Positions 1 to 64,000 of a DNA stretch of 64,000 nucleotides are shown here, in pieces. The stretch comes from Nitrospirota bacterium (GTDB lineage: Bacteria > Nitrospirota > Nitrospiria > Nitrospirales > Nitrospiraceae). The position numbers and the translations under genes are program-made. Where the stretch lies: contig JACRLR010000052.1 of the NCBI GenBank assembly GCA_016219645.1, forward strand, positions 62,001-126,000, read 5' to 3'. The notes under the pieces were generated by a model. The model was not told the origin of the DNA, did no database searches, and saw only the letters and a list, made by a program, of their open reading frames with translations. Numbering within the stretch: the first letter of the stretch is position 1; every line of letters starts with the position of its first letter.

Positions 1-745
1 ACAACAGCTTCTCGGTAAAGGGATCGCCCACCTGCACCGTAGGCCGCTTCTGTTCCGACTGGTCGTCGAAGGAATCGGACGCCATCGTCGCGCCGTGAAT
101 CCCATCGCGGCCCGTCTTCGATCCGAAATAGATCACCGGATTGCCGACCCCGGCTGCCGTTCCCAGAAAAATCTTGTCTTTGCGCGCGATGCCGAGGCAA
201 AACACGTTTACGAGCGGATTCTGCGAATAAATATCGTTGAAGACGATTTCGCCTCCGACCGTCGCTACCCCCATACAATTCCCGTATGCACTGATGCCGG
301 ATACCACACCCTTGAGCAGACGTCGGTTATTCGCGTTGTCGAGCTCGCCGAACCGCAGCGCATTGAGCAAGGCGATCGGACGCGCGCCCATCGTAAAGAT
401 GTCGCGCAGAATCCCCCCCACCCCCGTCGCCGCCCCCTGATAGGGCTCGATGAACGAGGGATGGTTATGCGACTCCATCTTGAAGACCACACACAGTCCG
501 TCGCCAATATCCACCGCACCGGCATTCTCCCCTGGCCCCTGCACCACCCGCGGCCCAGTCGTCGGCAATTTCTTCAAGTGCACACGCGAACTCTTATAGG
601 AGCAGTGCTCCGACCACATGACTGAGAACATGCCCAATTCAGTGATATTCGGCTCCCGCCCCAAAATCTCGACGATCTTCTTATACTCATCGTCCGTCAG
701 ATTATGCTGCGCGATGAGATCTTTCGTAATCACTTGGGCTTGCAT
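1..745 (-). CDS. purL: Phosphoribosylformylglycinamidine synthase subunit PurL, N-terminal 248 residues (runs off the window)
   Basis: PurL is the large subunit of FGAM synthase, which makes formylglycinamidine ribonucleotide from FGAR, ATP and PurQ-delivered ammonia in purine synthesis. The start codon is at 745-743, and the frame stays open to the left edge, so only the 5' third is present. The N-terminus reads [16 protein letters not shown]. Visible family motifs are [21 protein letters not shown] and the [17 protein letters not shown] segment of the ATP/FGAR-binding half. It is the last visible gene of the purS-purQ-purL series but is separated from purQ by about 2.1 kb of accessory DNA. 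A 29-bp stretch of its 5' end (693-721) recurs at 1528-1556, which suggests the insertion event involved the purL start. The family assignment is firm. Confidence 0.95.
693..721. repeat. 29-bp direct repeat, copy 1 (inside the purL 5' end)
   Basis: Bases 693-721 and 1528-1556 match at 28 of 29 positions in direct orientation. Copy 1 codes for purL residues just after the start ([10 protein letters not shown]). Copy 2 is an orphan fragment. The two copies bracket the two small accessory genes upstream of purL. Confidence 0.8.
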
Positions 746-763
746 GAATCATTCACTCCGACG

Positions 764-1129
764 CTAGACAGGCGCGGCACTAGTGCGTAAGAGACCGGAC
801 AGTTCCAATACTCGCTTTGACCAGACACTTGAGGCCTCAGCAACTTGCCCGCGACGAAAGGGATCTGACCAGATTTGAACCCACTGACATTGCCATCGCG
901 CAAGCTGAACTTGCAATCCAACAAGTTCCGCTGACACTTCGACTTCAGCTTCAGCCGCCGTCCATTCGATAAAGTACTTACTCTCATCGATCAAGCTTTC
1001 CACAGCATCACGGCCGGCATCATGCGCAGCAAACGATTTAATCCGGCTCAAATTCGCCGCCAACCCACCCAAGCGAACAGGAAGGGTGTCGCGAAGATAA
1101 CGTTCTTGAATGGCAGACTTATCTTTCAT
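764..1129 (-). CDS. Hypothetical protein (121 aa), paired with the DUF5674 gene
   Basis: I do not recognise this 121-residue protein. It looks soluble and mostly helical, with no signal peptide or membrane segment and several Trp residues in the second half (QCQWVQIWSD). Its start overlaps the stop of the upstream DUF5674-like gene by 4 bp, so the two are probably translationally coupled. The pair lies between the 29-bp direct repeats, consistent with a small accessory module inserted ahead of purL. A toxin-antitoxin-like role is possible from the layout alone; nothing in the sequence proves it. Confidence 0.6.
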   Translation of the reverse strand: MKDKSAIQERYLRDTLPVRLGGLAANLSRIKSFAAHDAGRDAVESLIDESKYFIEWTAAEAEVEVSAELVGLQVQLARWQCQWVQIWSDPFRRGQVAEASSVWSKRVLELSGLLRTSAAPV

Positions 1130-1461
1130 GCGCGACCTAGTAAAGGCCTAACGATCTCTACCACACGCTCTCTGACACCAGAATCCAGTATCTCCAGCGA
1201 GGGATTGTTCTGGCGTGGCCGAATGTTGATCAAAGACTCAAACGTGATTTGCTGCGCACTAGGAATCCCGTCCGCACCCCACACATCTTCCTGGCGACTC
1301 CCATCTTCAAGCAAGGCCGCTTCACAATCTGCATGCAATGCCCCACCACCAGCAAGAATTCTTCGCTCAAGATCAACAGCCAACTTCACGTATGTTTCAA
1401 GGCCCTGGAGCATTTCTTCCATCTGCTGTTTTGTGGCCCGAGTACGAATGATATGGATCAC
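1126..1461 (-). CDS. DUF5674 family protein
   Basis: This 111-residue protein begins MIHIIRTRATKQQMEEML and contains GGGALHADCEAALLEDGS and QEDVWGAD. I recognise these as hallmarks of the DUF5674 family, small proteins of unknown function. It ends in a 4-bp overlap with the following 121-residue gene and lies in the accessory insert between purQ and purL. There is no membrane segment. The family match is from memory; the biochemical function is unknown. Confidence 0.7.
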   Translation of the reverse strand: MIHIIRTRATKQQMEEMLQGLETYVKLAVDLERRILAGGGALHADCEAALLEDGSRQEDVWGADGIPSAQQITFESLINIRPRQNNPSLEILDSGVRERVVEIVRPLLGRA

Positions 1462-1527
1462 AGCAGCGTCTTCAACGGCCTCTCTCCGTCCCCTCGTCCC
1501 CAGGAAGAAACCAAATCTTACTCCATT

Positions 1528-1556
1528 TCCGTCAGATTATGCTGCACGATGAGATC
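1528..1556. repeat. 29-bp direct repeat, copy 2 (orphan fragment of the purL 5' end)
   Basis: Differs from 693-721 at one position (A for G). Homology stops on both sides, so this is a detached fragment of purL rather than a second gene. The rest of 1462-1682 contains nothing else I can name. Confidence 0.8.
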
Positions 1557-1682
1557 ATTTTTGATAGCTGCGTCTCGCCTAACTGTCTAATTCCGCATTG
1601 GGTACTACTCCCGATGCTCACTCAGCAAATGTGCCCACAGAGTTTCTTGAGTGATTTATTCCAGATCCGCACAGGGTTAGGA

Positions 1683-2591
1683 TCAACCTTCTTCAAAGTA
1701 GTCGGAATCTACCCTGCTTACCACGTAACTGCACACCTCTGTAACGCCAATTCTGTGATCAATCATGAGCTGAGCAAGTTGTTCGCCATCGATTAAAACG
1801 ATTTTCTTTTCTATCCTCCCCACATACTCCTTTGCTTCCTGAGAGAACCTAGAAGTTGTTAGAAGAACGCCTTTCCTGGCTCTATGCCCTTCTAGGCTAC
1901 CTGCAAGCTCTTAAACTGTGGGCCTACCAACCGTTGATTCCCATCTTTTTGCCTGGATATAAACCACATCGAGCCCCAGTTTGTCTTCTTTGATAATCCC
2001 GTCAATACCATCGTCTCCGGAACGCCCTACAGCCTGCCCCGCGTCCTTTCTCGACCCTCCATACCCAATAGCAACAAGCAGATCTACGACTAGAGTTTCA
2101 AAGAATTTCGGAGAGCAAGTCCTAATACGGTCGAGAAGGTCCTGAGCTAACGTTTTTCGTAAACTTTGGTAGGCCACCTCAAGGGTTTCATAGGGTGTTC
2201 CGACGTTGTCTTTTTCGGCCTCATCCTCTTTCTTAGTTTGGACCCGTGTCCCTCGCGTAAATTCGACGAACTTCGGAAATTGTCGCAGAAACTTATTGTC
2301 AAGTTCGGTTGGATTCTTTTGGAGTACCTGCAGGCCTCGCTCAGAAATTCGAAATACCCCACGCGCTACTCTATCTAGAAGCCTGGCCTTACTAAGGTCC
2401 GTAATTGTCCAAGCAACTCGATTTTCGAATTTCCTAGCTGTACCACTAGGAAGAAGCTCTGCACGATCATCCTCGGTAAGACTGAACTCTTTGGCGACTA
2501 AGTTATACATCTCCCCATATGAATGATCTTTCGTGTCTCCAGCGATCCTGAGAACCGGCAAGAAAAACTTTTGATACTCAGGAACGGCCAC
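1683..2591 (-). pseudogene. mrr: Mrr-type restriction endonuclease interrupted by an in-frame stop
   Basis: Mrr enzymes are type IV restriction nucleases that cut modified DNA. The N-terminal winged-helix part (MAVPEYQKFFLPVLRIAGD) is followed by the PD-(D/E)xK-like catalytic domain with DDGIDGIIKED and VYIQAKRW, the D...QxK active-site signature. After GRPTV comes a TAA at 1913-1911. The same frame then continues with typical Mrr C-terminal sequence (ELAGSLEGHRARKGVLLTTS and KKIVLIDGEQLAQLMIDH) to a stop at 1685-1683. A single C-to-T change of CAA to TAA explains this, since no frame shift is needed. The last 75 or so residues, which complete the nuclease fold, would be lost, so the gene is probably inactive. 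Confidence 0.85.
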
Positions 2592-2677
2592 AACTATTCG
2601 CCTTCTATAAATTTTAGTGAGGGCATGGCCAGAGCGACTTTACCGAGAGCGGTCGGGACCCTACACTTCTGATCAAG

Positions 2678-2853
2678 AGAGCCATGCTGCCGTGAGCGGA
2701 ATTGGCCGAAGGAGCGGGGCCCCACCGAGACTCTGCCAGGAAGGAAAGCGGAAACTGACCGAGTCTGCGAGGGAATTTCCGATGGCTTCCGCCTGGCAGA
2801 GTCCGGAAGGGTCGCTCCGAGAGGCCCTGAAGCGAACGGCAGCATGGCTCTGC
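2678..2853. repeat. Long hairpin repeat, family B, copy 1
   Basis: A core of about 52 nt at 2739-2790 (beginning GGAAGGAAAGCGG, containing CTGACCGAGTCTGCGAGGG) is shared with the copy at 14371-14478 with two mismatches. Its flanks are inverted repeats: GACTCTGCCAG pairs with CTGGCAGAGTC, and farther out GAGAGCCATGCTGCCG (2678-2693) pairs with CGGCAGCATGGCTCTG (2838-2853). The flanking arms differ from those of the other copy but remain self-complementary. It lies downstream of purQ. Confidence 0.8.
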
Positions 2854-2856
2854 CCC

Positions 2857-3579
2857 TCACGCCCCCACCATTTTCAATCGCTTCTTATTTCCCTTCAACG
2901 CCTCCAGCATCGATAGGAAAATCAGTCTCCCGTCGACATTCCCCAGCATCTCTTCCGCACAGCGCTCCGGATGCGGCATCATGCCCAGCACATTGCCCTC
3001 GGCATTGATGATCCCTGCAATATTATCTAAGGACCCGTTCGGATTCGCCTCCGGCGTCACCTTACCCTCCGGCGTGCAATAGCGCAGCACGACCTGTGCG
3101 TTCGCCTGCATCGCAGCCAGCGTGACCGGATCGGTGTAATAGTTCCCGTCTGCGTGGGCGATTGGAATCTTCAATACCTGACCAGACTCACAGCTCCCCG
3201 TAAACGCGGTCGCCGCATTCTCTACTTTCACGTAGACATCCCTGCAGATGAAATGCAGCGAGCGGTTGCGCAACATCGCGCCGGGCAATAACCCCGCCTC
3301 CAGCAGAATCTGGAACCCGTTACAGATACCGAGCACCAACCCGCCCTTCTTCGCAAACTCCTTCACCGCTCCCATCACCGGCGAGAACCGCGCGATCGCG
3401 CCCGTCCGCAAATAGTCGCCGTAGGAAAACCCCCCCGGCAGCACAATCGCATCCAGCCCCGCGAGCAGAGTCTCCTTATGCCAGATCATCTCCACATACT
3501 GCCCCAGCACATCCTTAAAGATATGCTGGCAGTCGTGATCGCAATTACTACCCGGGAACACCACCACGCCAATCTTCAT
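2857..3579 (-). CDS. purQ: Phosphoribosylformylglycinamidine synthase subunit PurQ
   Basis: PurQ is the class I glutamine amidotransferase subunit that supplies ammonia to PurL. The start is placed at [17 protein letters not shown] (3579), preceded by AGGTGA; five more in-frame codons lie upstream. The nucleophile elbow GICNGFQ with its catalytic Cys, the [12 protein letters not shown] segment and the C-terminal MMPHPER His-Glu dyad are all visible. At 240 residues it has the normal length. It follows purS, with a family A hairpin (3604-3706) in the gap, and precedes the accessory insert rather than purL directly. Confidence 0.96.
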
Positions 3580-3603
3580 TTCACCTACCCTCACTTCGTT
3601 ACA

Positions 3604-3706
3604 GCGAGATGGCAGGATTTGGTTTTACTGCGCGCGTCCAACGAGGGCCTTCTGAGGCCGCGCGTTGCGCGAGCACGAAACCAAGTCCTGCCGTCTCGCC
3701 ATCTCA
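3604..3706. repeat. Hairpin repeat, family A, copy 1 (purS-purQ junction)
   Basis: The core CTGCGCGCGTCC...GGCCGCGCGTTGCGCGAGCA (3628-3675) is the shared family A sequence. The left arm GAGATGGCAGGATTTGGTTT pairs with the right arm AAACCAAGTCCTGCC...GCCATCTC. The right arm ends exactly at the purS stop codon. The arms are unlike those at other loci. Confidence 0.85.
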
Positions 3707-3943
3707 CTGCAACTCGTACCGATATTCTTCAACGATCGTATTTGCCAGCAGCTTCTCACACATGGCCTTAACCTGTGCGTCCGCTTTCGCCTTGTCCGTT
3801 TCGATCACGTCCAGTTCCATATACTTCCCGACCCGCACATTGCCCGCATTCTTGAACCCCAGTGAATCAAGCGCATGCTCAATCGCCTTCCCTTGCGGGT
3901 CCAAGATGCCCTGCTTCAACGTCACATGAATTCTTGCCTTCAC
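3704..3943 (-). CDS. purS: Phosphoribosylformylglycinamidine synthase subunit PurS
   Basis: PurS is the small structural subunit that docks PurQ onto PurL. The best start is the GTG at 3943 (VKARIHVTLKQGILDPQG), five bases after a strong AAGGAGG; this gives 79 residues, the usual PurS size. An ATG 12 codons upstream lacks a ribosome-binding site. DPQGKAIEHALDSLGF and the C-terminal LANTIVEEYRYEL are typical of the family. It heads purS-purQ in the minus-strand operon. Confidence 0.93.
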   Translation of the reverse strand: MKARIHVTLKQGILDPQGKAIEHALDSLGFKNAGNVRVGKYMELDVIETDKAKADAQVKAMCEKLLANTIVEEYRYELQ

Positions 3944-4064
3944 CACACCCTCCTTAGCTCTTCTCACACCCCTCGACAAAGGGCGGCACGAACGCTCTCA
4001 TCCAGACGCATCGAACGGCCGTCACCCTTCTAAATGATCACTCTAAGCTCGCTCGTTACTGCTC

Positions 4065-4163
4065 AGGGATGGGGGCTGATTGATCTTCCACTGCGCGCGT
4101 CCAACGAGGGCCTTCAGAGGCCGCGCGTTGCGCGAGCACAGAAGATCATCAGCCTCCATCCCC
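4065..4163. repeat. Hairpin repeat, family A, copy 2
   Basis: Arms GGGATGGGGGCTGATTGATC and GATCATCAGCCTCCATCCCC flank the 51-nt core at 4089-4139. Arms and about 20 bp of upstream flank (AAGCTCGCTCGTTA) closely resemble the copy at 60762-60861. The two copies differ by a matched pair of changes that keeps the stem paired. Confidence 0.87.
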
Positions 4164-4171
4164 TCTTCCTT

Positions 4172-4396
4172 TCACTGTTGATCTCCCTGCTCCGATGCTT
4201 TGGTCTGTCTATCCACATACCTTCTGATCCAGAAAATCCCAGCGATCGTCCCGAACCCGGCCACGATGACCGCCAAGAGCGGCCAGCGCCAGGGTGAGTC
4301 CCCCATCCGATAGGTCAATATACCGACCACCGACATGACCGCCAAAATGGAGGCCACCAACCCATACAGCATGAACAACCGCCGAAACCCCTTCAC
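4172..4396 (-). CDS. Small two-helix membrane protein (74 aa)
   Basis: This protein is not one I can name. It has two predicted membrane helices, LFMLYGLVASILAVMSVVG (residues about 7-25) and WPLLAVIVAGFGTIAGIFWI (about 38-57), then a short charged tail ending KASEQGDQQ. The layout resembles AtpZ/AtpI-type or DUF-type small inner-membrane proteins, but no diagnostic motif is visible. It sits between purC and purS in the same orientation, bracketed by family A hairpins on both sides. It may simply ride in the purine operon. Confidence 0.7.
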   Translation of the reverse strand: MKGFRRLFMLYGLVASILAVMSVVGILTYRMGDSPWRWPLLAVIVAGFGTIAGIFWIRRYVDRQTKASEQGDQQ

Positions 4397-4446
4397 GACT
4401 CTCTCCCTACCCTTCCTTTACCAAAGGATTTGGTGCAGCCTTCGCA

Positions 4447-4652
4447 GGGGATGGTGGGGTTGTCCTCGACTGCGCGACCTTCTCACCCGCCCACCCTGGA
4501 CGCGCCAAGACACGTCCTTTCCCCCTGCGAGGGCCTCCCTCATCTGCTACGCGCTCGCATCCTCACGCAAGAGAGTGGCCAACTGCTTCCCTCTCTATCC
4601 TTCTGAGGCCGCGCGTTGCGCGAGCAAGGAGGACCGCCCCCACGTCTCCCTC
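4447..4652. repeat. Composite family A hairpin with an inserted second element, copy 3
   Basis: Left arm GGGATGGTGGGGTTGTCCTC (4448-4467) and right arm GAGGACCGCCCCCACGTCTC (4629-4648) pair. The core is split: ACTGCGCG on the left and CTTCTGAGGCCGCGCGTTGC on the right are separated by about 120 bp. The intervening 4478-4518 matches the reverse complement of 17253-17293, so another repeat appears to have landed in the apex. The 4397-4799 gap holds this element and copy 4, and no gene. Confidence 0.65.
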
Positions 4653-4686
4653 TTCCACACTCTCCCCAAAGGATTGGGAGATCCTT

Positions 4687-4783
4687 GAGGGGGCGGAGGG
4701 GTTGGCTTCCACTGCGCGCATCGAACGAGCACAGCTTTACCGTGCGCGTTCTGCGAGCAAAGAAGCCACCCCTCCGCTCCCTC
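4687..4783. repeat. Hairpin repeat, family A (variant core), copy 4
   Basis: Arms GAGGGGGCGGAGGGGTTGGC and GCCACCCCTCCGCTCCCTC flank a variant core (ACTGCGCGCATCGAACGAGC...CGTGCGCGTTCTGCGAGCA) shared with 57907-57955. It lies immediately downstream of purC. Confidence 0.85.
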
Positions 4784-4799
4784 TATCCGTTCCGTCCCC

Positions 4800-5504
4800 T
4801 CATCCACAGACTCTCTTCAGCACCTCCCGATACGCCTCTTCAATCTTCCCCAAATCCTTCCGAAACCGATCCTTATCCATCGACTCCTTCGTCGTCTGGT
4901 CCCAAAAACGGCAGGTATCCGGCGAAATCTCATCGGCCAGGATGAGCCGGCCGTGGTGCAGCCCGAATTCCAATTTAAAATCGACGAGGATCATCTGCCG
5001 TTCTTGGAAGAATGGACGAAGAATCGCGTTGATTTGTAGCGCAAGTCGCTTGATTTCCACCAGTTGCTCCGGCGTCGCCAGCTTGAGCAGGCGAATATGT
5101 TCATCAGCGATGAGCGGATCGCCCAGCCCATCGTTCTTGTAGTACCACTCCACGATAGCCGGCTCGATGGGATCACCCTCCTTCAACCCCAGTCGCTTCG
5201 CCAAGCTGCCTGCGACGATATTGCGGACCACGACTTCCACCGGCACGATCGTCACCTTCTTCGTGAGCAATTCCCGGTCACTCAGGCGCTCGACAAAATG
5301 CGTCGCCATGCCGGCCTGCTCCAACAACCGGAAGAGCCGTTCAGAGACCTTGTTATTGACCACGCCTTTGTCGACGATAGTCCCGCGCTTCTGAGCGTTG
5401 AAGGCCGTCGCATCGTCCTTGAAATACTGGACGACCTGATCGGGATTGTCGGTTGCAAAAAGCTTCTTGGCTTTACCTTCGTAAAGAAGCGTGCGCGTTG
5501 TCAT
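4800..5504 (-). CDS. purC: Phosphoribosylaminoimidazole-succinocarboxamide synthase
   Basis: SAICAR synthase joins CAIR and aspartate using ATP. The start chosen is MTTRTLLYEGKAKKLF at 5504; ten further in-frame codons upstream are not family sequence. Typical motifs are YEGKAKKLF, KDDATAFNAQKRG, the VEVVVRNIVAGS substrate-binding segment, LVDFKLEFG and LADEISPDTCRFWD. At 234 residues it matches the compact bacterial form. It follows cld in the operon and is followed by a family A hairpin. Confidence 0.96.
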   Translation of the reverse strand: MTTRTLLYEGKAKKLFATDNPDQVVQYFKDDATAFNAQKRGTIVDKGVVNNKVSERLFRLLEQAGMATHFVERLSDRELLTKKVTIVPVEVVVRNIVAGSLAKRLGLKEGDPIEPAIVEWYYKNDGLGDPLIADEHIRLLKLATPEQLVEIKRLALQINAILRPFFQERQMILVDFKLEFGLHHGRLILADEISPDTCRFWDQTTKESMDKDRFRKDLGKIEEAYREVLKRVCG

Positions 5505-5681
5505 AATCGTTCCTTCAACTGCATTACTGAACACTTCTGCTGCAATCGCCTATCTGCTGCGTGACACGTCGTTCGTGAAGCGTGAAGCGTTTTTCGTTCC
5601 GGATTCAGAGGTCTCACTCCCAGGAGACGTTTCAGGCATCTTTCGCATCTCCTCTGGCGCTTCACGAGGAACGCGGGCTAT

Positions 5682-6473
5682 TTACTGCGCCAACACTTCG
5701 ATAATTTCATCCAACGATCTGACCGTCCCCAGCAAGGTCGGATGACCGAACCGCCGGTTATACTGGAACTCTTTCACCTTCTCTAACGCCAACACCAAGC
5801 TGTGGAAATCCTCCAACTTAGACGTTTCGAAATAGGTAATGAAATCTAGATCGTCGAGTCCGCTGGAGTAATAGAGTTTCCGCTTCACTGTCTTGATGTA
5901 GGGCACCGTAACTTCCGTATGCTCCTTCATCATCGCCGCGCGCTTGTCCTGATCCAGCCCCCACCATTCTGCGTTCTTCCGGATCGGAATCACGATGACG
6001 TAGGGCTGGGGGCCCGGCTCACTGGGAGTCTTCAGTTCGTTCTTGAGACTCTCCGGCATGCCCGGCACATAGTTGGCCTTCTTCGTCAGACCGGAAAAGA
6101 TCGTGCTATCGGTCAGGTGTTTGCCGAAGACACTACTCTGGAGATCCAGGAGAAATTGTTGGGTCTCGCGCAGCTCGGTCGCGTGGACGCGAAACAGCAC
6201 ATCGGCGCGATCGGAGAGTCCACGGAGAAGATAGACATCGATCGCCACTTTTTCTCGATGCTGCTCGACCACTCCCTTCAACGTCAGCAATTGCGTGATA
6301 CGCGTTGTCTGACCCTGTTTGGCCCAATCCGCATCGAGTCGGAACGCGGCAAAGGTGCCATAGACACCCGGTTCACTCAGAAGCTTGTCGCGATCAGCCG
6401 CCCCAACGGACGGCACCATCACCACACCTACCAACATCAGCATAGCCAAGCGCATGAACATGGACGGCCTCAT
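5682..6473 (-). CDS. cld: Periplasmic chlorite dismutase
   Basis: Chlorite dismutase is a haem b enzyme that converts chlorite to chloride and O2. The 263-residue precursor has a Sec signal peptide (LAMLMLVGVVMVPSVGAA, about residues 9-26). By alignment from memory to the N. defluvii enzyme, the proximal haem ligand is His185 (MMKEHTEV), the distal catalytic Arg is Arg198 (KTVKRKLY), and Lys166, Trp170 and Glu235 are also kept, so it should be catalytically competent. Length fits the long, pentameric clade. Its start overlaps the purB stop by 4 bp, so it is translationally coupled inside the purine operon. Heptamer-like repeats (GTGAAGC, CTTCACG) lie between it and purC. Confidence 0.93.
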   Translation of the reverse strand: MRPSMFMRLAMLMLVGVVMVPSVGAADRDKLLSEPGVYGTFAAFRLDADWAKQGQTTRITQLLTLKGVVEQHREKVAIDVYLLRGLSDRADVLFRVHATELRETQQFLLDLQSSVFGKHLTDSTIFSGLTKKANYVPGMPESLKNELKTPSEPGPQPYVIVIPIRKNAEWWGLDQDKRAAMMKEHTEVTVPYIKTVKRKLYYSSGLDDLDFITYFETSKLEDFHSLVLALEKVKEFQYNRRFGHPTLLGTVRSLDEIIEVLAQ

Positions 6474-7798
6474 GGCTTCCCTCCTTTCCCAGGTTTACGT
6501 GCGCCCGATCCAAATACCCGCTGGAAAATCTTGTCAAGATGGCGCAGGTAATACTTCGGATCGAAACAGGAACGAATGTCCGTTTCCGTGAGATGCTTCG
6601 TCACAAATGGATCCCGTCCGACTAATTCCTGCAGTGCCCCGGCCCCTTTCCAGGAAGCCATGGCATTGCGCTGAACAGCCTCATAAGACTCCTTGCGTTG
6701 TGCCCCCTTCTCAATGAGCCGCAGCAGCAGTCGCTGCGAGTAGACCAGTCCCCCGGTGAGGTCGAGATTGCGCTTCATATTCGCCGGGTAGACCACCAGA
6801 TGCTTGATGACATCGGTCATCCGCGCCAGCATATAATCGATCAGAATGGTGCTATCTGGCATGATCACTCGCTCGACGGAGGAATGGCTGATGTCGCGCT
6901 CATGCCACAGGGCGACGTTCTCCATCGCCGCGAAACTATTGCCTCTCACGACCCGGGCCAACCCACAAAGATTTTCCGAAGCGATCGGGTTCCGCTTGTG
7001 CGGCATGGCAGAAGATCCCTTCTGCCCCTCGGAAAAATACTCTTCCGCTTCGAGCACCTCGGTCCGTTGCAAGTGACGAATTTCGGTTGCGAACTTTTCG
7101 ATGCTGGCAGCCAGCAACGCCAAGGCCGAGGCATAGGATGCATGCCGATCGCGCTGCACGATTTGATTGGAGACAGGGTCCGGTGTCAGCCCCAGCTTGG
7201 CGCAGACGTACGCTTCTATCTCAGGCCCTTGATGCGCAAATGTGCCCATCGCACCGGAGAGTTTTCCGACCGCAATCTCTCTCCGCACATACGTCAACCT
7301 CTCCCGGTGCCGGCAGGCTTCTTCGTACCAGATGGCGAGTTTGAGGCCGAACGAGATCGGTTCGCCGTGGATGCCGTGGGAGCGGCCAACCATGACCTGT
7401 CTCTTGTACTTCAGCGCCTGCCGCTTCAGAACGGCGATCAGCCCTTCAAGATCGTCGAGAATGAGGTCGAGCGCCTCGGTCATCTGCACGGCTAAGGCTG
7501 TGTCTACAATATCCGACGAGGTCAGCCCCATATGAAGGAACCGATGCTCAGGGCCGACCGATTCCACCAGGGATTCGAGGAAGGCAATCACGTCGTGCTT
7601 CGTGACCTTCTCAATCCTGGCGATCCGCTTCACATCGATCGTGGCTTTCTTCCCGATACGGGCTGCGGTGCCGCGCGGGACCTGTCCTGCTCGTTCAAAT
7701 GCCGCACAGGCGGCCAGCTCGACATCGAGCCAAATCTCGTACTTGTGTTTCAGGTCCCAGATGGCTTTCATCTGGGGACGAGTGTATCGGTCAATCAT
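6470..7798 (-). CDS. purB: Adenylosuccinate lyase
   Basis: PurB cleaves SAICAR and adenylosuccinate, releasing fumarate. The N-terminus [20 protein letters not shown] is canonical. The superfamily signature [16 protein letters not shown] and the TSSDIVDTA and [10 protein letters not shown] active-site segments are intact. At 442 residues it is of normal length; the C-terminal tail [11 protein letters not shown] is slightly extended and basic. It overlaps nusB upstream and cld downstream by 4 bp each, which makes a tightly coupled nusB-purB-cld unit. Confidence 0.97.
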
Positions 7799-8250
7799 CT
7801 CTTCTCGTCGCCCTTCACGCCTGACGCCTCACGTCTTTTCGCGGTCAGCGTCGATTCCTTGGTTAAGACCTGATCCAGGAGACCGTTCACGAATTTCGAG
7901 GCTTCGTCGTCGCCGAAACTTTTCGCCAATTCGATGGCTTCGTTCACCGTCACTTTCGCCGGCACATCTTCCATCCACAGCAGCTCATAGAGACCAGATC
8001 GCAGGATATTGCGGTCTACGATCGGCATGCGACTCACTTTCCAATTGGTCGCGTATTTTCCGATGAGGCCATCCAACTCTTTCCTCTTGCTCAGCACCCC
8101 TGCCACGAGTCGTTCGGCAAAGGCCTTCACCTCATCCGTTGACTTGTTCTCCTTCCAGAAGACATCCAGCCATAAACCCGGCTTGCCGTGAATATCATAC
8201 TGAAACAGAATTTGGAGCGCCCGCTCCCTGGCTTGATGGCGGCTACCCAC
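7795..8250 (-). CDS. nusB: Transcription antitermination factor NusB
   Basis: NusB binds boxA RNA with S10 (NusE) to keep RNA polymerase processive, notably on rRNA operons. The N-terminus [19 protein letters not shown] and the C-terminal [19 protein letters not shown], leading into LLDQVL, are diagnostic. It has 151 residues, with a short charged tail ([14 protein letters not shown]) beyond the fold. It sits between ribH and purB; ribH-nusB is a common bacterial pairing. It overlaps purB by 4 bp. Confidence 0.96.
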
Positions 8251-8298
8251 AGAAGCCTCGGTGATGAGCTGACAAGAAACCAGGCCGACAAGCAGGCA

Positions 8299-8829
8299 TT
8301 ATCGCTTCCTCCTGGCGTTCTTCACCCCTGTCGGGCTGTCACTTGCCGCCTTGTTGCCCTTGTTGCCCTTGATCCCCTCCATCACCCTCGCCATTTCGAT
8401 TGCGGACTTGGCTGCGTCTCCACCACGATTAAACCTCGTCGGCTCTGCCCGCTCGATCGCCTGCTCCATAGTATGCGTCGTCAACACACCAAAGATGATC
8501 GGCACATCGGCATCCAACGCCGCCTGCCCGATCCCCCGGCTCACTTCCGCGCTGATATAGTCGAAATGCGGCGTGTCTCCCCGAATGACTGCACCCAAAC
8601 AAATCACCGCATGAAACCGGCCGGACTTGGCCATCGTTCGAGCGACAAGGGGAATCTCGAATGCCCCCGGCACCCGCACCACCTCGATATCCTCAGCCTT
8701 GACCTTCTGCTTCGTCAATTCCTCAACGCAGGAACTCAGTAGCTTGCTCGTCACGGACCTATTGAACTTTGCAACGACAATCCCAACCCGCAACCCCGTC
8801 GCATCATGAGAACCCTTCCGCAATTTCAT
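8299..8829 (-). CDS. ribH: 6,7-dimethyl-8-ribityllumazine synthase
   Basis: Lumazine synthase condenses the RibBA and RibD products in riboflavin synthesis. Motifs VVRVPGAFEIPLVA, CLGAVIRGDTPHFDYI and PIIFGVLTTHTMEQAIERA are present, with the catalytic His in TPHFDY. The 176-residue protein has an extra lysine-rich tail (KGNKGNKAASDS...NARRKR) beyond the usual 155 or so residues. It follows ribBA, with a family A hairpin in between. Confidence 0.96.
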   Translation of the reverse strand: MKLRKGSHDATGLRVGIVVAKFNRSVTSKLLSSCVEELTKQKVKAEDIEVVRVPGAFEIPLVARTMAKSGRFHAVICLGAVIRGDTPHFDYISAEVSRGIGQAALDADVPIIFGVLTTHTMEQAIERAEPTRFNRGGDAAKSAIEMARVMEGIKGNKGNKAASDSPTGVKNARRKR

Positions 8830-8874
8830 CCCTCTTTACTACTTCCTTCCCCCTTGGCACATCAATACGTAATC

Positions 8875-8963
8875 GGGTGGTTGGGTTGGGCTCACTGCGC
8901 GCGTCCAACGAGGGCCTTCTGAGGCCGCGCGTTGCGCGAGCAAGAGACCGACCCAACCGTCCC
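8875..8963. repeat. Hairpin repeat, family A, copy 5 (ribBA-ribH junction)
   Basis: Arms GGGTGGTTGGGTTGGGCTC and GAGACCGACCCAACCGTCCC pair around the standard core (8894-8942). It fills the gap between the ribBA stop and the ribH start. A read-through effect (RNA stability or partial termination) is possible, but there is no U-tract. Confidence 0.85.
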
Positions 8964-8966
8964 TTC

Positions 8967-10175
8967 TCACACCTTTTTCAGAATGTGCCCCATCTTCTTC
9001 TTTTTCGTTCGTAAGTACTTCACATTCGCCGCACGCGGCTGAATTTCAATCGGCACACGCTCGACCACTTGCAGCCCATAGCCTTCGATTCCGACAATCT
9101 TGCGTGGATTATTCGTGATGAGCTTGATCTGGTGGAGCCCGAGATTGACGAGAATCTGCGCCCCTACGCCGTAATCCCGCAGATCAGCTTTAAATCCCAG
9201 CTTCAGATTGGCCTCCACGGTATCGCTCCCCTGGTCTTGCAGCCCATAGGCTTTGATCTTATTGAGCAGGCCGATGCCGCGCCCTTCTTGATTGAGATAG
9301 AGCAGGACCCCACGCCCTTCCTTTTGAATCACCTCCATCGCCCTATGGAGCTGGTCGCGGCAGTCACAGCGCAGGGATCCCAGCGCATCGGCCGTCAAGC
9401 AGCCGGAATGCACCCGAACAAGCGTTGGCCCCCCGCTATCGACCTGCCCCTTCACCAAGGCAATGTGCGTAATACCGTCGATTTCGCTCTCAAACGCCAC
9501 GGCTTCGAACTCGCCGAACATTGTCGGCAGCCTCGCGCTGGCCATCCGCCGCACATAGGTCTCCCGCTGCATGCGGTATTCGATGAGTGCCTTGATCGTG
9601 ACCATCTTCAGTTTGTGGGCTTTGGCAAATCTGGCCAGTTCCGGCACACGAGCCATGGTGCCGTCCTCATTCATGATCTCGCAGATCACACCGGCGGGAG
9701 AAAGCCCTGCCAACCGCGCCAGATCGACAGACCCTTCCGTTTGTCCCGCACGCTTCAAGACCCCTCCCTGCTGCGCCTTGAGAGGGAAAATATGGCCAGG
9801 CCGCGCCAGATCGCCGGGCTTGGACTTCGGATCAATCGCCACATGGATCGTCGTGGCTCGATCCGCCGCAGAGATCCCGGTTGTAATGTCGTGCCGCGCA
9901 TCGATGGACACGGTGAAAGCCGTGCCAAAAGTCGCCGTGTTCTCCACCGCCTGTTGCGGGAGGTGGAGTTCTTCCACCCGTTGAGGCGTCAGGGCAAGAC
10001 AGATCAACCCACGGGCGTATCGGGCCATGAAATTGATGGCCTGGGGCGTCACATGGTGGGCCGCCATGACAAGGTCCCCTTCATTCTCCCGATCTTCGTC
10101 ATCGACGAGAATGATGAACTTCCCCTTCTTGATGTCCTTGATGGCCTCTTCGATACTGTGAAAAGGAGTCGGCAT
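8967..10175 (-). CDS. ribBA: Bifunctional 3,4-dihydroxy-2-butanone 4-phosphate synthase / GTP cyclohydrolase II
   Basis: RibBA provides both starting compounds of riboflavin synthesis. The start is at [18 protein letters not shown] (10175). The N-terminal RibB domain shows [11 protein letters not shown] and the RPGHIFPL segment. The C-terminal RibA domain shows the zinc-binding [14 protein letters not shown] and the catalytic NQEGRGIGL. It is 402 residues, normal for the fusion. It heads the minus-strand operon and is divergent from the sigma factor gene. I saw no FMN riboswitch in the leader. Confidence 0.96.
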
Positions 10176-10370
10176 AGTTTCCTGTCGTGAATGTCTGATC
10201 GTCTCTCTTCGAAAGATGACCAATTTATCATTTAACATTGAGTATTTGACATCCCTTTTTCACGTGTCACGGTCACCGGGGAAAATAGCCTGCCACCTCC
10301 ATAGGAAATGCGGGAGAAAGGGATTATTTCGGACAGACTCCGACACCTTCTTATGATAATCTCGACCCTC

Positions 10371-11363
10371 ATGAGTCCACGCGACCAGGACCTCGACAAA
10401 GAACCGATCGAACCGGAGATCATAGATCCCTCCGAAGAGGAGATCACTGAGATCAGTTCGCCTCCCGAGTCGTTTCACCCTGCAGCGGCGGAAGAGCATC
10501 ACGCCACCGACTCCACAGCCGTGGTGCCAGTTACAGCTCTCCAGCAATATCTCGCCGAAGTCCGACGCCATCCCTACCTGTCCAAAGAAGAAGAGCTGGC
10601 CCTCTTCCATGAATATCGGATCCACGGAAACCGCGATGCCGCCGTGAAGCTCATCATGGCCAACCTTCGCGTATCCATTTCCATCGCCGCCGAGTACCTT
10701 CACACCGGCGTCGACCATATGGACCTCATTCAAGAGGGCAATGTCGGATTGATGCATGCCATCAAAAAGTTCGACCCGTCGAAGAACGTGCGTTTTTACG
10801 CCTATGCTGCCTGGTGGTCGCGAGCCTATATCCTTCGCTATTTACTGAACAACTATCGGCTGGTCAAGATCGGAACGACTCAGGATCAAAGGAAACTGTT
10901 CTACAACCTGAAAAAAGAGAAGGCCAAGCTGGAGCGGGAAGGGTTCGCCCCGGACACGAAATTGCTCGCAGACCGCTTGAACGTCCGAGAACGGGACGTC
11001 ATCGAGATGGGGCAGCGGCTGGGCAATTGGGAACTCTCGCTGGATCAGCCAATCGGCGAGGACCAGGAAGGCAGCCTGTTGGATGTGCTCCCCTCCCAGC
11101 AGACTCCGGCAGACGAGCAACTCGCGCAGACCCAATTACAGACACTCTTCCGCACCAAGCTCGCCGAATTCGCCAAGACGCTCGATGAGCGGGATGAAGA
11201 CATATTACGGAACCGGATTCTCTCAGAAACCCCTCTCACCCTGGACGACCTCGGCGCGAAATACTCCATCACGAAAGAACGGACCAGGCAACTGGAAGCC
11301 CGCATCATCAAGCGCTTGCGCGACTACATTAAGAAAGACATCAAAGATTTCGACCACTTGTGA
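10371..11363 (+). CDS. rpoH: RNA polymerase sigma factor, RpoH (sigma-32) type
   Basis: A sigma-70 family factor of the heat-shock class. After an acidic N-terminal stretch come region 1.2 (TALQQYLAEVRRHPYLSKEE), region 2 (NLRVSISIAAEYL, HMDLIQEGNVGLMHAIKKFD, RFYAYAAWWSRAYI) and the RpoH-box-like LVKIGTTQDQRKLFYNLKKE. Region 4 is a helix-turn-helix (TLDDLGAKYSITKERTRQLE). RpoH replaces sigma-70 at chaperone promoters. The start is uncertain: 10371 lacks a clear ribosome-binding site, and in-frame ATGs at 10308 and 10353 are alternatives. It lies directly upstream of groESL. Confidence 0.88.
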   Translation: MSPRDQDLDKEPIEPEIIDPSEEEITEISSPPESFHPAAAEEHHATDSTAVVPVTALQQYLAEVRRHPYLSKEEELALFHEYRIHGNRDAAVKLIMANLRVSISIAAEYLHTGVDHMDLIQEGNVGLMHAIKKFDPSKNVRFYAYAAWWSRAYILRYLLNNYRLVKIGTTQDQRKLFYNLKKEKAKLEREGFAPDTKLLADRLNVRERDVIEMGQRLGNWELSLDQPIGEDQEGSLLDVLPSQQTPADEQLAQTQLQTLFRTKLAEFAKTLDERDEDILRNRILSETPLTLDDLGAKYSITKERTRQLEARIIKRLRDYIKKDIKDFDHL

Positions 11364-11386
11364 ATTTAATTTCGTCTAGTCCCCCG

Positions 11387-11412
11387 TTGAAATAAATGTC
11401 TGGTATCCCCAT
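11387..11412 (+). promoter_or_regulatory. Heat-shock (sigma-32 type) promoter for groESL
   Basis: TTGAAA at 11387-11392, preceded by CCCCCG, and CCCCAT at 11407-11412 are separated by 14 bases. This is close to the E. coli sigma-32 consensus (CCCTTGAA, 13-17 bases, CCCCAT). It stands between rpoH and groES, leaving a leader of about 210 nt. A second, weaker -35-like TTGACT occurs at 11482. No CIRCE operator was seen. Confidence 0.6.
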
Positions 11413-11633
11413 GCTTCAATCGGGTATGGTTCCCTCTGTCCCTGTCAGACGAGTGGGGAAAAATTTCCCCGTTTTTCCCCCTTGACTTGGACGAACACGA
11501 GGCTATCTATGCCTCCGTGTTCAGCGGATCAGGACTTCTGCTCGTTCTGGAGTACCACGATTACGCCATCGAGTTCGAACCTGTTCTATATCGTTCATAT
11601 TCACTTGTTTAACATCACGAGGAGGGTGTTGCT

Positions 11634-13623
<1,990 letters not shown>

Positions 13624-13662
13624 GCGGCCCACAGCAACAGGCTGAAGGCTGACGGGTATCGG

Positions 13663-13697
13663 AAGGGCCCGGTGGGAGACCGCCGGGCCCTTTGTGT
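13663..13697 (+). terminator. Rho-independent terminator after groEL
   Basis: AAGGGCCCGG pairs with CCGGGCCCTT around a loop of about 10 nt and is followed by TTGTGTTT. It lies 40 bp after the groEL stop. Confidence 0.8.
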
Positions 13698-13725
13698 TTA
13701 CGGGCTTCTCCGTGAGTTAGAATGA

Positions 13726-14112
13726 GTGCCTCCTGGGATGTGGCCGAGGACTCCCGTGATCGTGGAAGTCGAATCAAACGATAATTGCGAGGCGAGTGTG
13801 TTCGCGCGTTTCAAGGAGGTCGGCCCTGCCAGACCGGTCGCACAAGTCAAGCTCTATGACCGGAACCCCTCCGGGGAATGGTACTGGATCACCGGCTGGA
13901 GCGACGACACACAGGCGCCCGCCTGCCAAGCCTATGCGCAGCTGGTTGAAGATTCTGGCGCGGGGCTGACGCATCTAGTCTATGGAGGACTCTACGGCCT
14001 GCGATTCAAGCCGATCACTATCGAGGAAGCCTGGAATCTCGACAGTCCTCGTCAATGGGGAGAAGCGTACCTGTCACTGTCCAGTGACCGTGATCTACGG
14101 TTTGCCGAGTAG
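13726..14112 (+). CDS. Hypothetical protein (up to 128 aa)
   Basis: Not recognised. The likely mature core runs from VIVEVESNDNCEASVFARF to the C-terminal LSLSSDRDLRFAE. It is soluble and rich in aromatic residues (EWYWITGWSD), with no signal peptide. The frame opens at a GTG (13726), with alternatives at ATG 13738 and GTG 13756; none has a clear ribosome-binding site. It stands alone after the groEL terminator, and its stop abuts repeat DNA. Confidence 0.55.
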   Translation: MPPGMWPRTPVIVEVESNDNCEASVFARFKEVGPARPVAQVKLYDRNPSGEWYWITGWSDDTQAPACQAYAQLVEDSGAGLTHLVYGGLYGLRFKPITIEEAWNLDSPRQWGEAYLSLSSDRDLRFAE

Positions 14113-14130
14113 GGGCACGCTTGGTCTTCT

Positions 14131-14261
14131 GTGCTCGCGCAACGCGCGGCCACCGAACGATGCGAGGGAACAGGCAGAATGTTCTTCTTGCTCGCAGAGC
14201 CCCCACGTTGAAACAGTGGTCGCTCGATGCGCGCAGTAAAGAACAATCTGCCTGCTCCCTC
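14131..14261. repeat. Family A hairpin (inverted) with a half-element before it, copy 6
   Basis: The complete element is 14164-14261: arms GAGGGAACAGGCAGAATGTT and GAACAATCTGCCTGCTCCCTC flank a core in reverse orientation (TTGCTCGCAGAGC...GCTCGATGCGCGCAGT). At 14131-14151 a separate fragment, TGCTCGCGCAACGCGCGGCC, is half of another core. The 14113-14651 gap contains only this, family B copy 2 and no gene. Confidence 0.75.
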
Positions 14262-14370
14262 TGGGAAAGTTGAGGAACCAGAAGGCTCTCTTTGGACGCG
14301 CGTGCAACATGACCGAACCAGGCTCTACTTTTCGATGCGGAGGCTGAGGCTCAGAGCGAACGTCGCTGGC

Positions 14371-14478
14371 GGAGCGGGGACCCGCTGAGACTCCGCTGGA
14401 AGGAAAGCGAAAACTGACCGAGTCTGCGAGGGAATTTCCGAAGGCTTCCGCTCAGCGGAGCCTGAGTGGGTCGCTCTG
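14371..14478. repeat. Long hairpin repeat, family B, copy 2
   Basis: The core at 14399-14450 (GAAGGAAAGCGAAAACTGAC...AAGGCTTCCG) matches family B copy 1 with two mismatches. The arms GGAGCGGGGACCC...GACTCCGCTG and CAGCGGAGCC...GGGTCGCTCTG pair with each other and differ from the copy 1 arms. Confidence 0.8.
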
Positions 14479-14651
14479 AGAGGTGCGGGAGCAGTCGAGT
14501 CTCATTCCCCACGCAGTTGAACTCGGTCTAGTTTGGGAACGGGACTACTCTTTCCTTTGTTTTCTCCCCGTACGGGGGCTCCTTATGGCAGCTTGATTTT
14601 TAGCCTGTTGGGGCTTAGCCTATCGACCAGTGAACCTGTCGAAGGATACTC

Positions 14652-14873
14652 ATGGGGAAGATCACTCAACTCAAGATCGAGCTGGAACAAGAAGAAGATG
14701 GCCGGTGGATCGGCGAGGTGCCGACCCTACCTGGGGTAATGGCCTATGGCCAGACGAAGGCTGCTGCCCTTGCGGCGGTCCAAGCTCTGGCGCTTCGGGC
14801 AATGGCCGATCGCCTCGAACATGGCGAAGCCGTACCTGAGGACCTACTGAACGTGTCGTTCATTGCGGCATGA
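14652..14873 (+). CDS. hicB: HicB-like antitoxin
   Basis: HicB antitoxins have a partial RNase H-like fold that covers the HicA toxin. This 73-residue protein shows the family pattern EQEEDGRWIGEVPTLPGVMA followed by GQTKAAALAAVQALALRAMA. It lacks a separate C-terminal DNA-binding domain, so it is the short type. An AAGGA lies upstream of the ATG. Its last codon overlaps the hicA start (ATGA), the usual coupling of these pairs. Confidence 0.85.
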   Translation: MGKITQLKIELEQEEDGRWIGEVPTLPGVMAYGQTKAAALAAVQALALRAMADRLEHGEAVPEDLLNVSFIAA

Positions 14874-15208
14874 GCCGGTGGCCTTCGACCCAGTCCTCGC
14901 GCGTTCTTTCCGCCCTCCTTCGCATCGACTGGCAGATTAAGCGTACAAGTGGCTCCCATCGCACGTTGCAAAAGACCGGCTGGCCGGATGTCGTCTTTGC
15001 TTTTCACGAGCGTGATGAAATCGGCCCGCGCATGTTGGCGCGCCTTTCGAAGGTGACCGGTCTCACACCTGACGATTTATGCGGAGTGCAGAAACCGCTT
15101 ACCTGCACCGTCGAAACAGGAGGGCTGGAAGTCTCTGCTGATTGCTCTCCAGCCCTCCACCGAGCCTCATTCAAGAATCACTTCTCTGCAACCATCCCCA
15201 TGCCATAG
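14870..15208 (+). CDS. hicA: HicA-like mRNA interferase toxin with an extended C-terminus
   Basis: HicA is a small double-stranded-RNA-binding-fold ribonuclease that cuts mRNA. The core is residues 1-75: RVLSALLRIDWQIKRTSGSH, with the catalytic His in SGSHRTL, then AFHERDEIGPRMLARLSKVT. It overlaps hicB by 4 bp. At 112 residues it is about 35 longer than typical. The extra tail is read through a perfect hairpin (15119-15158) and looks like translated intergenic DNA, so a mutation of the original stop is plausible. Confidence 0.8.
   Translation: MSRWPSTQSSRVLSALLRIDWQIKRTSGSHRTLQKTGWPDVVFAFHERDEIGPRMLARLSKVTGLTPDDLCGVQKPLTCTVETGGLEVSADCSPALHRASFKNHFSATIPMP
15119..15158 (+). terminator. Terminator-like hairpin in the hicA 3' end
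   Basis: GGAGGGCTGGA and TCCAGCCCTCC form a perfect 11-bp stem with an 18-nt loop, inside the coding extension of hicA. There is no U-tract. Confidence 0.5.
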
Positions 15209-15266
15209 CTAAGACTCCAAGCAAACAGGCATACAGCACGCCATTGAACAACATTGCGATCTCCAT
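15171..15266 (-). CDS. Small single-helix membrane peptide (31 aa)
   Basis: The frame reads MEIAMLFNGVLYACLLGVLA followed by MAWGWLQRSDS. It has one hydrophobic helix and a short polar end. A strong ribosome-binding site (AAGGAGG, 7 nt before ATG) supports real translation. It lies in a gap opposite the end of hicA and about 300 bp upstream of the start-distal end of nothing obvious. It is not a recognised family; size and shape recall small accessory subunits of membrane complexes. The rest of the gap to 15570 shows only a short hairpin (ACTCAT...ATGAGT, about 15302). Confidence 0.5.
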   Translation of the reverse strand: MEIAMLFNGVLYACLLGVLAMAWGWLQRSDS

Positions 15267-15570
15267 GATGTTCCTCCTTCCAGGAAACGTTTGCAGTCTT
15301 TACTCATCTCCAGTGATGAGTTGAATTGTGCCTGCAGTATCCCGGTAGGGCACAGGCCGTGCCGTGCTCATTCTTTTCAACCGCTCGGTCACAACTCATT
15401 GGAATACAGGGATTTCTTGCAGTGACTAATAAGGGGAAGTGCATGAGGACGAAGGTAGCCCACGATGAGTCGCGTCTGCTCGCGAGCTCGGCGCGCGAAG
15501 GATCGCGTGCTGTTCCTTCAAAAAGGAGAGATGAGATAGGCAGACCATGCGGAGCGGATGTTCTGGGTCT

Positions 15571-17094
15571 TTAGCCGGCAGGCGATCGCTTCATTCCAAA
15601 CTGCTTCATCCGGCTGCGCAACGTGCTTGGAGGGATTCCCAAACGCACAGCCGCGCCATCCGGACCGGCGATACGCCAATCTGTCAGTGCGAGGGTCTGC
15701 AGAATATGCCGGCGCTCGAGTTCTTTGAGATCCGCTGGTGGCTGGGTAGGAACCGATGAGGTCTGTGAACCCAAGACATGGTCGTCGATCCGCAACACCG
15801 GTTCACGAGAGAGGATCAGCGCACGCTCGATCACATTTTCCAGTTCACGGACGTTGCCAGGCCAAGGGTATCGCATCAATCGCTCGAGCGATTCCTGATC
15901 GATGTCTTTGCACGAACGTCCGAATTTCACGCAGTACTGTTTCAGGAAATGTCGCGCCAACGGGGGGATATCCTCCGGACGATTCCTGAGTGGAGGGACG
16001 CTAAGAGGAAAGACATTCAGACGATAAAAGAGATCAGCGCGAAATGTCCCATGCTTGACGGCTGCGGGTAGGTCGCGATTGGTGGCGGCGATCACCCGAA
16101 CATCAACACGAATGGGCTGTTTCCCACCCAGACGGTCCACCATGCCATCTTGTAAGACTCGCAGGAGCTTGGCCTGTGTTTCCAAGGGCATTTCACCGAT
16201 TTCATCCAAGAACAGCGTTCCACCATGGGCCAGTTCAAATCGGCCTTCGCGGGTTCGGTCCGCTCCGGTGAATGCGCCTCGTTCATGGCCAAAGAGTTCG
16301 CTTTCGACCAACCCAGCCGGGAAGGCAGCGCAGTTCACCCGCACCATGGGTTTCGAGTGCCGCGGGCTCCAATCATGGATCGCTTGTGCAATCAGTTCCT
16401 TGCCCGTGCCCGTTTCACCCGTAATGAACACGGTCGACGGAGTAGGCGCCACGTCGTGAGCAAGGTCTATCACATGCCGAAAGGCAAGGCTCTTTCCTAC
16501 CAAGGAGTCGGTATCCTGCCTAAGCCTCAGTTCTTCGACGAGGTAGTCTTTTTCTTTGGCCAGCTGGGCCCGCAGACAATCGATCTGTTCGTACGCCTGG
16601 ACATGATCGATCGCATAGGCGATCTGCGTCGCCACCTGTGCCAGAAACTCGAGGTCCCCCGGGTCGGGAGCGCCCGACTCAATAGTGCCGATATTGAGAA
16701 TGCCCAGACACTTGTCTCCCACGAGTAGAGGGAGATTGATGATGCGTCCGAGCCCTTCCTGCACATACATTTTGTCTTCAGGAAACACTTGTACCTGTTT
16801 CAGCTCCGGACGACAGTGGACAGTTTTGTGATCATAGGCCCACCCCATCCCGCTTCCGATACGGGGAATCACGGCATCGCGTTGGAGCACTACCTGTGCC
16901 ATCGTCGTGGCCATGACATAAAACCTGAACCCATCGGCCTCAGGATCGTAAAGGGTGACAGATGCCCGTGCCCAGGGAATCACCTTCGTGATCTCAGCGG
17001 TGATCGCTTCCCATAGGCTGTGCGTATCCCGCTGAGAATTGAGCACCACCGCGACGGCTAAGAGGGCTCGATAGTTTGTTTCAATTTGTTCCAT
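15571..17094 (-). CDS. GAF-domain sigma-54-dependent transcriptional activator (FhlA/NorR-like)
   Basis: A 507-residue bacterial enhancer-binding protein. Residues about 15-165 form a GAF sensor domain (MGWAYDHKTVHCRPEL, PLLVGDKCLGILNIGTI). Next is the AAA+ domain with Walker A GETGTGKELIAQAIHDWSP, the sigma-54-contacting GAFTGADR loop and Walker B GGTLFLDEIGEM. The C-terminal Fis-type helix-turn-helix (AVRLGIPPSTLRSRMKQFG) completes it. There is no receiver domain, so it probably senses a small ligand or redox state directly. It is a single gene; its targets are not evident. Confidence 0.9.
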   Translation of the reverse strand: MEQIETNYRALLAVAVVLNSQRDTHSLWEAITAEITKVIPWARASVTLYDPEADGFRFYVMATTMAQVVLQRDAVIPRIGSGMGWAYDHKTVHCRPELKQVQVFPEDKMYVQEGLGRIINLPLLVGDKCLGILNIGTIESGAPDPGDLEFLAQVATQIAYAIDHVQAYEQIDCLRAQLAKEKDYLVEELRLRQDTDSLVGKSLAFRHVIDLAHDVAPTPSTVFITGETGTGKELIAQAIHDWSPRHSKPMVRVNCAAFPAGLVESELFGHERGAFTGADRTREGRFELAHGGTLFLDEIGEMPLETQAKLLRVLQDGMVDRLGGKQPIRVDVRVIAATNRDLPAAVKHGTFRADLFYRLNVFPLSVPPLRNRPEDIPPLARHFLKQYCVKFGRSCKDIDQESLERLMRYPWPGNVRELENVIERALILSREPVLRIDDHVLGSQTSSVPTQPPADLKELERRHILQTLALTDWRIAGPDGAAVRLGIPPSTLRSRMKQFGMKRSPAG

Positions 17095-17111
17095 AGGCCA
17101 TCACACTCTTT

Positions 17112-17313
17112 AGCAGGATGCTGAAAAAGTCCGCCAGCGTTATTGAAAGGTTAAGGTTGAGGCTAAGGTTGAGTAAACAAGAACCTGTTCAATGCTTAAC
17201 CTTAACCTCGACCTAAGCCTTCTTCATCCGCTGCGGCCTTGCCTGGGCCAAGACGCGTCTCGGCGCGTCAGGGTTGGGCGGGTGAGAAGTCTGGCCTTTT
17301 TGAGCATCCTCCG
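17112..17313. repeat. Nested inverted repeat (family C outer arms, heptamer inner arms)
   Basis: Outer arms GCAGGATGCTGAAAAAGTCC and GGCCTTTTTGAGCATCCTCC pair. Inside, GGTTAAGGTTGAGGCTAAGG (17149-17168) pairs with the CTTAACCTTAACCTCGACCT segment (17195-17214), both made of 6-7-nt units. 17253-17293 is shared, inverted, with 4478-4518. The remainder of 17095-17520 shows no gene. Confidence 0.7.
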
Positions 17314-17520
17314 GCTTTGTTGCCATCGGCGCAATTTACTAGATTCCAATAGTATATTGTGTGTAAACCGAGTTTTTCCGCAGCCTGTTAGACCGATACA
17401 CTGAATCACGGGGCCTTCGCTTATGTTTCCGACATCCTATCAGAAAGCTACCCCCTCCATTCCACACATACGTTGTCGAGCTGGAGATGGTGCTGATTCA
17501 AATACCCGATTGGCTGACTA

Positions 17521-19425
17521 TTGTCTCGAATCTCGAAGCCTGCTATCTTTGCATCGATTCTGCTCTTGTTGGTGTGTCACCCTTCCCTGGCGGAGAACAA
17601 CCCTGCGGCTATTGCCCGTACCCCATCAGCACAACTGTTTTGTATGGTACCCGCATTCTCTTTGACACCTAAGGCACAACTGCTGCTCGATAGACCCTGG
17701 TGGTCTGGACCCGTGCTCCCCCTGGCATCGTTCCTATCTTTTGCTATTGCGGTAGGGGTGGGACTCTATACATTAACCTCTTTGAAAGCTGTGATGGTCC
17801 AGGAGAGAGGAGCTGACCTCAGCAGGACCGCGGTCAGGGCCGCTAACACTCTCGATCGGGTTTTGTTCGAGCGGTTCAGTGACATCCAGGTGTTTGCAAA
17901 TGACAGAATTCTATTCGAGGGCAAACAGGAGGAGAAGAGACAGAGACTACGGCAATACAAGAAGCTGTATCGGTACTATTCCTGGGTAGGAGTGACCGAT
18001 GCGGCTGGTCGAATTGTTGTGGCGACCGACTCGCCTGCCGGGCCGGACACAGGTGAGATAACAGAGGCGGAGGGTGCGGCGCAGGGCAGCCTGGGTTTCA
18101 CGCAGCCGCATTGGTTTACGCTGGCGAGACAGACAGGCCAGGTTCAACTTGAGGAAGCCAGGGTCTCACCAGAGTCAGAGGGCATGATGGCTGTGGGCTT
18201 CTCGGCTCCGATCTATGGGCCACGAGGAGACTTTCGCGGAGTGGTGACAACCAAGGTCCCGCTTGAGAATCTACGTGCCATTCTTGAGCAAGAAGGGAAA
18301 CTCCAAACCGGAGAAGACACTCACGACTGGTTGCTGCTGGATCGCCAAGGAGCGGTGCTCATCGAGAAGAACCAAGCGAGCGGTATGAACAGCAGCCTGC
18401 AAAAATTGGAGCTGCTTTCCGCAAGTCGAGCAGCCGGGGATCGTGAGAAGCCGGGTTTTGTAGAGGAACTGCACCAGCGCCGCCAGATTCCTGTGGTGAC
18501 CGGCTTTGCCAGGACACAAGGTTACAGCAACTTTCCAGGATTTGACTGGACCGTATTGGTTCGGCTGGACCGTGAACATGTCCATGCTCCGATCAACCGG
18601 CTCATTTGGACATTCGCAGGAGTGGGGCTCCTGCTCGTCACGCCGCTGGCCGGATTCGGCTTGTGGGCGTCATGGAGACTGGTCCGCGATAATCGCGATC
18701 TGACTCTGTCGCGGAAAGCCTTGGAAGAGTCCATCGCTGAGCTGGCTCGCTCTAACGCCGATTTGCAGCAGTTTGCGTATGTAGCCTCGCACGACCTGAA
18801 GGAGCCGCTGCGGATGGTCGCCAGTTACACACAGCTCCTGGCGAGGCGTTACAAAGGCAAGCTCGATTCCGATGCCGACGAGTATATTAGGTATGCCGTA
18901 GATGGAGCCAACCGCATGCAATGGCTGATCAATGACCTCCTGGCGTACTCACGCGTGACCGTGCAGGAGAAAGTGTTTGAAGAGGTGGATTGCAATAGCG
19001 TGCTGGAAGAGGTGCTGAGCGATTTACGGGTTGCGGTCGAGGAGAGCCGGGCGGTTGTAACCCGCGCCCCCCTGCCCAGAGTGATGGCGGACAGGGTACA
19101 ACTGGGACAGCTCTTTCAGAACCTGATCGGCAATGCCATCAAGTTCCACGGGAAGGAGGCGCCACAAGTTCATGTGTCGGCTGAACGCCGGCCCACTGAA
19201 TGGTTGTTTTCGGTCCGCGACAATGGCGTCGGGCTGGACCCCGAGTATGCCGAGCGAATCTTTGTCATTTTTCAGCGATTGCACAATCGAGAAGAATATC
19301 CCGGCACCGGCATCGGCCTGGCGATATGCAAAAAGATTGTTGAACGCCATGGTGGACGAATCTGGGTAGTATCCCAGACAGGCCAAGGAGCGACTTTTCA
19401 TTTCACTCTGCCGATAATCGGCTAG
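17521..19425 (+). CDS. Sensor histidine kinase with periplasmic sensor domain
   Basis: A membrane sensor of up to 634 residues. It has a membrane helix (LPLASFLSFAIAVGVGLYTL, about residues 65-85), a large periplasmic domain of about 240 residues with a PDC/Cache-like pattern (YYSWVGVTDAAGRIVVATDS), a second helix (TFAGVGLLLVTPLAGFGLWA), HisKA (FAYVASHDLKEPLRMVASYT with the phosphoacceptor His) and HATPase_c (NLIGNAIKFHG, GTGIGLAICKKIV). The kinase core resembles the phytochrome-associated class. The frame begins at a TTG with signal-like sequence; ATG 17644 is the alternative start. It is followed 67 bp later by a Rcp1-like regulator, its likely partner. Confidence 0.87.
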   Translation: MSRISKPAIFASILLLLVCHPSLAENNPAAIARTPSAQLFCMVPAFSLTPKAQLLLDRPWWSGPVLPLASFLSFAIAVGVGLYTLTSLKAVMVQERGADLSRTAVRAANTLDRVLFERFSDIQVFANDRILFEGKQEEKRQRLRQYKKLYRYYSWVGVTDAAGRIVVATDSPAGPDTGEITEAEGAAQGSLGFTQPHWFTLARQTGQVQLEEARVSPESEGMMAVGFSAPIYGPRGDFRGVVTTKVPLENLRAILEQEGKLQTGEDTHDWLLLDRQGAVLIEKNQASGMNSSLQKLELLSASRAAGDREKPGFVEELHQRRQIPVVTGFARTQGYSNFPGFDWTVLVRLDREHVHAPINRLIWTFAGVGLLLVTPLAGFGLWASWRLVRDNRDLTLSRKALEESIAELARSNADLQQFAYVASHDLKEPLRMVASYTQLLARRYKGKLDSDADEYIRYAVDGANRMQWLINDLLAYSRVTVQEKVFEEVDCNSVLEEVLSDLRVAVEESRAVVTRAPLPRVMADRVQLGQLFQNLIGNAIKFHGKEAPQVHVSAERRPTEWLFSVRDNGVGLDPEYAERIFVIFQRLHNREEYPGTGIGLAICKKIVERHGGRIWVVSQTGQGATFHFTLPIIG

Positions 19426-19492
19426 AGCCGACATGCTCGTGATGCTTGATGGATCATCCGTCACGGAGGATTTACACGCAAGGAGACCCCGT

Positions 19493-19939
19493 ATGCACAC
19501 GCCCAAGAATGTCAAACCAGTGCAGATACTCTTAGTGGAAGACAATCCCGGCGATGTCGGTCTGACGCTTGAGGCGCTCAAAGAGGCGACGCTGCCCAAC
19601 AAGCTCACCGTCGTCAAAACCGGTATAGAAGCTTTGTCGTTGCTGCGCCGGCAGGGGCAGCACGCAGGCGCTCCGCGACCGGATCTCATCCTGCTCGACC
19701 TCAACCTTCCCAAGAAAGACGGACGAAAGGTGCTGGCTGAGATCAAGACCGATGAGAACCTGAAACGCATCCCCGTGGTCATTCTCACGACGTCGGAGGA
19801 TGAACGAGACGTCGTGGAGAGCTACAACCTTCACGCGAATTGCTACATTGTCAAGCCGCTGGATTTGGACCGGTTCATCACGGTGATAAAAACGATTGAG
19901 GACTTCTGGCTCAGGATCGTGGTGCTGCCGAAGAATTGA
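19493..19939 (+). CDS. CheY-like response regulator (Rcp1 type)
   Basis: A single-domain receiver of 148 residues. The start MHTPKNVKPVQILLVEDNPG is at 19493, with AAGGAG 8 bp upstream. The acidic pocket VEDNPGD, the phosphoacceptor Asp in LILLDLNLPKKDG, the switch Thr in VILTTSEDERD and the Lys in NCYIVKPLDLD are all present. With no output domain it probably relays phosphate within a phosphorelay. It belongs with the kinase immediately upstream. Confidence 0.9.
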   Translation: MHTPKNVKPVQILLVEDNPGDVGLTLEALKEATLPNKLTVVKTGIEALSLLRRQGQHAGAPRPDLILLDLNLPKKDGRKVLAEIKTDENLKRIPVVILTTSEDERDVVESYNLHANCYIVKPLDLDRFITVIKTIEDFWLRIVVLPKN

Positions 19940-19951
19940 AAAAGCAGTGGA

Positions 19952-21694
19952 CTATTTCGCCGGCTCTTGTCCGATCAGCCGCAAGGTTTTTTTGAGGATC
20001 GCTGAGGTCTTGGGTGTTTCAAAGAACGACTGAAAGATGTCGTGCACAACGGTCCTATGGGCGGCATGGTCGGCCTGAAATTGCATGAGGGCCGCAGATC
20101 GACTCGCCCCCCTGTAGCCCATGCGGATCGCGCAACGCTCGAGTTTATCCTGTTGATCCGGCAACGCGTGTGTTTGCATATCGTGCACCATCTGCAATTT
20201 ATGCTCCACGTCCCGGAGAAACCGATAGGCGCGGGTCAAATCGACTTGTTGGTTTTTTGACAGAATACCGACCTTCTGCAAACGCGCCAACGAACCCAGG
20301 GTTCCCCGCGCCAGAATACCAGGCAACCGCCGGCCTGCCAGCACCTGGATCGTTTGGATGAGAAACTCGATTTCCCTGATCCCGCCGACACCTAGTTTGA
20401 CGTTGCGCTGCTCATGCCCGCGCTCCGCCATCTTTGCATCGATCCGCTCCTTAACCGATCGAACCTCCTCCACGATCTTAAGCCACGGTTCGACATCCAA
20501 CCCCTTCGATAATGGCGCCAGCACAAAGGGCCGCACCATCTTGAGGAACGATCTCCCGACCTCTTTGGACCCGGCCACGGGGCAGGCTTTCAGCAAGGCC
20601 AACCGTTCCCACACTTGCCCTCTCGTCCGATAGTACTTGGCATACTCGTCGAGCGAGCGAGTGAGCTGCCCCACCGAACCTTCCGCTCGTAAGCGGAGAT
20701 CCACTCGATACACGTATCCTTCATGAGTCTGTACGGTCAGCGCTTTCGTGAGTTCCCGCGCGAGGATTTCAAAGTATTCTTCATTGGACAGCCTGCGCTG
20801 CTTAGGCCCCTTCGCCTTCGCGCGTCCGGAGGCAGCCGGTCTGGTTGCCCCCTCATGGGATTCGCAGGCATAGAGCACGTCGACGTCGGAGCTGTAGTTG
20901 AGCTCGTGTCCGCCCAACTTCCCCATCGCAATAACCGCAAACCCGGTCTCGACCCACTTCCCCTGCCGATCCTGATGCATGGGAATGCCATGCCGAGCCC
21001 GTAGATCGGCATCCACAATTCGATAGGCCGCATCGATGAGGACCGAGGCCAAATCCGAGAGGGAGGCGGTCGTTTCCACGACGTCCGCTAACCGCACGAG
21101 ATCTCGCACGCCGATGCGCAGTATCTCTCGACGACGGAATCGTCTGAGCAGGTCCAACTTGAGTTCGGTCTCGGTGACAGCCTCCAAACCCTGCCGGATT
21201 GTCCGCTCCATCCCCGCCCTGGTCGGCGCGGTGGACAACACATTCTGCTGGGCCAGCCAGTAGAGCAGCAGAGGATCTCTGACAAGGGTGAAGGCGAGTG
21301 AATCACTGTTCCCGAAGATCGTACAGACCAGGTCCAACATGCGGGGTGCGCTACGAAGGTATTCCAACACAGCAGACCGGCTGACTCCACTCGCGAGCCA
21401 ACGTTCCCAGTGGTTTAAGGCTTTATCCGGATCAGCGGTCCGCCCGATCGTTTCGAGCAGCGAGGGCAGTATTTCCGCTAACTGGCGCCTCTGATCTGTA
21501 TCACCCGCCATCGACTGCAGATTCGCATAGGCATCCTGAATGCCATGGAATCCATACGGTTTAAGAATCGCGGCAAGCTGTTCCGGTCCCAGCCCTGACG
21601 CCAAGAGGACGGGGGTTGGATCCGGTCGAGGAGCCCACTCGAGCTTTGGAAGAGCGCAATAGCGCGGCACTTCCTTCTTGGGATGAGCGGTCAT
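19952..21694 (-). CDS. Half-size GlnE-like glutamine synthetase adenylyltransferase
   Basis: GlnE modifies glutamine synthetase by adding or removing AMP on a tyrosine. Full GlnE has two nucleotidyltransferase halves of about 950 residues in total; this 580-residue protein has one. The Pol-beta-type motif is MGKLGGHELNYSSDVDVLY (about residues 257-275, with Asp270 and Asp272), and the third Asp lies in VYRVDLRLRAEG. The following helical domain has GVGGIREIEFLIQTIQVLAG. The D-x-D is intact, so it should be active. It is divergent from a second GlnE-like gene 65 bp away. Whether it adds or removes AMP cannot be told. Confidence 0.85.
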   Translation of the reverse strand: MTAHPKKEVPRYCALPKLEWAPRPDPTPVLLASGLGPEQLAAILKPYGFHGIQDAYANLQSMAGDTDQRRQLAEILPSLLETIGRTADPDKALNHWERWLASGVSRSAVLEYLRSAPRMLDLVCTIFGNSDSLAFTLVRDPLLLYWLAQQNVLSTAPTRAGMERTIRQGLEAVTETELKLDLLRRFRRREILRIGVRDLVRLADVVETTASLSDLASVLIDAAYRIVDADLRARHGIPMHQDRQGKWVETGFAVIAMGKLGGHELNYSSDVDVLYACESHEGATRPAASGRAKAKGPKQRRLSNEEYFEILARELTKALTVQTHEGYVYRVDLRLRAEGSVGQLTRSLDEYAKYYRTRGQVWERLALLKACPVAGSKEVGRSFLKMVRPFVLAPLSKGLDVEPWLKIVEEVRSVKERIDAKMAERGHEQRNVKLGVGGIREIEFLIQTIQVLAGRRLPGILARGTLGSLARLQKVGILSKNQQVDLTRAYRFLRDVEHKLQMVHDMQTHALPDQQDKLERCAIRMGYRGASRSAALMQFQADHAAHRTVVHDIFQSFFETPKTSAILKKTLRLIGQEPAK

Positions 21695-21759
21695 GGGCAG
21701 GTATTATACTGACGTATAGAAGCTAGTACAACGAACCTACTTCGGCTATACTTCCGGCC

Positions 21760-24045
21760 ATGACCGATGGGCTTGGATCACATGAGTCGATCATCGAGTC
21801 CCTGACCTCTCTCTGTCCGGATGTGGATGATGAGATACTCCGGGACTTCGTCTCGCGGATAGACCCCGAGTACTTCGAGCGGTTTCAGCTGGATGCGGTC
21901 GCGCAGCATATCCGGCTTGCCAGCCGTCTCACACCGGATCATCCCTGCGAATTGTCGGTGCTCGACAAGGGACAGGGGCGATCCGAAATCAGCGTCGTCG
22001 CCTACGATTACTTCTCGGAATTCGCCGCCATCTGCGGTGCGCTCTCTGCCTTCGGACTCAATATCGAAGAGGGACGGATCTATACATTTAGTGAGGCCGT
22101 TCCCTCTCCATCGATGCGCCGTGAGACTCACCCGGCGGCTCGGCGACCCAGACGCCGGCCTGGCCTGAGCCGCAAGAAAATCGTCGATGTCTTCCTGGTC
22201 CATCCCCTAGAAGGCACGGGCTTTCCCCTCCCCCAGCAGAACGCGCTTCAACAGACCGTCACCGAAATCATTCGGCTATTGGATGCCGGTCGCTTCGACG
22301 AGGCGCGCCAATATGTCAACCGCCGGCTTGTCGAACGATTGGACAAACATCGAAGTGCCTTCACCGGCCTGCTCCATACGGTGCAGATTACCTTCGACAA
22401 TAGCCAATCACCGACCGATACGATCATGGACATCCACTCGGACGACACTCCGGCCTTCCTCTATGCGCTCGCGAACGCCCTGGCCATGCGCAACATTTAT
22501 ATCACCAAGGCCCAGATCGAGTGCGACGGGTCCAAACTGCACGATCGGTTCTCTGTCAGAAATCGCGATGGGCAAAAACTGCTCGACCCAGCCGATCAAC
22601 AGCAACTGCGGCAGACCGCCGTCCTGATCAAACAATTTACCCATGCCTTGACCTGGGCTTCTGATCCGGCCAAGGCGCTTGCATCGTTCGACCGTTTTCT
22701 CGATCTCATCGTCGCGGGAACGGGCAAGAAAGGAAAAAACAAGGCCTTCGACTTCATCAGCGACAAGAAAACGTTTCCCCTGCTCGCGCGGCTGCTCGGC
22801 GCCAGCGACTTTTTGTGGGAGGACTTTCTTCGACGCCAACATGAAAACCTTCTGCCACTGCTCACGGAATACCGAGATTCGCCCCTCATCAAATCACAGG
22901 ACATCCTCCGGAAAGAACTCGACCGTGTGGTCTCCCGCGCGAAAACAGACGAGGCGCGAAAAGACGCCCTGAACCGGTTTAAGGACCATGAGCTGTTCCG
23001 GATCGACATGAAACATATCGTCGATGCCGCGCCCAGTTTGACTGATTTCTCCCTGGCCCTCACCCAGCTCGCCGAAGTCATCCTGGCCCGCAGCGTCGTC
23101 GACTGCCAGACAAAGCTGGGCCGCCTCTATGGCCGCCCCCTTCTCCGGAACCGGAAGCCCTGCCCTTTTGCAGTACTGGGCCTGGGGAAGTTCGGCGGCC
23201 GGGAACTCGGTTATGCGTCGGACATCGAGCTCTTGTTCGTGTATGGCGGAGAGGGCGCCACGAACGGTAAGACGAAACTGGAGAACTCAGAATACTTTGA
23301 ACGGCTCGTTCAAGAACTGCTGCAGTGGATCGAGGCGAAACAGGAAGGTATCTTTCACCTCGACGTGCGCTTGCGTCCGCATGGAGGGAAGAGTTCGCTG
23401 GCCAATGTGCTTGAGGCAGGCCGTACTTATTGCAGTCCGACCGGATTAGCCGCGCCATTCGAGCGGCAGGCCCTCATCAAACTCCGGCACATTGTCGGGG
23501 ATGAGTCATTGGGCCGGCAGATGGAGGCACACCGCGACTCCTTCGTCTATGGAGAAGAGCCTTGGGACATTCCCGCCGCAGTGGAGCTGAGGAGACAACA
23601 GTTCAGGCAGCTGGTCAAGCCGGGGCAGATCAACCTGAAGTATGGAATGGGAGGGTTGATCGACATTGAATATGCCGTGCAATATCTGCAAGTGATGCAC
23701 GGACACAACCATCCGGGCCTGCGTACGCCGAACACCCTGGAAGCACTCGCCACGCTGGTGCAAGCCGGCTTAGTCACCCGCGCCGACGGAGAGACCCTCC
23801 GTAAAGCCTACATCTTCATCCGTATCCTGATCGATGGATTACGCATGGTCCGGGGAAACGCGAAGGACCTGGTGCTTCCCCCCCCCGATTCGGAAGAGTT
23901 TGTCAGTCTTGCCCGCCGTGTCGGCTACACGACAGACGACTGGCAGGCCTGCGCGCGTCACTTACAAACAGACATCGCGCACCACATGCGGGCGACCAGT
24001 GAATTTTTTAAAAAACAGTTCAGCGCGCTCTCGCAGGCTGGATGA
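21760..24045 (+). CDS. ACT-domain protein fused to a GlnE-like nucleotidyltransferase half
   Basis: A 761-residue fusion. Residues about 75-145 (EISVVAYDYFSEFAAICGAL) and about 208-285 (DTIMDIHSDDTPAFLYALAN) look like ACT domains, as at the GlnD C-terminus, where they sense glutamine. The rest is one GlnE half: LGLGKFGGRELGYASDIELL at about residues 473-492, with Asp488 and Glu490 in a D-x-E variant, LDVRLRPHGGKSS, and the helical domain with GMGGLIDIEYAVQYLQVMHG. I infer a glutamine-gated AMP transfer or removal activity complementary to the divergent 580-residue partner. The ACT assignment rests on pattern only. Confidence 0.8.
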   Translation: MTDGLGSHESIIESLTSLCPDVDDEILRDFVSRIDPEYFERFQLDAVAQHIRLASRLTPDHPCELSVLDKGQGRSEISVVAYDYFSEFAAICGALSAFGLNIEEGRIYTFSEAVPSPSMRRETHPAARRPRRRPGLSRKKIVDVFLVHPLEGTGFPLPQQNALQQTVTEIIRLLDAGRFDEARQYVNRRLVERLDKHRSAFTGLLHTVQITFDNSQSPTDTIMDIHSDDTPAFLYALANALAMRNIYITKAQIECDGSKLHDRFSVRNRDGQKLLDPADQQQLRQTAVLIKQFTHALTWASDPAKALASFDRFLDLIVAGTGKKGKNKAFDFISDKKTFPLLARLLGASDFLWEDFLRRQHENLLPLLTEYRDSPLIKSQDILRKELDRVVSRAKTDEARKDALNRFKDHELFRIDMKHIVDAAPSLTDFSLALTQLAEVILARSVVDCQTKLGRLYGRPLLRNRKPCPFAVLGLGKFGGRELGYASDIELLFVYGGEGATNGKTKLENSEYFERLVQELLQWIEAKQEGIFHLDVRLRPHGGKSSLANVLEAGRTYCSPTGLAAPFERQALIKLRHIVGDESLGRQMEAHRDSFVYGEEPWDIPAAVELRRQQFRQLVKPGQINLKYGMGGLIDIEYAVQYLQVMHGHNHPGLRTPNTLEALATLVQAGLVTRADGETLRKAYIFIRILIDGLRMVRGNAKDLVLPPPDSEEFVSLARRVGYTTDDWQACARHLQTDIAHHMRATSEFFKKQFSALSQAG

Positions 24046-24050
24046 GGGAG

Positions 24051-24156
24051 GCTGGTTGATCTGGTTTGTTTAGTTTCTTTGGTTTATTTCGTGCGAATAG
24101 CGTCTCTCGTTTTGAACCAAATCAACCAAACAAACAAAATGAACCAAACAAACCAG
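24051..24156. repeat. Strand-asymmetric inverted repeat, family D, copy 1
   Basis: GGTTGATCTGGTTTGTTTAG...TTTGGTTT on the left pairs with AACCAAATCAACCAAACAAA...AACCAAACAAACC on the right. The arms are built from GGTTTGTTT-like units. It lies between the ACT-GlnE gene and the guanidinase gene. No guanidine riboswitch is visible here. Confidence 0.75.
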
Positions 24157-24187
24157 AACCTTTGATGGGCGTAAGGAGGAGACTATC

Positions 24188-25336
24188 GTGGCTGATAAGG
24201 CAAAATACAGAGGCAAGGTTCCCCTGCATGACAAATACGGTCCTGAGGCAAAATTCGCCGTCGAAGCGGAGGCACTGCTCCCAACGACGAAGCATGAAGA
24301 AGAAATCGCGCGGGGCCTTGAACTGGGCCTACCGGCCGCTGAATCTATTAAGGATCGCCGGATTCCCACGTTCAGTCGGGGAGAGCTACCCCACTTTGCC
24401 GGGATCAATACATTCGGCAAAGCGCCCTATGTCGAAGACGTCCGCAAGTGCGGCCAGTACGATGTCGCGATTCTGGGGGCCCCGTTCGACGGCGGCACGA
24501 CATACAGGGCCGGCACGAGGTTCGGCCCCCAGGGCATTCGCAAGATCTCGGCTCTGTATGGATCCTATAGCTTCGAACTCGGCGTGGATCTGCGGGAATC
24601 GATTTCCATGTGCGATCTCGGCGACGTGTTTACCATACCTGCCAACATCGAAAAGACCTTTGATCAGGTCAGTAAGGGTGTCTCACATGTCTACGCCAGC
24701 GGAGCCTTTCCCGTCGTGCTCGGCGGCGACCATTCTCTCGGGTTTGCGACGGTGCGGGGGGTCGCCAAGAATCTCAATGGAGGCAAACTCGGCATCATTC
24801 ACTTCGACCGGCATGTAGATACGCAGGACACCGATCTCGACGAGCGTATGCACACCACACCCTGGTTCCATGCGACGAACATTCCCAACGTGCCGGCAAA
24901 AAATCTTGTCCAGATTGGGATCGGCGGCTGGCAGGCGCCGAGGCCCGGCGTGAAGGCCGGGCGTGAACGCCAAACCACCATCATGACCGTCACCGACTGT
25001 GTGGAGATGGGGATTGAGAATGCCGCCAAACAGGCGCTCGAAGTGGCCTGGGATGGCGTCGACGCAGTCTGGTTGAGCTTCGATGTCGACTGTTTGGATG
25101 CGGCCTTCGTGCCTGGAACCGGCTGGCCTGAGCCCGGCGGGTTCTTGCCGCGCGAAGTGCTGAAGTTCCTCCAGATTATTGCGGACTACAAGCCGTTAGC
25201 CGGAATCGAGATCGTGGAATGCGCTCCTCCCTACGACGCGGCAGAGATCACTGCCTTAATGTCGACCCGTGTGATCTGCGACGTTCTGGCCTGCCAGGTG
25301 CGTTCCGGCCATCTACCGAACCGCAAAAAGCCCTAA
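24188..25336 (+). CDS. gdmH: Guanidinase-type ureohydrolase (guanidine hydrolase)
   Basis: A ureohydrolase-fold enzyme of 382 residues, starting at a GTG with AAGGAGG upstream. Metal ligands are His182 (GGDHSLGF), Asp207, His209 and Asp211 (HFDRHVDTQ, with Arg where arginases have Ala), and Asp299 and Asp301 (SFDVDCLDAAFVPGTGWPE). The N-terminal extension of about 75 residues and the HFDRHVDTQ and DERMHTTPWFHATN segments match what I remember of the nickel-dependent guanidine hydrolases of Synechocystis and Nitrospira inopinata, which make urea and ammonia from guanidine, rather than agmatinase. No hypAB-like nickel chaperone genes lie in the window. The substrate is inferred. Confidence 0.85.
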   Translation: MADKAKYRGKVPLHDKYGPEAKFAVEAEALLPTTKHEEEIARGLELGLPAAESIKDRRIPTFSRGELPHFAGINTFGKAPYVEDVRKCGQYDVAILGAPFDGGTTYRAGTRFGPQGIRKISALYGSYSFELGVDLRESISMCDLGDVFTIPANIEKTFDQVSKGVSHVYASGAFPVVLGGDHSLGFATVRGVAKNLNGGKLGIIHFDRHVDTQDTDLDERMHTTPWFHATNIPNVPAKNLVQIGIGGWQAPRPGVKAGRERQTTIMTVTDCVEMGIENAAKQALEVAWDGVDAVWLSFDVDCLDAAFVPGTGWPEPGGFLPREVLKFLQIIADYKPLAGIEIVECAPPYDAAEITALMSTRVICDVLACQVRSGHLPNRKKP

Positions 25337-25373
25337 GCCGCGTTCATCGTGAATCAAATGGGCAGGCGGCTTG

Positions 25374-26120
25374 CTACCGATTTTTCACTGGGATCTGAAT
25401 ACTGATTGCTCCGGCGAGATCGCCTTCTTGGGCGCCCTCACGTGGATAGCCAGAAATATCCAGGATGCCTTTGGGATTGCCATGACAGGCCAGACAATCT
25501 TGTGAATAATATATTGGGGCCAACGCTCTCAGGGTCGTGTCATTGTCGATCCATTCGGCGATGAAAGTGCCTGAGGCCGGTTGCGTAGCCAGCCGTTTCA
25601 ACACGCGTTCTTCGTATTCATCGGGCGTGTTTTTCAAATTCCTGGGATTGAGCGTGGTTTGCTTGATTTTCACGTGAGAGCGATTGGAGAACTTTCTAGC
25701 GGCTTGGCTGCCAAATGTAGCCGGAATAAAATTCTTATATCCGATGCCTCGTTGATTGATCACAAGTTGTGCATCAGCCACCACCTGCTTACTCGACTCA
25801 AGCAATAGCGGCAACAGTTCCTTCGCAAGAGAGGGAAGATGCGTGGGGAGATCCTTCAGGTCAATGTGTGTCTGACGGATAAACTCATTGGCAACCTCAT
25901 GTTCAAACGCCTCCGGCGTAAATCCTTTATCGCCTTTCCGGGGATCATTAATCAGTGCTTGATTGCGTTCGACGATAAGACGTCCCACATTGAGCAATAC
26001 CGCTAGATGTTGGGCGGTTTGTTCGGTTTCTTCACGAAGTGTCTGCGCCCACCCACTACTTGACCACGTAAGAAAGCTCATCAGGCTCAAGAATATGAAA
26101 AAAAACGCGCGCGCGTTCAT
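25374..26120 (-). CDS. DUF3365 (Tll0287-like) periplasmic c-type haem protein
   Basis: A 248-residue exported protein. The signal peptide starts at MNARAFFFIFLSLMSFLTWS (start 26120) and is cleaved near SSGWAQ. A long helical Tll0287-like domain follows, with a single c-type haem site CLACHGNP near residue 215 and GYPREGAQEGDLAGAISIQI after it. DUF3365 domains serve as periplasmic haem-based sensors or electron carriers. It is the last gene of a three-gene operon with a solute-binding lipoprotein and an outer-membrane barrel, and is convergent with the guanidinase gene. Confidence 0.85.
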   Translation of the reverse strand: MNARAFFFIFLSLMSFLTWSSSGWAQTLREETEQTAQHLAVLLNVGRLIVERNQALINDPRKGDKGFTPEAFEHEVANEFIRQTHIDLKDLPTHLPSLAKELLPLLLESSKQVVADAQLVINQRGIGYKNFIPATFGSQAARKFSNRSHVKIKQTTLNPRNLKNTPDEYEERVLKRLATQPASGTFIAEWIDNDTTLRALAPIYYSQDCLACHGNPKGILDISGYPREGAQEGDLAGAISIQIPVKNR

Positions 26121-26137
26121 CAGTCTGCCTTTCTTGC

Positions 26138-27208
26138 TCACCTTCCGGCTCCGAAACGGCACTGTCCCTGATCGTAATGTTCCGGCACTTTTGAAACTTC
26201 AAACGGCAGGCCTTCTGTGGCTGCCCGTCGAGTCGGCGCATAGTCTTCTTCCAACCAACGCCTGCGCATCCGCTCCAACCGCCCTGACTCCTCTAATCGA
26301 TACAGCAGGTTATTGAGGAACCATTGCAGCCGTCTGTGTTCTTCAATCGTGACAACGGAGAAGTGTTCCTGCGTCAGGATCAAAGGCGTTCCATCATTCC
26401 GCGTGAGAAGGCGCCAGTCAGGCCAGACGTGCTTCGTCACATAATCGAGGATGGAATGTTTGGATATAATCACATCGATGCTTGGGTCCTTCGTCTCGAC
26501 GGCGGCTGGAAGAGAATCGCATATGAGCAACCGGGTATTCTTAAGATTGGCTTCTGCATAGAGTTGAGAGGTTCTTCCTTTCTGGGCGGTCACGGTCAAG
26601 CCGGATAGCCCTGCTTGGATCGCCCCAAGTGTGTCAGGATTCTCAGCTCGTTTTTGAAACTGCGCCCGGACTCTCTCAGCCACTTCCGGTTTTTGGGTCA
26701 TGGCTCCGATGCCGCCGTTATGAAAATACGGAATTGAATACCATAGGCCTGCAGGTCTTGCACCCGGCACATTCCCGCCGATCGTTGAGACGAAAAGATC
26801 GAGGTGCCCTTCATTCATCTCGATGAAGAGATCACGGAACCGGGTGAGGTGCAATGTAGGAACGACGGGTTTCTGTCCGCCACAATATGCGGTCAGAGCG
26901 TCGGCCACCTCACGGATCAGCTCCACATCGAGGCCTGTGACACGAACCCCTTCATCGGTGAAAACAGCGGGAAATACAAAGGGCCGAAACGGTTCCACGG
27001 AGATTCCCACACGCACCTGCCCTCGCGAGCAAATAGCAGATAGTTCATCGCGCGCAAGAGGTTGTACCAGTTCCACCGCATCGAAGACGAGTCCGCATCC
27101 TTGCAGAAGGTATCCGAGAGCGATCAAGAACAGGACGATGGCTTGTGAGCCCAATTGCTTGAGGCTCCAGACCCTCCCTATGATCGACCTGGATCTGCCG
27201 ACAATCAT
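26138..27208 (-). CDS. Family 3 periplasmic solute-binding lipoprotein
   Basis: A 356-residue protein. The start at 27208 (MIVGRSRSIIGRVW) lies 6 bp after the barrel gene stop; a frame extension upstream overlaps that gene. The hydrophobic stretch IVLFLIALGYLLQGCG ends in a lipobox-like LQGC, so it is probably a lipoprotein. The fold pattern VRVGISVEPFRPF, VTGLDVELIREVADAL and HLDLFVSTIGG is that of amino-acid-type binding proteins. No permease or ATPase partner is adjacent, so it may act as a sensor partner rather than in transport. Confidence 0.8.
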   Translation of the reverse strand: MIVGRSRSIIGRVWSLKQLGSQAIVLFLIALGYLLQGCGLVFDAVELVQPLARDELSAICSRGQVRVGISVEPFRPFVFPAVFTDEGVRVTGLDVELIREVADALTAYCGGQKPVVPTLHLTRFRDLFIEMNEGHLDLFVSTIGGNVPGARPAGLWYSIPYFHNGGIGAMTQKPEVAERVRAQFQKRAENPDTLGAIQAGLSGLTVTAQKGRTSQLYAEANLKNTRLLICDSLPAAVETKDPSIDVIISKHSILDYVTKHVWPDWRLLTRNDGTPLILTQEHFSVVTIEEHRRLQWFLNNLLYRLEESGRLERMRRRWLEEDYAPTRRAATEGLPFEVSKVPEHYDQGQCRFGAGR

Positions 27209-27213
27209 ACTGT

Positions 27214-27870
27214 TTAGAAACGAACTCCAGTAGTAAAGAGCCATTGTTCTGACAAGTTGGATTGACCTTGGAAGTGAATTTCAAGTCGCATGTATTGGAG
27301 CCCTATATCGAGCGAAATTCCCCGAGCCACAGGGAACCGCACTCCCATCTGGCCCCCATAGAGATAGCCTGGGGAATCAGCATCTCGCCCCGGGATCGTT
27401 CCTCCAGCAAGTGCGCCAAGATATGGCACCGCCCGGTCCTCCAGCGGTCCAAAGAGAACATGTCGAATCATCCGATTGATCGGGTAGCCCTTTGGAAAAT
27501 CCAGAATATCAATGAAATTATTCCAGCGAGGATTCAGGTACAAAGAATTTTGATCTGTCGTAAATGTAGGGGTATGCTGACTATAGTATTGATAGACGGT
27601 TCGCACTTCAAGGTTGTCATAGCGAAAGGCTGTGAGGCCGGCCTGGGCGGCAATGACTCTGGTCTCAGGCGCGAACGATCGCTCATTAAACGACACGTCG
27701 AAACTATATGGACGAAGCGGGAAAAACTCTGGGACCGAGTCTCCGGCTACTGCGTAAGACGGAAACGCCGTCACAAATATAACAATGCCGCCTGCCGCAG
27801 CTGCGAGGGGTGGAAATCGCCGGATGCATGTTCGCAGCCACTCCCTGCTGTTGTTAGATAATCTCCACAT
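27214..27870 (-). CDS. Outer-membrane beta-barrel, acyloxyacyl hydrolase (PagL)-like
   Basis: A 218-residue protein with an uncleaved-looking N-terminal arginine stretch, then a signal helix (LAAAAGGIVIFVTAFPSYAV). It ends in an outer-membrane type C-terminus (EQWLFTTGVRF, terminal Phe). PYLGALAGGTIPG and LDIGLQYMRLEIHFQGQSNL recall PagL-type lipid A deacylases and other 8-strand barrels; a His/Ser pair could be catalytic but is not certain. It is first in the operon with the solute-binding lipoprotein and the DUF3365 protein. The upstream 230 bp hold no gene. Confidence 0.65.
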   Translation of the reverse strand: MWRLSNNSREWLRTCIRRFPPLAAAAGGIVIFVTAFPSYAVAGDSVPEFFPLRPYSFDVSFNERSFAPETRVIAAQAGLTAFRYDNLEVRTVYQYYSQHTPTFTTDQNSLYLNPRWNNFIDILDFPKGYPINRMIRHVLFGPLEDRAVPYLGALAGGTIPGRDADSPGYLYGGQMGVRFPVARGISLDIGLQYMRLEIHFQGQSNLSEQWLFTTGVRF

Positions 27871-28101
27871 TGAATTCTTTTCAACGATATACCGCCGGAC
27901 GCCCCATCAGCAAGGTTCGCTTCTGAGCGCATGCTGTTAACCCGCATTATTCACGAGCGCTTCTGTTGCAATCGCCAATGTTCAGTTTTTCCCTCTAGCC
28001 CCTCGCCTCGTACCCCTCGCCTGGCTTGTTGGCACGATTTCTCGACGAACCGTCATGAATTGTGCGGCCTGGGTATTCAGCGAAGGAGAATAATTCATTC
28101 G

Positions 28102-29538
28102 TTAGTTCCGGCGCATCTTATTGATCAGAATGTTCAGCGTCGTGGCACCTAGAATATTGCCCAAGACCAGCGGCACGGCCCACAACTGCCACCAGGGGGC
28201 ATTGGGTGAAACGGCATAGGTCCGCGGCCAGGCGATATTGACGAATTCAAACAGCGACCAGATAAAGGCCATTGCATTGATCACCAATCCCCAGGCACCC
28301 AACTTCAGCTCCCCCAGCGCAGGGTTCCAGCGTCCCGTCAGGCGAGTATAAAGCCCGACCCCGGTGGTCATAGCGAACATGGCATACAGCCCGCCTGTAC
28401 CGAACGCGATCACCGTGGCCACTGCTCCATCGTTCAGCCCGAACAGCAATCCGAGCCCAGCCAGCAGTACCACGCAGATCACCGCATTACGCGGAATCTT
28501 GGAGCCCGTCACCCGGCTGAACACCATAGGCATGTTGCCCTCGCGGGCCATGGAGTACACAATGCGCGACGTGTATTGCACCATGGATGCCCCGCAGGCC
28601 AGGAACGCGATCATCACGATCGCCAGAAAAGGTGATTCAGCCCAGGCTCCAAAGTTACTGGCGATGACAGGTGTGACGGGATCTGACGTGGCGCTCGTAT
28701 GGACCAATGTGTCTCGATTGAAGCTCAAGGTCAGGGCGGCGGAGTTGAAGAGCACCACCCCTCCCACCATACAGAGAGACAAGAAGATTGCGCGTGGAAC
28801 CATCCGTTTGGGGTTATGAGTTTCTTCGGCGATCGTGGAGCACGCATCGAAGCCGATGAAGGCCCAACCAGAAATGGCGAGCGCCGCCAGAAATGCAGCT
28901 GTCTGGCTGGGTGCGGTGCCCGTTCCTAGGTGCTGGAATAGCTCGGAAAAAGAATGCTGTCTAAAAAAAAGAAACAGCAGCAGTGCCACGCCGAACGAAC
29001 CGATGATTTCCGCATACACACCCAAGGAAATAACGAGCTTAAACACATTCACGTGAGACAGGTTGAGGAGCGTGCAGAGCAACAAAAACACGACGCCCCA
29101 TATGACTAAGGTGAGCCCTCCTTCACTCTCAAACCCGAAAAACAGCGCAAGCCACACCCCGCCGGTATAGGCGGTCGTGGTGAGCATGGCAATCGTGGAA
29201 CTGACGTAGATGACTCCGGCATACTTCCCGGTGGTGGCGCCTCCGAGCTGCCGTGCCCACTTGTATGCGCCCCCCGCAATCGGAATCTGCGAGGACAGCT
29301 CAGCATAGACGGTTGCTACCAACATCTGCATCACCAGACAGAGCGCCAGGGCACCGAACCAACCGCCTCCCGTCACCACTGTCTGCACGCCAATGATGGC
29401 ATAGAGTCCCGCCACCGGTGAAACGGTTGCGAAGCCGATCGTCAGGCTATTCCAGAGAGTCAGACTGCGATTGAGCGTCGTCGCCGGAGGCGTGGCAGTT
29501 GCAGAAGGGGGCGTATCCTGACTCACTGTGGTTGACAT
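28102..29538 (-). CDS. APC-superfamily amino acid/amine permease
   Basis: An inner-membrane transporter of 478 residues with about 12 helices. The first helix has the APC substrate motif (TIGFATVSPVAGLYAIIGVQ), and AELSSQIPIAGGAYKWARQL and GWAFIGFDACSTIAEETHNP are the classic helix 2-3 and helix 6-7 signatures. This subgroup includes choline, GABA, ethanolamine and cationic amine permeases; the substrate cannot be read off. It lies downstream of glnA in the same orientation and 3 kb from the guanidinase gene, so a nitrogenous substrate is plausible. A family D repeat separates it from glnA. Confidence 0.87.
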   Translation of the reverse strand: MSTTVSQDTPPSATATPPATTLNRSLTLWNSLTIGFATVSPVAGLYAIIGVQTVVTGGGWFGALALCLVMQMLVATVYAELSSQIPIAGGAYKWARQLGGATTGKYAGVIYVSSTIAMLTTTAYTGGVWLALFFGFESEGGLTLVIWGVVFLLLCTLLNLSHVNVFKLVISLGVYAEIIGSFGVALLLFLFFRQHSFSELFQHLGTGTAPSQTAAFLAALAISGWAFIGFDACSTIAEETHNPKRMVPRAIFLSLCMVGGVVLFNSAALTLSFNRDTLVHTSATSDPVTPVIASNFGAWAESPFLAIVMIAFLACGASMVQYTSRIVYSMAREGNMPMVFSRVTGSKIPRNAVICVVLLAGLGLLFGLNDGAVATVIAFGTGGLYAMFAMTTGVGLYTRLTGRWNPALGELKLGAWGLVINAMAFIWSLFEFVNIAWPRTYAVSPNAPWWQLWAVPLVLGNILGATTLNILINKMRRN

Positions 29539-29547
29539 GACACTGCT

Positions 29548-29664
29548 CGTTTGTTTGGTTTATTTGGTTTGTTTGGTTGATCTGGTTCAATCAACGGGAA
29601 AAGCCCTGTGCACAAAATAAACAAAACAAACCAAATAAACCAGATAAACCAAATCAACCAAAAA
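29548..29664. repeat. Strand-asymmetric inverted repeat, family D, copy 2 (glnA-permease junction)
   Basis: TTTGTTTGGTTTATTTGGTT...TGGTTGATCTGGTT on the left pairs with AAACAAAACAAACCAAATAA...AAATCAACCAAA on the right. One strand of each arm is almost free of A and C. After it, CAACCTTAACCTGAGCC (29704) is a heptamer fragment like that at 17195. Confidence 0.75.
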
Positions 29665-29738
29665 AAAGCGTCCGCCTCCCAGCCCGAGAGACGGACGCCC
29701 CGCTCAACCTTAACCTGAGCCTCAGCCTACATCAAGTC

Positions 29739-31148
29739 CTACGCATCATAATACAACACGTACTCGTACGGATGGGGGCGCAACCGCATGGGGTCGACTT
29801 CCCTGGTGCGTTTGTAGTTGATCCAGGCCTCGATCAGATCCTTGCTGAAGACCCCGCCCTTGAGCAGAAACTGATGGTCCTGCTCCAGACTTCGCAACGC
29901 TTCATCCAGGCTGCCAGGCATCGTGCGGATCTTCGCCGCTTCCTCCGGCTCGAGATCGTACAGATCCTTCTCCGCTGGTTCACCGGGGTTGATCTTGTTT
30001 TCGATTCCGTCCAACCCTGCCATCAGCATGGCTGGAAAGGCCAGGTAGGGATTGGCGGTCGGGTCGGGAAAGCGCACCTCGATCCGCTTGGCCTTCGGGC
30101 TGGGAGAGTACATGGGAATCCGGACTCCAGCCGATCGATTCCGGCTGGAATAGGCCAGCAGGACCGGCGCTTCAAATCCAGGCGTCAATCGCTTGTAGGA
30201 GTTGGTGGTCGGATTGGTGAAGGCCGCCAGGGCCGGCGCGTGCTTCAGAATGCCGCCGATATAATAGAGACAGAGTTGCGAGATACCGGCATACTCCTTC
30301 CCCGCAAACAGAGGCTTCCCGTCTTTCCAGATGCTCTGGTGCGTATGCATGCCGGTACCGTTATCTCCGAAGATCGGCTTGGGCATGAAGGTGACGGTCT
30401 TGCCATGGCGGCGGGCCACATTCTTGACGATGTACTTGTACATCATCAACTTGTCAGCCGTCTTGACCAGCGAGTCGAAGCGCATATCGATTTCCGCCTG
30501 GCCCGCCGTCGCAGTCTCGTGGTGGTGCTTTTCAATGTAAATCCCGGCCTTTTGCATCTCCAGGACCATCTCGCTGCGTATATCCTGTTGCGTATCGGTC
30601 GGCGGGACTGGAAAGTACCCTTCCTTGTGACGGATCTTTCCGCCCAGATTATGACCTTCCTGCCCGATGTTCCAGGCGCCTTCTTCGGAATCGATATGGT
30701 AGAAACCGCTGTGGCCGGTCTGATCATATCTGACCTGATCAAAAATGAAGAATTCCGCTTCGGGCCCCCAATAGGACGTATCGCCGATCTTCGTGCTCTG
30801 GAGATATTTCTCCGCCTTCTGCGCCACAAACCGTGGATCGCGGTCGTAGGGCTCGCGCGTAATCGGATCGAGCACGTTACCGACAAGGCTCAATGTCGGA
30901 ACCGCACAAAAGGGATCGAGACTGGCCGTGGTCGGATCCGGCACCATCAGCAGGTCGCTGTCGTTGATCGCCTTCCAGCCTCGGATCGATGAACCGTCCA
31001 GTCCGGATCCGTCCTTGAACAACCCTTCAGTCAGTTCTTCTATCGGGATTGAGAAGTGCTGCCAGGTGCCGAGCAAGTCTACAAACTTCAAATCCACGAC
31101 CTGAGCTTTATGCTTCTTCGCAAACTCCGATACCTCGCGGGGATTCAT
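29739..31148 (-). CDS. glnA: Glutamine synthetase, type I (GSI-beta)
   Basis: GlnA makes glutamine from glutamate, ammonium and ATP as a dodecamer. The start is at [20 protein letters not shown] (31148), 469 residues. Key segments are the D50 loop [13 protein letters not shown], the metal-site [11 protein letters not shown], the [22 protein letters not shown] site, and the adenylylation loop [11 protein letters not shown] near residue 396, whose Tyr is the GlnE target. Having the Tyr, with GlnE-like genes nearby, argues for covalent control. It follows glnD in the amtB-glnB-glnD-glnA series. Confidence 0.97.
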
Positions 31149-31177
31149 TCCAACCAACCCTCCATGTCAGCTTCGAT

Positions 31178-33931
31178 TTAAGATGCGGATACTGCTCCTA
31201 CGCTCTCTGCTGTGCCGGCCTGCCGGTCCATAAACAGATCGACATCCTCCTTGATAGTCTCGCGGATCGCCTCCAGCCGGCTGTGGTCCTCGATCTTGGC
31301 TCCCTGCTGGTCCGTCACGTAGAACACATCCGCCACCTGATGTTTACCGATCGTGCGCAAGGACTGTTTGATATCGTCATCGATTCTCGTCGAGATCCGG
31401 GCCGCTTGAACCGACAGGCCGAGCTGAAAAATGCTGCGGGTGATGGCATACAACAATCCTTGCGTATCGTCGGCAAACACATCGACGATCGTGGACCGAT
31501 CGCAGGTTTCATTATCGACCTTCACCTCGGTCGCATGGCGACCGGCAGACAGAGGGCTCACGGAGGACAATCGGGTATGTCGGCTCATCACCCGCTCGAC
31601 CTCCTCCTCTCCCTTCAGCACATGGATAATCGCCTCTGCGATGGAAGCCCCGCGCTCCTCCGGAGGAGCGCCCTCAAAATCAGGATCGGATGCCTGGAAG
31701 GTATTCACCACAACTCCGTCTTCCCGGGTGGTGATCTGGGCGTCTACGATCTGAAGCCCATGAGCCGCCATCACGCCGGCAATTTTGAACACGATGCCGG
31801 GAGTGATGTTATCGTGAGTAATGACCGTGTATTCGCAGACACCCAGTTCCTCATTGAAGCGATCCTCAACTATCACATCCCCTGCCTGCAGCTTTCTGAT
31901 CGCCTTCAGATGGGCCACGATCCGCTTCAGAGGCGTCCCATACAGATACCGCATTGGAAACTGGCTCAATTGCAGCTCGATCCAGTCGATCCCCGCTTCC
32001 GCTGTGTCTGTGAATTCGCTGGCTACCTCGCCGGCCAGTTGCTTCAGATGGTCTGAATCGTCCGTGTGGGCCTGCTCGCCCGAGACCACCGGCAGCGTAC
32101 GCAGATAGAGTTCGGTGAGCAAGGACTCCTTCCACTTGGTCATGACGCCAGGCCCTACTGCCGCAATGTCGGCAACGGTGAGAGCCAACAACTTTCGAAG
32201 GACCTCCGGCGTCCCCACCGCCTTGGCGAAAGGCACGAGCACCTTCTCATCGTACGGATCGCGCCGGAAAGCCGTGTGGGACATTAGTAAGTGCCGGTGC
32301 ACAAGAAAGACCAGCGTCCTGGTTTCCTGGGGATCACACCCCAGCCGCGCCGCCGTCTCCTCGGCAATCACCTTGCCCACTTCGCAATGATCTTCCTTCC
32401 GCCCCTTCCCCAGATCATGCAACAGGATTGCCAGGTGCAACAGATCCTTCCTCCTGATCTCCTGGTAGACGGACCCGATGATACCGGACTGCAGGGCGAG
32501 CGCTTCCGCCCTGGCCACTGCCCGCAGGGTATGTTCATCCACCGTGTACTTGTGATCCTGGTTAAACTGCATCAGGCCACGGAGCGTGGCAAAAACCGGG
32601 ATCACCTTCTCCAACAGGTGGACCCTGTGCATCGCCTCAAGCGTAGCGGCCACGGCTTCCGGTCCGGCGAGAATTTTCAGAAAGACCCGGCTGACCTCCG
32701 GCGTCCGGAAGGCCTCACTCGACACACTATCCATATGACTATGAATCTCATCCAGCAGGCCGGTATCGATCTTGAGACGCCGCGACCGCGCCAGGTCAAA
32801 CAACTGGAGGAGCAAGGCAGGACTATCCAGGACCCGAGCCCGCAGCTCAGAGGGAACCGTCAGCTGGCGGCCGGTCACCACAAAATAGCCTTCTACCATA
32901 TTCGCGGCCGGCAGGGCGCCGGACGGTCTGCGCTTCGCAGACACGGCCCGGCAACGGTCGATAAACCGGATCAAGGTTTCATGCAGCCCCATCGTATGCC
33001 GGTAATACTGCTGCATGAACTGCTCCACTCCGAGAAGGTGGGGCTGATCCTGGAATCCGTAGAGGGAAGCCAACCGGACTTGCTCGTCGAACGACAGAAT
33101 TTCCTCCGCCCGCCCTGCTTCAAGATGCAGAAAGGCCCGGACGCGCCATATAAAATCACGGGCTTCGGTCAGCGAAAGAAGGTCCTGTCGGGAGAGGAAG
33201 CCACGATCCGCCAAATCCTGTAGCGTCGCGGCTTGAAACCGCGCCATCCCGGCCCACCGGAGCAGATGGAAATCCCGTATCCCGCCTTTGCTTTTCTTGA
33301 CGTTGGGCTCCAGGAGATAGACCGTCTGCCCGAACTTCTCATATTCACGGCGACGCTCTTCTACCTTTTGCTCGATAAATTGCCCTCTCCCACGGCCGAC
33401 CACTTCCTTCGCATAGCGGCGATTGAACTCCTGGAACAGGTGCGGGCTTCCCGCCATAAATCTGGCCGACATCATGGCAGTGCGAATCGTCAGGTCCTTC
33501 CCGGCCATATCGATGCAATCGTCGATCGTCCTCATACTGTGGCCGACCTGAAAGCCGAGATCCCACAAATAATGCAGCACCTCGCGGAACAGAGTCTGCG
33601 CCGTCTCCCCCGCCTCCTCGCGAAAGAGGAACATCACATCGATGTCCGAATAGGGAGCCAACTCCCGGAAACCATAACCTCCAAGCGCCACCAGACAACA
33701 GTGCTGGGTTCCCGCGGCCTGCGCCCCTTCCCCGGCCTGTCGCATGGCATTCTTGTACTTGCCGATGATCAGCCCGTCCACGAACTCCGTCAGGGCCGCC
33801 ATAACTTCTGCCCCGGAGCCCCCATCCAATAACCGCTGCCGGAGGGCCTGCCGCTTCCCGGCCAGGGCGGAGGCCGGCGTGGCCTCCGCCCCATGCAAGA
33901 GTCCTGGCTGAGTCCTGTTATCTGATTCCAT
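31178..33931 (-). CDS. glnD: Bifunctional [PII] uridylyltransferase / uridylyl-removing enzyme
   Basis: GlnD senses glutamine and adds UMP to PII when glutamine is low, removing it when high. The start is MESDNRTQPGLLHG (33931), 917 residues. Domains in order: nucleotidyltransferase (ALGGYGFRELAPYSDIDVMF), linker (GGIRDFHLLRWAGMARF), HD phosphohydrolase (LAILLHDLGKGRKEDHCEVG), and two C-terminal ACT domains (YTVITHDNITPGIVFKIAGV; STIVDVFADDTQGLLYAITR). All catalytic signatures are intact. Upstream in-frame codons come from a repeat and are not GlnD sequence. Confidence 0.97.
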   Translation of the reverse strand: MESDNRTQPGLLHGAEATPASALAGKRQALRQRLLDGGSGAEVMAALTEFVDGLIIGKYKNAMRQAGEGAQAAGTQHCCLVALGGYGFRELAPYSDIDVMFLFREEAGETAQTLFREVLHYLWDLGFQVGHSMRTIDDCIDMAGKDLTIRTAMMSARFMAGSPHLFQEFNRRYAKEVVGRGRGQFIEQKVEERRREYEKFGQTVYLLEPNVKKSKGGIRDFHLLRWAGMARFQAATLQDLADRGFLSRQDLLSLTEARDFIWRVRAFLHLEAGRAEEILSFDEQVRLASLYGFQDQPHLLGVEQFMQQYYRHTMGLHETLIRFIDRCRAVSAKRRPSGALPAANMVEGYFVVTGRQLTVPSELRARVLDSPALLLQLFDLARSRRLKIDTGLLDEIHSHMDSVSSEAFRTPEVSRVFLKILAGPEAVAATLEAMHRVHLLEKVIPVFATLRGLMQFNQDHKYTVDEHTLRAVARAEALALQSGIIGSVYQEIRRKDLLHLAILLHDLGKGRKEDHCEVGKVIAEETAARLGCDPQETRTLVFLVHRHLLMSHTAFRRDPYDEKVLVPFAKAVGTPEVLRKLLALTVADIAAVGPGVMTKWKESLLTELYLRTLPVVSGEQAHTDDSDHLKQLAGEVASEFTDTAEAGIDWIELQLSQFPMRYLYGTPLKRIVAHLKAIRKLQAGDVIVEDRFNEELGVCEYTVITHDNITPGIVFKIAGVMAAHGLQIVDAQITTREDGVVVNTFQASDPDFEGAPPEERGASIAEAIIHVLKGEEEVERVMSRHTRLSSVSPLSAGRHATEVKVDNETCDRSTIVDVFADDTQGLLYAITRSIFQLGLSVQAARISTRIDDDIKQSLRTIGKHQVADVFYVTDQQGAKIEDHSRLEAIRETIKEDVDLFMDRQAGTAESVGAVSAS

Positions 33932-33971
33932 CGTCACAACGCGCGCATTTCCCTCTCGCCTGTCAAAATCA

Positions 33972-34018
33972 GGGACTGGCACCCCCCCTTAGCCACGCGA
34001 CGGGGGGAGCCAGTCCCC
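33972..34018. repeat. Palindrome, family E, copy 1 (glnB-glnD junction)
   Basis: GGGACTGGCACCCCCCC pairs with GGGGGGAGCCAGTCCC around an 11-13-nt loop. It shares the GGGGACWGGC motif with the two palindromes inside ureD. Such motifs resemble REP elements associated with IS200-like RAYT transposases; no transposase gene is in the window. Confidence 0.75.
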
Positions 34019-34020
34019 GG

Positions 34021-34455
<435 letters not shown>

Positions 34456-34458
34456 TTA

Positions 34459-35823
34459 TTATACGTGATAGGCTTTCTCACCGTGCTGACTGGTATCCAA
34501 GCCTTCCTGCTCCTCATCTCCCGTCACACGCATACCGAAGATGGCATCGAGGATCTTGAGAATGATCCAGGTGCAGATCCCCGTATAGGCCGCCACAGCA
34601 CCCACCATCACGAGCTGCGCTCCCATGAGAGAGAAGCCACCGCCGTAGAACAGCCCATCGGCCGCAGAGCCCATCGCCTTTGAATTGAACAACCCGCCGA
34701 GGATGCAGCCGGTCGCTCCGCCGACACCGTGAACCCCCACGACATCCAACGCATCATCGTAACCACACGCGCTCTTCACGAAGACCACGCAGATATAGCA
34801 GATAATCGCCGCGCAGCACCCGACGATGAACGCCGGGAACAGGGAGACATACCCTGCAACAGGGGTAATGGTGGCCAGCCCCGCGATGGTTCCCGTGGCC
34901 GTGCCGAGCGCGGTGGGCTTGCCGCGATGGGCCCATTCGATCAACATCCACAACACCGTCGCAGTCGAGGCGGCGATGTGGGTCGCCACGAAGGCGCCGA
35001 CCGCCTGGCCATTCGCCCCCAGCGAACTGCCGGCGTTGAACCCGAACCAGCCGAACCAGAGGAGACCTGCTCCTAATACCGTGAGGGGAAGGTTATGAGG
35101 TGGCATTGGAGTGGTCGGGTAGCCTTTTCGTTTTCCCAACATAATGCAGGCAACCAGCGCAGCCATGCCGCACGTGACGTGCACGACCGTGCCTCCGGCA
35201 AAGTCTAAGGCTCCCATCGCTCCAAGCCAGCCCCCGCCCCAGACCCAATGGGCCACAGGGTAGTAGACCACCACGGACCAAATACCGAGAAACCAGAGCA
35301 TCGTAGAAAACCTGATACGTTCCGCAAGGGCCCCTGTGATCAGGGCCGGAGTAATGGCAGCGAACATGAGTTGGAAGACCATAAAGAGTTCGTGTGGAAT
35401 CGTGGTGCCGTAGGTCGGACTGGGATCGGCGCCGACCCCATTCAACATGAAATGATCAAGGTTTCCGATAACCCCTCCCACATCCGGGCCGAAGGATAGG
35501 CTGTACCCGAACACCACCCAAGCCATACTGCCCAGGCAGAGACAGATAAAGCTATGTAAGAGGGTGCTCAGGATGTTTTTTTGCCTGGTGAGTCCTCCGT
35601 AGAAGAGGGCCAATCCCGGCAGGGTCATCAACATGACCAGCGCCGAAGAGACGAGAATCCATGCCGTGTCCCCCGGATCAGCCTTCAGCGCGGCCGGAGC
35701 CTCAGCTGCAGCCTCCTCCGCAGCGACACCTGGCACATTGAGAGCCGTCCATCCTGCCACCATGACAAGGCAGATCAGAAGGACCGGCAGAATCTTCATC
35801 GATTTACTCATAGCCGATAGCAT
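34459..35823 (-). CDS. amtB: Ammonium transporter AmtB
   Basis: A trimeric membrane channel/transporter for ammonium. It has 454 residues with a cleavable signal (ILPVLLICLVMVAGWTALNV...GVAAEE), then 11 helices. Family motifs are MTLPGLALFYGGLTRQKN, the DFAGGTVVHVTCGMAALVAC segment with the first pore His, and VGVHGVGGATGCILGGL with the second. The cytoplasmic tail MRVTGDEEQEGLDTSQHGEK is the PII-contact region. An AAGGA precedes the ATG. It is followed by glnB, the usual amtB-PII pairing in reversed order. Confidence 0.96.
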   Translation of the reverse strand: MLSAMSKSMKILPVLLICLVMVAGWTALNVPGVAAEEAAAEAPAALKADPGDTAWILVSSALVMLMTLPGLALFYGGLTRQKNILSTLLHSFICLCLGSMAWVVFGYSLSFGPDVGGVIGNLDHFMLNGVGADPSPTYGTTIPHELFMVFQLMFAAITPALITGALAERIRFSTMLWFLGIWSVVVYYPVAHWVWGGGWLGAMGALDFAGGTVVHVTCGMAALVACIMLGKRKGYPTTPMPPHNLPLTVLGAGLLWFGWFGFNAGSSLGANGQAVGAFVATHIAASTATVLWMLIEWAHRGKPTALGTATGTIAGLATITPVAGYVSLFPAFIVGCCAAIICYICVVFVKSACGYDDALDVVGVHGVGGATGCILGGLFNSKAMGSAADGLFYGGGFSLMGAQLVMVGAVAAYTGICTWIILKILDAIFGMRVTGDEEQEGLDTSQHGEKAYHV

Positions 35824-36117
35824 AATTGCATCCTTTCATCTCCTGGTCAGGACGAGGTTGTCATTGACCATCGTCACATTGTTCTGAGCGGCTCTCAGAA
35901 GCTGTCTCACGCGACCCCCCGAATGCAGGAGGACAGGCCCCTCTCTCGAAGCCCACCCTGCTTCATCTGCTCTCTCTGTCTCTGTCGAGGGATCGGCCTA
36001 TCCGATTGGACTAATACACCAGCGGTTCTGACGACTGTTCTTTGCACGAGATCACCCTCAATCCCGCACAGGCTGTCCTGCGCCTATCCGGACAAGAGGT
36101 CGGTACCCTTATCGTGA

Positions 36118-36147
36118 GCGCCTCCGTGGCCCATGCCACGGAGGCGC
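36118..36147 (-). terminator. Strong hairpin between the porin gene and amtB
   Basis: GCGCCTCCGTGG pairs with CCACGGAGGCGC around a 6-nt loop, 60 bp after the porin stop. It probably ends or trims the porin transcript. The rest of 35824-36209 shows no gene and no convincing sigma-54 site. Confidence 0.6.
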
Positions 36148-36209
36148 CTCAACCGAGATCAGCACAGATGCTCTACTTCAACGTTCAACTGACTTCCGTA
36201 TCCCTCCGC

Positions 36210-37556
36210 TTACCACATGTACGCGACTGAGAATGCCAGGGTGTTTTGATAGTTCACTGCTCTGGTGCCATACAGGTAGACATTCTGGTCGGCATGGTCA
36301 TATCTGTACTCGACCCTTGTCTGCAATGCTGGAGCCGGCTTCCACTGAAGTGTGAAGGTCGTCTCCCAGCCGGTAAAACCACCCCCCGTGTAAGGGCCGC
36401 CACCAACGGTGGTCGGGAAAGCAATTGTCCCCGCTTGGCCAGTACCAGAATTAGAACAGGTATTGGTACCGCCATTAAAATTCACGCCTCCTGCGCAGGC
36501 ACGGACCCCGTTTGCATCTTCCCAAATTTCTCCCCTGAGCCTGAGACTGAATGCATTGGGCTTCGTCTGATCATTGAAGTCATGAATCAAATAGGCAACT
36601 AATCCGTTCCAGCGGCCGCTTCCAACAGTACCATTAGCGTTGGCAATCAAATTGGTCTCATTCCCGTAATAGGGCTCCAAGATGAGGGTGGTACTGGCGA
36701 TGGGCTTGATCGTGATAATCGAGCCGACCACCACCCGCTTGCCGGTAGAATCGCACCCAGGGGTACCATTTTGACAGCTGCCAAGGGTGGCAACCCCAAG
36801 GCTAGCATTTCCATTTGCCTGTTCTGGTCCGTAGGACCCGAAGAAGGCGATTCCAAACTGCTCCATGGGAGTCAGATCAACTTTCCACTCGAACGATTTG
36901 CCCCTATTGTTATCCTCGATGTTGTCCCATCCATTGATGAGTCCGATTGCCGCAGTCCCCCAACTCGCAAGGGGATAGGTGAACCGGATACCGGTGGTCG
37001 TGAAGGCCTGGCTCAAACCGAACATCATGGTGCGTGAAAAGTTCGGATTTTCCCAGGCGTTGATCACTTCATACCCGATCAACGTGTTGATCTTTCCTGC
37101 TTGAATCTTCAGACCGTTGCCGATCGGGGCGATGTACTCTGCATACATTTCTTGGAAGTCCAGCTCGTTATTGTCCGTACCAGGTTGGAAATTCGTGCGA
37201 GCACGCGAGAACCTGGCATCGGTCCCAAAGTTGAGCCTAGCGCGAAAGCCCACCCGATCCATGCCACTGCCTGAGGCATTGGCCGGCCGTTCAAATACAA
37301 CCTGCGCCAAGTTCGCCATGAAGGAATTGGCCGCTGTGTCGAAGATACGCAGCTGATTGTTGTTGGTATAGGGATTATTGAAATTCTGTGTATAGGATGT
37401 CAGCACGGTCCCGGAGATCTGAAAGCCTGCCGCCTTCCACAAGGACTCGGCATCCTTTACTACTGTATCCTCGGCTGATACAGCATTGCTGCCGAGCAGC
37501 GAGGCGATCGCACAGACACCTATTCCTAGCCCGATACGTTTACTTGCTGACTTCAT
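36210..37556 (-). CDS. Outer-membrane porin, BBP2 (OmpL-like) type
   Basis: A 448-residue exported beta-barrel. Signal peptide LGIGVCAIASLLGSNAVSA, then SGTVLTSYTQNFNNPYTNNN and alternating strands throughout, ending in SVAYMW with a C-terminal aromatic. The pattern WENPNFSRTMMFGLSQAFTT followed by GIRFTYPLA resembles the putative beta-barrel porin-2 family. It stands upstream of amtB in the same orientation, with a possible sigma-54 site before it, so it may admit small nitrogenous solutes under nitrogen control. Cargo is unknown. Confidence 0.8.
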   Translation of the reverse strand: MKSASKRIGLGIGVCAIASLLGSNAVSAEDTVVKDAESLWKAAGFQISGTVLTSYTQNFNNPYTNNNQLRIFDTAANSFMANLAQVVFERPANASGSGMDRVGFRARLNFGTDARFSRARTNFQPGTDNNELDFQEMYAEYIAPIGNGLKIQAGKINTLIGYEVINAWENPNFSRTMMFGLSQAFTTTGIRFTYPLASWGTAAIGLINGWDNIEDNNRGKSFEWKVDLTPMEQFGIAFFGSYGPEQANGNASLGVATLGSCQNGTPGCDSTGKRVVVGSIITIKPIASTTLILEPYYGNETNLIANANGTVGSGRWNGLVAYLIHDFNDQTKPNAFSLRLRGEIWEDANGVRACAGGVNFNGGTNTCSNSGTGQAGTIAFPTTVGGGPYTGGGFTGWETTFTLQWKPAPALQTRVEYRYDHADQNVYLYGTRAVNYQNTLAFSVAYMW

Positions 37557-37715
37557 GCCATCCTCCTCATCCGATTAGAGGTAATTCGGTTGCCTCCTCG
37601 CTCCCTTACATCGACGTCGTTGTCGCCACGCACGCCATTGTGCGCAAACCGTCGGCCCCTCCCCGTCTACTCGACTCTCCTATCCACATCGATTCCCACC
37701 AGCTTTACTTACCGG

Positions 37716-37732
37716 TTGCATCTCAGCACCCA
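37716..37732 (-). promoter_or_regulatory. Possible sigma-54 (-24/-12) promoter for the porin gene
   Basis: On the minus strand TGGGTGCTGAGATGCAA has GG and GC separated by 10 bases, as sigma-54 requires, with TGCA at -12; the CACG part of the -24 box is poor. It is 160 bp upstream of the porin start. The rest of 37557-38104 holds an AGGACA...TGTCCT-like hairpin (about 37815-37875) and heptamer repeats, but no gene. Confidence 0.35.
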
Positions 37733-38020
37733 TTTAATTCCTAGATACCGGTTGCTGTCCAGCTTTTCTCATTATTCTACGTAGCTGCACCAGTTACGGT
37801 GCGTTTTCATGAAGCAGGACAAAATAAAAATGTCCTTTAGCCCAGATTCGGACCAAAGGACGTCATTGTCCATTCCGTACTATTTCTTAAAGCCGGTGGG
37901 AAACGCCGTTGTTTCCCCTATATTTTTACACAGGTCACGGATTCTGACCCCCGAAACTCCGCGCCCTTATACATGGCTCATAGAAATCTGTCAATGGAAA
38001 TTACGGCGAGGAAATTACGG

Positions 38021-38058
38021 CGAGGAAGGCTGAAGGGGTTCAGGCTGAAGGTGGGGAG
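38021..38058. repeat. Heptamer-type repeat, family F (GGCTGAAGGGGTTCAGGCTGAAGG)
   Basis: AAGGCTGAAGGGGTTCAGGC at 38027-38046 recurs at 40726-40745 and, diverged and inverted, in the hairpin at 52212-52350. A shorter piece, CAGGCTGAAGGCTGA, follows groEL (13639). Just upstream, GGCGAGGAAATTAC repeats in tandem. Confidence 0.7.
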
Positions 38059-38104
38059 ACTGCTTCCTCGCCTTCCACGTTATTTCTATGCTAGATTCGC
38101 CCCT

Positions 38105-39154
38105 ATGGCTCTCTCACCTCAGCAGTCTCATGTCCCTCGCTTCACGCTTCACGTTTCACGCTTCACGTCTTCTGCCCTTCGCTTCACGCTTCACGCCTCA
38201 CGCTTCACGAAATCTTTACTGGCCCTGCTCTGTGTGATCAGCACCGCCTGCAGCACGACCGCCCCGACCGGCAAAATCCTCTTTGACGATCCGCGCGGAA
38301 CCGTGTCTCTGCAGACAATTTCCGACCGGTCGATTCAGGCCAACCATCCGATCACTCTGGATCAGGCCCTTCTCGCCCAGCTACTAACAGGCATCGAGCT
38401 TCATGATGAAGGTGCTGGAGAACACCATGTCAAGGGCATTCAGAGTTTGATCCTAGGAAAGGACGCTACCTATCCCCTCTTTTTAGAAGACCAGGTTCAG
38501 TTCCTCGCCCCATTACTCGCGGAGGGTTTACGCAAGGCAACCCCTAATGAGTCTGTCGAATTTCGTGTTGTGACGACGCACGAAGGTTCGAATAGATTTC
38601 AATCGTCGTCCACGGAAACGACCGCCGGGTCTCTCTACGCCTATGGCCGGCAGCTGTACGTGATCCTCTCTCAATATCGCTACAACCCGATGCTGGCGAA
38701 CCTGGCCAAAAACGAGGCCAGCCACCGATCAGAGGATCCACTCGACTATTCAGGCCTCAAGTACCGCACGCTGCGGTTCACTCCGAAAGCTGCTCTCCGA
38801 GCCGATAGCCCGGATCCGCCGACCGTGGAGAAGCCGACAGACAGGTTTCTTGCCGTCGACTATCAGCTGCTGCAACAGGCCTGGCGAAACCTCGAAGCTA
38901 AAAGGCAAGCTGCGCCTCAGGCAGGAGGCGAGGCTCTAGAAGCCGCTCGTGCAGCCGAAGCTCAGGCACGCGCAGCTGAAGCCCAGGCCCGCACGGCCGA
39001 AGCCCAGGCGCGTGATGCAGCTGAAGCCCAGGCGCGGGTAGCCGAAGCCCAAGCTCGTAATCAGGCGGCCTTGGCTCAGGAGGTGGAGACCCTCAAGAAG
39101 CAACTGGAATCCATTCAAAAACAACTCGGGAGCCAGAATCAGCAGCAAAAATGA
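38105..39154 (+). CDS. Lipoprotein with C-terminal AEAQAR repeats, paralogue 1
   Basis: An exported lipoprotein of about 349 residues. The n-region is encoded by tandem CTTCACG-type heptamers (RFTLHVSRFT), then the hydrophobic KSLLALLCVISTACS ends in a lipobox whose Cys is the lipidation site. The globular part (GKILFDDPRGTVSLQTISDR to YRTLRFTPKAALRADSPDPP) is about 60% identical to the gene at 39839 by eye. The tail is a predicted coiled coil with AEAQAR hexapeptide repeats (about residues 290-320), then VETLKKQLESIQKQLGSQNQ. Function is unknown. The true start is uncertain because of the repeats. Confidence 0.75.
   Translation: MALSPQQSHVPRFTLHVSRFTSSALRFTLHASRFTKSLLALLCVISTACSTTAPTGKILFDDPRGTVSLQTISDRSIQANHPITLDQALLAQLLTGIELHDEGAGEHHVKGIQSLILGKDATYPLFLEDQVQFLAPLLAEGLRKATPNESVEFRVVTTHEGSNRFQSSSTETTAGSLYAYGRQLYVILSQYRYNPMLANLAKNEASHRSEDPLDYSGLKYRTLRFTPKAALRADSPDPPTVEKPTDRFLAVDYQLLQQAWRNLEAKRQAAPQAGGEALEAARAAEAQARAAEAQARTAEAQARDAAEAQARVAEAQARNQAALAQEVETLKKQLESIQKQLGSQNQQQK
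38137..38213. repeat. Tandem heptamer array, CTTCACG type (family G)
   Basis: About ten units of CGCTTCA/CGTTTCA in tandem, partly broken. It is read in frame as the start of the lipoprotein. A shorter array lies at 39881-39903 in the paralogue, and fragments occur at 5570-5600, 5667-5678 and 7811-7830. Confidence 0.8.
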
Positions 39155-39282
39155 ATGAAGGTTGATCAGTCTTCAGCCTATTGACCTTCGGCCTAGCCTC
39201 CCCCTCCAGCCTATGCGCTTGGTCTGAAGGGGCCGGTCAAAGCAGAAAGTCCTGTTTCTGCTTGTAGGAGAGTCGATGCTCG

Positions 39283-39600
39283 ATGGACTACGCTGAAATT
39301 CGGCGATGTGCGGCCAATTGCCGATTCACCGACCATGCTCGAAGGGAGATGGAAGAAGAGCCGTTTGGCCGCATTCACGTCGAAGAAGTCTTGCAAGCAA
39401 TCGAAACCGGTGAGATCATCGAGCAGTATCCTGACGATACCCCGTACTCGAGCTGTTTGATCTTGGGACATACACGATCCGGAAGACCACTACATCTTGT
39501 TTGTGCGCCTGTTTCAGACGAGGAACGATTGATTGTCGTCACCACCTACCAACCGGACCCACACCGATGGGAGCCTGACTTCCGAAGGAGGATACGCTAA
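39283..39600 (+). CDS. DUF4258 protein, putative toxin of a type II pair
   Basis: A 105-residue protein with the DUF4258 pattern: FTDHARREMEEE near the start, VEEVLQAIETGEIIEQYPDD in the middle and HLVCAPVSDEERLIVVTTYQ near the end. Such proteins have an RelE/MqsR-like ribonuclease fold in many toxin-antitoxin pairs. Its stop overlaps the start of the YgiT-type gene (TAATG), which supports a two-gene module. The module is inserted between two paralogous lipoprotein genes. Confidence 0.82.
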   Translation: MDYAEIRRCAANCRFTDHARREMEEEPFGRIHVEEVLQAIETGEIIEQYPDDTPYSSCLILGHTRSGRPLHLVCAPVSDEERLIVVTTYQPDPHRWEPDFRRRIR

Positions 39601-39830
39601 TGCACTGCGTCATCTGCAAACGAGGCACGGTGAAACCGGGAAAAGTCCAAGCGGAGATTAAAGTAGGCACAGACCATCTCTTGGTGCCGGTCGAAGCCGA
39701 GGTGTGCAAGGAATGCGGGGAGGCCTATTACTCAACGGAGACCATGCGCTATCTCGATCAGGTGCGAGACAACTTCGTTCGAAAAGTCATTACCCCACCC
39801 TCAATTGGGCACGTGTACCAGGTTTCCTGA
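39600..39830 (+). CDS. YgiT-type zinc-finger protein, putative antitoxin
   Basis: A 76-residue protein with two CxxC pairs, MHCVICKRGTVKPG and VCKECGEAYYS, as in the MqsA/YgiT N-terminal zinc domain. It lacks the C-terminal Xre helix-turn-helix of full MqsA. It follows the DUF4258 gene directly, which is the usual toxin-first order. It ends 9 bp before the start of lipoprotein paralogue 2. Confidence 0.85.
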   Translation: MHCVICKRGTVKPGKVQAEIKVGTDHLLVPVEAEVCKECGEAYYSTETMRYLDQVRDNFVRKVITPPSIGHVYQVS

Positions 39831-39838
39831 AGATCGAT

Positions 39839-40708
39839 ATGCCTCCTTCACCACAGCATCAGGCTGACCCCCGCTTCACGCTTCACGGTTCACGTTTCAC
39901 GCTGAACAATATACTTTTATCCCTGCTCTGTGTCGCCGGCACTGCCTGCAGCACGACCGCCCCGACCGGAAAAATCCTCTTTGAGGACCCTCGCGGATCC
40001 GTGTCGCTGCAGACATTTTCAAACCCCTCAATTCAGGCCAGTCATCCGATCAATCTGGCACCAGCCCTTCTCGCCCAGCTCTTGACAGGTCTAGAGATGC
40101 ATGACCATGGCATTGGGCCCCATCGTCGTGTCGTCGAAGGTTTTGCAGGACAGCCGTCCACCTACCCCCTCTTCTCAGAAGATCAGATCCAGTTCCTCGC
40201 TCCACTGCTTGCTGAGGGCTTACGTACTGCAACCGCCAACCAGGCGATCGAGTATCGTGTCGTGACGACGCGGGAGGGGTCGAATAGATTTCAATCGCCG
40301 ACCAGGGAAATTACCGCCGGTTCTCTCTACGCCCATGACCGAGAGCTGTATGTGATCCTCTCTCAATATCGCCACAACCCGATGCGCACGAACCTGGATA
40401 TTGGCGATATCCCCTACCGATCACAGGAGCCACTTGATTATTCAGGCCTCAGGTACCGTACGCTGCACTTCACTCCGAAAGCCGCTCTCCGAGCCGATAG
40501 CCCGGATCCGCCGACCATGGACAAGTCGACCGACAGGTTTGTTGCCTTCGATTATCAGCTACTGGACCCAGCGTCACTAGAAGCCGCTCGTGCGGCCGAA
40601 GCCAAGTCTCGCTCCACAGAAGCCTTGGCTCAGGAAGTGGAAACCCTCAAGAAACAACTGGAGTCCATTCAAAAACAACCCGGCAGCCAGAATCAGCAGC
40701 AAAAATGA
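39839..40708 (+). CDS. Lipoprotein, paralogue 2 (short coiled-coil tail)
   Basis: An exported lipoprotein of 289 residues, paralogous to 38105-39154. The n-region again contains heptamer-encoded RFTLHGSRFTL; NNILLSLLCVAGTACS ends in the lipobox. Core segments GKILFEDPRG and HFTPKAALRADSPDPP match paralogue 1. The AEAQAR repeats are reduced to AARAAEAKSRSTEALAQ, then VETLKKQLESIQKQ and the shared SQNQQQK end. The duplication brackets the toxin-antitoxin pair. Function is unknown. Confidence 0.78.
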   Translation: MPPSPQHQADPRFTLHGSRFTLNNILLSLLCVAGTACSTTAPTGKILFEDPRGSVSLQTFSNPSIQASHPINLAPALLAQLLTGLEMHDHGIGPHRRVVEGFAGQPSTYPLFSEDQIQFLAPLLAEGLRTATANQAIEYRVVTTREGSNRFQSPTREITAGSLYAHDRELYVILSQYRHNPMRTNLDIGDIPYRSQEPLDYSGLRYRTLHFTPKAALRADSPDPPTMDKSTDRFVAFDYQLLDPASLEAARAAEAKSRSTEALAQEVETLKKQLESIQKQPGSQNQQQK

Positions 40709-40725
40709 ATGAATGAAGGTTGATA

Positions 40726-40752
40726 GGCTGAAGGGGTTCAGGCTGAAGGGGG
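40726..40752. repeat. Heptamer-type repeat, family F, second copy
   Basis: GGCTGAAGGGGTTCAGGCTGAAGGGGG directly after lipoprotein paralogue 2, matching the copy before paralogue 1 (38027-38050). The repeat may have mediated the duplication. Confidence 0.75.
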
Positions 40753-40811
40753 TTAACCTTCAGCCTTCCCCGCACTGCAGAGAAAAAGACATCTCGCCCC
40801 GTAGTTTTCAT

Positions 40812-40838
40812 CCGAGCCTGCAAACATTGCAGGCTCGG
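40812..40838 (+). terminator. Perfect 12-bp hairpin after lipoprotein paralogue 2
   Basis: CCGAGCCTGCAA, ACA loop, TTGCAGGCTCGG. No U-tract follows. The rest of 40709-41056 shows no other feature. Confidence 0.6.
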
Positions 40839-41056
40839 ACTATTGTCACTCTTCTCAATGTTGGGGGGGCCACAATAGAAAGTCTCCTCACCTTCTATCT
40901 CTTCATAAATTCAATGACATACCGAAAACTGCTGTTGCTGGCACCGTGTGGCACCGGCGTTGCTTTCATGAGGAGAGGAAGTGCGGCAATCACGCCTGAG
41001 CCAGTACAGAGTGGTCCGCCGTTGAAGATGTCCGAGACACATAGGAGGCGTCACGA

Positions 41057-41245
41057 ATGAAACAATCTCCCGGTTGGTCGAGCGAAACCCAGGCACGAGC
41101 GATGAAATATTGCGACCGGTGCGCCCGCCGGTCTCTGGCACTCTTTTATGACGACCTCACGTTGCAGGAACTCTGTCAGGAGTGCTGCGAGCGGTTGAAA
41201 CGCAAGCGCGACATGGCTCCTCGTCGAGCGGACTTGAAGGTGTGA
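41057..41245 (+). CDS. Small cysteine-rich, zinc-ribbon-like protein (62 aa)
   Basis: Contains YCDRCARRS and LCQECCERLKRK, two CxxC pairs 24 residues apart that could bind one zinc ion. The C-terminus is basic. No family is recognised. It lies 130 bp upstream of the two-component system and could be an accessory regulator. The ATG is preceded by AGGAGGCGTC, a good ribosome-binding site. Confidence 0.65.
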   Translation: MKQSPGWSSETQARAMKYCDRCARRSLALFYDDLTLQELCQECCERLKRKRDMAPRRADLKV

Positions 41246-41374
41246 GAAGGGCAGAGTGCTTGGTATACAGCCTCCGCTCTGAGTGTTACGATAAAGCTCC
41301 CCGCAGCAAAGCTACGGGGTATTCGGCAAAGGAGAATAAAACACTCGCGCCGCATCCGTCTGCGTGATACTGAG

Positions 41375-42769
41375 ATGTTTAGACCTACTCAAGACACCCT
41401 CTTCCGAAGGATTCCCTATCGGCTCATCGCGTCCGTCCTCGTGATTCTGGCTTTGGTCGTATCTGTCATTTTGCTCTTTAGTCTGGAACGGGACAAACTC
41501 CTCCTCCAGGGTTTCGCTCAAGGCGCCACGGTTCCCACGGAGCTGTTTCCGGCACTCTGGCAGTCCCGCAGCGACCTCATCCTCGTGACACTCCTCGTAT
41601 TTCTGGTCAGTGCGATCGGCATTACGGCGGTCATCACCTTCCTCCATTACGACAGCACCAAACGGACTCTCGAAGAAGTGAAAGGGCTGGCAAGGAACAT
41701 TCTGCAGAGCATTCCGACAGGTGTGCTGACGGTAAATCCCAGCGGAGTGATCACGGCGGCCAATCCGGCGGCAGAGGCTGTACTCACACGATCGGCGACG
41801 GATTTGCTAGGAAATTCTTACGAATCCGTCTTTGCCGAGGGAGAGACCATCCGGGCGGTGCTTGAAGGAGCACTCCGACATCAACAGCATGTCAGTCAGA
41901 AAGATCTGACCTATGAGAGCCAGGACCGAACCCCGCACACTATTCGGGTGAGCACGGCCGAGCTCACAGGGGACGATGCAGAACCAGCCGGCGTCATCCT
42001 GCAGGCTCAGGATGTCACCGACTGGCTTGCGCTCGAGCATCGAGTCCGCGTCGCGGATAAACTGGCCGCATTACACACGTTGTCGGCGGGAGTGGCCCAT
42101 GAGTTGCGGAATCCCTTGAGTGCCATGGACTTGAATCTTCACCTCTTGGAAGAGGAACTCAGGGAGCGCGCATCCCTGCCGGAGCAGGCAACGCGATATC
42201 TCCATGTTTTGAACGCGGAATGCCACCGCCTCTCAGTCATTCTCGACAACTTTATGAAGTTCGCCCGCCCTGGGTCGCTCGGCCTACACGAGGTGAACGT
42301 CTCCGCTCTGATCGACCACATCATGGCACTGATGCAATTCGAGGCAGAGGAGCGGAAGATCCGCCTCGCGCGGGCAGTAGAGGGCCCCTTGCCGGCTGTT
42401 CTGGGTGACGAAACGGCCATCAGTCAGGTCCTGGTGAACGTCGTCGTCAATGCGTTTCATGCCATGCCAAACGGCGGCCTCTGCCGCGTCGGGACCGAAG
42501 CCCGTCAGGCTAACGACACGCGCTGGCTCGTTGTGTCAGTGAAGGACACGGGAATCGGCATCAAGAAAGAAGAGCTCGCGCGGGTGTTTGAACCGTTCTA
42601 TACGACGAAGTCCAGCGGAACCGGCCTGGGCCTCGCCATTGCCTATCGCATCATGGAAGATCATGGTGGAACCATTCAGGTATCCAGCACGCCGGGGATC
42701 GGCACCACCGTGGTGCTGTCGTTCCCTGTTACAGTCGCAGAATCACAGCCTCTGGTGGTGACATCATGA
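41375..42769 (+). CDS. NtrB-like sensor histidine kinase
   Basis: A 464-residue kinase. Two membrane helices (LIASVLVILALVVSVILLFS and ILVTLLVFLVSAIGITAVIT) enclose a short periplasmic loop. A PAS domain follows (NILQSIPTGVLTVNPSGVIT), then HisKA (LSAGVAHELRNPLSAMDLNL with the phosphoacceptor His) and HATPase_c (VVVNAFHAMPNGG, TKSSGTGLGLAIAYRIM). It overlaps the downstream regulator gene by 4 bp. The small periplasmic loop suggests sensing in the membrane or through the PAS domain. Confidence 0.9.
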   Translation: MFRPTQDTLFRRIPYRLIASVLVILALVVSVILLFSLERDKLLLQGFAQGATVPTELFPALWQSRSDLILVTLLVFLVSAIGITAVITFLHYDSTKRTLEEVKGLARNILQSIPTGVLTVNPSGVITAANPAAEAVLTRSATDLLGNSYESVFAEGETIRAVLEGALRHQQHVSQKDLTYESQDRTPHTIRVSTAELTGDDAEPAGVILQAQDVTDWLALEHRVRVADKLAALHTLSAGVAHELRNPLSAMDLNLHLLEEELRERASLPEQATRYLHVLNAECHRLSVILDNFMKFARPGSLGLHEVNVSALIDHIMALMQFEAEERKIRLARAVEGPLPAVLGDETAISQVLVNVVVNAFHAMPNGGLCRVGTEARQANDTRWLVVSVKDTGIGIKKEELARVFEPFYTTKSSGTGLGLAIAYRIMEDHGGTIQVSSTPGIGTTVVLSFPVTVAESQPLVVTS

Positions 42770-44124
42770 AGCCCTGCGCGCACATCCTTGTCGTGGAAGA
42801 CGAGATCAATATTCGAGGGGCATTGGTCACAATGCTCGAAAAGAAAGGATACCAGGTGCGAGGAGTGGCCACAGCAGAGGAGGGGGTGGCGCAACTGGAA
42901 GCAGTGCCCGCCGAGTTGGTCATCACCGATCTTCGGATGCCGGGGATCGGGGGGATGGAGTTTCTGCGACGCCTGAAAACAACATGGCCGGATACGGAAG
43001 TCGTGGTCATGACCGCTTACGGATCCATCGATACGGCAGTCGAAGCGATGCGCTGTGGAGCCTATGACTATCTTACGAAACCCATCGATCGCGAGCGGTT
43101 TCCCATTGTCGTCGAGAAGGCGCTGGAACGACACGCGTTATCTGCCGAAAATAAGCAGCTCCGAGATCGTCTCGAAACCAGGACGCAATTCGACCAAATG
43201 GTCGGCAAGAGCGAGCCGATGCAGCGGGTCTACACGCTGGTGGAGATGGTGGCGGACAGCGATGTTACGGTGTTGCTCACGGGAGAAAGCGGAACCGGCA
43301 AGGAACTCATCGCCTGGGCGATCCACCATAAGAGCCCCAGAGCTGACGGCCCGTTCATCACGATGAATTGTGGGGCCCTGCCGGACACTCTCTTCGAAAG
43401 CGAGTTGTTCGGCTATGAAAAGGGCGCGTTTACCGGCGCCATGTCGACCAAGATGGGTCGGTTCGAACTGGCCGATGGCGGCACGCTGTTGCTGGATGAG
43501 GTTGGTGAGCTCTCCCTCAAGTCGCAAGTCGATTTTCTCCGCGTGTTGGAGACGAAGGAGTTCAGACGCCTGGGTGGAACGAAGCTCCTCAACGTCGACG
43601 CCAGGATCATTGCCGCCACCAATCGTAATCTTGAAGAAGCGGTCAAGCAGGGAGACTTTCGGGAAGACCTCTACTACCGGCTCAATGTTGTGCCCATCCG
43701 CCTCCCGCCGCTCCGGGATCGAGCAGACGATATTCCCCTGCTGGTTGACCGGTTTCTCACTGAGTGCTCTACTCAGCATCACCGTGAGCCGAAAGACGTG
43801 TCACAGGAAGCGATGCGGCTCTTGCGGTTGTATGGGTGGCCCGGAAACATTCGCCAACTCAGGAATCTCATGGAGCGGTTGGTGGTCACGGTGAAAGATC
43901 CGATGATCCAGCCGGAACACTTGCCGGAAGAAATCCAGGCCGGCAAGGAAGACGCGCGTACGATGGTGGTGACGCTGGGAACTTCGCTGGATCAACTTGA
44001 GCGAGAGGTGATTCAGCGGACGTTAACAGAAATCACCAACCACCGAGAGAAAGCCGCCAAGCTGCTGGGTATCAGTCTTCGGGCCCTCCACTATAAGATC
44101 AAAGAGTACGGTATTCGGGACTAA
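42766..44124 (+). CDS. NtrC-family sigma-54 response regulator
   Basis: A 452-residue activator. Receiver with Asp55 (VITDLRMPGIGGMEFL) and Lys in DYLTKPIDRE; AAA+ domain with GESGTGKELIAWAIHHKSP, the GAFTGAMSTKMGR loop and LLLDEVGELSLKSQ; a Fis-type helix-turn-helix (REKAAKLLGISLRALHYKIK). It is coupled by a 4-bp overlap to the NtrB-like kinase. A sigma-54-type promoter lies 245 bp downstream, in front of the oxidoreductase-like cluster, a likely target. Confidence 0.92.
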   Translation: MKPCAHILVVEDEINIRGALVTMLEKKGYQVRGVATAEEGVAQLEAVPAELVITDLRMPGIGGMEFLRRLKTTWPDTEVVVMTAYGSIDTAVEAMRCGAYDYLTKPIDRERFPIVVEKALERHALSAENKQLRDRLETRTQFDQMVGKSEPMQRVYTLVEMVADSDVTVLLTGESGTGKELIAWAIHHKSPRADGPFITMNCGALPDTLFESELFGYEKGAFTGAMSTKMGRFELADGGTLLLDEVGELSLKSQVDFLRVLETKEFRRLGGTKLLNVDARIIAATNRNLEEAVKQGDFREDLYYRLNVVPIRLPPLRDRADDIPLLVDRFLTECSTQHHREPKDVSQEAMRLLRLYGWPGNIRQLRNLMERLVVTVKDPMIQPEHLPEEIQAGKEDARTMVVTLGTSLDQLEREVIQRTLTEITNHREKAAKLLGISLRALHYKIKEYGIRD

Positions 44125-44368
44125 GCACGCGCTTTGTTAGGCCGTTCGATTCGAAATTCCCTCATCTAACCCGTTGCCCTGCCTGATTCTCACTCTTATG
44201 TCTGTGCACTCGTCCCTATGCTGATGGGCATAGGATGATTGCTGATTCTCCAAGAATGACAGTGTCTGATTGCCTAGGAGGAAGCGTTACCTGCAATTCT
44301 TGCGCATGTCTGAGCGCCTGATTGCCGGTCAGGCTCTCGACCACACCTTGTTTCTACAAGAACTGCAG

Positions 44369-44384
44369 AGGCCGGACGCTTGCG
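44369..44384 (+). promoter_or_regulatory. Candidate sigma-54 promoter ahead of the oxidoreductase-like cluster
   Basis: AGGCCGGACGCTTGCG has GG and GC 10 bases apart, plus TTGC at -12 and GGC at -24, close to TGGCACGN4TTGCW. It lies between the NtrC-type gene and the first epsilon-like subunit gene. The 44125-44661 gap otherwise holds no gene; a diverged part of it (44463-44540) recurs at 48800-48875. Confidence 0.5.
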
Positions 44385-44661
44385 AAGAACATTGATCTGC
44401 AAATAATGCAGAGGGATCTCCAGCAGCTGCCACACAATCTGCCTTGCTCTATACGCCTATGTCGTAAGTCCCTGAATTTCATCACCACAAGCCCGTCCAG
44501 ACGCTCATTCGTTCTGCGGCACTTTCCGTGCATTACTCCTATTTGTGTCACGACCAATCGATCGGAGATGGAGGGCGTCATGTCCAACAGGGCTGGGCTG
44601 ACCCAGAACTCCCCCGGGTTGGCGCAATCACCACGGCACACAATGCGGAAAGGAACGACTC

Positions 44662-45351
44662 ATGGACCCATTAAATAGCGCAAAGTGTGAACGACTGATC
44701 GACGTAGGGCCGGCAGGATTCCATCCGCCCTGTGCGATGCAGCTTGGTGTCACACATCCCGACTCCGGATTCGGGCTGTTGTACGGTCACCACGCCCCGG
44801 AGGATGAGGTCATCGCTGAGTCCGCAAGGGAACTGTTTACCCGGAAGAATCCGACGATTTTCCCTGGGCCGTTGTATCTATGGGCCTGGCATCCGGAATG
44901 GATGGCGAAAGGGCAAGCGTTGTTAAAACTTGCGGCGGAGATCCCGGGCGTCATGATCATTCCGATGCCGGACTATCGGCCCAAGTACCCCAAGATCGAT
45001 CCGGAAGAGGTCCTCAACCCGAATCATCCGAACCTGACGATCTGGGCAAACAAAATCGAAGTGGCCCTGTTCATCGGCATTCACTGCCATTACGCCAATC
45101 TGGCGTTGCGGATGGTGCGGGCCGGAACGAACTGCCTCACGATCGCCTACTGCCATGACATTCATGAAGATGCGATGCTCAGCGTGCAGGATCTCGATGT
45201 GAAGAAGATGGACCATGTCATCGACATTTTTCGAACCGTCCGGAAGGAACTGGGCATTGAGATGCCGAAAGACGGGAAAACCGTCCGACTGACCGGGACA
45301 CAGGTTCGCGCGAACCATGGGGTCGAGCGAGTGAATCCACAGCCGGCGTAA
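44662..45351 (+). CDS. 2-oxoacid:ferredoxin oxidoreductase epsilon-like subunit (CO dehydrogenase beta/ACS epsilon family), copy 1
   Basis: A soluble 229-residue protein of the family annotated in Nitrospira as CO dehydrogenase beta-subunit-like, seen as the extra subunit of five-subunit pyruvate or 2-oxoglutarate:ferredoxin oxidoreductases. Shared segments with the copy at 47937 are KNPTIFPGPLYLWAWHPE, MPDYRPKYPKI, NPNHPNLTIWANKIEVALFI and GTNCLTIAYC. The C-terminal extension (KDGKTVRLTGTQVRANHG) is unique to this copy. No catalytic beta subunit is nearby. The role is presumed structural. Confidence 0.75.
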   Translation: MDPLNSAKCERLIDVGPAGFHPPCAMQLGVTHPDSGFGLLYGHHAPEDEVIAESARELFTRKNPTIFPGPLYLWAWHPEWMAKGQALLKLAAEIPGVMIIPMPDYRPKYPKIDPEEVLNPNHPNLTIWANKIEVALFIGIHCHYANLALRMVRAGTNCLTIAYCHDIHEDAMLSVQDLDVKKMDHVIDIFRTVRKELGIEMPKDGKTVRLTGTQVRANHGVERVNPQPA

Positions 45352-45366
45352 AGGTTAGATTCCAGC

Positions 45367-45726
45367 GTGGGAAAGAAGGCCGAACAAAAGATGAGCGAGA
45401 GCATGGCAGTGAAAGCGGAACGCTCGGTGGAACCACCAACACTCTTGCGCCATGCACTGAGGGAGGAATGGATCGCACGAATTGGTCAGCTTCAGGATAC
45501 CCTGGCAGTTTGTCCAACAGATATCTCGACACGGTGCGAACTGGCAACGTTGTTGGAGAAACTGGAGCAACCGGAAGAAGCCCTGTGTAATTGGTACGCA
45601 GTCCTGGCTTGCGATCCCAACAGTCTGAAGGCTCGGGAGGGGTTGGTTCGATGCCGGCAACGAACCGGGCGGCCCCTCAGTCCGTTCTGTGAGAGGGACT
45701 ATGCCCACGATCTGGGGACATCTTGA
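45367..45726 (+). CDS. Small TPR-like protein, copy 1
   Basis: A 119-residue helical protein starting at GTG. A single tetratricopeptide-like pair is visible (ISTRCELATLLEKLEQPEEA, LCNWYAVLACDPNSLKAREG). A close paralogue lies at 49542-49844. Its 3' end overlaps the next gene by 26 bp. TPR units mediate protein contacts; the partner is unknown. Confidence 0.7.
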   Translation: MGKKAEQKMSESMAVKAERSVEPPTLLRHALREEWIARIGQLQDTLAVCPTDISTRCELATLLEKLEQPEEALCNWYAVLACDPNSLKAREGLVRCRQRTGRPLSPFCERDYAHDLGTS

Positions 45727-45973
45727 GAACGTAGACAAAGCGCCGGCGCGTTCCTCGCATATCCAGGTGAGGACATCATTACCTGGCGGAATCGTCATAC
45801 GGGTCCGCGCCAGCATTGGGGTACAGACTCTCATTGCCAGAGGAACCGATGCGGTTGATGTGTCGGGTCTACGGGATGGCGAGTTCGTGGAAGTGTCCTA
45901 TCGGCATGGTAGGGAGGGAAGGCTGGATGCCGACACGATCTACGTTCGACCGGAGCAGTCCGTCGTTAGCTAG
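45701..45973 (+). CDS. Small beta-rich (DUF5666/OB-like) protein, copy 1
   Basis: A 90-residue protein from ATG 45701 (MPTIWGHLENVDK). The pattern IQVRTSLPGG, VIRVRASIGVQTLIARGTDA, LRDGEFVEVSYRHGREGRLD and ADTIYVRPE resembles small OB-fold or DUF5666 domains. It overlaps the TPR-like gene by 26 bp in another frame. The second copy of this gene (49853-50114) is broken, which shows by contrast that this copy is intact. Confidence 0.65.
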   Translation: MPTIWGHLENVDKAPARSSHIQVRTSLPGGIVIRVRASIGVQTLIARGTDAVDVSGLRDGEFVEVSYRHGREGRLDADTIYVRPEQSVVS

Positions 45974-46055
45974 CCCGGCCACGGGCGGTTGAGTCTCGCC
46001 ACTCCTCAGCATCGGGTGAAGAGGGATCATCATCAACCCAACATAGGAGGAACTC

Positions 46056-46151
46056 ATGGCAGTCAAACGTAAGGCGGCAGCGAAGAAATCTAAGCCTGCG
46101 GCGAAGATATCCAAAAAGACCAGCGCGGCGCGGAAAAAGAGGAAAAAGTAA
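46056..46151 (+). CDS. Lysine-rich 31-residue protein (histone H1-like)
   Basis: MAVKRKAAAKKSKPAAKISK followed by KTSAARKKRKK: of 31 residues, 16 are Lys or Arg, and most of the rest are Ala or Ser. A strong TAGGAGG precedes the ATG by 5 bp, so it is probably translated. The composition matches the tails of bacterial histone H1-like nucleoid proteins. It would bind nucleic acid without sequence preference. It lies in the same direction between the OB-like and hypothetical genes. Confidence 0.65.
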   Translation: MAVKRKAAAKKSKPAAKISKKTSAARKKRKK

Positions 46152-46167
46152 TCCCGGAACCACCGTT

Positions 46168-46452
46168 ATGCTCATGAAGAGAGAGACCGACGTCCTGGTC
46201 GTGCAGTACCCGAGAGGCTGTACGGCGATCGTCTGGTTCGACCCGATTGCAGGGTCAATCACGACAAGTCATGCCGGTCTGCGCGCCACCCTTCGACGAG
46301 GAGTTCAGACCTGGGAAGGGTGTCTGGTGTGGCCTTACGATGGGCACGCCTTCTTGGTTGCGGTCTATGACTATCTGTTCCTCAACAGGTATGCCGTCCA
46401 GTGGATGAAGGTGGAGGCGGTGCTAGAGGGGGACAATAGTTATCGTGTCTAG
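46168..46452 (+). CDS. Hypothetical protein (94 aa)
   Basis: Not recognised. It is compact and rich in aromatics (VVQYPRGCTAIVWFDPIAGS, LVWPYDGHAFLVAVYDYLFL), with no signal or long membrane helix. An alternative ATG two codons in is equally likely. Its 3' end overlaps the oxidoreductase-like gene by 8 bp, so the two may be co-translated. Confidence 0.55.
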   Translation: MLMKRETDVLVVQYPRGCTAIVWFDPIAGSITTSHAGLRATLRRGVQTWEGCLVWPYDGHAFLVAVYDYLFLNRYAVQWMKVEAVLEGDNSYRV

Positions 46453-47950
46453 TATGGAGCAGATCGACATGGCCCCGTTTTCAGCATGGCTTCCCGCCCG
46501 TCCCAATCTAGACTTCGATCTGACGGTGGAGGTCGTCGGGAGAAGTGCATCTGGTCTCATCGATGAACTTGCGTCCATTGTCCAGGCCTTGAGCCTTCAC
46601 GGTTGCCAGGTCATAGCTCAGACCGGCAGATTGAATGGTGGCTCAGGGCACGTGATGCTGCGCCTCAGAATCGCATCGCGCCCGTTCTATTCAATGGGGC
46701 ATGGATGCGATGTGGCCGTGTATCTGGATCAGGACCCTCCGAAATTCGGGCAATTCGGGATGCAGCCTGGCAGCGTGCTTGTCTGGGATCCGCCTGAACA
46801 GTCGCGTCTTCACCCTCCCCTGCCTGACGGGGTCATTGTCTACCGAGTTCCTCTTCGGGGACTGAACTCGCAGTACGGCCTGGACGCAGGAGGGAAAGGA
46901 TATGTGGCGATGGGAGTGCTGGCCTCTCTGCTCGGCTTCTCCGAGGAGGCCCGGCGGGTCTGTCTGAAATCCATCTCGGCATCCACTTTGTTCGACAGCG
47001 GCTATCAGTTTGCCTCCCGCTCGCTCATCAAACACGACATCTATTCCCTTCCACTCGCCACCCGCGGTGATGCGCGCATCGTATTGAATCCTGAGAACGC
47101 CGTGAAACTCGGGTTTGCCGTGAGTCATTGTGGGTCTGGAATGAAATGTGTCGGTGATCTGGAACGATCACCGACACAATGGATCACCAGACATCTCGCG
47201 ATGGCCGACAAGATGGTCTCGGGACTGCACAGCGAGCAGTTTCCAGGCGCCCAGGTCTATCGAGGTCCGCAGGGGAAAGTCTTCGCGCTGTTTCGTGGAG
47301 ACAATGCCTCGATCTTGTCCTCGCTGAACGGCTGTTCCGATCAGAGAGTCCTTGTCGCGGCTGATGCAGCCGACGCATTGCGACTGTTGGTCGTCGGGCA
47401 ACGATTGATTGAGACGAACCGAGCTGATGTGGTGGGAGTCGTGGTCGAAGAGGCCCTCACGGCACGTCTCGAAAGCGTCGGGGTCGAAGCCTTGGCGGCG
47501 GCCATGAGTGGGGGACAATTGGATGCCGGAAACGGATTCGATGGAGGTGCAGAAGTTGGGAGCGCGCCCGTGCAAGCCGAGCGTGAGGGGGAGGACGACG
47601 CGGAGGTAGGTTTTATCGCCTGGGGGGCGACCCAAGGTGTGGTTCGTGACGCACTGATGCTGTGCCGGAATGTCGGCATGAGCGTAGCTGCCTTGTACCC
47701 CAAGCAGATTGTGCCGTTGCCGGTGGAGCAGTTGGAGTCGTTCGCAGGTACGGTAAAACGCGTGGTGGTAGTGGAGTCTGATCAGACGAGGACCTATGCG
47801 GATCGCATCGAGAGGGCCTGCTCATTTCGACCCTCTGTGGTGATGCCAAATAAAGGAACAGCCCTGACGGCGATGGACTTGTTTATGAGGGAAGACCTTG
47901 GAGCAGCACATGACGACCGATTGAAAGGAGTCCAGGATGAGTCAGTATGA
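46445..47950 (+). CDS. Degenerate 2-oxoacid:ferredoxin oxidoreductase gamma-alpha fusion
   Basis: A 501-residue protein. Residues about 25-170 resemble the gamma domain (GLIDELASIVQALSLHGCQV, GGSGHVMLRLRIASRPFYS). The C-terminal 130 resemble alpha domain III (VGFIAWGATQGVVRDALMLC, MSVAALYPKQIVPLPVEQLE, VKRVVVVESDQTRTYADRIE). The central alpha domain I region (NPENAVKLGFAVSHCGSGMK) lacks the usual GNEAIALGA and PITPSS signatures. No beta subunit, which binds TPP and the iron-sulfur cluster, is adjacent. It sits between two epsilon-like genes and overlaps both neighbours. Activity as an oxidoreductase alone is unlikely. Confidence 0.7.
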   Translation: MSSMEQIDMAPFSAWLPARPNLDFDLTVEVVGRSASGLIDELASIVQALSLHGCQVIAQTGRLNGGSGHVMLRLRIASRPFYSMGHGCDVAVYLDQDPPKFGQFGMQPGSVLVWDPPEQSRLHPPLPDGVIVYRVPLRGLNSQYGLDAGGKGYVAMGVLASLLGFSEEARRVCLKSISASTLFDSGYQFASRSLIKHDIYSLPLATRGDARIVLNPENAVKLGFAVSHCGSGMKCVGDLERSPTQWITRHLAMADKMVSGLHSEQFPGAQVYRGPQGKVFALFRGDNASILSSLNGCSDQRVLVAADAADALRLLVVGQRLIETNRADVVGVVVEEALTARLESVGVEALAAAMSGGQLDAGNGFDGGAEVGSAPVQAEREGEDDAEVGFIAWGATQGVVRDALMLCRNVGMSVAALYPKQIVPLPVEQLESFAGTVKRVVVVESDQTRTYADRIERACSFRPSVVMPNKGTALTAMDLFMREDLGAAHDDRLKGVQDESV

Positions 47951-48515
47951 AATGACCGTTGGTCCGGAAGGCTATTTGGCTACTCCCGTATCATCACGGG
48001 GGGTTGTGCTGCCGTCGAAGGGGGAAGGCCTTGTCTTGGGCAAGATCGTCCCTGAGCAACAGGCCATTGACGAGGCAGCGCGGCGGCTCCTCAACGCCAA
48101 GAACCCCACGATTTTCCCCGGACCGTTGGTGCTGTGGGCCTGGAATGACCAGGCCACACAAGAGGGGAAGGTCGTCAAGGCATTGGCCAAGGCGATTCCA
48201 GCCAAGCTCATTCCGATGCCGGATTATCGCCCGAAATATCCGAAGATCATAGCGGAAAAGGAGATCAACCCGAACCATCCGAATCTGACCATCTGGCAGA
48301 ACAAGATCGACGTCTGTCTTTTCGTCGGCGTCCATTGCCACCAATCCAATATCGCCCTCAAAATCATTCGTGGCGGCACAGACTGCTTCACGATCGCGCT
48401 CTGCACGTTCAACGGGGACGATGAAGCGCACATCACGATTCGTGATTTAACCGCCGATACCATCCAGCGCATTGTGGATTCAGTGCATCGGCAAAAACAA
48501 ACGCGGTCCCGATAA
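47937..48515 (+). CDS. 2-oxoacid:ferredoxin oxidoreductase epsilon-like subunit, copy 2
   Basis: A 192-residue paralogue of 44662-45351 (KNPTIFPGPLVLWAWNDQ, MPDYRPKYPKIIAEKEINPN, NKIDVCLFVGVHCHQSNIAL). The start follows AAAGGAG and overlaps the gamma-alpha gene by 14 bp, so the two are coupled. It lacks the C-terminal extension of copy 1. It probably binds the gamma-alpha-like protein. Confidence 0.75.
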   Translation: MSQYEMTVGPEGYLATPVSSRGVVLPSKGEGLVLGKIVPEQQAIDEAARRLLNAKNPTIFPGPLVLWAWNDQATQEGKVVKALAKAIPAKLIPMPDYRPKYPKIIAEKEINPNHPNLTIWQNKIDVCLFVGVHCHQSNIALKIIRGGTDCFTIALCTFNGDDEAHITIRDLTADTIQRIVDSVHRQKQTRSR

Positions 48516-49294
48516 GTGCACAGGATGTCCGTCTTGGTATCTACCCTCATCTGCGGTCCGATCTCTCAGAACACTCGAGCCGACGATCTGAGGGGCTCGA
48601 AACCATAGACAGAGGTATCACACTGCCCAGTTGGATCCAGTTCAAGGCCGCTGCCCCCTGCCAGAGGAAAGCCACGCCAGTAAAAAGGCGCATGTACCAT
48701 GAGAGTCCACCTCCAGCATCAGCATCAAGGCATAATCTGCAAATCTTGCATGTCTCGGTATTGCAGGAGTCGATCCGGTTCATGACAGCCCCTCACAGAA
48801 AACGTAAGTCCTGAATTTCTAGTGAGACTGCTCGTCATCGGCCCTGTGTATCATTCACGGCATTCTCCATGCATTGGCCTTGCTGCATGAAAGCCATTCT
48901 ACAAGCGGCGGAAGGCACCGTTTTGGAACCGAGCCTACGACCTAGGCCGGCTGTGGGAATACATTTCGGCGCAGCGCGCCAATCAATCGAGAAGGGCGAT
49001 TATCTCGGTTGGGAGGTACAAGCCAAGATGTTGAAGGAAAAAGGCCTGGCTGTCTCCAGGGAAATCAAATGCACAATCCATAAGGCTACGGGAGAGAAAC
49101 CCACCTCCTGTGGATGCAGTTGGTTTGGACACCATGACGTTCGACTAATCCTATTCAACCACTCGACATGCGAGGCCGACCCATTATCCCCGATGCGGAA
49201 AACTGTCATCCGTGCTGTTGATCGCGCCCCACTCATGGGGCGAGTCTATGCCGGTTGTCATGATGAGTTGCCGTAGGTGCGTCCGAGGTGTGGC
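48516..49294. other. Intergenic stretch without a convincing gene
   Basis: 48800-48875 (GTAAGTCCTGAATTTC and CATTCTCCATGCATTGG nearby) resembles 44463-44540 upstream of the epsilon-like copy 1 gene, a diverged duplicate of the cluster leader. An open frame at 48869-49276 encodes SIEKGDYLGWEVQAKML but has no recognisable family or ribosome-binding site, so I leave it uncalled. Confidence 0.4.
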
Positions 49295-49545
49295 ATGGAA
49301 CAGATATCACAACAGAAACAGACGAAGGAATCCTGCGAGCCGGCTGTACGACTGGCGTATGAGCGGGAACCGACGATCCCCCAGGCGGCCAACGGGCTGT
49401 CCGTATCAGACCAGACCGCGGATCTAGAGGCGAGGTTACTCGATTGAAACGCGAACTCACGGAGGCCCAGGTCGAGTCCAACATTCTAAAACAAACCGTC
49501 GCGTACTTTGCCAAGGCGAAGCTGCCTGGCGGGGGCTCATCGTGA
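49295..49545 (+). pseudogene. IS3-family transposase OrfA remnant
   Basis: The first part (ESCEPAVRLAYEREPTIPQA, ANGLSVSDQT) matches the OrfA helix-turn-helix. After a frame change near 49430 the C-terminal leucine-zipper part continues (EVTRLKRELTEAQVESNILK, QTVAYFAKAKL). About 30 residues around the HTH end are missing, and there is no OrfB. It abuts the second copy of the TPR module. Confidence 0.75.
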
Positions 49546-49844
49546 ACAAACGCAAGAGCCTGGCGATACAAGCTGAGTGCTCGGTGGAACCGTCAGCGAG
49601 CGTGCACCATGTCTTGAACGAGGAGCGGATTGTACGGATCGGTGAGCTTCAGGCGGTCTTGGCAGTTTGTCCCATTGATATCTTGGCAGCAAGTGAGCTG
49701 GCAAGCTTGTTGGAGCAATTGGGACTGCTGGAAGAGGCCTTGTGTCATTGGAACGCAGTCCTAGCCTGCGATCCCAACAGCTTGAACGCTCGAGAGGGAG
49801 TGGCTCGATGCCGGATGAGCCAGCTCCTGCAGCCTGGACTGTGA
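49542..49844 (+). CDS. Small TPR-like protein, copy 2
   Basis: A 100-residue paralogue of 45367-45726, starting at GTG (VNKRKSLAIQAECSVEPSAS). ILAASELASLLEQLGLLEEA and LCHWNAVLACDPNSLNAREG align with copy 1. It is shorter at the C-terminus. The adjoining beta-rich partner is broken, so this copy may also be drifting, although its own frame is intact. Confidence 0.6.
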   Translation: MNKRKSLAIQAECSVEPSASVHHVLNEERIVRIGELQAVLAVCPIDILAASELASLLEQLGLLEEALCHWNAVLACDPNSLNAREGVARCRMSQLLQPGL

Positions 49845-49852
49845 GAGGGGTC

Positions 49853-50114
49853 ATGCCCACGATCTGGGTCATCTTGAGAAACCAGAGGAACGGTCTGTGT
49901 CTGCTCCGAGTATTCAGGTGAGGACATTCCTGTCTGACGGAACTGTCCTACAGATCCGCGCCAAGATCGGGGCACAGACAATCATCGCCAAAGGAATCGA
50001 GACAATTACTGTGTCAGACCTGCGCTAGGGCGAGTTTGTGGAAGTGTCCTACGGGCATGGCCTGGAAAGACGGCTGGATGCTGACACAGTCTACGTTCGA
50101 CCAGAGCTGGGCAC
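49853..50114 (+). pseudogene. Small beta-rich protein, copy 2, frameshifted and with an in-frame stop
   Basis: It aligns base by base with 45701-45961. ATGCCCACGATCTGGG is kept, but a base is missing right after (TGGGTCATC against TGGGGACATC), which shifts the frame. Downstream the correct frame reads LSDGTVLQIRAKIGAQTIIA and then hits TAG at 50026-50028, where copy 1 has LRDGEF, before GEFVEVSYGHGLERRLDADT. With two independent lesions the copy is dead. Confidence 0.85.
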
Positions 50115-50189
50115 GCGCCGGGCAGGGCGAAGCCTACAGCCAGTTCCTCTAAGCCATCACCGCCACCAGGGAGCAAAGGAGAACATAAC

Positions 50190-50432
50190 ATGAAGTCACA
50201 GACCTCATTCCGGAAAGCAGAAAAGCAGCCACACGTTCTACCGGCACACCAGCATGCCACAGCCGCGTCGCTGGTGAAGCCCGCGCGTCAATTGCGATCT
50301 TCGAACGAGGATCTGCATGAGCGCATTACCGCACGGGCCTATGAGTTGTATGCCCAGCGGGGATGGCGTGAAGACCATGCATTGGACGATTGGTTAGATG
50401 CCGAACGGGAGGTTCTTCACGAATTGCGGTAG
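50190..50432 (+). CDS. DUF2934 family protein
   Basis: An 80-residue protein with the DUF2934 signature HERITARAYELYAQRGWRED followed by HALDDWLDAEREV. These short proteins are common near stress and nitrogen genes; the function is unknown. An AAAGGAG ribosome-binding site precedes it. It is convergent with nadE, and the two ends overlap by 16 bp. Confidence 0.8.
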   Translation: MKSQTSFRKAEKQPHVLPAHQHATAASLVKPARQLRSSNEDLHERITARAYELYAQRGWREDHALDDWLDAEREVLHELR

Positions 50433-52189
50433 CCGTTCGTAATCGGCATCCGCCTGTCCTTCCCCAATGCTCGATGGGTGATTTTGATGCCGATTGGCGC
50501 CTGCCGGCGTTTGTATTCGCTGCCATCCACCAGCCTCATCACCAACGCCACCGTGGTTCGGTCATACCCTGCTTCGACGATCTCTTCGAGGGACCGGTCT
50601 TCCTCCACATAGGCCTGGAGAATAGGATCCAGAATCTCATAGGGCGGCAGGGAGTCTTGATCCTTTTGATCCGGTCTCAGCTCAGCGGTTGGCGGACGGT
50701 CCAATGTCCGTTTGGGAATTACCGGGGTTGCCCCGCGGAGGTTGCGGAGTCGCGCCAGGCCATAGACCATCGTTTTGGGCACGTCCTTAATCACAGCAAA
50801 TCCGCCTGCCATGTCCCCGTACAAGGTGGCATAGCCGACACTCATTTCGCTCTTGTTGCCGGTCGTCAGCACCAGATGGCCGAACTTGTTGGAAAAGGCC
50901 ATGAGGAGATTGCCCCTGATCCGGGCCTGGAGGTTCTCTTCCGTCGTATCCGGCTGACGCCCCGCGAACGTCTCCGCGAGTTCCTGCAGATAGTGGCCGA
51001 AGAGTCTCGTGATGGAGATCGTCTGGACTGAGATACCGAGTCTTGTCGCCAGTTCGAACACGTCCGCGTGACTGTCCTGCGACGTGTAGGGGGACGGCAT
51101 GAAGAGGCCCTGGACATTTTCAGCCCCGAGCGCATCGACCGCAAGCACGGCAGTCAGCGCCGAGTCCACTCCACCGCTCAAGCCGATGACGACACGAGTA
51201 AATCCGTTTTTCTTCACATAATCGCGCACTCCCAACGTCAGCGCCAGATAGACCTCCTCCAGCTGGTCCGAAACCGCTGCCACATCGGGAACGACGCGCA
51301 CGCGATGTCTATGAACAGGAACGGCCGCTGTATGGAGCTCCACCGCCGTGGCAATCCGCCGCGGCAAGGGCTTTTTCCTTCCGGTTCTTCGTATCCGTGC
51401 GACGGATTCCATATTCAGATCTGCAACGATCAAGTCTTCTTGAAAGGCTTTGCCCCGCGCGATGACTTCGCCGAGGTGATCGACAATCACGCTGTTTCCA
51501 TCGAAGACCAATTCATCCTGACCTCCGACCGCATTGCTGCAGGCAAGCAACACTCCGTTTTCTCTCGCGCGGGTTGCCAACATCTGTTCGCGGACCAGGC
51601 TCTTGCCGACATGAAACGGCGAGGCGCTGATATTCACAATGACCTCTGCCCCTGCTGCAGCCTGGAATCCTGTCGGACCTTCCGGCAACCAGATATCCTC
51701 GCAGATATTCACCCCGACCACTGTGCTGCCCATGCGAATGAGAGGCAACCGCCGGCCCGGATGAAAATACCGGCTCTCGTCGAACACGCCGTAGTTCGGC
51801 AGATACCATTTGCAGTAGGTCGTGATGAGCCGCTGATCTGCGAAGACCGCCGCTGCGTTAAAGAGCTCATGCGCGCCGGCAGATACCACCGACGAGCGAG
51901 CCTGTTTGGGATCGACGCCATCGCGCTCGCTGACGCAGCCGACAATAGCGGCAAGGCCACGGCAGTGACGGGCGATTTCCTGGAGCGCCTTGCGATTGTC
52001 CGCGACAAAACGTGGCTTGAGTAACAGGTCCTCGGGTGGATAGCCTGTGATCGCCAGCTCCGGAAAGGTCACCAGGTCGGCCTTTGCCTTCTTCGCCTCC
52101 CGCAGCCAGGCAGCAATCAGGCGAACGTTCCCGTCGATGTCACCGACCGTCGGATTCATCTGGGCTATGGCGATTCGAAAAGTACGCAT
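50417..52189 (-). CDS. nadE: Glutamine-dependent NAD+ synthetase
   Basis: NadE makes NAD+ from nicotinic acid adenine dinucleotide. The 590-residue protein has an N-terminal nitrilase-type glutaminase domain (FPELAITGYPPEDLL with the catalytic Glu, CKWYLPNYGVFDE with Lys, GVNICEDIWLPEG with Cys). The C-terminal synthetase domain has the PP-loop VVIGLSGGVDSALTAVLAVD and LVLTTGNKSEMSVGYATLYG. All catalytic residues are seen. It is the last gene of the urease-direction series, separated from ureD by an inverted heptamer repeat. Confidence 0.96.
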   Translation of the reverse strand: MRTFRIAIAQMNPTVGDIDGNVRLIAAWLREAKKAKADLVTFPELAITGYPPEDLLLKPRFVADNRKALQEIARHCRGLAAIVGCVSERDGVDPKQARSSVVSAGAHELFNAAAVFADQRLITTYCKWYLPNYGVFDESRYFHPGRRLPLIRMGSTVVGVNICEDIWLPEGPTGFQAAAGAEVIVNISASPFHVGKSLVREQMLATRARENGVLLACSNAVGGQDELVFDGNSVIVDHLGEVIARGKAFQEDLIVADLNMESVARIRRTGRKKPLPRRIATAVELHTAAVPVHRHRVRVVPDVAAVSDQLEEVYLALTLGVRDYVKKNGFTRVVIGLSGGVDSALTAVLAVDALGAENVQGLFMPSPYTSQDSHADVFELATRLGISVQTISITRLFGHYLQELAETFAGRQPDTTEENLQARIRGNLLMAFSNKFGHLVLTTGNKSEMSVGYATLYGDMAGGFAVIKDVPKTMVYGLARLRNLRGATPVIPKRTLDRPPTAELRPDQKDQDSLPPYEILDPILQAYVEEDRSLEEIVEAGYDRTTVALVMRLVDGSEYKRRQAPIGIKITHRALGKDRRMPITNGYRNS

Positions 52190-52211
52190 ACGGCTTTATA
52201 CCATAAAGCCT

Positions 52212-52350
52212 TGGCTGAAGGAGCGGAAGGCTGAAGGGGTTCAGGCCGAAGGTGGAAATACGAGGACCAAAACGGAAGCTGTTGAAGCGTCGGACTCCGA
52301 ATCCCAACCTTCAGCCTTGATCCCTTCAGCCTGAACCCCTTCCGCTTCAG
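52212..52350. repeat. Inverted heptamer repeat, family F hairpin (ureD-nadE junction)
   Basis: CTGAAGGAGCGGAAGGCTGA...GGCCGAAGGTGG pairs with CCAACCTTCAGCCTTGATCC...CTTCCGCTTCAG. It is related to the direct repeats at 38027 and 40726. Its right arm reaches the ureD stop codon. Confidence 0.75.
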
Positions 52351-53327
52351 TACCTTCGTAAATTCGGAACCGGAAGATCCCACAGTTCTTTCCGAACTGC
52401 CCCCCAGAGCGATTCCAGCGTTACAGTCAAGTCCGGCGCGGAACGGGCAACCAATTTGACGGCTAGCCCCGGCGCGGCAGGGGTTGACACTGCGCCCAGC
52501 ACCGAGCCGGGCCGCTCTTCTAGAATAACGGCGAGCATGATATCGAGGCGTTTCCAGACATCGGCGCCGACCGCCTCGCCGATGATAAAGAGGGAAGCCA
52601 CATAATCCCAGCTCCCAGCGAGACCTACCGATTCGATCCATTGGTCAGGGGCTATGCGATACCGCTCGACACAGGGGACTGGCGCCCTTCTTCTTGGCGC
52701 CTGTCCCCTTATGCAGATCTCGTTCTCGACCGAGGTAAATGCCCAGCGCTCCTGCTTGGCAACTCGACCCGATGCCATCGCATCCCACAGGACCACCGTC
52801 GCGCCCGGCGCAAGGTCTACATGGATCGATTGGCGAAAGCGGGATCCGGCAAATGGGATCGTGACTTCAGGCAACCATTCCAGTCGAGCGTCAGGGCCTA
52901 CCGACAGACTAATCTCTTGCGCTGCCGGCTCAGCCAGGCTTCGATAGACACGATTCGCAGAAGGGCTGGTCAACAGGACATGCGACCGAGCATGGAGTTG
53001 CACCTCCACCGACAGACGGTCGCCGCCGACCAAGCCACCCGACGGATTCACGAGCCATGTATAGGCGCAGCCGCTGTCGTCGAGGTACGAAGGAGGAAAA
53101 TGGTGCCAGGGACTGGTGCAAAAGGAGCGAGTGAGGACCGTGCGTGGCCCCTCTCGCTCGAACTCATAGGACAAGGCCCCACGCCGGCCAACAGAATCGA
53201 GCAAGGGGACAGGCACCCTTCTTCCTGGTGCCTGTCCCCTTCGAGACACAGTCTTGTCTGTTTGGTTCATTTGGTTTGTTTGGTTGGTCCGGTTTAACCA
53301 AATAACAAGACAAACCAAACAAACCAA
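52347..53327 (-). CDS. ureD: Urease accessory protein UreD, with palindromic elements inside its frame
   Basis: UreD binds urease apoprotein and forms the nickel-insertion scaffold with UreF and UreG. Family segments are FCTSPWHHFPPSYLDD, LVNPSGGLVGGDRLSVEVQL, HVLLTSPSANRVYRS, EWLPEVTIPFAGSRF and VLWDAMASGRVA. Two family E palindromes lie in frame, coding RGQAPRRRAPVP (52673-52710) and RGQAPGRRVPVP (53204-53241). The first 30 codons are family D repeat. The real start is unclear: GTG 53216 (VPVPLLDSVGRRGALSYEF) is an alternative. Confidence 0.85.
   Translation of the reverse strand: MVCLVCLVIWLNRTNQTNQMNQTDKTVSRRGQAPGRRVPVPLLDSVGRRGALSYEFEREGPRTVLTRSFCTSPWHHFPPSYLDDSGCAYTWLVNPSGGLVGGDRLSVEVQLHARSHVLLTSPSANRVYRSLAEPAAQEISLSVGPDARLEWLPEVTIPFAGSRFRQSIHVDLAPGATVVLWDAMASGRVAKQERWAFTSVENEICIRGQAPRRRAPVPCVERYRIAPDQWIESVGLAGSWDYVASLFIIGEAVGADVWKRLDIMLAVILEERPGSVLGAVSTPAAPGLAVKLVARSAPDLTVTLESLWGAVRKELWDLPVPNLRRY
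52673..52710. repeat. Palindrome, family E, copy 2, inside ureD
   Basis: AGGGGACTGGCGCCC, CTTCTTC loop, GGCGCCTGTCCCCTT. It is in frame in ureD and codes about 12 residues absent from ordinary UreD. Confidence 0.8.
53204..53241. repeat. Palindrome, family E, copy 3, at the ureD 5' end
   Basis: AGGGGACAGGCACCC, TTCTTCC loop, GGTGCCTGTCCCCTT. It differs from copy 2 by matched changes in the stem (ACC/GGT against GCC/GGC). It is adjacent to family D copy 3. Confidence 0.8.
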
Positions 53328-53332
53328 ATCAA
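53253..53332. repeat. Strand-asymmetric inverted repeat, family D, copy 3 (ureG-ureD junction)
   Basis: TTGTCTGTTTGGTTCATTTG...TTTGTTTGGTTGG on the left pairs with AACCAAATAACAAGACAAAC and CAAACAAACCAAATC on the right. The right arm covers the ureG stop. Confidence 0.75.
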
Positions 53333-53985
53333 CGAGATAAGAGCTGCTCGACCCACGTAATCACCTGATCGAGCCCCTGTCCAGTCTTGAGATTCGTGAA
53401 GATGAACGGCAAATCGCCCCGCATCCGGCGACTATCCCGATCCATGACGTCGAGATCCGCGCCGACATGAGGCGCGAGATCGATCTTATTGATCACCAGG
53501 AGATCCGACCTGGTGATTCCTGGCCCACCTTTACGCGGGATCTTATCACCGGCTGCCACATCGATGACGTAGATCACTGTGTCCACAAGTTCCGGGCTGA
53601 ATGTCGCAGCCAGATTGTCGCCGCCGCTCTCGACAAACATCAACTCAACGTCAGGATGCTGCTCGACCAAATCATCCAAGGCCGCCTGATTATGCGAGGC
53701 ATCTTCACGGATCGCCGTGTGAGGGCAACCTCCGGTTTCGACGCCCAGAATGCGGTCTTGCGGCAACGCTCCCCGGCGTGTGAGAAACTCGGCATCCTCC
53801 TTGGTAAAGATGTCGTTCGTCACCACTGCCAAACTCACGCGATCGCGCAGACGAAGACAGAGCGCTTCAACCAGCGCAGTCTTTCCAGACCCCACCGGCC
53901 CACCGACACCGATCACGGGAACATGACCAGCCCGCGCTCCCGTGACGCGACCGTTGCCTGAAAACTGTTCATCGGCTCGATGCAT
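53329..53985 (-). CDS. ureG: Urease accessory GTPase UreG
   Basis: UreG is a SIMIBI-class GTPase that powers nickel delivery to urease. P-loop [20 protein letters not shown], the metal-binding CPH motif in [34 protein letters not shown] and the guanine motif [15 protein letters not shown] are intact. The start is placed at [13 protein letters not shown] (53985), where AGGAGG stands just upstream. At 218 residues it is full length. It lies between ureF and ureD. Confidence 0.96.
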
Positions 53986-54026
53986 GGGCCTCCTAAATGC
54001 CAAAGCGCTTATGCCCTATGTGCTCT

Positions 54027-54713
54027 TCAGGACCGAAAGAGCCGGGACTCCAGACGGCTGTGCCTCATGGCGTAGATATCTTGCACGGGGGACCAGGAAC
54101 GGAATACCCTCTGTTGTGCTGCCCGCCGGCTGACCTGCTGTATGACGTCAAGCCAGCTGTCGATGAGCCGTTGTCCTTCCTTCTGTCCGACTGGCAACAG
54201 CTTCATCGCCGCAGACACATACCCGGTCGCCGTCTGATAGAGAAACGCCGCGATGGAGTCCTTCTTTGACCAACCGGCAGCCGCGAGCGTCATCCCAAGC
54301 GTCACCGCCAGATGGCCGGGTGTTCGCTCCTGTTCGACAGCTGCTAGAAATTCTTCGAGCAACGGATGCTTCGTGGCCTGTTCCACCGCCAGCCTCATGA
54401 CCTGCCGACCCATCTGCCGGCTGGCAGTCCGCGACTCGCTGCCCAGCTTCATGGCGTCCAATTCTCGATCCGCCTCGAATGCTAGACTCATGACGCCGGA
54501 AACGCAGGCATCATGCGCGAATCCCGCCGCCACCGCCTCACGCTCGCCGATTCCAGTCGTAATCAACTCAACCACGTAGCGAGACAGGCCTTCCGCATTC
54601 CGAACTGCCCCACCCTGCACCGCCGCCTCCAGCCCGGAGGAAAAGGCATAGCCTCCCGATGGAAAAAAACTATCAACGAATCGAAGACCTTTCAGCATCG
54701 AGAGAGTATTCAT
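54027..54713 (-). CDS. ureF: Urease accessory protein UreF
   Basis: UreF acts as the activating factor for UreG in the urease maturation complex. All-helical, 228 residues from MNTLSMLKGLRFVDSFFPSG (54713), with an AGGGAG site upstream. Family segments are DSFFPSGGYAFSSGLEAAVQ and the C-terminal LLPVGQKEGQRLIDSWLDVI. It follows ureC, with a family C hairpin between them; no ureE lies in this gap. Confidence 0.94.
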   Translation of the reverse strand: MNTLSMLKGLRFVDSFFPSGGYAFSSGLEAAVQGGAVRNAEGLSRYVVELITTGIGEREAVAAGFAHDACVSGVMSLAFEADRELDAMKLGSESRTASRQMGRQVMRLAVEQATKHPLLEEFLAAVEQERTPGHLAVTLGMTLAAAGWSKKDSIAAFLYQTATGYVSAAMKLLPVGQKEGQRLIDSWLDVIQQVSRRAAQQRVFRSWSPVQDIYAMRHSRLESRLFRS

Positions 54714-54743
54714 ACCTGACACTCCCTAACCAACAATTACCCC

Positions 54744-54873
54744 CAGCAGGCTGCTCAAAACGTTGTCCAGCAAGGCCGCAGCCGCCGAACGCACCGGAGA
54801 CGTACCCTCGGGGGTACGTTGAGGATGCGTTCAAGGCGAGAACGAAGCTGGGCACCGTTTTCAGCAGCCTGCT
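54744..54873. repeat. Hairpin repeat, family C (ureC-ureF junction)
   Basis: CAGCAGGCTGCTCAAAACG pairs with CGTTTTCAGCAGCCTGCT-type sequence at 54854-54873. Inside is CGTACCCTCGGGGGTACG. The right arm runs into the ureC stop codon. It shares its plan and motifs with 56607-56729. Confidence 0.82.
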
Positions 54874-56599
54874 AAAAAAGGAAATAGCGTTGCGCCATTG
54901 GTAACACCGCCATCGGATCACACTTCAATACTTGTCCATCGGCCTTCACGACATAGGTTTCCGGGTCCACATCGATGCACGGCAGCGCGTCGTTCAGCTT
55001 CATATCGCGCTTGCCGATCCCTCGGCACTTCTTGACCTCCGCCACGCGTTTCTGCAAGCCGAGAGATCTGTGCACCGCGTGGTCTATTGCGGCCTTGGAG
55101 AGAAACGTCAGGCTGGTGGAAAACGGCGTGCGGCCAAAGCTCCCGAACATGGGCCTGGTCAACACCGGCTGGGGCGTTGGGATAGAAGCGTTCGGATCTC
55201 CCATGGCAGCCGACATCGGGAATCCGCCCTTCAGGACGATTTCGGGCTTCACGCCGAAGAAGGCCGGCTTCCACAGGACCAGATCAGCCAGCTTGCCGAC
55301 TTCGACCGAGCCCACTTCGTGCCCGATGCCGTGCGCGATCGCCGGATTGATCGTGTACTTTGAGACATAGCGCCGCACACGAAGGTTGTCATTCGCGCCA
55401 GACAGTTTTTCCGCTGCGGTCTGCGACAGATGCCCCCGTTGCACTTTCATCTTGTGCGCCGTCTGCCAGGTGCGAATGATGACTTCGCCGACCCGCCCCA
55501 TCGCCTGCGAGTCGGATGACATAATGCTGATCGCCCCCATGTCGTGCAGGATATCTTCCGCCGCAATGGTCTCACGGCGAATGCGCGATTCGGCAAATGC
55601 GATGTCCTCCGGCACACGGGGATTTAAATGGTGACAGACCATGAGCATGTCGAGATGCTCATCCATCGTGTTCACCGTGAACGGCATCGTGGGATTTGTC
55701 GACGAGGGCAATACATTGGCCTCACCGCACACCTTGATAATGTCGGGAGCATGCCCGCCACCGGCGCCTTCCGTATGGAACGAGTGAATCGTCCGCCCCT
55801 TGAAGGCCTTGATGGTGTCTTCGACGAACCCGGCCTCGTTCAACGTGTCTGTATGGATGGCGACTTGAACATCGAATTCTTCCGCGACATCGAGGCAGGT
55901 GGAAATCGCCGCCGGCGTCGTACCCCAGTCTTCATGCAGCTTGAGCCCTATCGCGCCGGCCTCAACCTGTTCGCGTAAACCCTCAGGCAATGAAGAATTG
56001 CCCTTCCCGAGAAAACCGAGATTGATCGGAAACCCCTCCGCTGCTTCCAGCATCCGATGGATGTTCCAGGCGCCGGGCGTGCAGGTCGTGGCATTCGTCC
56101 CGGTGGCCGGGCCGGTGCCGCCACCGATCAACGTTGTGAGCCCATTCGCCAAGGCTTCATTGATGATCTGCGGGCAGATGAAATGGATGTGCGTATCGAT
56201 GCCACCGGCTGTAATAATTTTCCCCTCTGCCGACAGCACTTCGGTACAGGCGCCGACTTCCATTCCTTTTGTGACACCTTCCATCAGATCGGGATTGCCC
56301 GCCTTGCCTATGCCGACAATGCGGCCATCCCTGATGCCGATATCGGCCTTCACGATCCCCCACCAGTCGAGGATGATCGCGTTGGTGATCACAAGATCGA
56401 GCGCGCCCTTCGCGCGGGTGGCTGCCGGCGACTGGCCCATCCCGTCGCGGATGACCTTGCCGCCGCCGAACTTGGCCTCCTCACCAGGCACAGTCAGATC
56501 GCGCGTGACCTCGATCAGCAACTCCGTATCGGCCAGGCGAATGCGATCCCCCGCCGTAGGGCCATATAGATCGTTATATTGTCGCCGAGGAATTTTCAT
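54872..56599 (-). CDS. ureC: Urease subunit alpha (catalytic)
   Basis: UreC holds the dinickel site that hydrolyses urea to ammonia and carbamate. At 575 residues it is full length. Nickel and active-site residues are seen in [13 protein letters not shown] (two His), the carbamylated Lys in [37 protein letters not shown], and the mobile flap [20 protein letters not shown] with its acid/base His. The [20 protein letters not shown] start is canonical. Flanked by family C hairpins on both sides. Confidence 0.98.
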
Positions 56600-56606
56600 G
56601 ACTTGT

Positions 56607-56729
56607 CGGCTGTTGAAAACGGCTCCCAGCGGCGTTCTCGGTCATCCGTCTCCCTACGACGTACCCCTGAGGGTACGCCTCAGTCGTCGGACTCCCTGCG
56701 GCCTTGCTGGAAACCGTTTTGAACAGCCT
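56607..56729. repeat. Hairpin repeat, family C (ureB-ureC junction)
   Basis: CGGCTGTTGAAAACGGCTCC pairs with GCTGGAAACCGTTTTGAACA. Inside, GACGTACCCCTGAGGGTACG is an inner stem. The plan matches 54744-54873 but the stems differ in sequence. Confidence 0.8.
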
Positions 56730-56757
56730 TTCCCTTTCGTTTCAGATCATGCCCAGC

Positions 56758-57222
56758 TTAATTTTCCTTCTGGATAAAACCCTGCTCGCGAGCTGCTTCC
56801 AGCGCCTTGGCTTTCACGGTCGAATCATCAAGACGACCGTTCACCAGTCCATTGATCCCATAGGCCACACGATTGCCGCCTACCGAGATCAGCGTCACCC
56901 GCTTGTCTTCGCCCGGCTCAAACCGCACTGCTGTGCCGGCCGGAACTTGCAACCGAAACCCATAAGCTTTCTCACGATCGAACCGCAGCGCGCGATTCGC
57001 TTCAAAGAAATGACAATGGGACCCGACCTGGATCGGCCGATCGCCCGTATTGGCCACAAGAAGCTCAACCGTCTGGCGGCCTTTGAACGCGACAATGTCG
57101 CCTTCGCCGAGGATGACTTCTCCGGGAATCACAACAGCAGGCTTAATCGAAGCCTTTTGGGCCTCACGGCTCTCGACCCTCCGCTTCATTATCTTTTGCT
57201 TGGCTTTGGTCTTCTTTTTCAT
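56758..57222 (-). CDS. ureB: Urease subunit beta
   Basis: UreB is a structural subunit of the (alpha-beta-gamma)3 urease. Core motifs are [40 protein letters not shown] and [18 protein letters not shown]. The 154-residue protein has about 28 extra basic residues at the N-terminus ([20 protein letters not shown]) compared with the usual length of about 105-125. It lies between ureA and ureC. Confidence 0.96.
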
Positions 57223-57230
57223 CGCTTCAC

Positions 57231-57533
57231 CTATCGAATCGGTTCATGCACGGTTACCAATTTCGTGCCATCCGGAAACGTACCTTCGACCTGTAATTCC
57301 GGAATCATTTCCGCCACACCTGGCATGACATCTTTCTTCTTCAACAACGTCGCGCCGTAGCTCATCAGATCCGCCACTGAGCGCCCATCGCGAATACCCT
57401 CCAGAATCGCCGCTGTGATAAAGGCGACCGCTTCAGGATGATTCAGCTTCAGCCCGCGCGCTTTTCGCTCCTTAGCCAAATTCGCCGCGACATAGATTAA
57501 TAGTTTTTCTTGCTCTCTCGGTGTTAGATGCAT
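57231..57533 (-). CDS. ureA: Urease subunit gamma
   Basis: A 100-residue structural subunit. [40 protein letters not shown] and [16 protein letters not shown] are diagnostic. It follows the urtE gene at a distance of 453 bp that is filled by two family A hairpins, and is 8 bp upstream of ureB. Confidence 0.97.
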
Positions 57534-57732
57534 GAGATCCTCATTCCGGTTCCAGTCAGAGATGGGGAAATAGTAACGGGGTGGTTAGGCCGACTTCAAC
57601 AACGCTCTCGTAACCCCTCCACCACCCATACCCTTCTCTCTTCTTTCCCCTACCTCAAGGTGGTGGGCAAGACGGAATGCGGGTGGCGCCAGTCTGGGGG
57701 CCCAGCCGCCTTGCATTCAACTCACTGTTACA

Positions 57733-57826
57733 GGGTGGCCCGATTGGTCTCCTACTGCGCGCGTCCAACGAGGGCCTTCTCAGGCCGCGCCTTGCGCGAG
57801 CAGGAGAACGCTCCTGTCCCCTGCCC
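57733..57826. repeat. Hairpin repeat, family A, copy 7 (urtE-ureA gap)
   Basis: The standard core (57754-57801) is present, but the arms GGGTGGCCCGATTGGTCTCC and GGAGAACGCTCCTGTCCCCT pair only near the core, so this copy looks eroded. The gap 57534-57986 holds only this and copy 8. Confidence 0.75.
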
Positions 57827-57883
57827 ACCCCCTCCCATCCCTTCTCTTTTCTATTCGCTCGCGGAAGCGGGAAAGTGGCATGA

Positions 57884-57978
57884 GCGGGATGGCTAGGTTG
57901 GGCTCTACTGCGCGCATCGAACGAGCACATTCTTATCGTGCGCGTTCTGCGAGCAAGGAGTCCACCTAGCCATCCCGC
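57884..57978. repeat. Hairpin repeat, family A (variant core), copy 8
   Basis: Arms GCGGGATGGCTAGGTTGGGC and CCACCTAGCCATCCCGC pair nearly perfectly around the variant core shared with 4710-4758. It stands right after the urtE stop. Confidence 0.87.
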
Positions 57979-57986
57979 GTACTGCG

Positions 57987-58697
57987 CTACACCGTCAAAT
58001 GCTGCTTCACCATGTCCGCGCTCAACTCATTACTCTTGCCCGCCGCCACCACCGCCCCCTTGGCCATCACGACATACTTCTCCGCCAGGCGGGCGGCAAA
58101 ATGGAGCCCCTGTTCGACCAGTAAAATTGCAAACCGGCGCTGTTGCTTGAATCCTATAATGACGTCTTCAATGTGATCGACGATCGAAGGCTGAATGCCC
58201 TCGGTCGGTTCATCGAGCAGGAGCAGCTTGGGATTTGACAGGATCGCGCGGCCGATCGCCAACTGCTGCTGCTCACCGCCGCTCAGGACACCTCCCGGGC
58301 GATTGAGAATTTGCGTGAGCTTGGGAAAGAGGTGATAGACCTCTTCAAACGCCGTCTTCTCGACCGTGCCGTTCGCCTTGTCCGATCTCGCCCAGAATCC
58401 GAGTTGCAAATTTTGCTTCACCGTCAAGTGGGGGATGATCTCGCGACCCTGCGGCACGTAGGCCAACCCACGGCGTGCTCGCCGGTCGGTTGCCTCCTTC
58501 GTGATATCGGCTCCATCGAACATCAACTGTCCTGACCTTGCCGGCAGGAGACCGGTCAACACCTTTAATGTGGTCGTCTTGCCGACACCGTTCCGCCCCA
58601 TGAGACAGACGACTTCTCCAGGGTCGATGGTAAAGGCCACGTTCCTGAGGATGTGGCTTTCACCATAGTAGGCATTGATGTTCTTCAGCTCAAGCAT
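57987..58697 (-). CDS. urtE: Urea ABC transporter ATP-binding protein UrtE
   Basis: LivF-type ATPase of the urea importer, 236 residues. MLELKNINAYYGESHILRNV leads to Walker A GRNGVGKTTTLKVL, the signature LSGGEQQQLAIGRA and Walker B KLLLLDEPTEGIQPS. UrtE pairs with UrtD on the UrtBC permease. It is the last urt gene. A short family D-like repeat (58698-58738) lies just upstream. Confidence 0.94.
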   Translation of the reverse strand: MLELKNINAYYGESHILRNVAFTIDPGEVVCLMGRNGVGKTTTLKVLTGLLPARSGQLMFDGADITKEATDRRARRGLAYVPQGREIIPHLTVKQNLQLGFWARSDKANGTVEKTAFEEVYHLFPKLTQILNRPGGVLSGGEQQQLAIGRAILSNPKLLLLDEPTEGIQPSIVDHIEDVIIGFKQQRRFAILLVEQGLHFAARLAEKYVVMAKGAVVAAGKSNELSADMVKQHLTV

Positions 58698-58738
58698 GGT
58701 GGTCTATCTGGTCTATCTGGTCGTACACAAGACAGACC
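58698..58738. repeat. Short inverted repeat related to family D
   Basis: GGTGGTCTATCTGGTCTATC followed by TGGTCG, and GACAGACC on the right. Weak pairing; the unit GGTCTATCT is tandem. At the urtD-urtE junction. Confidence 0.5.
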
Positions 58739-58749
58739 TTCACGTCCTG

Positions 58750-59532
58750 CTAATGGGCGACCTTTTGTCTACCTAGGTAGATCTCCCTGACGCGCTCGTC
58801 GGCCTGTACCTTCTCGACTGTGCCTTCGCAAATCACAGTGCCCTCGTGCAAGACCGTCACGACCCGGGCGATCTGACGGACAAAATCCATATCGTGCTCG
58901 ATGACGACGATCGCCCGCTGCTCCGCCAAGGATTGGAGCAATCGACCGGTCTGTTCCGTTTCTTTGTCGGTCATGCCGGCGACCGGTTCATCGACCAGCA
59001 GCAACGAAGGCTCCAGTAGGATCACCATGCCGATTTCGAGCCATTGCTTCTGCCCATGCGACAGCGATCCGGCTCTGGTATGGGCATAGTCTTGTAAGCC
59101 GATCGTTTCAAGGTTCTCGGCGATCCTTCCCCGTTCCTCCACCGTCGATTTCCCTAACAGAGTCGGAAAGACACCTTTGCTCTTCCGTTTCAACGACAGG
59201 TCGAGATTTTCCCATACGGTCAGATTCCCATAGATGGAGGGGGCCTGGAACTTCCTCCCGATGCCGAGCTTCACGATCTCATCTGCCTGTTTTCCGACCA
59301 GTTCCTTGTCTTGGCCGAAGACGACACGGCCGGATGCCGGTTTCGTCTTCCCGCAAATCACATCCAACAGAGTCGTCTTTCCCGCTCCGTTCGGCCCGAT
59401 GACGACACGCAGCTCGTTGTAGTCGACCATGAAAGTCAGGTTGTTCAGGGCCTTGAACCCGTCGTAATCGACGGTCACGCCATCGAGATAGATGATGGAT
59501 TTTTGAAAGGAGCTTTGCTCAACCACCTTCAC
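58750..59532 (-). CDS. urtD: Urea ABC transporter ATP-binding protein UrtD
   Basis: LivG-type ATPase, about 260 residues. Walker A IGPNGAGKTTLLDVICGKT, signature SLSHGQKQWLEIGM and Walker B LLVDEPVAGMTDKE are present. The GTG at 59532 (VKVVEQSSFQKSIIYLDGVT) follows AAGGGA and gives a 14-bp overlap with urtC; a longer frame to 59571 is possible. It precedes urtE. Confidence 0.93.
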   Translation of the reverse strand: MKVVEQSSFQKSIIYLDGVTVDYDGFKALNNLTFMVDYNELRVVIGPNGAGKTTLLDVICGKTKPASGRVVFGQDKELVGKQADEIVKLGIGRKFQAPSIYGNLTVWENLDLSLKRKSKGVFPTLLGKSTVEERGRIAENLETIGLQDYAHTRAGSLSHGQKQWLEIGMVILLEPSLLLVDEPVAGMTDKETEQTGRLLQSLAEQRAIVVIEHDMDFVRQIARVVTVLHEGTVICEGTVEKVQADERVREIYLGRQKVAH

Positions 59533-60652
59533 GCTTCCCTTCAGACGGCGCCGCTGCCTTTCCTGTCCCAATCCGTTCTTTCACCTTGCGCATGATCCCG
59601 ATGAGCCCGTCCGGGAACAACAGCACCACGGCGACAAAGAGCCCACCGAGAATGAAGGGCCAGAGTTCGGGAAAATAGTTCGTGAGGATACTGCGCCCAT
59701 AATTCACGCTCACCGCCCCCAATACCGCCCCTGCCAGACTGCCGCGGCCACCCACCGCCACCCAAATCACCATTTCAAGCGACGGGAGCACCCCGATCTG
59801 CGCCGGCGTGATGATGCCGACCTGAGGAGCATAGAGCATCCCGGCCAATCCGGCCAAAGCCGCGGCTACGACAAAGACGAACAGTTTGTAGTTCGCCGGG
59901 GTGTAACCGGAAAACGTCACCCGCTGTTCGCTGTCCCTCACGGCGACCAGCACCCGACCAGCCCGCGTGCGAATAATCCAGCGGCAGAGGAGATAGGCCC
60001 CGCCAAGACAGAGTACGGTGAGCACATACAGCGCCCGTTGCGTGTCGGGCTCGGACAGCCGATACCCCAGCACCTGTTTGAAGTCGGTCAACCCGTTCGT
60101 GCCGCCGAGATTTGTGTCGTTCCGGTTGAAGACCAACCATGCGGCGAGCGCCAGCGCCTGAGTAATGATCGCGAAATAGACCCCTTTGATGCGGCTGCGG
60201 AAGGCGAAAAATCCAAACACCAGCGCGAACAACATCGGCACCAGGATCGCTCCAATGACCGCAACAGGAAAACTGTAGAAGGGTTTCCAGAAAAGCGGCA
60301 ACTCTTTCACCTGGTTCCACACCATGAAGTCCGGCAGATCGCTGCCATAGACGCTCTCTTTCCCGATCGTGAGCATCATGTGCATGCCCATGCAGTAGGC
60401 GCCTAATCCGAAAAATACCCCTTGGCCCAAGCTCAAAATGCCGGTGTAGCCCCAGATGAGATCGAGCCCCAGGGCCAGGATCGCAAAGGCGAGAAACTTG
60501 CCGAATCGATTCAGGCTGAAATCGGAGAGGTGCAGCCAGGAATCTTCCGGCGGCAGGATGTTCAGGAGCGGCATGGCCACAAGCAGAATGAAACCGACAA
60601 CCCAAAAGGCCAGACCTCCGCCGCGATTCGTGTCCGCTATTCCGTCACTCAT
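59519..60652 (-). CDS. urtC: Urea ABC transporter permease UrtC
   Basis: LivM-type permease with about 10 helices, 377 residues from MSDGIADTNRGGGLAFWVVG (60652). FLAFAILALGLDLIWGYTGI, LSLGQGVFFGLGAYCMGMHM and VAVGGRGSLAGAVLGAVSVN are family segments. The frame extends 19 codons upstream into repeat DNA. It overlaps urtD and follows urtB with a family A hairpin between. Confidence 0.94.
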   Translation of the reverse strand: MSDGIADTNRGGGLAFWVVGFILLVAMPLLNILPPEDSWLHLSDFSLNRFGKFLAFAILALGLDLIWGYTGILSLGQGVFFGLGAYCMGMHMMLTIGKESVYGSDLPDFMVWNQVKELPLFWKPFYSFPVAVIGAILVPMLFALVFGFFAFRSRIKGVYFAIITQALALAAWLVFNRNDTNLGGTNGLTDFKQVLGYRLSEPDTQRALYVLTVLCLGGAYLLCRWIIRTRAGRVLVAVRDSEQRVTFSGYTPANYKLFVFVVAAALAGLAGMLYAPQVGIITPAQIGVLPSLEMVIWVAVGGRGSLAGAVLGAVSVNYGRSILTNYFPELWPFILGGLFVAVVLLFPDGLIGIMRKVKERIGTGKAAAPSEGKREGG

Positions 60653-60761
60653 CGTTGTCTTCTCTCTACTCCCCAAGGGTGCGGCGCGAGTCCATTCCAC
60701 TGCGCGCATCGACGCCCTTCATCCTTCTCGATAATCCTTCCAAGCTCGCTCGTTATCTCCC

Positions 60762-60861
60762 AGGGATGGGGCCTGATTGATCTTCCACTGCGCGCGTCCA
60801 ACGAGGGCCTTCTGAGGCCGCGCGTTGCGCGAGCACAGAAGATCATCAGGCTCCATCCCCT
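60762..60861. repeat. Hairpin repeat, family A, copy 9 (urtB-urtC junction), with a half-element before it
   Basis: Arms GGGATGGGGCCTGATTGATC and GATCATCAGGCTCCATCCCC around the standard core (60786-60836). It is nearly identical to copy 2 at 4065-4163. At 60676-60712 a half element (left arm and start of the variant core only) remains. Confidence 0.87.
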
Positions 60862-60867
60862 CCTTTC

Positions 60868-62421
60868 TCAATCGGCGCTTCGCCCCTTCATCGCAAATAA
60901 GCCCGATGGCCGCCACTGCAAGAACAGAATCACCAGCACGAGGATGAACACCTTCCCGTAGACTGCGCCGAAGCTCGGCTCGATCAGCTTGTTCAGCCCG
61001 CCGATCCCCAGCGAGGCGACGATCGTGCCGGCCAGTTTGCCAACTCCGCCTGTTACCACGACCATAAATGCATCGACGATGTAGTTCTGGCCGAGGCCCG
61101 GGTCGACGTTCCCGACCATCGTGAGGGCCCAGCCTGCGATGCCTGCCAGCCCCGACCCGAATGCAAAGGTATAGGAATCGACTTTCCTGGTCGGGATGCC
61201 GAGACAGGCGCTCATATTTCGATTCTGAGTCACAGCGCGCACGCGTATGCCGAGATTCGATCCAAAGAGCGTGTAATAAATCGCAAGAACGCAGACGATC
61301 GAAAGCCCGATGATGAATATCCGGTTATAGGGCAGATAGACCCCGATCATCACTTGGGCGCCGCCTCTGAGGGCCCCCGGCGCAATCACGGCGGTGAGGT
61401 CACCGAAGTAGACCCGGGCCGCCTGCATGAGGACCAGACTCACTCCCCAGGTCGCCAGCATAGTTTCCAACGGTCGTCCATAGAGAAACCGGATCACTGT
61501 TGCCTCCAGCAGCAATCCGGAACCGGCAGCGGCAAGGAATGCGATCGGCAATGCCGCGGGAAAATACCAGTCGAACACATCTGACGGAAACCAGGCCACG
61601 AAACATTGCTGCGTGACAAAGGTCGCATAGGCGCCGACCATCATCAGCTCGCCATGGGCCATGTTGATGACACCCATCAAGCCGAAGACGATCGCCAGTC
61701 CCAACGACATGATCAGCAGAACTGAGCTGAGGCTGATTCCGCGGAAACAGGTTTCAATCACATTCGACCAGAACCCCCAGGTCTCGATGCGCTGGATCGC
61801 TTCGCCGGCCTCCTTCGCCACTACCTTTTCCGGTTCGGTCGCCTCGGCGCCCTCGCCTGCTGCGACGAGTTTCTTCAAGGCCGTCACCCCGTTCTGACTG
61901 CGGAGTTCGCCGAGCTTTTCGGCTGCAACGGTCCTGACCAACGGATCGTCTGATGCGAGCCGCAGCAGCGCCGCGGACTCTTCCATCGTGTACCGCACCC
62001 ACTTATTCGGCTCCTTCGCCGCCGCAGCTTCCAGCCACGGAATCGCCCAGACCCTCCCGGCCGAGCCGAGATCCGTCGCAGCCGATCGGCGAACATCTGT
62101 GCTGGGGCTGGTCAGATTCGCCCGGTTCTTCAGGGAATCCATGAGCGGTTTGATGGCCTGTCGGGTGCTCCGGTCCGCATTGGCGCGGATCGCCTCCAAC
62201 TGCGGAAGCAGGCCGGCATCGCCCTGTTCAACCAACGTACGAATGGCTGCGTCGCGAACTGATTCGTCCTCGCTGGTGAGATGGCTGAGCGCTTGTTCAA
62301 TAGGAGAGGCAGGAGCAACGGCAACAGGCTCATCCGCTGCCATTGCCCCGATCTGTCCGGGGAACAGGAGTAGGCCCACGATACCGACTGCTGCAACTGT
62401 GTGGCCGAGAAAAATATTCAC
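60868..62421 (-). CDS. urtB: Urea ABC transporter permease UrtB with N-terminal periplasmic HEAT-like domain
   Basis: A 517-residue LivH-type permease. The first 230 residues are a signal peptide (AAVGIVGLLLFPGQIGAMAA) and helical repeats (EQALSHLTSEDESVRDAAIR, NGVTALKKLVAAGEGAEATE), as is usual in UrtB. The permease part follows (ISLSSVLLIMSLGLAIVFGL, GVINMAHGELMMVGAYATFV, AFMVVVTGGVGKLAGTIVAS). It follows urtA after a strong hairpin. Confidence 0.94.
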   Translation of the reverse strand: MNIFLGHTVAAVGIVGLLLFPGQIGAMAADEPVAVAPASPIEQALSHLTSEDESVRDAAIRTLVEQGDAGLLPQLEAIRANADRSTRQAIKPLMDSLKNRANLTSPSTDVRRSAATDLGSAGRVWAIPWLEAAAAKEPNKWVRYTMEESAALLRLASDDPLVRTVAAEKLGELRSQNGVTALKKLVAAGEGAEATEPEKVVAKEAGEAIQRIETWGFWSNVIETCFRGISLSSVLLIMSLGLAIVFGLMGVINMAHGELMMVGAYATFVTQQCFVAWFPSDVFDWYFPAALPIAFLAAAGSGLLLEATVIRFLYGRPLETMLATWGVSLVLMQAARVYFGDLTAVIAPGALRGGAQVMIGVYLPYNRIFIIGLSIVCVLAIYYTLFGSNLGIRVRAVTQNRNMSACLGIPTRKVDSYTFAFGSGLAGIAGWALTMVGNVDPGLGQNYIVDAFMVVVTGGVGKLAGTIVASLGIGGLNKLIEPSFGAVYGKVFILVLVILFLQWRPSGLFAMKGRSAD

Positions 62422-62496
62422 GATTGTAAAGCGCCTCCTCCATAAGACACACGAATGACGGAGATCTTTCGTCCCGTCAACCGAACTTCTCGCCCT

Positions 62497-62528
62497 CTTA
62501 GAGGGGGCTACCAGTAGCCCCCTCTAAG
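62497..62528 (-). terminator. Strong hairpin between urtA and urtB
   Basis: CTTAGAGGGGGCTAC and GTAGCCCCCTCTAAG form a perfect 15-bp stem with a 2-nt loop, 8 bp after the urtA stop. It probably stabilises the urtA message so that the binding protein exceeds the permease, as in many ABC operons. Confidence 0.7.
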
Positions 62529-62535
62529 TCACGCG

Positions 62536-63906
62536 CTATTTTTGATAGGTCCCTTGATGAGCGACCCAGTCGCAACCCTTGTCAGGATTCGTATATTCGC
62601 TCCAGGGTTCCGGCTTCACCAGCCCCTTCGAACGGGAAACTGTCTTGAACTGCCCATCCGCCAAGATTTCGCCGATGAGTACCGGTCTATAGGTATGGTG
62701 ATTGGCCGCATCCATCATGATCTCACCGCCAGGCGCCAGGAACTTGCTGCCATAGACTGCCTTGCGGACCTTGTCGACATCGGTCGACCCGGCCTTCTCG
62801 ACCGCTTGCTTCCAGATATACGTCCCAAAGTAGGCCGCTTCGATCGGATCGTCCGTAACCCGCTTCTCGCCGTCCGGCAGATTGTTCTTCTTGCAATAGG
62901 CCTTGAAATCAGCCACGAACTTTTTGTTCTGCGGCGTATCGACACTTTGAAAATAGTTCCAAGCCGCCAGGTGCCCGACCAGCGCGGACGTATCCATTCC
63001 ACGCAACTCGTCTTCCGCCACACTGAAGGCAATGATCGGGGCATCTTCGGCCCGCAACCCCTGGTTCGCAAACTCTTTATAGAACGGCACGTTGCTGTCT
63101 CCGTTGATCGTGCTGATCACGGCAGCTCCTCCGCCCGCGGCGAATTTCTTCAGTTTGCCGCAGATGGTTTGGTAATCCTGGTGGTGGAACGGGGTGTATT
63201 CTTCCATGATGCTGTCCGCCGGTACTTTCTTCGCCAGCAGCATCGCCCTCAGGATCTTGTTGGTGGTGCGGGGATACACGTAATCGGTACCGAGCAAATA
63301 GAACTTCGTGAATCCTCCCCCCTCCTTGCTCATCAGATAATCCACCGCCGGCACTGCCTGCTGGTTCGGGGCGGCGCCGGTGTAGAAGACATTGCGCGAA
63401 CATTCTTCGCCCTCATACTGGACGGGATAGAACAAGAGCCCGTTGTTTTTCTCGAAGACCGGCAGCACCGACTTACGGCTGACCGAGGTCCAGCAGCCGA
63501 AGACGACCGCCACTTTATCTTGTAACAGGAGCTGCTTAGCCTTTTCGGCAAAGAGGTCCCAGTTTGAGGCCGGATCGACAACGACCGGCTTGATCATCCG
63601 GCCCATCACTCCACCCTTCGCGTTGATCTCTTCCACCGCCATCATGACTGTATCGCGGAGTGAGACTTCGCTGATCGCCATGGTTCCACTGAGGGAGTGC
63701 AGTATCCCGATCTTGATTGGTTCCTTGTCTGCCGCATAGGACAGGGCCCAGTTGCCCAAGTTGCCGAGCAGGGAGGCGACCCCTATGCCTGCCACTACCT
63801 TGCCTCCTTTGACCAACAGCTCACGCCGCGAGGGGCCCTCTTGCTCACCCGCAGCAACCTTGTCCGGTTCGACCGGGTTAGCCTTATCGGGCTTATTCGA
63901 TTCCAT
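62536..63906 (-). CDS. urtA: Urea ABC transporter substrate-binding protein UrtA
   Basis: The periplasmic urea receptor, 456 residues from MESNKPDKANP (63906), with AAGGAG 8 bp upstream. The N-terminus holds a twin-arginine signal (SRRELLVKGGKVVAGIGVAS), so it is exported folded. The mature part (IKIGILHSLSGTMAISEVSL, VVDPASNWDLFAEKAKQLLL, VFGCWTSVSRKSVLPVFEKN, YEGEECSRNVFYTGAAPNQQ) matches UrtA/FmdD amide-binding proteins. It is the first gene of the urt-ure operon; the promoter would lie in or beyond the last 90 bp. Confidence 0.96.
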   Translation of the reverse strand: MESNKPDKANPVEPDKVAAGEQEGPSRRELLVKGGKVVAGIGVASLLGNLGNWALSYAADKEPIKIGILHSLSGTMAISEVSLRDTVMMAVEEINAKGGVMGRMIKPVVVDPASNWDLFAEKAKQLLLQDKVAVVFGCWTSVSRKSVLPVFEKNNGLLFYPVQYEGEECSRNVFYTGAAPNQQAVPAVDYLMSKEGGGFTKFYLLGTDYVYPRTTNKILRAMLLAKKVPADSIMEEYTPFHHQDYQTICGKLKKFAAGGGAAVISTINGDSNVPFYKEFANQGLRAEDAPIIAFSVAEDELRGMDTSALVGHLAAWNYFQSVDTPQNKKFVADFKAYCKKNNLPDGEKRVTDDPIEAAYFGTYIWKQAVEKAGSTDVDKVRKAVYGSKFLAPGGEIMMDAANHHTYRPVLIGEILADGQFKTVSRSKGLVKPEPWSEYTNPDKGCDWVAHQGTYQK

Positions 63907-64000
63907 GATTCGGACTCCTTTCACTCACACTGTGATGTTATGTCAGATCGACAGCATAAACATACGGCCATAGGATGACTCTTCACTGCCTTGCGTTGGA

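What the first reader, a model, noticed from the sequence alone, without database searches (positions are those of the whole stretch)
4065..4163. Hairpin family with a constant apical core and locus-specific, self-complementary stems
At least eight sites (3604, 4065, 4687, 8875, 14164, 57733, 57884, 60762) share a core of about 50 nt, or a variant of it. The flanking arms of 19-24 nt differ completely between most sites, yet at nearly every site left and right arms pair with each other. Ordinary REP or MITE repeats keep their arms constant. Either the core inserts into the apex of existing palindromes, or the arms evolve fast under a pairing constraint. All sites are intergenic, most within operons. 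I know of no described element with this architecture, but I could not search.
Basis: seen in the sequence. Interest (0 to 1): 0.8.

Follow-up and report, generated by a model that had tools for sequence, protein, structure and literature searches.

The report
Self-nesting hairpin repeats in Nitrospira
Nitrospira genomes carry well over a hundred copies of a DNA hairpin whose inner part hardly changes while its outer stem keeps changing on both sides so that it still pairs; copies sit right behind genes and have repeatedly been inserted into the tips of one another, which points to an undescribed family of mobile hairpins with a possible role in messenger RNA.

Summary
The 47-nt core is present in at least 150 intact copies in this genome (all E below 1e-9). 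It is confined to the Nitrospira family. Left and right arms pair far better than swapped arms (-40 vs -22 kcal/mol). The core is an imperfect hairpin with two invariant mismatches and an invariant GA bulge; its helices covary. Arms are not arbitrary palindromes. They fall into recurrent subfamilies plus singletons, share a purine/pyrimidine blueprint, are conserved at the same junction across species, and change compensatorily there. So "arms evolve fast under a pairing constraint" is supported. "The core inserts into existing palindromes" is not: the one core-less orthologue is a later deletion with a core scar. The new finding is recursive nesting. Whole units (arms, core, often a conserved 3' tail) sit in the tip of other copies, up to three deep, sometimes between duplicated loop sequence. 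Units lie in fixed orientation, often starting at the stop codon of the upstream gene; at two junctions examined, other species carry unrelated hairpins there. Best reading: transposase-less, REP/MITE-like mobile hairpins that use one another's tips as targets and persist as mRNA 3'-end hairpins. No mobilising enzyme was found; a RAYT partner is unlikely.

The parts
3604..3702 (-). Element between purS (3704-3979) and purQ (2857-3594): arms plus class A core at 3629-3675; fills the whole spacer
   Evidence: same arms at this junction in L225, L232, L233, L234
3981..4022 (-). Remnant (one arm and half core) of an older outer element, into whose tip the next unit was inserted; the other half is lost here but intact in relatives
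   Evidence: GTTCGATGCGTCTGGATGAGAGCGTTCGTGCCGCCCT matches the outer element of L234/L224/L241
4042..4054 (-). Conserved 3' tail motif GAGCGAGCTTAGA of the S1 unit
   Evidence: 36 copies, 30 of them with a core end 25-40 nt upstream (29 at 36-40 nt); reversed control 2
4065..4163 (-). S1-subfamily element: arms plus class A core at 4092-4138
   Evidence: RNA fold -65.5 kcal/mol
4446..4650 (-). A-type element; left arm and TGCGCG about 4446-4476, foreign insert with ACCTTCTCACCCGCCCACC, right half core 4601-4626, right arm to about 4650
4687..4786 (-). B-type element: arms plus class B core at 4713-4759
   Evidence: -73.6 kcal/mol; E 8.8e-16
8872..8965 (-). Element between ribAB and ribH: arms plus class A core at 8896-8942
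14132..14304 (+). Nested pair on the opposite strand: outer half core at 14132-14147, inner S4 element with core at 14189-14235, other outer half at about 14288-14304
57733..57829 (-). Chimeric element, core 57756-57802, arms from two different elements and pairing poorly
   Evidence: -21.9 kcal/mol; right arm matches GGCCAGGGGACAGGAGCGTTCTCC of L244/L245/L255
57884..57980 (-). Element directly after the urtE stop codon: arms plus class B core at 57909-57955
   Evidence: same arms in L243, L247, L251
60762..60860 (-). S1-subfamily element with core 60789-60835 and tail motif 60739-60751, sitting in the remnant of an older element (GGGTGCGGCGCGAGTCC arm) whose other half is present in G135

Best explanation
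This is a family of non-coding, transposase-less mobile hairpins of roughly 100-150 nt that is specific to the Nitrospira family. Each unit is one imperfect stem: an outer stem (arms) and a nearly constant inner stem (core) with two fixed 1x1 mismatches and a two-base bulge, closed by a variable small hairpin; some subfamilies carry a conserved 3' tail. Shown: abundance, structure, pairing constraint on the arms, subfamilies that occur at many loci as whole units, whole units lying in the tips of other units, and a strong bias to lie just behind the stop codon of the upstream gene in one orientation. Inferred: an unidentified trans-acting factor recognises the core (as folded single-stranded DNA, or as RNA) and moves the units, with hairpin tips and stop-codon-proximal sites as preferred targets. 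Once in place, a unit works as an intercistronic or 3'-end mRNA hairpin, so pairing is kept while the arm sequence drifts by compensatory change. Recombination between copies makes chimeras.
For: Copy number. Distribution: the exact pattern is common in the window's family, abundant in its genus (up to about 150), and sporadic at control level outside it (named Nitrospira records). Structure: the T4/C44 mismatch in 97 of 97 copies, C14/T32 in 96, the G38 A39 bulge in 96, while pairs 8-40, 9-37 and 11-35 swap between GC, AT and CG. Arms. Recurrent subfamilies carry a fixed 3' tail 36-40 nt after the core. Nesting: of 102 intact cores 30 have an outer left half on the correct side (7 on the wrong side) and 17 an outer right half (0 on the wrong side). 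Nine have both, and their outer arms pair at -29.3 vs -18.4 swapped. Insertion difference between orthologues: L236 carries an S5 unit in the loop of the element that is uninterrupted in L234, L235 and L241. In all 8 complete nests of S3/S4-type units listed a GAA(GG)-like loop sequence stands on both sides. Position: the 5' neighbour gene reads into the element in 71 of 97 cases (p 5e-6); within 60 nt of the neighbour 38 vs 3 in the other orientation.
Against: No mobilising enzyme was identified. Insertion of S1/S5-type units replaces part of the target tip and shows no clean duplication, so boundaries are not uniform. The duplicated GAA(GG) is short and its neighbouring base differs between the two sides. 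Gene positions come from a crude caller. Most copies seem old, and part of the spread could be recombination between copies. A role in mRNA is inferred from position and pairing only.
Confidence: 0.58

Rival explanations
1. A cis-acting structured RNA (intercistronic processing or 3'-stabilising hairpin) that spreads only passively, by recombination and duplication among copies; mobility in the strict sense plays no part.
For: Fixed orientation and stop-codon-proximal position; RNA-like covariation with invariant mismatches; at two junctions other species carry unrelated hairpins that also begin near the stop codon, as if a hairpin as such were needed; chimeric copies.
Against: Subfamilies such as S1 and S5 occur at many unrelated loci with arms, core and tail together, and an S5 unit is present or absent in the same host hairpin among relatives, which calls for insertion. 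Some junctions lack any long hairpin in some species.
Confidence: 0.22
2. The core is an independent element that inserts into the apex of pre-existing, unrelated genomic palindromes; the arms belong to the host site.
For: Arms are locus-specific and conserved among orthologues; a core-less hairpin with the same arms exists at one junction (L240).
Against: L240 is best read as a derived deletion retaining core sequence. Arm classes share a blueprint (YYYY next to the core on the 5' side, GT then purines on the 3' side, purine-rich distal 5' arm). Recurrent subfamilies occur with their arms.
Confidence: 0.08
3. They are REP/BIME sequences mobilised by a RAYT (TnpA-REP) tyrosine transposase.
For: High-copy intergenic hairpins with mismatch or bulge, as in long REPs; some genomes of the genus have RAYT-like Y1 genes.
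Against: Y1_Tnp was not found in G077, G153 and G333, all 99% complete, which hold 70, 91 and 99 copies. The one RAYT-like gene here has no copy within its 3.3-kb locus, and the 30 Y1 loci examined together show one core hit. No GT[AG]G foot 5' of the hairpin was seen; arms are not constant.
Confidence: 0.07
4. They are ordinary intrinsic transcription terminators or remnants of them.
For: GC-rich hairpins behind stop codons in the sense orientation.
Against: TTTT within 20-45 nt after the core in 2 of 99 copies in the sense direction; many lie inside operons such as purC-purS-purQ.
Confidence: 0.03

Closest known systems
REP / BIME / REPIN sequences and RAYT (TnpA-REP) transposases
   Same: Many short, intergenic, GC-rich imperfect hairpins; subfamilies; mosaics of several units; long REPs have a bulge (PMC6006769)
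   Different: Here the inner core is constant and the outer stem variable, no GT[AG]G foot, no associated RAYT, recursive nesting at hairpin tips, fixed orientation right behind stop codons
SMR-A small mobile repeats of Haloquadratum walsbyi that insert in the palindromes of PATEs and IS605-type elements (PMC3119063)
   Same: Small, transposase-free, with a strong preference for palindromes of other elements
   Different: Archaeal, no sequence comparison made; they target palindromes of other element types, whereas here the target is the tip of the same family, repeatedly; SMR-A make no target duplication
IS elements that insert in the loop of palindromic units, such as IS1397 and ISKpn1 (from own knowledge, not looked up)
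   Same: Hairpin loop as preferred target
   Different: Those are transposase-encoding insertion sequences that use REP loops; here the insert is itself a hairpin of the same family
Double-hairpin elements of Allomyces mitochondrial DNA (Paquin et al. 2000, as cited in PMC7218506) and the palindromic repeats of Volvox organelles (PMC2670323)
   Same: Small, selfish-looking palindromic elements spread through intergenic DNA
   Different: Organellar; no constant inner core with variable paired arms and a fixed place relative to stop codons known to me
MITEs of bacteria (Correia, RUP, ERIC and similar; own knowledge)
   Same: Non-coding, about 100-150 nt, foldable end to end, transcribed with neighbouring genes
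   Different: MITE arms are constant within a family and match a parent IS; no parent was found and arms vary with compensation

Membership tests
REP / RAYT system | Conserved GT[AG]G tetranucleotide 0-2 nt 5' of the hairpin | tested here: not met
   Outer ends of the units are locus-specific; the only conserved GT follows the core on its 3' side, inside the stem
REP / RAYT system | A RAYT gene flanked by the repeats (REPtron) | tested here: not met
   no flanking copies at the own gene, one core hit in 30 Y1 loci, and three 99%-complete genomes without Y1_Tnp hold 70-99 copies
REP / RAYT system | High-copy intergenic hairpins with near-constant stems | tested here: not met
   High copy number and intergenic location are met, but the outer stems vary between sites
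MITE | Constant terminal inverted repeats shared with an autonomous parent | tested here: inconclusive
   Ends are inverted repeats by construction but differ between subfamilies; no parent was searched for beyond Y1_Tnp
MITE | Target site duplication | tested here: inconclusive
   GAA(GG)-like sequence on both sides in 8 of 8 complete S3/S4-type nests, none seen for S1/S5-type insertions
Small mobile repeats targeting palindromes (SMR-A-like) | Insertion within palindromes of other elements | tested here: met
   30 of 102 cores have an outer half-core on the correct side. Membership by descent is not claimed
Intrinsic terminator | Hairpin followed by a T run | tested here: not met
   2 of 99 copies in the sense direction
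Known Rfam families | Match above gathering score | tested here: not met
   only sub-threshold hits, mostly to microRNA precursors, as any long hairpin gives

The most novel reading that the evidence does not exclude
A self-targeting mobile hairpin: its core is recognised in folded form by an unknown factor that inserts new units into the tips of hairpins, preferably its own, so that stems grow recursively from the inside. The resulting stop-codon-proximal stems serve the host as replaceable mRNA 3'-end modules, for which any sequence will do as long as it pairs.
Probability: 0.25. Interest if true: 0.85.

Novelty: new variant of a known kind. Interest (0 to 1): 0.62.

Why it matters
The family turns the usual REP/MITE picture inside out: the middle is constant and the ends vary under a pairing rule. 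It gives natural series of hairpins nested in hairpins, usable to study how palindrome-targeting elements insert and how long palindromes survive in a chromosome. Because the same operon junctions carry unrelated hairpins in related species, it also offers a direct test of whether a hairpin behind a stop codon is under selection irrespective of its sequence, in nitrifying bacteria of environmental importance in which little is known about mRNA processing.

Tried and rejected
RAYT partner: searched Y1_Tnp in the own genome and in 32 genomes of the genus; no association. Empty site at J2 (L240) as proof of a pre-existing palindrome: rejected after a tree of the region and the finding of a core scar. 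Exchange of the core inside constant arms at J3: looked convincing, but the window carries two tandem elements there (A- and B-type), so differential loss and recombination explain it. Intrinsic terminators: no T run. Rfam: nothing. Regular 8-nt spacing of arm mismatches: mismatches do pile up about 9-10 and 17-18 nt from the core, but arm classes are not independent and I make no claim. Synteny comparison with G108 and G135 gave few alignable junctions because the spacers between genes differ so much. Two paper searches returned nothing.

Full report
Observation. The sites exist as described. In the window the right half of the core has 10 matches with up to 3 mismatches against 1.44 expected. 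From 1.25 Mb of own sequence I collected 99 complete copies. Their arms pair with a mean of -40.2 kcal/mol against -22.3 for swapped arms. About ten copies pair poorly; in most of these the left and right arm belong to different subfamilies, for example 57733 in the window.

Anatomy. The core is TGC-T-CGCG-CAACG-C-hairpin-T-CGTTG-GA-CGCG-C-GCA. In 97 copies of 47 nt the T4/C44 mismatch is invariant, C14/T32 holds in 96 and the G38 A39 bulge in 96, while the helices between change: pair 8-40 is GC 67 / AT 26, pair 9-37 is GC 69 / CG 26, pair 11-35 is AT 78 / GC 17. Three apical types occur (GGCC..GGCC, CACG..GTG, CCACG..GTGG). Arms of about 25 nt follow (median). Some subfamilies have a 3' tail GAGCRAGCTTGGA: 36 copies in the sample, reversed control 2, 30 of them with a core end a short way upstream, 29 of these at 36-40 nt.

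The arms. They are not all different: left-arm clusters hold 32, 26, 6, 4, 4, 3, 2, 2 of 99, with 20 singletons. One representative per class shows a shared blueprint: four pyrimidines next to the core on the 5' side, GT then purines on the 3' side, purine-rich distal 5' arm and pyrimidine-rich distal 3' arm. At a given junction the arms are the same element in different species: purS-purQ in the window, L225, L232, L233 and L234; urtE-ureA in the window, L243, L247 and L251. At the purC / small-gene junction thirteen elements give 13 pairs with a change on both sides (8.3 in shuffles, 0 of 500 reach it) and 37 such cells (14.5); sliding the partners leaves 0 to 3 pairs. So arms drift under a pairing rule. 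That set mixes two related tandem paralogues, which does not weaken the covariation but means it is not all orthologous change.

Is there a pre-existing palindrome? At the small-gene / purS junction L240 has AAGGGCGACATGAACGCTC-GCAAT-GAGAGCATCCATATCGCCCTT, the same arms without core. On a tree from five genes it lies inside a group whose other branches carry the core there, and the loop keeps GCTCGCA of the core, so I read it as a deletion. I found no true empty palindrome.

Nesting. Several half cores flank a complete element. Of 102 intact cores 30 have an outer left half 30-110 nt on the 5' side, against 7 on the wrong side, and 17 an outer right half on the 3' side, against 0. Nine have both, and the outer arms then pair (-29.3 vs -18.4 swapped). 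L089 shows three levels (read by eye). Many combinations of inner and outer subfamily occur, so nesting happened repeatedly. L236 carries an S5 unit inside the loop of the element that is uninterrupted in L234, L235 and L241. In the eight complete nests of S3/S4-type units a GAA(GG)-like loop sequence stands on both sides. S1-type units instead replace the small apical hairpin between GGAAC and GTTCGA (L049, L069). The window itself has two cases: the S1 units at 4065 and 60762 lie in remnants of older elements that are better preserved in relatives.

Position. The gene on the 5' side reads into the element in 71 of 97 cases; within 60 nt of that gene the count is 38 against 3 for the other orientation (crude gene calls). 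Many elements begin at the stop codon itself. At purS-purQ and ribAB-ribH other species carry unrelated hairpins there, which again mostly begin within a few nucleotides of the stop codon and are mostly more stable than shuffled sequence, z about -2 to -6, with exceptions near or above -1. This suggests either that a hairpin is useful there or that such sites are hot targets.

Distribution. In 396 Nitrospirota genomes the pattern is abundant in the window's genus (2 to about 150 exact hits), lower in other genera of the family (0 to about 30) and at control level elsewhere. Named records are Nitrospira and other Nitrospirota metagenome bins.

Mechanism. Y1_Tnp genes were searched because imperfect hairpins with a bulge suggest RAYT. 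The own genome has one, without copies nearby. In the genus, G077, G153 and G333 (99% complete) have no Y1_Tnp hit but 70, 91 and 99 copies, and 30 Y1 loci hold one core hit. I therefore regard the mobilising factor as unknown. Shown: units, nesting, pairing constraint, position. Inferred: recognition of the folded core, preference for hairpin tips, role in mRNA.

Literature. Within the open-access library no paper found describes such repeats in Nitrospira; one survey counts REPs in N. moscoviensis only. REP/RAYT features are taken from PMC6006769. The nearest behaviour is that of SMR-A repeats of Haloquadratum, which insert in palindromes of PATEs and IS605-type elements (PMC3119063). Subscription literature was not searchable, so novelty is provisional.

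Noticed in passing
window 4477-4534; also L060, L074, L086, L232, L250: A second, unrelated insert (ACCTTCTCACCCGCCCACC plus a GGACGCGCCAAGACGCGTCC-like hairpin) recurs at the same place inside the core of several copies.
   Followed up: partly
purS-purQ spacer in L226, L228, L223, L239, L222: Unrelated palindromes made of degenerate 6-8 nt tandem motifs (GTGCTGA, GGTTGAG, GTGATGG, AAACGTG) occupy the spacer that holds the core element in other species.
   Followed up: partly
flanks of many arrays, e.g. L069, L079, L228: Another repeat family (AGGATGCTCAAAAAGGCCGTCCAGCAAGGCCGCAGCGAG ... GACTTTTTCAGCATCCT), itself a long inverted repeat, often adjoins the elements.
   Followed up: no
L253, spacer upstream of urtB: A GGGGACAGGCACCG ... 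CGGAGCCAGTCCCC palindrome family fills the spacer in this species.
   Followed up: no
window 56158-56453: Rfam match to 5_ureB_sRNA (105 bits, gathering 40) on the + strand, opposite the urease genes, in a Nitrospira.
   Followed up: no
window 5682-6473: A chlorite-dismutase-like gene sits between purC and purB.
   Followed up: no
arms of the 32 distinct arm classes: Stem defects pile up about 9-10 and 17-18 nt from the core, roughly every 8 nt; significance not established.
   Followed up: partly
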